20,978 nucleotides of DNA, from contig JALLPB010000184.1 in the NCBI GenBank assembly GCA_036939975.1, forward strand, positions 1 through 20,978. The letters are read 5' to 3'. The DNA is from Cyclostephanos tholiformis (taxonomy: Eukaryota; Bacillariophyta; Thalassiosirophyceae; Thalassiosirales; Thalassiosiraceae). Position numbers and translations under genes: made by a program. Numbering within the stretch: position 1 is the first letter of the stretch; each line of letters starts with the position of its first letter. Positions 1-20,978 of this stretch are shown here, in pieces. The notes under the pieces were generated by a model. The model was given only the letters and a program-made list of their open reading frames with translations, searched no databases and had not been told where the DNA came from.

Positions 1-140
1 TGGATAGGATGGATAGGATGGATAGGATGGATAGGATGGATAGGATGGATAGGATGGATAGGATAGATAGGATGGATAGGATGGATTTGATGGATCATGG
101 ATTTGATGGATTGGATAGATCAGATAGATTGGATGGGATG
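1..140. repeat. 9-bp minisatellite (TGGATAGGA)n
   Basis: Positions 1-63 are seven perfect head-to-tail copies of the 9-mer TGGATAGGA. From 64 to about 140 the array decays into variants (GGATAGATA, TGGATTTGA, GATTGGATAGATC). It begins at the window edge, so its true length is unknown. It is multiple-of-three and would read Trp-Ile-Gly in one frame, but no start codon or flanking coding sequence supports translation. Confidence 0.95.
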
Positions 141-900
141 CCAATGGATTAAAAGTTTTAATGCAAGAACATGTGCCACCTGAGGAGAGGAGGAGAGTAG
201 AAAATTTATGCCACACAAAAATGGACAATTGATTCCTTTGTTGTGTATGATGTTTTTTTAATGTGCAGAAAAGTTAAGTGAAATTTCCTGCGGTGGTCCA
301 AGTCATCGAAATGAGATAAATGTGCATAGGAACTGTATGTACAGGAAAATTGTACTCTCTTATAGTATTTGTACTCTCATAGTTTTATACTGGTACTGCT
401 CATAACAATTGAAATAGGCTGGTAATCACCTCCCAAAAATGTACGCTGACTATCTTCTAGTTGATATGTAGATTGCTGACCCATAACACAACATGTACTT
501 AAAAATTTCTGTTCACACACACATAGCATGGATCTAACTGGAGTGCTTCATCCTTGGTTCCTACGAAGAAAATGTAAAAGTTGTGTAGACTTTATTTGTA
601 GTAAGTAGTAAGGGGTAACATGAGCTTAGACACTTCCTACCTACTGGGAATCAGGGAAACAATGAACAGTCATGCTTGATAGCTGTATGGGCTAGGTATA
701 GTTGATCATATGGATATATTTGGAGTGGCAAGGAACTCTTTCAAGAAGGCTACCTAGAACGGGATAAAGTTAAAGTGGAATAGCAAGCACATGGATGAGT
801 TGATGAGGATGTATGATGTATGATGAGGAGGTTAGGGAATACCATATGATTGAAGGTGGTGTATTATGCAACAAGGGGTTTGGGTGGAGGTAGATTTTTG
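141..900. other. AT-rich intergenic sequence, no gene seen
   Basis: I see no ORF with protein-like composition on either strand, no tRNA-like fold and no clear repeat. The stretch contains scattered GATG/ATGATG simple sequence around 790-840. Confidence 0.6.
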
Positions 901-1230
901 TATGGCAAAAATGATGGTGCCAGCATCACCAGATGGCAGATGGTGCTAGCATCAACAGTGATGCAAAAATTTGGAGTCACATAGAAATCAGTATGTGATA
1001 CTTTTCAGAAGGATTTATTTTGTATGGCAAAAACGATGCCACCTGCATAGTAATACAAAAATTCGGAGTCACATAGAAATTGGTATGTCATACTTTTTGG
1101 CAGGATATATTGTGTATGGCAAAAGTGATGCCGCCTGCATCACACCTCTTGGTGCTATAAAATTGGAGTCACATAGGACTTGGTATGTCCTACATATCAA
1201 AAGGAAGAATTTTGAATGCCAAAAGTGAAG
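901..1230 (+). repeat. ~95-bp tandem repeat, about 3.5 copies
   Basis: The block TATGGCAAAA...GGAGTCACATAG...TGGTATGT recurs. TATGGCAAAA starts at 901, 1023 and 1115, with a degenerate copy near 1213. GGAGTCACATAG starts at 973, 1065 and 1165. Spacing is therefore 92-100 bp, except that the first unit is longer because it carries an internal duplication (GATGGTGCCAGCATCAC / GATGGTGCTAGCATCAAC, 911-957). An 85-codon open frame crosses the array but starts only at a TTG and looks like repeat by-product. Confidence 0.85.
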
Positions 1231-1877
1231 GCACTAGATCTGCATGTATTGCTGGCAGCATCAGATCCTGTGCCCAGACTGAACAATACAATTGCAATTG
1301 ACCGGTTCTCATAGAGCTTGGTTCTGGAAAGAAAATCACATTGGTTTGGATACTTGGGAATAACCCCTTGTGCTGTGCTGGATCTGGGTAGTGCCGGCCG
1401 GTAGGGATCCAGTGTTTTGTTTGTAAGTACATACCTTACTAGTACTAATATAACCCTAGAGTATTAGTGTTCCTGACTGGCCAAGCTTAGGATTTTTGGT
1501 AGTTGTAGGAAAAGTAAAAAATATGAAGCCAATTCTAAGATATTTGATAAAATTACATTAGCTGTGACAGCTGTCTCCAATCCCTGGATCCATCCTGGAT
1601 TTTTTACAGGGATTTTAAGACAGAATCTGACCCAAAAATCTTTCATAAAAGTACCTATTCTACATTATATCCCAAGAATGCATTGGATATTAAGTTTTAA
1701 GCAGTGCAGATCCATTTTATCTGATCATTGGTCATTGGTGAGTGCATATACTGCATTGAAAATATCATGTTAGAGTCAAATTATGCAAGTGAGATTGTTG
1801 AAATTAATAAATCTCCAGTCAAACAACGTCATCTGTCCATTGACATCACTGCTGTGGCTGTTATAAATGAATTTGGT
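1231..1877. other. Intergenic sequence, no gene seen
   Basis: Short open frames on both strands lack any recognisable domain, and the region is AT-rich. Nothing supportable as a gene, RNA or regulatory element was found. Confidence 0.5.
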
Positions 1878-2062
1878 TTACACTAAAAAAAAGTCCTAAA
1901 CCATTTCACACAAAAAGTGTGATTCTGTTTCACACTAAGTTGGGACTGTATAGGAGTTGTATAATTTTATATGTAAGAGCTAACACTACGTCCTTAGGTG
2001 AAATGGTTTCACACTATTTTTCAAGTGTGAAACCGTTCCACACTACATTAGGTCAAGTGTAA
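1878..2062. mobile_element. Candidate fold-back MITE
   Basis: A 185-bp segment is bounded by the inverted 7-mers TTACACT (1878-1884) and AGTGTAA (2056-2062). It is built from inverted copies of the motif TTTCACACT. The best internal hairpin is a perfect 11-bp stem, GGTTTCACACT (2005-2015) with AGTGTGAAACC (2024-2034). A second, shorter hairpin is TCACAC (1906-1911) with GTGTGA (1917-1922). AAACCATTTCA near 1897 is also inverted relative to TGAAATGGTTT near 2000. There is no coding capacity and I could not identify a target-site duplication, so mobility is inferred from architecture only. Confidence 0.45.
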
Positions 2063-2250
2063 GAAAGTATTAGAGTCATGATTTGTGACATAGGGCTACT
2101 TAACTGCTCTAAATAATAACTACTGCTTCAGCACAAAGTGCCATTCCCTCAACTCCATTGACTGGGATACATCACTACATGTGGTGGTGCGCTTAAATCA
2201 TGTGTTATGTGCATACTACATGAAGAAAAAATAGTACTCCTAAAGCTAAA

Positions 2251-4631
2251 TCACCATTCTGTTTCCTTGTAGTCCTTAAAGAATTTTCCGTAGTCCTTTA
2301 CAACCTTGTCATACCCGGGTGTTGCATCCGCATTGATGCCGACAAAGACTGGATCAAGAATCCTCGCTGCTGCATCCACCTCATCAATTGGAGTCTGGAA
2401 AAGATTCGTCTTCGCAATTTTGCTCGCCTTATCCAACGGATTCTCATCATTGATCCATCCAGTGTCAACACTGTTCATGTAAATCCTGCTCTTTTTCGCA
2501 AGATCCTCCGAGGATGTCCGGGTGAGCATGTTCAACGCTGCCTTGGCCATATTCGTGTGAGGATGGTTGGGCATCTTGTAGCGGTAGAATTTACCCTCCA
2601 TCGCCGACACATTGATGATGTATCGGTCAGGCCTATCTAGATCCCCGGCGAATGCTTCCATCAGCGGTTTGAGACGTGAGTTCAGCACAAATGGAGCGAT
2701 GGCATTTACAAACATACATTCCATGATCTCCGGTGTCGAAACTTCTTCCATCTTCAACAACCACGAGTTTTGAGTTCGTAAATCAAGCTGTTGCCCATTG
2801 ACGTCGGAGAGACCGCTTTGATCAGTGACAGAGTATAAGAGAGACATGAAAGAAATATGAGAAAGGGAGAGTCCGCAGAAGAAGGGTGAACAAATGGAAG
2901 TTTCGCGTTGAAGTTATCTTACCGTGGCATCACCTTTTTATCAACACCAACGTCTTCCGGGATAATAGCTATTTGAGACATTGCCGCCGAGTGAGAGATG
3001 CCCGTTGATTCGAATGGCACATAATCATTGGTCGTTGGATTCTGCCTTGTAGTTGTAACAATATCTTTCGAATTTCCACCGGCGTGAGAGAATTTTTCAT
3101 CGGCTTCCTGAATAGCCGAATCGATGCCGAGCAACTGACGTCCTCTTGTCGAAGGACCGGCGGTTTGAAAGTTCCCCCCATCGGCATCCGAATGCACGTC
3201 GTGATGATCGGCGTGGTCCATTACCAGACGTCTCCTTATTCGTTCGAAGTCCACGCACCCTCTCAGAACGTCGCGATGCGCCTCGTTTCCCTCCCTCCAG
3301 AGTTCCCTCTCCCTGAGCACTAGCGGCGCGTAGTAACCCCCCGGACGTCGTACCGTCTGACACGCATTGTTGATCAATACATCGATGCCGCATTCGCCGT
3401 ACTTCACCCTGAGGTAATGAGCGAACGCCTCGAGGCCCGTGACGTCACGCAGGTCGAGACCGTAAACGTTCAACCTCCCCTTCCACACGTCGAAGTCCTT
3501 CTCGAGCATGTACGACGCCACGGCGTTGTTCGGGAAGCGCGTAGTCGCCACGACGGTCGCACCCGCTCGCAGTAACTTGAGACAGACCTGATACCCGATC
3601 TTGACGCGCGAACCGGTAACGACGGCCACCTTACCGATCATGTTCGCGGTCTGATGACGCTTAGCGTAGTTGTACGGTGCGCACGTCGGGCAAAGCTGAT
3701 CGTAGAAGTGATGCATGTTGCGAAAACGGACCTTGCACGTGTAACAGGAACGCAGATTGGGAAGGACGGTCGTCGTTTTAGACGATGTCGTCGTTTCGAC
3801 ATTGCACGGAGAATTGTCGTCGTCCTTATCGCGATTTGGGGGTGAATATTGTTGCCCGCCATCAACGGCATCGACCGCGCAACTCCCACCCTCCAGCATT
3901 TTGACGACGCCATCGTCGACGGCTGCCGTGCCACTCGCGGCGGGGACGGCGGTGTCCACGTGTCCATCCGGTACCAAGTATCGCAACAATAGCATCTGCC
4001 TCTCCTCCTCCTCACCCCTGCTACCCTCCATCAATCTCTCGAGCCTGTCCACGCGTCCCTTACGCAGGTGGGTGGATGCCACGTACTTGCGCTGCATTGC
4101 CCTCTCCGCCATCTTCTGCCTCTTCAACGTCCGCTCGGCTAGGCGATGCTCGTAATACTCCGACTCGGACTTGCCCTCGTACATGGTTCGCTGGTGAAGC
4201 GATAGACAGGCGGAGAGCGATTTGCGAAATTTTCGTAGGTCCGATCGACGGTATCTGGCGAGGCCATCATCGCCGTCGTCGTCATGTTCATCATCATCAT
4301 CGTCGTCATCATCGTCGTCGTCTTCAACGCCGCCGTCCGCATCGTTTCCGTCGTTTGCCTTTTCCGAGGCACTATCGGACGTCGTCTCCTCCTTGCGCTT
4401 TCTCTTGCGTCGTTTCTGCTGCTTCTTCCTACGATTCTTGGGATCGAGGGAGGAGATGGCATCGAGGACGCGTATTGCCGTCGTCAGGTCCTCCTCGGTT
4501 ATACCGAGCCCTCCCAGTTGCGGCACCAGGGCCGTTGATGACGACTCTCGAGTTGAGCTGCGATTGGATTCCGATCCGGCATCGTAGGGAACGAATGCGT
4601 CGTCCGTGGATGATGCCGACGACGAGTTCAT
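2251..4631 (-). CDS. Zinc-ribbon SDR-family oxidoreductase with charged N-terminal extension
   Basis: Two exons, complement(2923..4631) and complement(2251..2815), encode about 757 aa. The intron 2816-2922 has a GTAAGA donor and AAAG acceptor and is phase 2 (an Arg codon is split). Residues 1-290 are a low-complexity extension holding a basic run near 67-80 (RRKKQQKRRKRKRK, NLS-like), an 11-Asp run near 104-114 and a Lys/Arg/Glu-rich helical stretch near 125-215. A four-cysteine zinc-ribbon-like pair follows (CYTC at 296-299, CPTC at 314-317). The Rossmann SDR domain then begins: TGSRVKIG (339-346), NNA (421-423), VNVS-type serine S640 and K661. The position four residues before K661 is Thr (HTNMAK), not the usual SDR Tyr. 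The arrangement matches, from memory, a bacterial and protist zinc-ribbon/SDR family of unknown substrate. A poorly conserved insert (about 450-570) precedes the intron. The first in-frame ATG is at 4631; the frame is open upstream to about 4780 but has no ATG. Domain call is firm; substrate unknown. Confidence 0.88.
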
Positions 4632-4786
4632 CTTGTCAACTCTTGGTCGGTCCCGGTCAGACGAATCCTTGTGGTCGGTCGAGAAAAACTTCGTCTGGCC
4701 TTCGCGTTCTGACACCCCCTCTATCGAAACACCCTTCAGGACGAGGCGAGGGTAAAAATCCGACGACGCGACCGCCGACCATCACG
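4632..4786. promoter_or_regulatory. Short bidirectional promoter region
   Basis: Only 155 bp separate the divergent start codons of the SDR gene (minus, ATG at 4631) and the permease gene (plus, ATG at 4787), so both promoters and 5' UTRs must lie here or overlap the genes. The segment has repeated GGTCGGT blocks (about 4643-4682). No TATA box is evident. The role is inferred from layout. Confidence 0.55.
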
Positions 4787-6760
4787 ATGAAACTCATACC
4801 AAGTGTCCTCCTCGTCCTCTATGCCACGGCGCCGAACATCGCAGACGCTCGACGTCGTGGCGCATCCATATCCTCATCGTCGCTCGCGTTCAACCCTCGT
4901 CGGGATGGAGTCGTCACGTCGCCGACCGTCAACATGAAGGTGAACGATCCACCGCGCACGTCGACGTCGTCGTCGTCGTCGTCGACACCGACGAACGACG
5001 TCGATGTCTTCGTCGTGGGAGTACGCGGTGGAGATGGGGGTGGGACCGCCACCATGAGCAGCGAAATGTTCAACATGGTCAAGGCAGTGGTGGGGGTTGG
5101 CGTCCTTAGTTTGCCCGCGGGTGAGTTTTTCTTTTGTGTGGCGCGCGACGAAGCGGCGAATGCCAAGTAACTACCACACGGCGTCGAAGGACCGCGGTCT
5201 TGTTCCGACCCAATGCATCGCGCGAAATCCTCAAATGACGGCACGTCGATTATATCGTCCTGGATGGTTGCGTATTATTTTTTTGCTACGTTGTTTTTTT
5301 TGCATTTTCAAGCGTCGCTCATTTTTTCTTTCGCATATATCCCCCATCACCGCCCCTTGCGCAAATCCACCCACATGATGCAAAAAACAAGGCATCGCCG
5401 CATTCGGCGATGCTCCATCGGCTGCCATTCCCGCCGCCCTACTAATCGCGACCATCGGCGTCATCGCCGCATACAACTTCTCCCTACTCGGGCGCCTTTG
5501 CGCCATCACCGGCGCATCCAGCTATCGTACCGCCTGGGAGAATACCATCGGACAATCCACGGCATGGATCCCGGGAACCACTGTCATCATAAAGACCTTC
5601 TTCGCCATCCTCGCGTACAGCATGGTCCTGGGGGATACTTTCAGCGCGCTCTTCTCGACGTTCGGTATGAATGTGAGCCGGGAGAAGGCGTTGGTCGGGC
5701 TTACCCTGACCGTCCTACTGCCTCTATGCCGTCTCAAGAGCCTGGCGAGCCTGGCCCCGTTCAGCCTCGCCGGCATCGCTGGTATGCTCTACACCGCCGG
5801 GGCCATGACCGTGCGTTACTTCGATGGATCCTACGCAAATCCGAACGCAGGCCTTGCCATTGACGTCGCCAAGTCCCTCCGTCCCGTCATCGGTACGAAG
5901 GGTGCATCGGCGGTCTTCAGCTCCAACGCTTTCATACTCATTTGCATGCTCAGCACCGCCTACATGGCTCATTTCAACGCTCCCAAGTTTTACCTCGAGC
6001 TCGAGAATAACACCATAGCCAGGTGGAACACCGTCGTGGCGAGCAGTTTTGCGATTTCTATTTTGTTCTTCATCGGGATCGCCGCGATGGGGTTCTCTAC
6101 TTTCGGAGGTGGGTTCACTCGAGTTTACTGTGTCTGATGCCGTACAATACTCTCAACTGTTTTTGCCTTCTCTCTTTTGCAGGTGCCTGCAACGGCCTCA
6201 TATTGAATAATTATTCCACCAAGGATACTCTTATGGGGTTCAGTCGCGTAGCAGTGGCTTTTGCACTTGTGTTCACGTGAGTCCAATACTTTTCTTACCT
6301 TGCTAGGTCTTAAACTCCCCGTGACGCAATCTCTCATTGAATGACCTCACTGTTATTTTTTTTTAAATTGTGATGCCCGCTTCTGATCTCGTTCCATAAT
6401 CACAGGTATCCTCTGGCCTTCGTGGGTTGCCGTGACGGCCTCCTCGAAATGATGAAGGTACCCAAGGAAGAGCGAACCGATGCCAAAGTCGATAAGCTCA
6501 CGTACATGATTCTTGCGACTGTAACGGCGGTGGCTTTGAAAATCACGGACCTTTCTTTCATAATGAGCTTCGGCGGGGCGACGCTGGGCAATGCACTCAT
6601 ATATGTGTACCCCGCGATGATGTTCAGGAGTGCGGTGAAGAAGATGGGTGCGAAGGCAACGAGGGCGCAAAAGATAGAAGTTCACTTGGCCACGATATTT
6701 GCGGCGTTTGGCATTGGAATGGGATGTATGGGTGCCAAGATGGCGCTGGGAAAGCTATAA
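4787..6760 (+). CDS. Amino acid/auxin permease (AAAP, SLC38-like) transporter
   Basis: Four exons (4787..5120, 5392..6108, 6183..6276, 6406..6760) encode about 499 aa. Introns are 271, 74 and 129 nt with GTGAGT, GTGGGT and GTGAGT donors and AG acceptors, and every junction keeps the frame and rebuilds continuous transmembrane protein. Residues 1-21 look like a signal peptide. A Ser/Thr-rich spacer follows to about 90. The hydrophobic core starts at the family-typical segment NMVKAVVGVGVLSLP (96-110). About ten to eleven hydrophobic spans follow up to residue 496, with a polar loop rich in Lys/Glu near 395-412. This pattern fits secondary amino acid transporters of the AAAP/SLC38 group that move neutral amino acids with H+ or Na+; the actual substrate cannot be read. 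The segment SLAFNP at 32-37 after the signal peptide resembles the diatom ASAFAP plastid motif. The frame is open upstream of 4787, but that sequence is antisense to the SDR gene, so the ATG at 4787 was chosen. Confidence 0.9.
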
Positions 6761-6806
6761 CCTTGACGTCGAAGTTGAGCTGAAAGGACGATATGTGGCA
6801 TCTTGA

Positions 6807-6812
6807 AATAAA
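6807..6812 (+). terminator. Possible poly(A) signal AATAAA
   Basis: An AATAAA hexamer lies 47 nt after the permease stop codon, in a sudden shift to AT-rich sequence. Poly(A) signals are weakly conserved in diatoms, so this is a positional guess. Confidence 0.35.
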
Positions 6813-7130
6813 CCTTTATAGTGTTCACTTTAGAAGTTTAGATAATCTAATTTGAACAAGCTCGAGGGTTTTCACGAGCATCTGAATACAAATAATAATT
6901 ACCATCATAATCTTAAGCCTTTACGATTGGAAATCTAAATATGTAAGGTCAAGTGCTCTTCATGAAAGATAAAGTGCAAATAGAAAGTGCAGTGCAATTT
7001 TTCAATATCCGACCGACTCTGTGAATGCTTAATAGCAAGGACTACCTGTAATGCATATTATTTGTGACACCTTATAAAGCAGTGGTGTACCAAAAGATGA
7101 AGATTACCCACTTGCACCTTTTCTTTTTTT
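6813..7130. other. AT-rich intergenic sequence, nothing seen
   Basis: No coding-like frame, tRNA-like fold or clear repeat is visible. Base composition is markedly more AT-rich than in the flanking permease exons. Confidence 0.5.
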
Positions 7131-8400
7131 ATCACTTATGGGGTGTCCTACAAGGGGTCAAAAAAACAGGTGGCCGGAGGATGAAGAAATCGAATATGCT
7201 ACTGATGACTGAGTGCAAATGATGGTGGATGATTTTGATAGGTAAAGAAATCCAGTCTCTGTGCAAGTAGGTCGAATGGAGGGGCATTTTCACTCATTTT
7301 ATTCCAAGAATAAATTTGAGATATTGTAACATTTTCCGGTTACCAACTGATTGGAAATAAGTAGTCTTCATTTTACTCTTACATCATGACTGCTACCAAT
7401 CAATCATACTTTAGCAATTTTGCCAGTGAAGGCATTGCCATAAAAGCATGAGGAAAGACACTCAATGGAGATGGAGAGGAAGACACTCAATGGAAATTAC
7501 AACAGGCAAGAATGGAGGACAAAGATGATGCCTCCTTGTCATGGACATCCAGGCAAGAGAAATGAAAGGAAAGGTAAAGACCAAGGAGGATTGTTCTAGC
7601 AAGAAGAAGATGGAGAACAAGCAAAAGAGGGAGGAGGGTAACCCAGAAGGATGATCTTACTTATGATAATGACGATGAATGAGAGAAGCTGGAGTATTCT
7701 CAAGGAAGTACACTTTAGTACGAAGAATGGTTGGTTCTGAAAATCAAGAAAAGAAGAGGAAGTTTATTGCCAAAATTGACGATGAGACAGTTATTGGAAG
7801 AGAAAGCATGTGTCAAAAGGTTGAGAAGAAGACTAATGATTCATCTTTGCTTGATGGTGAGGAAATCAACAAGGCAATTCTCACTGAAAAGAAGAAAGCA
7901 TGATGAGAAGGAGAGCCAAAATCCAAAAAAAATAAGAACAATACTTTGGAAAAGTTTTCATGATAGGTACTCAAAGATCACAACAAATGACAGCATCAAG
8001 AACAGCAACAACACTAAGTGCAACAATTTTGTCAAAAATGTGCATGATATCAATGTACATGAAAACAGCTACTTCCAACAATACCATGGAACTCTTATCG
8101 AAAGTTATCAACAAGTCATTCAAGCTCAGCAACAACTTCCCAGCCAGTAATTGCAACAATACAGCACCAATTTTCTCCAGAACCTTGCAAACCAATGCAT
8201 CTTCTCTTGATTTACCATCCTCCACCTTCCCACCAACAAACTCTCATTTGTGGGGGTGCTTTTCTGATCAGAATGCTTAGCGATGAGGTCATAAGTTCTG
8301 CTGTCCAGGCTCTGGATGAGAGCACATATGATGTCAATCATGATGAAATATTGCCTATTGAGCCAAAAACAAATCACTAACCGATCTCTGACACTTTGCG
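7131..8400 (+). pseudogene. Coding-like fragments of an unidentified Lys/Gln-rich protein
   Basis: Several short frames on the plus strand have protein-like composition but do not join. Around 7170-7250 an acidic stretch (WPEDEEIEYATDD) is followed by a stop and then by a candidate GTAAAG donor. At 7679-7903 there is a Lys/Glu-rich stretch, reading KKRKFIAKIDDE near its middle. At 7910-8149 a Asn/Gln-rich stretch (YFQQYHGTLIESYQQ) continues in the same frame past a TAA at 8148-8150 as another Gln-rich run. At 8260-8380 DEVISSAVQALDESTYD lies in another frame. No ATG-to-stop model of useful length and no domain could be found. It may be a decayed gene, a set of small exons that I cannot join, or chance. 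Confidence 0.22.
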
Positions 8401-8815
8401 GATCAGATATTTTTAAAATCAGAGTGTCTTCTAACAAAATATAAAAAATTGAACAATACCAAAACCAACCTGTCTCCAATTTGTTGATGCAAGTATAACT
8501 TAGTAAACACAGATTAATAATTAAAGTTGAGAAGCTCTGATTAAAGCCTTCTCTCATGCTAGTACCACTAGTGATCACCCCAATAATCAGGGGTTATGAT
8601 ATATTCCTGGGCTCCATTTGTACCCATCAACTATTTTGATCAGTGCTCGGGATACTACCTTCAGTGGTCTGTCATTAGTCAGGATTCGTTCTTTTTCACT
8701 TTCCTCAACACATCATTGCCCCCGACGCCAGCATGGAGAACAACAAACCCAGTCCAGCTATTCTTTTTATCCTTGAGTGTGTTTGTCATGTGGTGAACCA
8801 ATCTGTTCTGATTAA

Positions 8816-9010
8816 CAAGTCGATCAACTGGAAGATCATGTTGCAACACTTGAAAACAAAATCAGAAACCTCTGCGATAGTCTAATCAACAAATTGCAAG
8901 AAAATTTGGTCCTCAGGAATTTGCTAGGATTCGAAGAAAGGGAGGATGAGAGTGATGAGGTGTGTGACGAGGAAACTGTTGGCGACGATAAGGAAAATAT
9001 TATAGTCTAA
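8816..9010 (+). other. Acidic coiled-coil-like open frame without a start codon
   Basis: From 8816 to the TAA at 9008-9010 the frame is open for 64 codons and reads as a heptad-like helix (VATLENKIRNLCDSLINK) followed by an acidic tail (EEREDESDEVCDEE). It has no ATG and is preceded directly by TAA, but ACAAG at 8815-8819 could be a 3' splice acceptor. It could be the last exon of the fragmentary locus upstream. I do not recognise the protein. Confidence 0.25.
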
Positions 9011-9227
9011 ACTAACAAAAAAATTATACACGACAATCAAATGGGCCGGTCGAATCACTACAGAGCTAGTACAGGCTTTCTCGCAAAATATCCACCGCTT
9101 CTGGCCGTGTCGCCTTTGCGATCAGATCAACATAATAGCCAAGGCTCAGGAGGGTACATTCTAAAACTCGCCATGACACATAATTACTTTCTAGATCGGA
9201 GAACTATTAACTTGCATTTATTCATGT

Positions 9228-9233
9228 TTTATT
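9228..9233 (-). terminator. Possible poly(A) signal for the Nudix gene
   Basis: TTTATT on the plus strand gives AATAAA on the minus strand about 50 nt beyond the Nudix stop codon; a second copy lies at 9217-9222. Supported by position only. Confidence 0.35.
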
Positions 9234-9283
9234 AATATTCATGAGCCTACAAACGATCTTGTACTCCACGTGGGTCGACAACA

Positions 9284-10195
9284 TCATCCAAACAAGGCTT
9301 TTTCAAAAGCATCTACGTATTCTGTCGAACGCGGAACCAAATCTTTATCACCCTGCCGCAACCTAGAAATTAACTCTCGTCCATTTAACACCTCAAATCC
9401 GGTCACTTCCTCTGGTACAAGTGGCGCGAACAAATTCGCTGCGATGGGTACATCTTCGTCCAACCAAAAGACAAATACTTCTTGATATTCTCTGCAAATG
9501 AACCTGCCAAATTTTTTCGTCTCTCCTTCAATAGCACTTGTTATCGTGAAAACCCAGCTACGTCTGACATCCTCAAGCAAATATCCGTGCATTGCCCCAT
9601 TCCCCCCCAGCTCTTCCTTCAATTCTCTCATCGTTGTGTCGAACACGTCATCCCCGGCATTTACATGCCCAGCACAGCTCACGTCCAATAAACTTGGGTG
9701 GGTATCCTTGTAAGGAGACCTTCTTTGGAGTAGCACACTCACTTTATTGATATTTTGAGCATCTCTCTGAGCAACCCAAGCGTGGATAGAACGATGCCAA
9801 TCGCCATCCTTATGAACACGGTTTCGCTCTTTCACCTCCCCAGTAGGCAGCGGAGACGGAAAGTAAGATTGTCCCCAATCTGCGGTAATGACGGAATTGT
9901 AGTGCGATGCGGATGGAGGCGGCAGGAAGATGCCAAAAAGCTCTGATGGATCTTGCGCCAAATTATAATTGCTCGAATCTACCTCGGCACTGCCGGATAT
10001 GACATTGTTTATGTTGTTGTTATTATTCCTCATGGTGCCGAGATAGCTCGACCACGACGTCGCCATCCGATGATGGAGGTTAAGTGATGGCGCAAAGGAG
10101 GTGCCGTGTTCGTTATTCACAGCTGACAGTAGTAATAGGCGACTCAGAAAGCGCGGCGAGGCGAAAGATTGCCTATTAACGACGAGGTGCTGCAT
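9284..10195 (-). CDS. Nudix hydrolase, IPP-isomerase-like subgroup
   Basis: Uninterrupted 303-codon frame from ATG at 10195 to TGA at 9284-9286. Residues 1-105 are a targeting or spacer region with a hydrophobic stretch near 16-26, the motif TSFAP at 32-36 (ASAFAP-like) and an Asn-rich run near 57-64. The catalytic domain runs from about 118 to 300. It includes VHKDGDWHRSIHAW (127-140), the LLQRRS strand and DVSCAGH (171-177). The Nudix box is G176-x5-D182-x7-REL-K-EEL-G (190-197), with Asp where the consensus has the first Glu; the metal-binding REx2EE glutamates are present. The segment order resembles, from memory, the N-terminal domain of plant Nudix hydrolase 3 and IPP-isomerase-type Nudix proteins, which act on diphosphate substrates; the substrate here is not determinable. 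It is divergent from the kinase gene. Confidence is high for the family, moderate for the subgroup and low for plastid location. Confidence 0.9.
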   Translation of the reverse strand: MQHLVVNRQSFASPRFLSRLLLLSAVNNEHGTSFAPSLNLHHRMATSWSSYLGTMRNNNNNINNVISGSAEVDSSNYNLAQDPSELFGIFLPPPSASHYNSVITADWGQSYFPSPLPTGEVKERNRVHKDGDWHRSIHAWVAQRDAQNINKVSVLLQRRSPYKDTHPSLLDVSCAGHVNAGDDVFDTTMRELKEELGGNGAMHGYLLEDVRRSWVFTITSAIEGETKKFGRFICREYQEVFVFWLDEDVPIAANLFAPLVPEEVTGFEVLNGRELISRLRQGDKDLVPRSTEYVDAFEKALFG

Positions 10196-10493
10196 GGCCC
10201 CTTAATTGTTTCATCTGATGATGACATCGCCGTTGAGCAGATCAGAGCACCTGGTGGCGGCGGGCGGATCGATCGAATTTGGATCTTCATTCAAGGGGAA
10301 TCTACGTGGGAATAAATATTGGGACAAAAAAATGTCTTGTCCCTCTCTCCCGCCCTGCTCGCAGAGGGACTCTTCCTCTCTCCCCCAAAACACACATGGA
10401 CAAGCCACGATCCAAAAAACGCACCATTTCCCCATAAATCGATCTTTCTTTACCATAGCGGGAATAACAACATTAACAGGTGTCACACTCACG
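10196..10493. promoter_or_regulatory. Bidirectional promoter / 5' UTR between Nudix and kinase genes
   Basis: About 300 bp separate the two divergent start codons. It contains a perfect inverted repeat GGGACAA (10321-10327) / TTGTCCC (10337-10343) with a 9-nt spacer, followed by CT-rich sequence. The plus frame is open back to 10218 (ATG ATG at 10215-10220), so a kinase isoform with about 92 extra residues cannot be excluded. Confidence 0.45.
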
Positions 10494-12494
10494 ATGGATG
10501 CAGGGGCGACGACCGGAGGTGCCGTTGCGATGAATCGCGAACAAATAAAAAAGATGAGCGAGGCTGATAAGGAGATGGAACTCAGGGCCAACCGCGCGAA
10601 GGCACTTCTGGCCGAGCGCCACATTGGGCTCAAGACGAACCAGGTGAGAGAGCGGCACGCTATGCGATGGTTCGGGCCATTATATATTCCATCCGTGCCA
10701 TTGTTGCGTCTTCCGCTTTTTTTGCATGTTTTCCAACCAAATATCACATTCCCATCGCACTACATCATGCCCATCATCATTAGGCGGAACGTCACCAGAG
10801 GAAAATGCAGCTCGAAACCCACATGAACAGGGCAGGCCTCTCCCACGAGGAGAAGAAGGCGCGTCGAAAGGAGCTCGAGAAGGAGGAAACCCGCGTCCAA
10901 AAGGAAAGCCGTCGCAACGTGACCACGGCTGACTTCGAGTCGCTCCTGGTCATCGGACGCGGTGCCTTCGGCGAGGTCCGTCTCGTTCGTCGCAAGCCGG
11001 GTAATTCGCGGGGAGAAACGGGAATTTATGCCCTGAAGTCGATGAAGAAAGAGATGATGGTGATGAAGAATCAAGTGGGACACGTCCGCGCCGAGAGGGA
11101 TGCGTTGGCGGCGGCCGATGACGAGAATCGCTGGTTGACGACCCTTCACTACAGCTTTCACGACGAGCACAATCTTTACATGGTGATGGAATTCCTACCC
11201 GGCGGGGATTTGATGAGTCTGTTGATGAAGGAGGATACATTCACCGAGGACGCGACTAGATTCTTCATGGCGGAGGCTGCACACGCCATCAGTTGCGTCC
11301 ATGCGCTCGGTTACATCCATCGCGATATCAAACCCGACAACATCCTCCTCGATGCGAGGGGGCATTTGCGCCTGACCGACTTGGGCCTTTGCAAAAAGGT
11401 CGGTGAAGTTAGCCCCGGGGATCATCCGGAGGTAATCCTCGAGATGCTTAAGCAGAAACAAATTGCCGCCGGCGGCGCGGCGATGGCAATTCCGGAAGGG
11501 GAAGAAATGAGCGCGGATGCATCCCACCTACGTGATATGTCCATCGATGTTGAGGGTGGCGACATACCCTCCATTTCCACGGGCGGGACGGCCCCGAAGG
11601 AATTGCGAACGGGGAAAGCTCGGAGGGAGAATGCCTACTCGACGGTGGGGACTCCCGATTACATCGCTCCCGAAGTCCTCGCGGCTCAGAACGGTGCGTC
11701 TGGATACTCTTACACGTGTGCCGTGGATTGGTGGAGTCTCGGTGTGATTATGTACGAGTGCCTTGTTGGTTATACTCCATTCTACGCAGATGATCCCGTA
11801 ACAACATGCCGCAAGATATTGAAATGGCGCCAGACACTCGAGGTATGTTATGCGTGGAGGGTTGTACATCATCTAATAATTGGATTGTATTAATCGCTTA
11901 CTCGACTCCTCCAACCTTACCCATCACCTCGACGCGGTTAGATTCCAGGAGAAGTTCGTACGAAGCTATCAACGGAATGTGTCGATTTTCTCTCTTGCCT
12001 GCTCGCTGGGCCGGAGTCTCGTATTGGTAGTCGTGCGGATGGCGGACCAGAGTTTGAGAATGGGTTTGCACAGGTAGTGAGGCATCCGTGGTTTGACGGA
12101 TTTGACTGGGATAACCTCGCCGAAATTCAGGGCCCTCTCCTACCAAACGGAGCGAAGGATTTTCCGAGGGTAATTGAATACCTCAAGTGAGTCTCTTGTG
12201 TTTATAATTTTTCAAGAAATCTTCTACAATGGCCATAGTACTTCCCTCTCAATCGCAATTGTTTTTTTATTTTCCTGCATATCTGAAAATCATAGGACAT
12301 GCCCCAACGATGACCCGAACTTCAAACAGCTCGTGGCTTTTGCGACTCAAAACTTTGATACATTCGAGGATCAAGGAACAACTTTGGATGATGGAAGCAG
12401 GAAGCGCGTAGACAGGAATAATCTTGATCAATTCTATGACTACCATTACAGGCGCACTCGCAAGCCTCATATTCCACTACCAGATTTCAAATAG
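10494..12494 (+). CDS. NDR/LATS-family AGC serine/threonine kinase
   Basis: Four exons (10494..10643, 10784..11842, 11942..12186, 12296..12494) encode about 550 aa; introns of 140, 99 and 109 nt are all GT-AG and frame-consistent. Residues 20-100 form a charged helical region expected to bind a MOB co-activator. The kinase domain starts at [15 protein letters not shown] (101-115). It shows K135, E154, HRDIKPDN (229-236), a DLG metal motif (249-251, in place of DFG), a ~75-residue insert typical in position for NDR kinases, the activation-segment serine S336 in [10 protein letters not shown] and APE (345-347). The C-terminal extension has NFDTFEDQG (504-512) and the hydrophobic-motif segment FYDYHY (531-536). 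NDR/LATS kinases act in Hippo/MEN-like control of division and cell shape. Oddity: the hydrophobic-motif phospho-Thr position is His535. The gene converges on the patatin gene, with stops 65 bp apart. Start chosen at ATG 10494, which has a good context (ACGATGG). Confidence 0.94.
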
Positions 12495-12559
12495 ATAAAC
12501 TCAAATTAGTGATAGAAGCTGTAAGTTCTTATCTGCTCATAGTAGATGACACAAAAACA

Positions 12560-13690
12560 TCAACTTCGTTTTTCAATTGTATACAAATCAGGATTATGGG
12601 CCCCTCTTTTTAACCCCTCCTCCCAAAATTCGATTGCCTTTTCACGACCGAGTAATATGTCAAGACCGTGAAACAGCAAATCAAAACTCCACGGTAAGCG
12701 CAAAGAATGGTGGTGTCGACCTGGCTGAAAGGACTCGGTTTTAGAAAAAGGAATCACGCTTCGGAGCAAACCAGCAAATGCCCCGTCATTGTAATAAAAG
12801 TCGTCGTCCTGTTTCCAAAATGATGACCCAGTTACAAAGGGTCTGGAGAAGGCCAACATAAGATGGTTTAGGTAACGGACACTCGCTTCCATAGAAAAGG
12901 AACACTTGAACACTTGAATGCTAGCAAAGGGTTTAACTTACATCCAAGTTGTCTGGACCAACATTTTTTTCAGATGATCGACACTGGAGGGTTTCTGGAC
13001 ATTCTGAGAAAAGATGCGTTGCTTATTCCACTTCGAAGTGATGACATTGATCCTCGGCAAATGCTCCTCAAGAATGTTACCATTTCTGCTACATAGGTGT
13101 TGAGTAGAGTTTGACACAATCCCACATGTCGTGTTTATTTGATGTCTCAGACTTGTTGTCGCTCCTCCGTCTATCGTTACATAAAGCTTTTCGTTCTCCA
13201 ACGCAGGCTTTTCCTCGGCATGAAACAACAATCCATCAACAAAGTGTCCCACGACGTCATATCGACTGATTTTACCAGTTATCCATTGGTTTCGAGATGA
13301 ATGTGCGAGCTCTATTGCAGAGTCGATTGGTATCTTCAGCAGGGAGGTTACGAGCGCCAGGCAACCGGCGGAGAAGCAGTAATATTCAAATGAAGGTGAT
13401 GAGTGCGATGGTACGTTATGAAGTGCCTGCAATCTACCGAGAGTGTAGAAGAATCCAGAAAAGCCAGCACCTGGAATGTAAACATCAACCGAATCACCTG
13501 GCTCTCGATCGACGAAATGACGAAATTCGGCGCCACACGGCTCAAGGAACATGGAGAAAAAGTTCACAATTATGGACGCCCCAAGAAGGATGAAGGGCGT
13601 CAATGACAACCCTCGAAGCAGCCACTTCTTGTTCAGGTGTATTTGGTTTTTCATATTCACGTTGTAGGCCACCAGCCACCGTCCTGACAT
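12560..13690 (-). CDS. Patatin-like phospholipase, membrane-anchored
   Basis: Two exons, complement(12942..13690) and complement(12560..12842), encode about 343 aa. The 99-nt intron (12843-12941, GTAAGT...CTCCAG, phase 2) was chosen because it joins QTTWI to PFVTGSS, a continuity typical of patatin proteins; the apparent exon extension at 12843-12913 is intronic. A hydrophobic span at about 23-49 looks like a membrane anchor. Patatin features are the oxyanion motif PGAGFSG (73-79), the nucleophile S107 in CFSAG (first Gly of GxSxG replaced by Cys) and the dyad Asp D269 in NDGA. Patatins hydrolyse phospholipids or galactolipids with a Ser-Asp dyad. The frame runs upstream to 13762 without another ATG, so ATG 13690 is the longest start; ATG 13654 is an alternative just before the anchor. 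Family confident, start uncertain. Confidence 0.85.
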
Positions 13691-14140
13691 CGGCGGCAGA
13701 AAGTGGAGATATCCCCCCACCCATTGAGTGGAGAACTGCAAAATCGTAGGGAGAGGTGTCAAAGAAGAAGTTTTTCAGGTGAAGAGAGGAGAACAAAAAG
13801 GACACGTCACAGACTCTTGGCAAAAATTTTAAGGATCGGAGAGCAGATATGTATCTCTCTCCTCTTATCGGAAAACAACCTGATCCTCTACGATAGGTGC
13901 TTGTCTATGTAAAAATGAGGCGCGTCGTCCCGCTGAAAAGGGGGACCAAACGTCGAACGAGCACCACCCACCACCTCCCAGCGCGCATTTCGGAGATTTT
14001 TCGGCGGGAAAAAATGGGGCAGTTTTCTCTCCCGCCACCAACCAGCAAAACACCTCACGCGGTAAATCGTTACGTTTACCTAACAAATAGGTGACTCCGA
14101 TGATGATGGTCACGATGGTTGCCATGCATCCAATATGACT
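13691..14140. promoter_or_regulatory. Upstream region of the patatin gene with two opposed E2F-like sites
   Basis: GGCGGGAAA at 14003-14011 is, on the minus strand, TTTCCCGCC, the textbook E2F/DP site. An oppositely oriented near-copy TCTCCCGCC lies at 14028-14036. They sit 313-346 bp upstream of the patatin ATG. No gene is supported here; a 103-codon minus frame (13865-14176) overlaps the sites and has no recognisable domain. Confidence 0.35.
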
Positions 14141-14141
14141 C

Positions 14142-14213
14142 CTCTGGTGAGCCAAATCATAAGGGAGTCTATTCATACCCTAATGGATAGACCCTCCATT
14201 TTGGCTCACCAGA
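14142..14213. repeat. Long imperfect hairpin (15-bp perfect outer stem)
   Basis: CTCTGGTGAGCCAAA (14142-14156) is perfectly inverted at TTTGGCTCACCAGAG (14199-14213). The 42-nt interior continues to pair imperfectly (GGAGTCTAT near 14164 with ATAGACCCTCC near 14188). Function unknown; it could be a small fold-back element or a transcribed hairpin. Confidence 0.8.
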
Positions 14214-14392
14214 GAGGAAATCCTTCCTGACCTATGATGAGGGATCTTTTGCGGGGTGTGTTGTCGACGTGCGCCGTGCCATTAAATAGTTAATAAATAG
14301 TAATAGCAAACATATTCTCTATTTTTAACGATATCAACTTGTCGTGTAGCATGTTGGCTGATTGTCGAATGTCTCCGCGCCGGGAGTGGGGC

Positions 14393-14429
14393 ACCATGGC
14401 GGCCGTAGGACGACGGCGGCCGCCATGGT
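14393..14429. repeat. GC-rich 13-bp perfect inverted repeat
   Basis: ACCATGGCGGCCG (14393-14405) is perfectly inverted at CGGCCGCCATGGT (14417-14429) with an 11-nt loop. An eight-T run follows at about 14439, giving a shape like a bacterial terminator; this means little in a eukaryotic context. Confidence 0.85.
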
Positions 14430-14518
14430 CAGGGTGTGTTTTTTTTACCTAGCTTCCGCCTAACTAATCGCGTGACAGGTGCCTCACAACCCCAAAACCA
14501 ACCAAAAACCAACCGCTG

Positions 14519-14662
14519 TCCGACCACATATCTCCGTCAATAATGGTCGGATGGGGATGCTTCAAGTACCCATCCTGTGAGGATTGACGGCCTCAAGACG
14601 TCTGCGCAATATGAACGAATGATTCGTTCATCTTGGGGTCGGCGACGCCTGGTGAAGCGTCG
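14519..14662. repeat. Cluster of nested and adjacent perfect inverted repeats
   Basis: Five perfect pairs lie within 144 bp. TCCGACCA (14519-14526) pairs with TGGTCGGA (14544-14551). CCGTCAAT (14534-14541) pairs with ATTGACGG (14583-14590). GGATGGG (14549-14555) pairs with CCCATCC (14569-14575). ATGAACGAAT (14611-14620) pairs with ATTCGTTCAT (14622-14631). CGACGC (14643-14648) pairs with GCGTCG (14657-14662). The first three pairs interlock, so alternative or pseudoknot-like folds are possible. Confidence 0.85.
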
Positions 14663-14669
14663 GAAACCA

Positions 14670-15770
14670 TGGTGGAGTTGTGTTTGTGTGGTAGATATTG
14701 TTTTTTTACATAAAATTTATTTAAGCGATTAGAGTAAGTTAGTAGAAAAAAAAGTAAGTGATCTACATACCCGGAGATGTGCAGGCCTATGTTTTTGGGA
14801 GGTGGTGTCCAGCGGCATGGCAATGGTGAATTAGAAAAACCCTCATGGCAGCAACTTTGCAGTGGGTTTGTCGAGGGCTCTGTCAAAGGTTTTTATTCAT
14901 TTTTGTAAATCAGTCAAGAAAATAATTAATTAGTCAACTCATTTACTATGCACCAACTTAATCGCCCCAAAACAATCAACTCGTGCTCGCCCCATGCTCT
15001 CCAACAGTCGCTCCTCATACCTCATTCCCCTCCAGTCGATACTGCTCATTTTTGGTTGGTTGTTGTGTATTTACTTGTTGTTTGGTGGCCATCTAAGGCC
15101 ACGATGGATTGTATTTTTTTATTCTTTCATCGCCTTATTCACCACCCCATACGATGCCAAAACGCCTCCTTGACACATTCCACTGCAGCCTCCTGCCTTC
15201 CCAACAATCACTCCCACTGTGAACGTCATCTTTTGGTTGGTTGTTGTTTGAATAAGGCTTAAGCCCTGCCCCTCTCCCTATTTCTGGATTGGTCGTCTTT
15301 TAGACACCCCAGGCAATCCCATAGTCCAGAACTGACCCAACCAAGCATACACTTTGTTACCCATAATATTTTGAGCAGGTTCATCATGCTAGAAAGGGCA
15401 TAATATTTCCACGGGCAGTGGCAGAGGCCATGGCAGATGTCCCCATTGTTTTGCGGAAATTTGTTTATAAATGAATTGAAAAAAGAAGACACTAATCACC
15501 CCCCCTCACATAAAAAATGAACCGAGCATATCAAGTGTCTCCAATGATGAGGCAAGCAAGAACATCACGCCGGAACAGACACCAGAGGACTATGGGCGGC
15601 GGCAGAGGCCGGTGGCAGATGATGCTGGAATCATGCCATCTTGTTGTTGTGTGTTGTGTGTGGTTGTGGGATTTTTTACATTCATACGGTTCCTATGCAA
15701 GAAGATGCACATGGGACCAAACAATCCCACCAAAAAATACTACCCTCGCTGAAGTAGGGTATTTAGGTCT
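14670..15770. other. Intergenic sequence, no convincing gene
   Basis: Frames here lack domains. GGTTGGTTGTTG recurs at 15054-15065 and 15235-15246, each preceded by similar TCC-AACA-TC-CTCC sequence (about 15010 and 15199), suggesting a diverged direct duplication about 180 bp apart. A minus frame at 15259-15492 has protein-like composition at its centre (near 15300-15400) but no family I know. Confidence 0.4.
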
Positions 15771-15777
15771 ACATGTT

Positions 15778-16320
15778 AATCCCCATATGCATTCGAAATT
15801 CAAATGCATTAGGGGTTTACCATATATGCAATTTTTTTAGCGAGTACTGCTGAAATGCATTTAGTTATCAGAGGATAACCCCAAATGCAAAATTATGCAT
15901 TTGGAGCTCATTTAGGCCAATCCCCATATGTCTCTGTTATTCAAATGCAAACGGGTAGTAACAAATGACAGTTTTGCCCATATGCATTTGGTGAATACAG
16001 CTTGACCATATGCATTTGAGATTTCCTGTGTGCATAAAGTCAATATGCTGTTGGGAATTTAGAATTGCCCAAATGCATTTGGGCTCTGTGTCATCATTGA
16101 CACCTATTTGCATTTGGGAAATATGCCATTGACAGTATGCATTTGAGAATTGTTCTGTTGACCAAATGCATATGGGTTTTGTCTCGGCAAGGATACTCAT
16201 ATGCATTTGGAAAATATCTTATTGGCAGTATGCATTTAGGCATGAATTTCATGAGCATAACAATATGCATTGGCAAAACAATATGCATTTGCAAAACAAT
16301 TTGCATTTGCAACAAACAAA
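15778..16320. repeat. Satellite-like field of ATGCATTTG motifs
   Basis: The core TGCATTT or a close variant recurs at 15983, 16011, 16074, 16109, 16138, 16167, 16202, 16231, 16266, 16284 and 16302, with more copies between 15787 and 15950. Spacings are 28-30 or 35 bp and then 18 bp for the last three, whose units are nearly identical (TGCATTTGCAAAACAATA). The core contains the palindrome ATGCAT. The field opens with a 41-bp near-palindrome (15778-15818). Minus- and plus-strand open frames across it are repeat by-products. Confidence 0.8.
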
Positions 16321-16648
16321 GAAAAAATGTGTGCTCTCTGAACCATAAGGACTATGTTGGTAATTATGTCTGGATCCAAACATTAGAAGAGTTAGAAAAA
16401 TCCCTGCTGGATAGGGTTCTAGAAAAGTATATGGGCCATTATTGTTGAGGGTGGCCCTCCTTTGCACAGAATTTAAGTGATTATTGTGGACTTAATTGTG
16501 CTGAAACCTCACTTTTTAATTTAAACAATGTTTTTTTACCTTATTGTCCACCACCATTGGTTTGCCACCACCTCCCAACACCACTACAGTTGACTTGTTG
16601 TAGTTGTTGCTGTTGCCATGGTAAACAATGTCATCCTGCCTCCCCCCC
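16321..16648. other. Spacer between motif field and LTR, no gene seen
   Basis: No domain, tRNA-like fold or strong repeat is visible. The sequence carries a CCACCACCTCCCAACACCAC stretch near 16560 and a C-rich run directly before the proposed LTR. Confidence 0.45.
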
Positions 16649-16942
16649 TGTTGGAACCCTACAGAATGGGTACTAACATAAAGTACCCTAACCAAGAGTT
16701 CCACATCAGCAGAACTCTTGTCCAGCAGCTGTTGCTGTGATGTTCCTTGTGAATCCTTATGTTACTGGTTACTCACTGGACCCATGGATTCCCATGCATA
16801 ATAATCTCTGCAGATTATTATTAGACACAGGCAAGCAATGCTTGCCTCTGCATCTAGTTGGTTGATATCGACTAGCCATTAACTCAATAGAACAATTTTT
16901 TTGTCTTTCGTAGTTACTTACTATCTATTAGCACAACCAACA
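16649..16942 (+). mobile_element. Probable 5' LTR of a Copia-type retrotransposon
   Basis: A 294-bp segment begins TGTTGG (16649-16654) and ends CCAACA (16937-16942), the inverted TG...CA termini usual for LTRs, and lies 45 bp upstream of the gag start. Inside are two compact hairpins, AATAATCT/AGATTATT (about 16799-16818) and GGCAAGC/GCTTGCC (about 16829-16845). No primer-binding site starting TGG follows it, and the 3' LTR is not in the window, so the boundaries are provisional. Confidence 0.45.
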
Positions 16943-16987
16943 GTTCTATTGAACATCATCCACTTTGTGCAAGCCTTCTCCGTCAGT

Positions 16988-18571
16988 ATGGATACCATCG
17001 TCCCATTCGACAATGTTGTTGACTACCTCTGCAATCCCCCTAGTGTGCACCCAAGACCAGATTTTACGATACTCCGGGCCCAAAAATGCACCTCATCAAA
17101 GCCCTTAAATTCTTTGAATGCCCCCAGAGCGCCCTCCATGGATGGTCGGGCCTAGCAATGGCACCAGCTGTGTACATGCCCTGGAGCCCACGCTGTTCTT
17201 TGTGCCCACCGACCCGGGTGCAGCCCCGGTATACACACCCTTCATGACGCCAGCGGCCATCAAGATGATTGATGCAACATTCGAGCATGAGAAGAACTAC
17301 TTCAAGTCCTTCAAAAATGTCTACCGTGCATGCTTCCGCATGCTTGATGAGTTGGTCCCTAACCAATTCAAAGTGTCCAACTCTCCAGCACTACTGGGAT
17401 GGAATACGACAATGTCCATCAAGTACATCCTTACCCAAATGGAATCATCAAATGGTAAGCCTTCTACCACGATGCTATACGCCAATGACACATTGTTCAA
17501 AAGTCCTATTGGGGCCAGCAATGCACCAGAGATCCTGTTCTACAGGATGGAAAAATGCCAGGAGATCATGACACTGGGTAACCTTGCATATACCCCTGAA
17601 CAAGTCATCGCAAACACTGTCCGGGTATTCACGGCGGCATGACTCTTTGCCACGTGAGAATTCGAGACATGGGATGCTGTGGCGGATAAGTCATACCCTG
17701 CCCTCAAGACATTTTTCCATGAGGCATACAAGAGGAAGCTTAATAATTTGGACCCCCAGAAGATGTCATTGGCATAGGGGTACACTCAAACCCACAACAT
17801 GTACAATGTGTTTGGGGTAGATGACACTGATACCAACACGGTGGAATCCACAACTACACAGATCGTGGCTACAGCTACAGGCATGATGACGACAGCATCC
17901 AGCACATTGGGAGGCACCCTGGCAACAAGCGGGATGCACCCAGGACTTATTGCAGCCATCAGTCAAAGCATTGTGCCGGCTTTTAATCAAGTTATGCAAA
18001 ACCAGACTGTCCTTCAAAACCAGATCACAGCAATGACCTTAGCCCAGCGGCCCCCAGCCAGCATGCCAGTCCTGCAGGCATACGCACAGCCCCCCATCCA
18101 TCAGGTCGCATTCACCATGCAACAGCCATACTAACCCAGGGTGCAGGAGCAACATTACCACCAAACAAATGCATACAAACAAGAAAACTTGACCTTTGTC
18201 CAAGGAGGGCATGGTGGTGGTCAAGGATGGGGACAGGGCAGCAGCAGTAGGGGATGCCAGCGTTGCCCTGCATTTGTGACAATGGTATGCAATCAGGCAG
18301 CAGAAGGCATCTTTACACCACCCATCAATATGGAGGCTCGGGTCCTTTTGCCCCAATGATTCCAACCCAGTTGGGAAATGCACCATCACCAATCAAACGT
18401 TATGCAAATTGGCCCACATGTTTCTCATCTGGGTTCGATGTGGCAGATGGGCACACATCGGCAATGTGTCCCATTGAATGGCACAAGCTAAACCACCCAA
18501 CAACATACGGCCTGTGCATGAAGGGGCAGCACAAAACTCAGTTTCTGGCGGCAACATTCCCCCCCATGTGA
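16988..18571 (+). pseudogene. Decayed Copia-type gag
   Basis: Gag-like protein starts at ATG 16988. Two frameshifts lie between 17085 and 17200: CPQSALHGWSGLAMAP is read in one frame, then LEPTLFFVPTDPGAAP in the next. A long readable block continues from 17118, including KNVYRACFRMLDE, FKVSNSPALLGW, LFYRMEKCQEI and the conserved YPALKTFFHEAYKRKL. In-frame stops interrupt it at 17640-17642, 17655-17657, 17775-17777 and 18132-18134, and a further frame change occurs near 18255-18300. The C-terminal part shows a zinc-knuckle-like Cys/His cluster (CFSSGFDVADGHTSAMC). The block resembles gag of diatom Copia elements from memory. It is not functional as it stands. Confidence 0.75.
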
Positions 18572-19279
18572 CAGTTAGGGGCGGAGGATGATATAGCACA
18601 TAAATGTAACAATTTAGTTTCTGCTCCTCTGGACCCCATCACATTGCCTTTAGTATGTAATGTCATCATCAATGATGATGTCACCGTTGTAACGTCTAAT
18701 GTGACACCCAATACATTTTCTAGTGAGCTAGCCGGTTTCACTCCTCATTTGTATGAAATTGCGATTGATGATGCACAAGGCATTGTGGACACAGGTACCA
18801 CGTCCATTTTCATTAAGGAAGGTGTGCCATGTCATAAGAAAACCATGGCAACTAAACCAATCATTGTGAATCTCCCAGATGGTCACCAATTCAAATCCAC
18901 GCACATGTATGAGGTCATGGTGCCAGGATTATCACACCCGCTTCAAGGGCACATCATCCCAAAACTGGCAATTGCATCACTATTTGGCATATGGCCATTA
19001 TGCAATGCACGATGTAAGGTCATCTTCCACAATGATAGAGTAGAAGTTTAGTATGATAACAAACTTATTTTAATGGGACCATGTAATATCATGTCCACCA
19101 AATTATGGACACTTTCATTCACCAATCACATCGATACAACGAAGTCCCACACAGGACTCCAACCAACTAGCCCCACGCTTCAGGATTATGCAGGGTTCAC
19201 ACATTCTGTGAAAACCCGTATGAATGTAGTCCACTTTGCCCACCAATCCCCAAAGCAATCAACCAATAAAAAAGTATGA
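18572..19279 (+). pseudogene. Decayed Copia-type protease and start of the GAG-pre-integrase region
   Basis: The frame continues directly from gag past a TGA at 18569-18571. An aspartic protease active-site motif IVDTGTTSIFI is encoded near 18784-18816, followed by NLPDGHQFKSTHMYEV, the CKVIF segment and a TAG at 19049-19051. After that the same frame reads NKLILMGPCN and MSTKLWTLSF, as in the protease-to-pre-integrase junction of Copia polyproteins, then RMNVVHFAHQSPKQST. It ends at the TGA 19277-19279. No integrase, reverse transcriptase or RNase H follows, so the element is truncated here or interrupted by the next coding sequence. Confidence 0.72.
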
Positions 19280-20224
19280 AAGGTGAAATACATAATGCCA
19301 ATGATTGGACAGGTGAGGAAGCTAACCTGGCAGATAGAATTACTGAATTTTGTAAGGAATTTTTGTTTTCTTTGGGACGATGGACAGACCCCGACGTACC
19401 CACGGAATGAGGGAAGCTCATTCCATTTGGGCTCGACAGCACCATGGCCCTGCTGATTGCCGGGTTAGCATAGTAGTTTTCTAAGCAGCAAGTGGCTGTC
19501 CACACCAAGGGAAGGAAAAGCAAATTTTCCCCTGCGTCTAACGGAAGCGCGGGCAAAACATCAAATAATACTGGGGGGAAACAGCGACGTTGAAGGCAGC
19601 GCAAACAAAATTCGGTAAAACCCCCTTGCCTCTTCGGCGCCGAACCCACTTTAGCAGGACCCAACTTCGCCGCCGCCACCTCCATCGCGAAGAACTCCGG
19701 CGTCGGCACTCCAAAGCAGCTCATCGAGTGGCGGTGGCACAACGCGCCCTATCTCGCCTCGGGCCAGGCACCGTGGTACCGCTACATCCTGTCTGGGAAG
19801 CACTATTTCGATCGATACAAGTTTCCCCCTGAGGGATACAGACGCGTCGTGGGTGACAACGGAGATTGGTCAACGGGCACTGAAGAATAAAAGTCCAACC
19901 AAAATAGGCAAACAACGAACAAGAGCACCAAAAAATGAGCAATTTCCTGCGAGGATTTGGCAGGACAGTCGGGCTCACCAACGACACCGGGGACGACAAC
20001 ATTTGCCGCACAGGCAGCTATGTTGAGGTCAATTTTCTCCAGGGGGCAAACATGCACGGACGTGCACCGCGAGATGCGGAGGGGGATGGGGGCCGAATCC
20101 CCCAGAGAACTCGCCGGACCACGGCAAGGCAAAATTCCTGCGGAAATCCAGAACATCGACAACAACGACGGCATCAGAAGCCAGGTCACAGGCTCAATCC
20201 TGGGCCTCGGGGGGGCGGGGGGGG
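19276..20224 (+). pseudogene. 5' part of an unidentified long coding sequence, broken by stops
   Basis: One frame starting at ATG 19276 (in-frame TAA 9 nt upstream) reads protein-like sequence for more than 300 codons. It is interrupted by TGA 19408, TAG-TAG 19471-19476, TGA 19591, TAA 19888 and TGA 19936. Segments include WTGEEANLADRITEFCKEF, LIPFGLDSTMALLIAGLA, a basic arm near 19555-19610 (GGKQRR, RQRKQN) and an aromatic-rich block near 19720-19810 (WRWHNAPYLASGQAPWYRY). A Ser/Thr/Arg-rich part follows (19960-20200). Codon use is GC-richer than in the Copia remnant next door. I recognise no catalytic domain. If the TAA at 19888 is a true stop, the locus would instead be two adjacent genes. 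Confidence 0.5.
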
Positions 20225-20978
20225 GGCATTGTAGAAGAACGGGGAGGCAACTACAACGAACCACATGCACAGCACCAACCAACGCGAAGGGGGCCAGGGG
20301 GGGGAATTGCGGCAAGAATTGCCCAAATCAAAAACCGCAACGACGATGTTCTCATCGAACGCGAACTAGAGTGGCAAGCAAAAGCCAAAGGCAACAACCA
20401 AGCGGCAATGGCTTTCAAAGAATCAACGATCAGCCAAAACTCGTTCCGGGCCTTTGCGTTCATGAAGGGAAAGTCACCGGCGGTCCACGTGGTTCATTCG
20501 ATTGGGCAATTTTTTGGACTCTCGGGTCTTGCCGTTGACGTCCAGGGAAAATTCATCGGGTTCATCGGCGACAGGGGCAACGGACGATACCCAATGCCAA
20601 TCATCTTCCCACAAAATAACGCGTGGACATGGACAAACGTGACCTACCTAAATGATACCGCAGCATTCACATGGCATTATGAGGACGAGGGCAACAGCAA
20701 ACGACTTTGGAACACAGGGATCAACGATGCCGAGCTCCTTACCAGCGTTGACCTCCCGCGAATGCTCGCTCTGCCTACATGCGTTGCCGAGTTTGTCATT
20801 ACACAAGAGGGGGGATGCCTCCCACACGCGATCCAAAAGTTTGTCAAAGAGAAAATCGATGGCGGGGAGACACAGGTGGCAGGCCATAAATGGCAGCTCC
20901 TACTCAACTGGTGTGTGGCCGCGTCGCAGGAAAAGGACGGAGCAAGCCTCCTTCAATTGGGAGCACCAGAGCCCGCAC
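20225..20978 (+). CDS. Open 251-codon frame running off the window (3' continuation of the same element), unknown family
   Basis: After a G7-C-G10 tract (20209-20226) the protein-like reading shifts by one base. From there to the right edge there is no stop. It reads a Gly/Arg-rich linker, a charged helix (AQIKNRNDDVLIERELEW), then a folded-looking domain: SPAVHVVHSIGQFFGLSG, VDVQGKFIGFIGDRGNGRY, NNAWTWTNVTYLNDTAAF, VDLPRMLALPTCVAEFV, HKWQLLLNWCVAASQ. The first Met after the shift is at 20408. It is incomplete at its 3' end. I associate this style of sequence, from memory and without proof, with multi-copy hypothetical proteins of centric diatom genomes. Function is unknown, and a mobile-element protein is the best guess given its position. 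Confidence 0.6.

Follow-up and report, generated by a model that had tools for sequence, protein, structure and literature searches.

Ngaro retrotransposons of Cafeteria burkhardae have, in the available text of PMC8547959, the layout A1-[ORFs]-B1A2B2, with a Gag-like ORF1, an ORF2 coding for reverse transcriptase and RNase H (RT/RH) and an ORF3 coding for a recombinase. DIRS/Ngaro-like elements were noted earlier in Ectocarpus (accessible part of PMC3145265), for which the accessible sections of PMC12477816 give 15 Ngaro and 5 PAT-like families. The features used in classification, and their repeated loss, are treated in the available part of PMC4157794. Within the diatoms, a table for Phaeodactylum lists 14 DIRS copies (PMC5859163, as available) and 1.11% 'Gypsy/DIRS1' is given for Chaetoceros tenuissimus (PMC8613185, as available); both records concern the same order as the family reported here, to which they are likened by annotation label and not by structure or sequence. 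The accessible portions of PMC2806351, PMC3155517 and PMC3266345 mention no diatom DIRS element. CryptonS DNA transposons were reported from oomycetes and a diatom (accessible text of PMC3212892). Given the Cafeteria, Ectocarpus and diatom reports, the kind of element, which occurs in algae and other eukaryotes, is already known, also in diatoms, and the family described below is a member of it.

The window (the whole stretch of 20,978 nucleotides that was analysed) very probably carries the 5' end of a damaged retrotransposon of the DIRS order, whose repeats are direct and split and which is best described as Ngaro-like. A preliminary description of the region had proposed the structural or DNA-binding protein of a poorly described element; the mobile element is borne out, but its type is a known one, of the DIRS order with the Ngaro/PAT layout.

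Extent of the window copy and its ORF1

From 20225 to 20977 the frame stays open, giving 251 codons up to the contig edge, as had been described. A six-frame search of the element's own assembly (24.95 Mb, 1,566 contigs) with its protein gave 36 matches (E ≤ 0.001) on 28 contigs, itself included, many of them containing stops. The closest other copy was on contig C445 (92% identical), and over 226 codons from 20300 the two copies differed by 58 synonymous and 11 non-synonymous substitutions (dN 0.021, dS 0.530, dN/dS 0.04). This last piece of ORF1 was therefore a protein gene under strong past selection and not a chance frame, in agreement with the coherent coding first described. That it is instead a host gene, an element-derived host gene or a chance open frame is extremely unlikely: the absence of a Pfam family for ORF1 would suit such an origin, but the copies on 28 contigs, many with stops, the linked RT and recombinase ORFs, the terminal repeats and the splitting of the window copy into three frames all speak against it. 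A single-copy host gene, named at the outset as evidence that would count against an element, was not what the search returned, and the number of matches together with the substitution pattern led us to reject the host gene and chance readings.

The left end of the element lies at 19371/19372, a boundary in shared DNA that is common to the window, C445, C311 and C1122, with that of C1122 falling one base before the other three. Searching the assembly with 19340-19620 returned 17 matches on 16 contigs, and 13 of the 16 non-self matches began at window positions 19371-19373; the remaining three began at 19361 (C686), at 19368 (C1377) and at the start of the contig (C1089). As these starts cluster, 19276-19371 is outside the element, and the start previously placed at 19276 is flank. 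The window copy is frame-broken and truncated by the contig end (Table 1).

Table 1. Features of the element copy at the right end of the window
Feature	Positions	Strand	Evidence
A1, 5' terminal repeat	19372..19489	+	98% identity over 118 bases to the C445 5' end
Leader, probably untranslated	19490..19934	+	alignment with C445; no significant ORF1 homology
ORF1 (Gag-like) piece 1, ATG start	19935..20102	+	tblastn with C445 ORF1: 89% over 56 aa
ORF1 piece 2, another frame	20104..20199	+	tblastn with C445 ORF1: 81% over 32 aa
ORF1 piece 3, third frame, open to contig end	20213..20977	+	90% over 255 aa

A single protein of about 567 codons joined from two frames had been proposed for this region. 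Three frames were found, coding homology starts only at the ATG of piece 1 and everything from the boundary up to it is repeat and leader, so that the 567-codon reading mixes flank, repeat, leader and real ORF1. The window copy shows no RT and no recombinase, as the contig ends; the earlier remark that no catalytic signature is visible in the window was correct, the catalytic ORFs of its relatives lying downstream, here past the contig end. The A1 repeat is nearly identical to that of C445 and the adjoining leader is largely unalignable, having mostly diverged; a short hairpin-like stretch near 19540-19565 is conserved. The combination of terminal repeat and leader suggests a mosaic between families.

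ORF1 of C445 spans 922 codons from stop to stop, or 878 aa counted from the ATG used. A C-terminal CCCH motif (C-x7-C-x4-C-x5/7-H) was present in 8 of 11 aligned rows, consisting of eight of 11 environmental relatives and three sequences from this genome, and the other three rows stop short of the motif. At least 11 environmental relatives of ORF1 were found. ORF1 matched no Pfam family and an AlphaFold model from 12 sequences was unusable (pLDDT 29.4), so that we call the predicted protein Gag-like by position and motif only.

Upstream of the element, at 18572-19048, we observed a protease-like remnant with a DTGTTS motif, which we take to be of the diatom Copia type. It had no Pfam match, its protein had 31 matches in the assembly (itself included) and at the DNA level a query of 18600-19371 had no match in the assembly other than itself, so the remnant is old or diverged. 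The position of this remnant directly next to the element, and its 31 protein matches, could be taken to mean that ORF1 belongs to it or to another LTR retrotransposon. We consider this highly improbable, given that the boundary at 19372 splits the remnant from the element, that the remnant DNA recurs nowhere else in the assembly and that relatives link ORF1 to RT/RH and a tyrosine recombinase. A Copia element, in which LTRs flank one Gag-Pol that includes a protease and a DDE integrase, was rejected because ORF1, ORF2 and ORF3 each have a frame of their own and the last codes for a tyrosine recombinase, and because the Pfam matches of seven ORFs at E ≤ 0.1 included no integrase or protease family. 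Further to the left, an open frame of 369 codons (10784-11893), presumably a protein kinase from the look of its motifs, is probably one of several host genes in that part of the window.

ORF2 and ORF3 in related copies

On C445, ORF1 is followed on the same strand by ORF2 (957 codons) and then by an overlapping ORF3 (386 codons), and the same order was found on C641 and C377. The downstream tyrosine recombinase or RT and the terminal repeats, which the preliminary description had suggested looking for, were all found in relatives.

The ORF2 alignment comprised 34 of 120 listed relatives and two sequences from this genome. Seven RT and RNase H residues were followed, of which six were present throughout the 36 sequences and the seventh in all but one; the names of the motifs are those that we take to apply to these residues. 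Pfam RVT_1 matched the closest ORF2 proteins below its cut-off (E 0.055 for C641; 0.085 for the best environmental relative, 1 of 9). More distant ORF2 relatives on C420, C1424 and C1468 (32-37% identity), three of the 97 RVT_1 matches in the assembly, came closer at 5.5e-5, 2.3e-4 and 3.0e-4, respectively, still below the curated cut-off. An RT/RH profile found no relevant match among PDB sequences. Against nine RVT_1 regions from this genome the ORF2 profile found nothing, and its result did not surpass that of the recombinase that served as negative control; low profile diversity makes this a weak test. With the Pfam matches weak and the PDB and profile comparisons empty, the assignment of ORF2 as a putative RT/RNase H rests on motifs, gene order and the bridges provided by C420, C1424 and C1468.

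ORF3 of C445 is a tyrosine recombinase of the Cre fold, as indicated by the fold and the catalytic residues. In 50 of the 120 listed recombinase relatives, the catalytic residues were present in 44 (Arg I), 50 (His), 42 (Arg II), 47 (Trp) and 45 (Tyr) sequences. The recombinase profile had no relevant match among PDB sequences, and none of ORF1, ORF2 and ORF3 was above a Pfam cut-off. A Crypton shares with this family the tyrosine recombinase and stramenopile hosts; unlike the family here, which has RT/RH and a Gag-like ORF, it encodes no RT as far as the accessible text describes. We rejected a Crypton because an RT/RH ORF lies directly ahead of the recombinase ORF on C445, C641 and C377.

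The assembly contained 110 recombinase and 78 RT/RH matches, where one copy can give several. At E ≤ 0.001 there were at least 1,991 relatives of ORF2 and at least 1,353 of the recombinase, an MMETSP transcript among the latter; each of these searches, like that for ORF1, scored a list of at most about 8,000 candidates. Of the 120 listed ORF2 relatives a single one is labelled with its organism, Thalassiosira exigua, and a diatom host of the element is plausible. Recombinases of a second group, only distantly related (about 26-32% identity to the C445 protein), were also observed (C1468, C1160, C420, C1424, C19, C1110, C1466 and others), with an ORF2 relative adjoining the recombinase on C1468, C420, C1424 and C1160; they probably make up a family of their own within the order.

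Split terminal repeats

The assembly was searched with the 5' end of the window copy as query A and the 3' end of the C1122 copy as query B; of the 29 matches to B, seven were to its flank only and were excluded from the B count. In other copies the A segment comes again at the 3' end, after B1, and the order in relatives is A1-ORF1-ORF2-ORF3-B1, with A2-B2 next at five loci (B1-A2-B2 on C1089, C1499, C1384, C826 and C128). The copies on C1122, C647 and C641 have just one B at the end, followed by flank, and on C1033 a B-A junction stands ahead of a whole A-body-B unit. No contig in the assembly was seen to hold both A1 and B1-A2-B2. A repeat search within C445 and C641 alone found no terminal repeats; it took a comparison of ends across many contigs to bring out the split repeats. 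No target-site duplication was visible at C1122, the sole copy giving both flanks.

B repeats were cut by hand from BLAST coordinates and compared. Six within-locus pairs (five B1/B2 pairs and the two B copies of C1033) were 77-95% identical (mean 85%), against a mean of 76% and a maximum of 83% between loci (72 pairs); three of the six, at 77, 78 and 81%, stay within the between-locus maximum. A second lineage, represented by C377, repeats its 5' segment downstream with 95% identity over 129 bases, directly after B1, and no B2 was detected on that contig. In both lineages B mostly ends in GACTTGA, the exceptions being B1 of C826 (TTTTGA) and B2 of C1384 and of C1089, and A begins with TTG, its starts having been located by a pattern that requires TTG. 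This terminal core is plausible as a candidate recombination site and, being common to two distant lineages, would make such a site testable.

Short conserved hairpins were seen by eye in A and B (L045-L049, L009:2827-3035), such as GGAATGAGGGAAGCTCATTCC in A. When folded as RNA, the 5' end of C445 gave a z score of -1.69, with 16 of 200 shuffles folding equally well, and Rfam returned a single match on 19300-19950, far under the gathering score.

Placement of the family and proposed cycle

With a tyrosine recombinase instead of a DDE integrase, RT and RNase H, and split repeats, the family belongs to the DIRS order. It resembles the Ngaro elements of Cafeteria burkhardae and Ectocarpus, as described in the available texts, in layout, Gag-like ORF1, RT/RNase H ORF2, recombinase ORF3 and in that no methyltransferase was detected. 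It differs in that its RT and recombinase proteins fall below the Pfam cut-offs, in that many copies end with a single B, and in length (about 7.6 kb on C1122 compared to about 6 kb for the Cafeteria Ngaro, in the available text). An element of this kind could also belong to the PAT-like branch, as a PAT that has lost its methyltransferase domain, a possibility that we take seriously while holding it the less probable of the two. Split direct repeats, RT/RH and a tyrosine recombinase are found in PAT as well, the repeats being common to PAT and Ngaro in the accessible part of PMC6681497. The available part of PMC4157794 reports a Gag zinc finger in Pat1 elements, to which the zinc knuckle of ORF1 is likened by description, and loss of the methyltransferase more than once; both branches are present in Ectocarpus (PMC12477816, accessible sections). 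However, most PAT elements have a methyltransferase between RNase H and recombinase, and here no such domain was among the Pfam matches, which also place RT and recombinase below cut-off. C445 leaves little room for one: the final aspartate of RNase H falls at about L009:8429, and the frame of the recombinase opens at 8506. Since no methyltransferase domain was detected, we tentatively favour a Ngaro-like over a PAT-like placement.

The order of the genes, the catalytic residues, the fold of the recombinase, the repeats and the selection are observed; the cycle that follows is inferred by analogy. The ORF1 protein would package the element RNA, binding nucleic acid through the CCCH knuckle at its C-terminus, and the RT would, by analogy, copy this RNA into cDNA. 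The internal B1-A2 segment could then let both ends join, giving a circle with a B|A junction, which the Cre-like recombinase would insert into the chromosome without a target-site duplication. By analogy with known elements, insertion by the Cre-like recombinase is the most likely route. It is tempting, though we think it doubtful, to read the single-B copies (C1122, C647, C641) and the C1033 array as footprints of recombinase-driven insertion of B|A circles, including insertion into a resident B|A junction. If this were true, copies with B1-A2-B2 ends and copies with a single B would be two forms of the same element that can change into each other, and the circle-insertion step, hitherto modelled, would be readable from genome sequence.

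The long protein that could not at first be identified now has a defined place in an element of the DIRS order, one that is common both in this genome and in environmental data. As the proteins of the element fall below Pfam cut-offs, standard annotation would tend to miss them.
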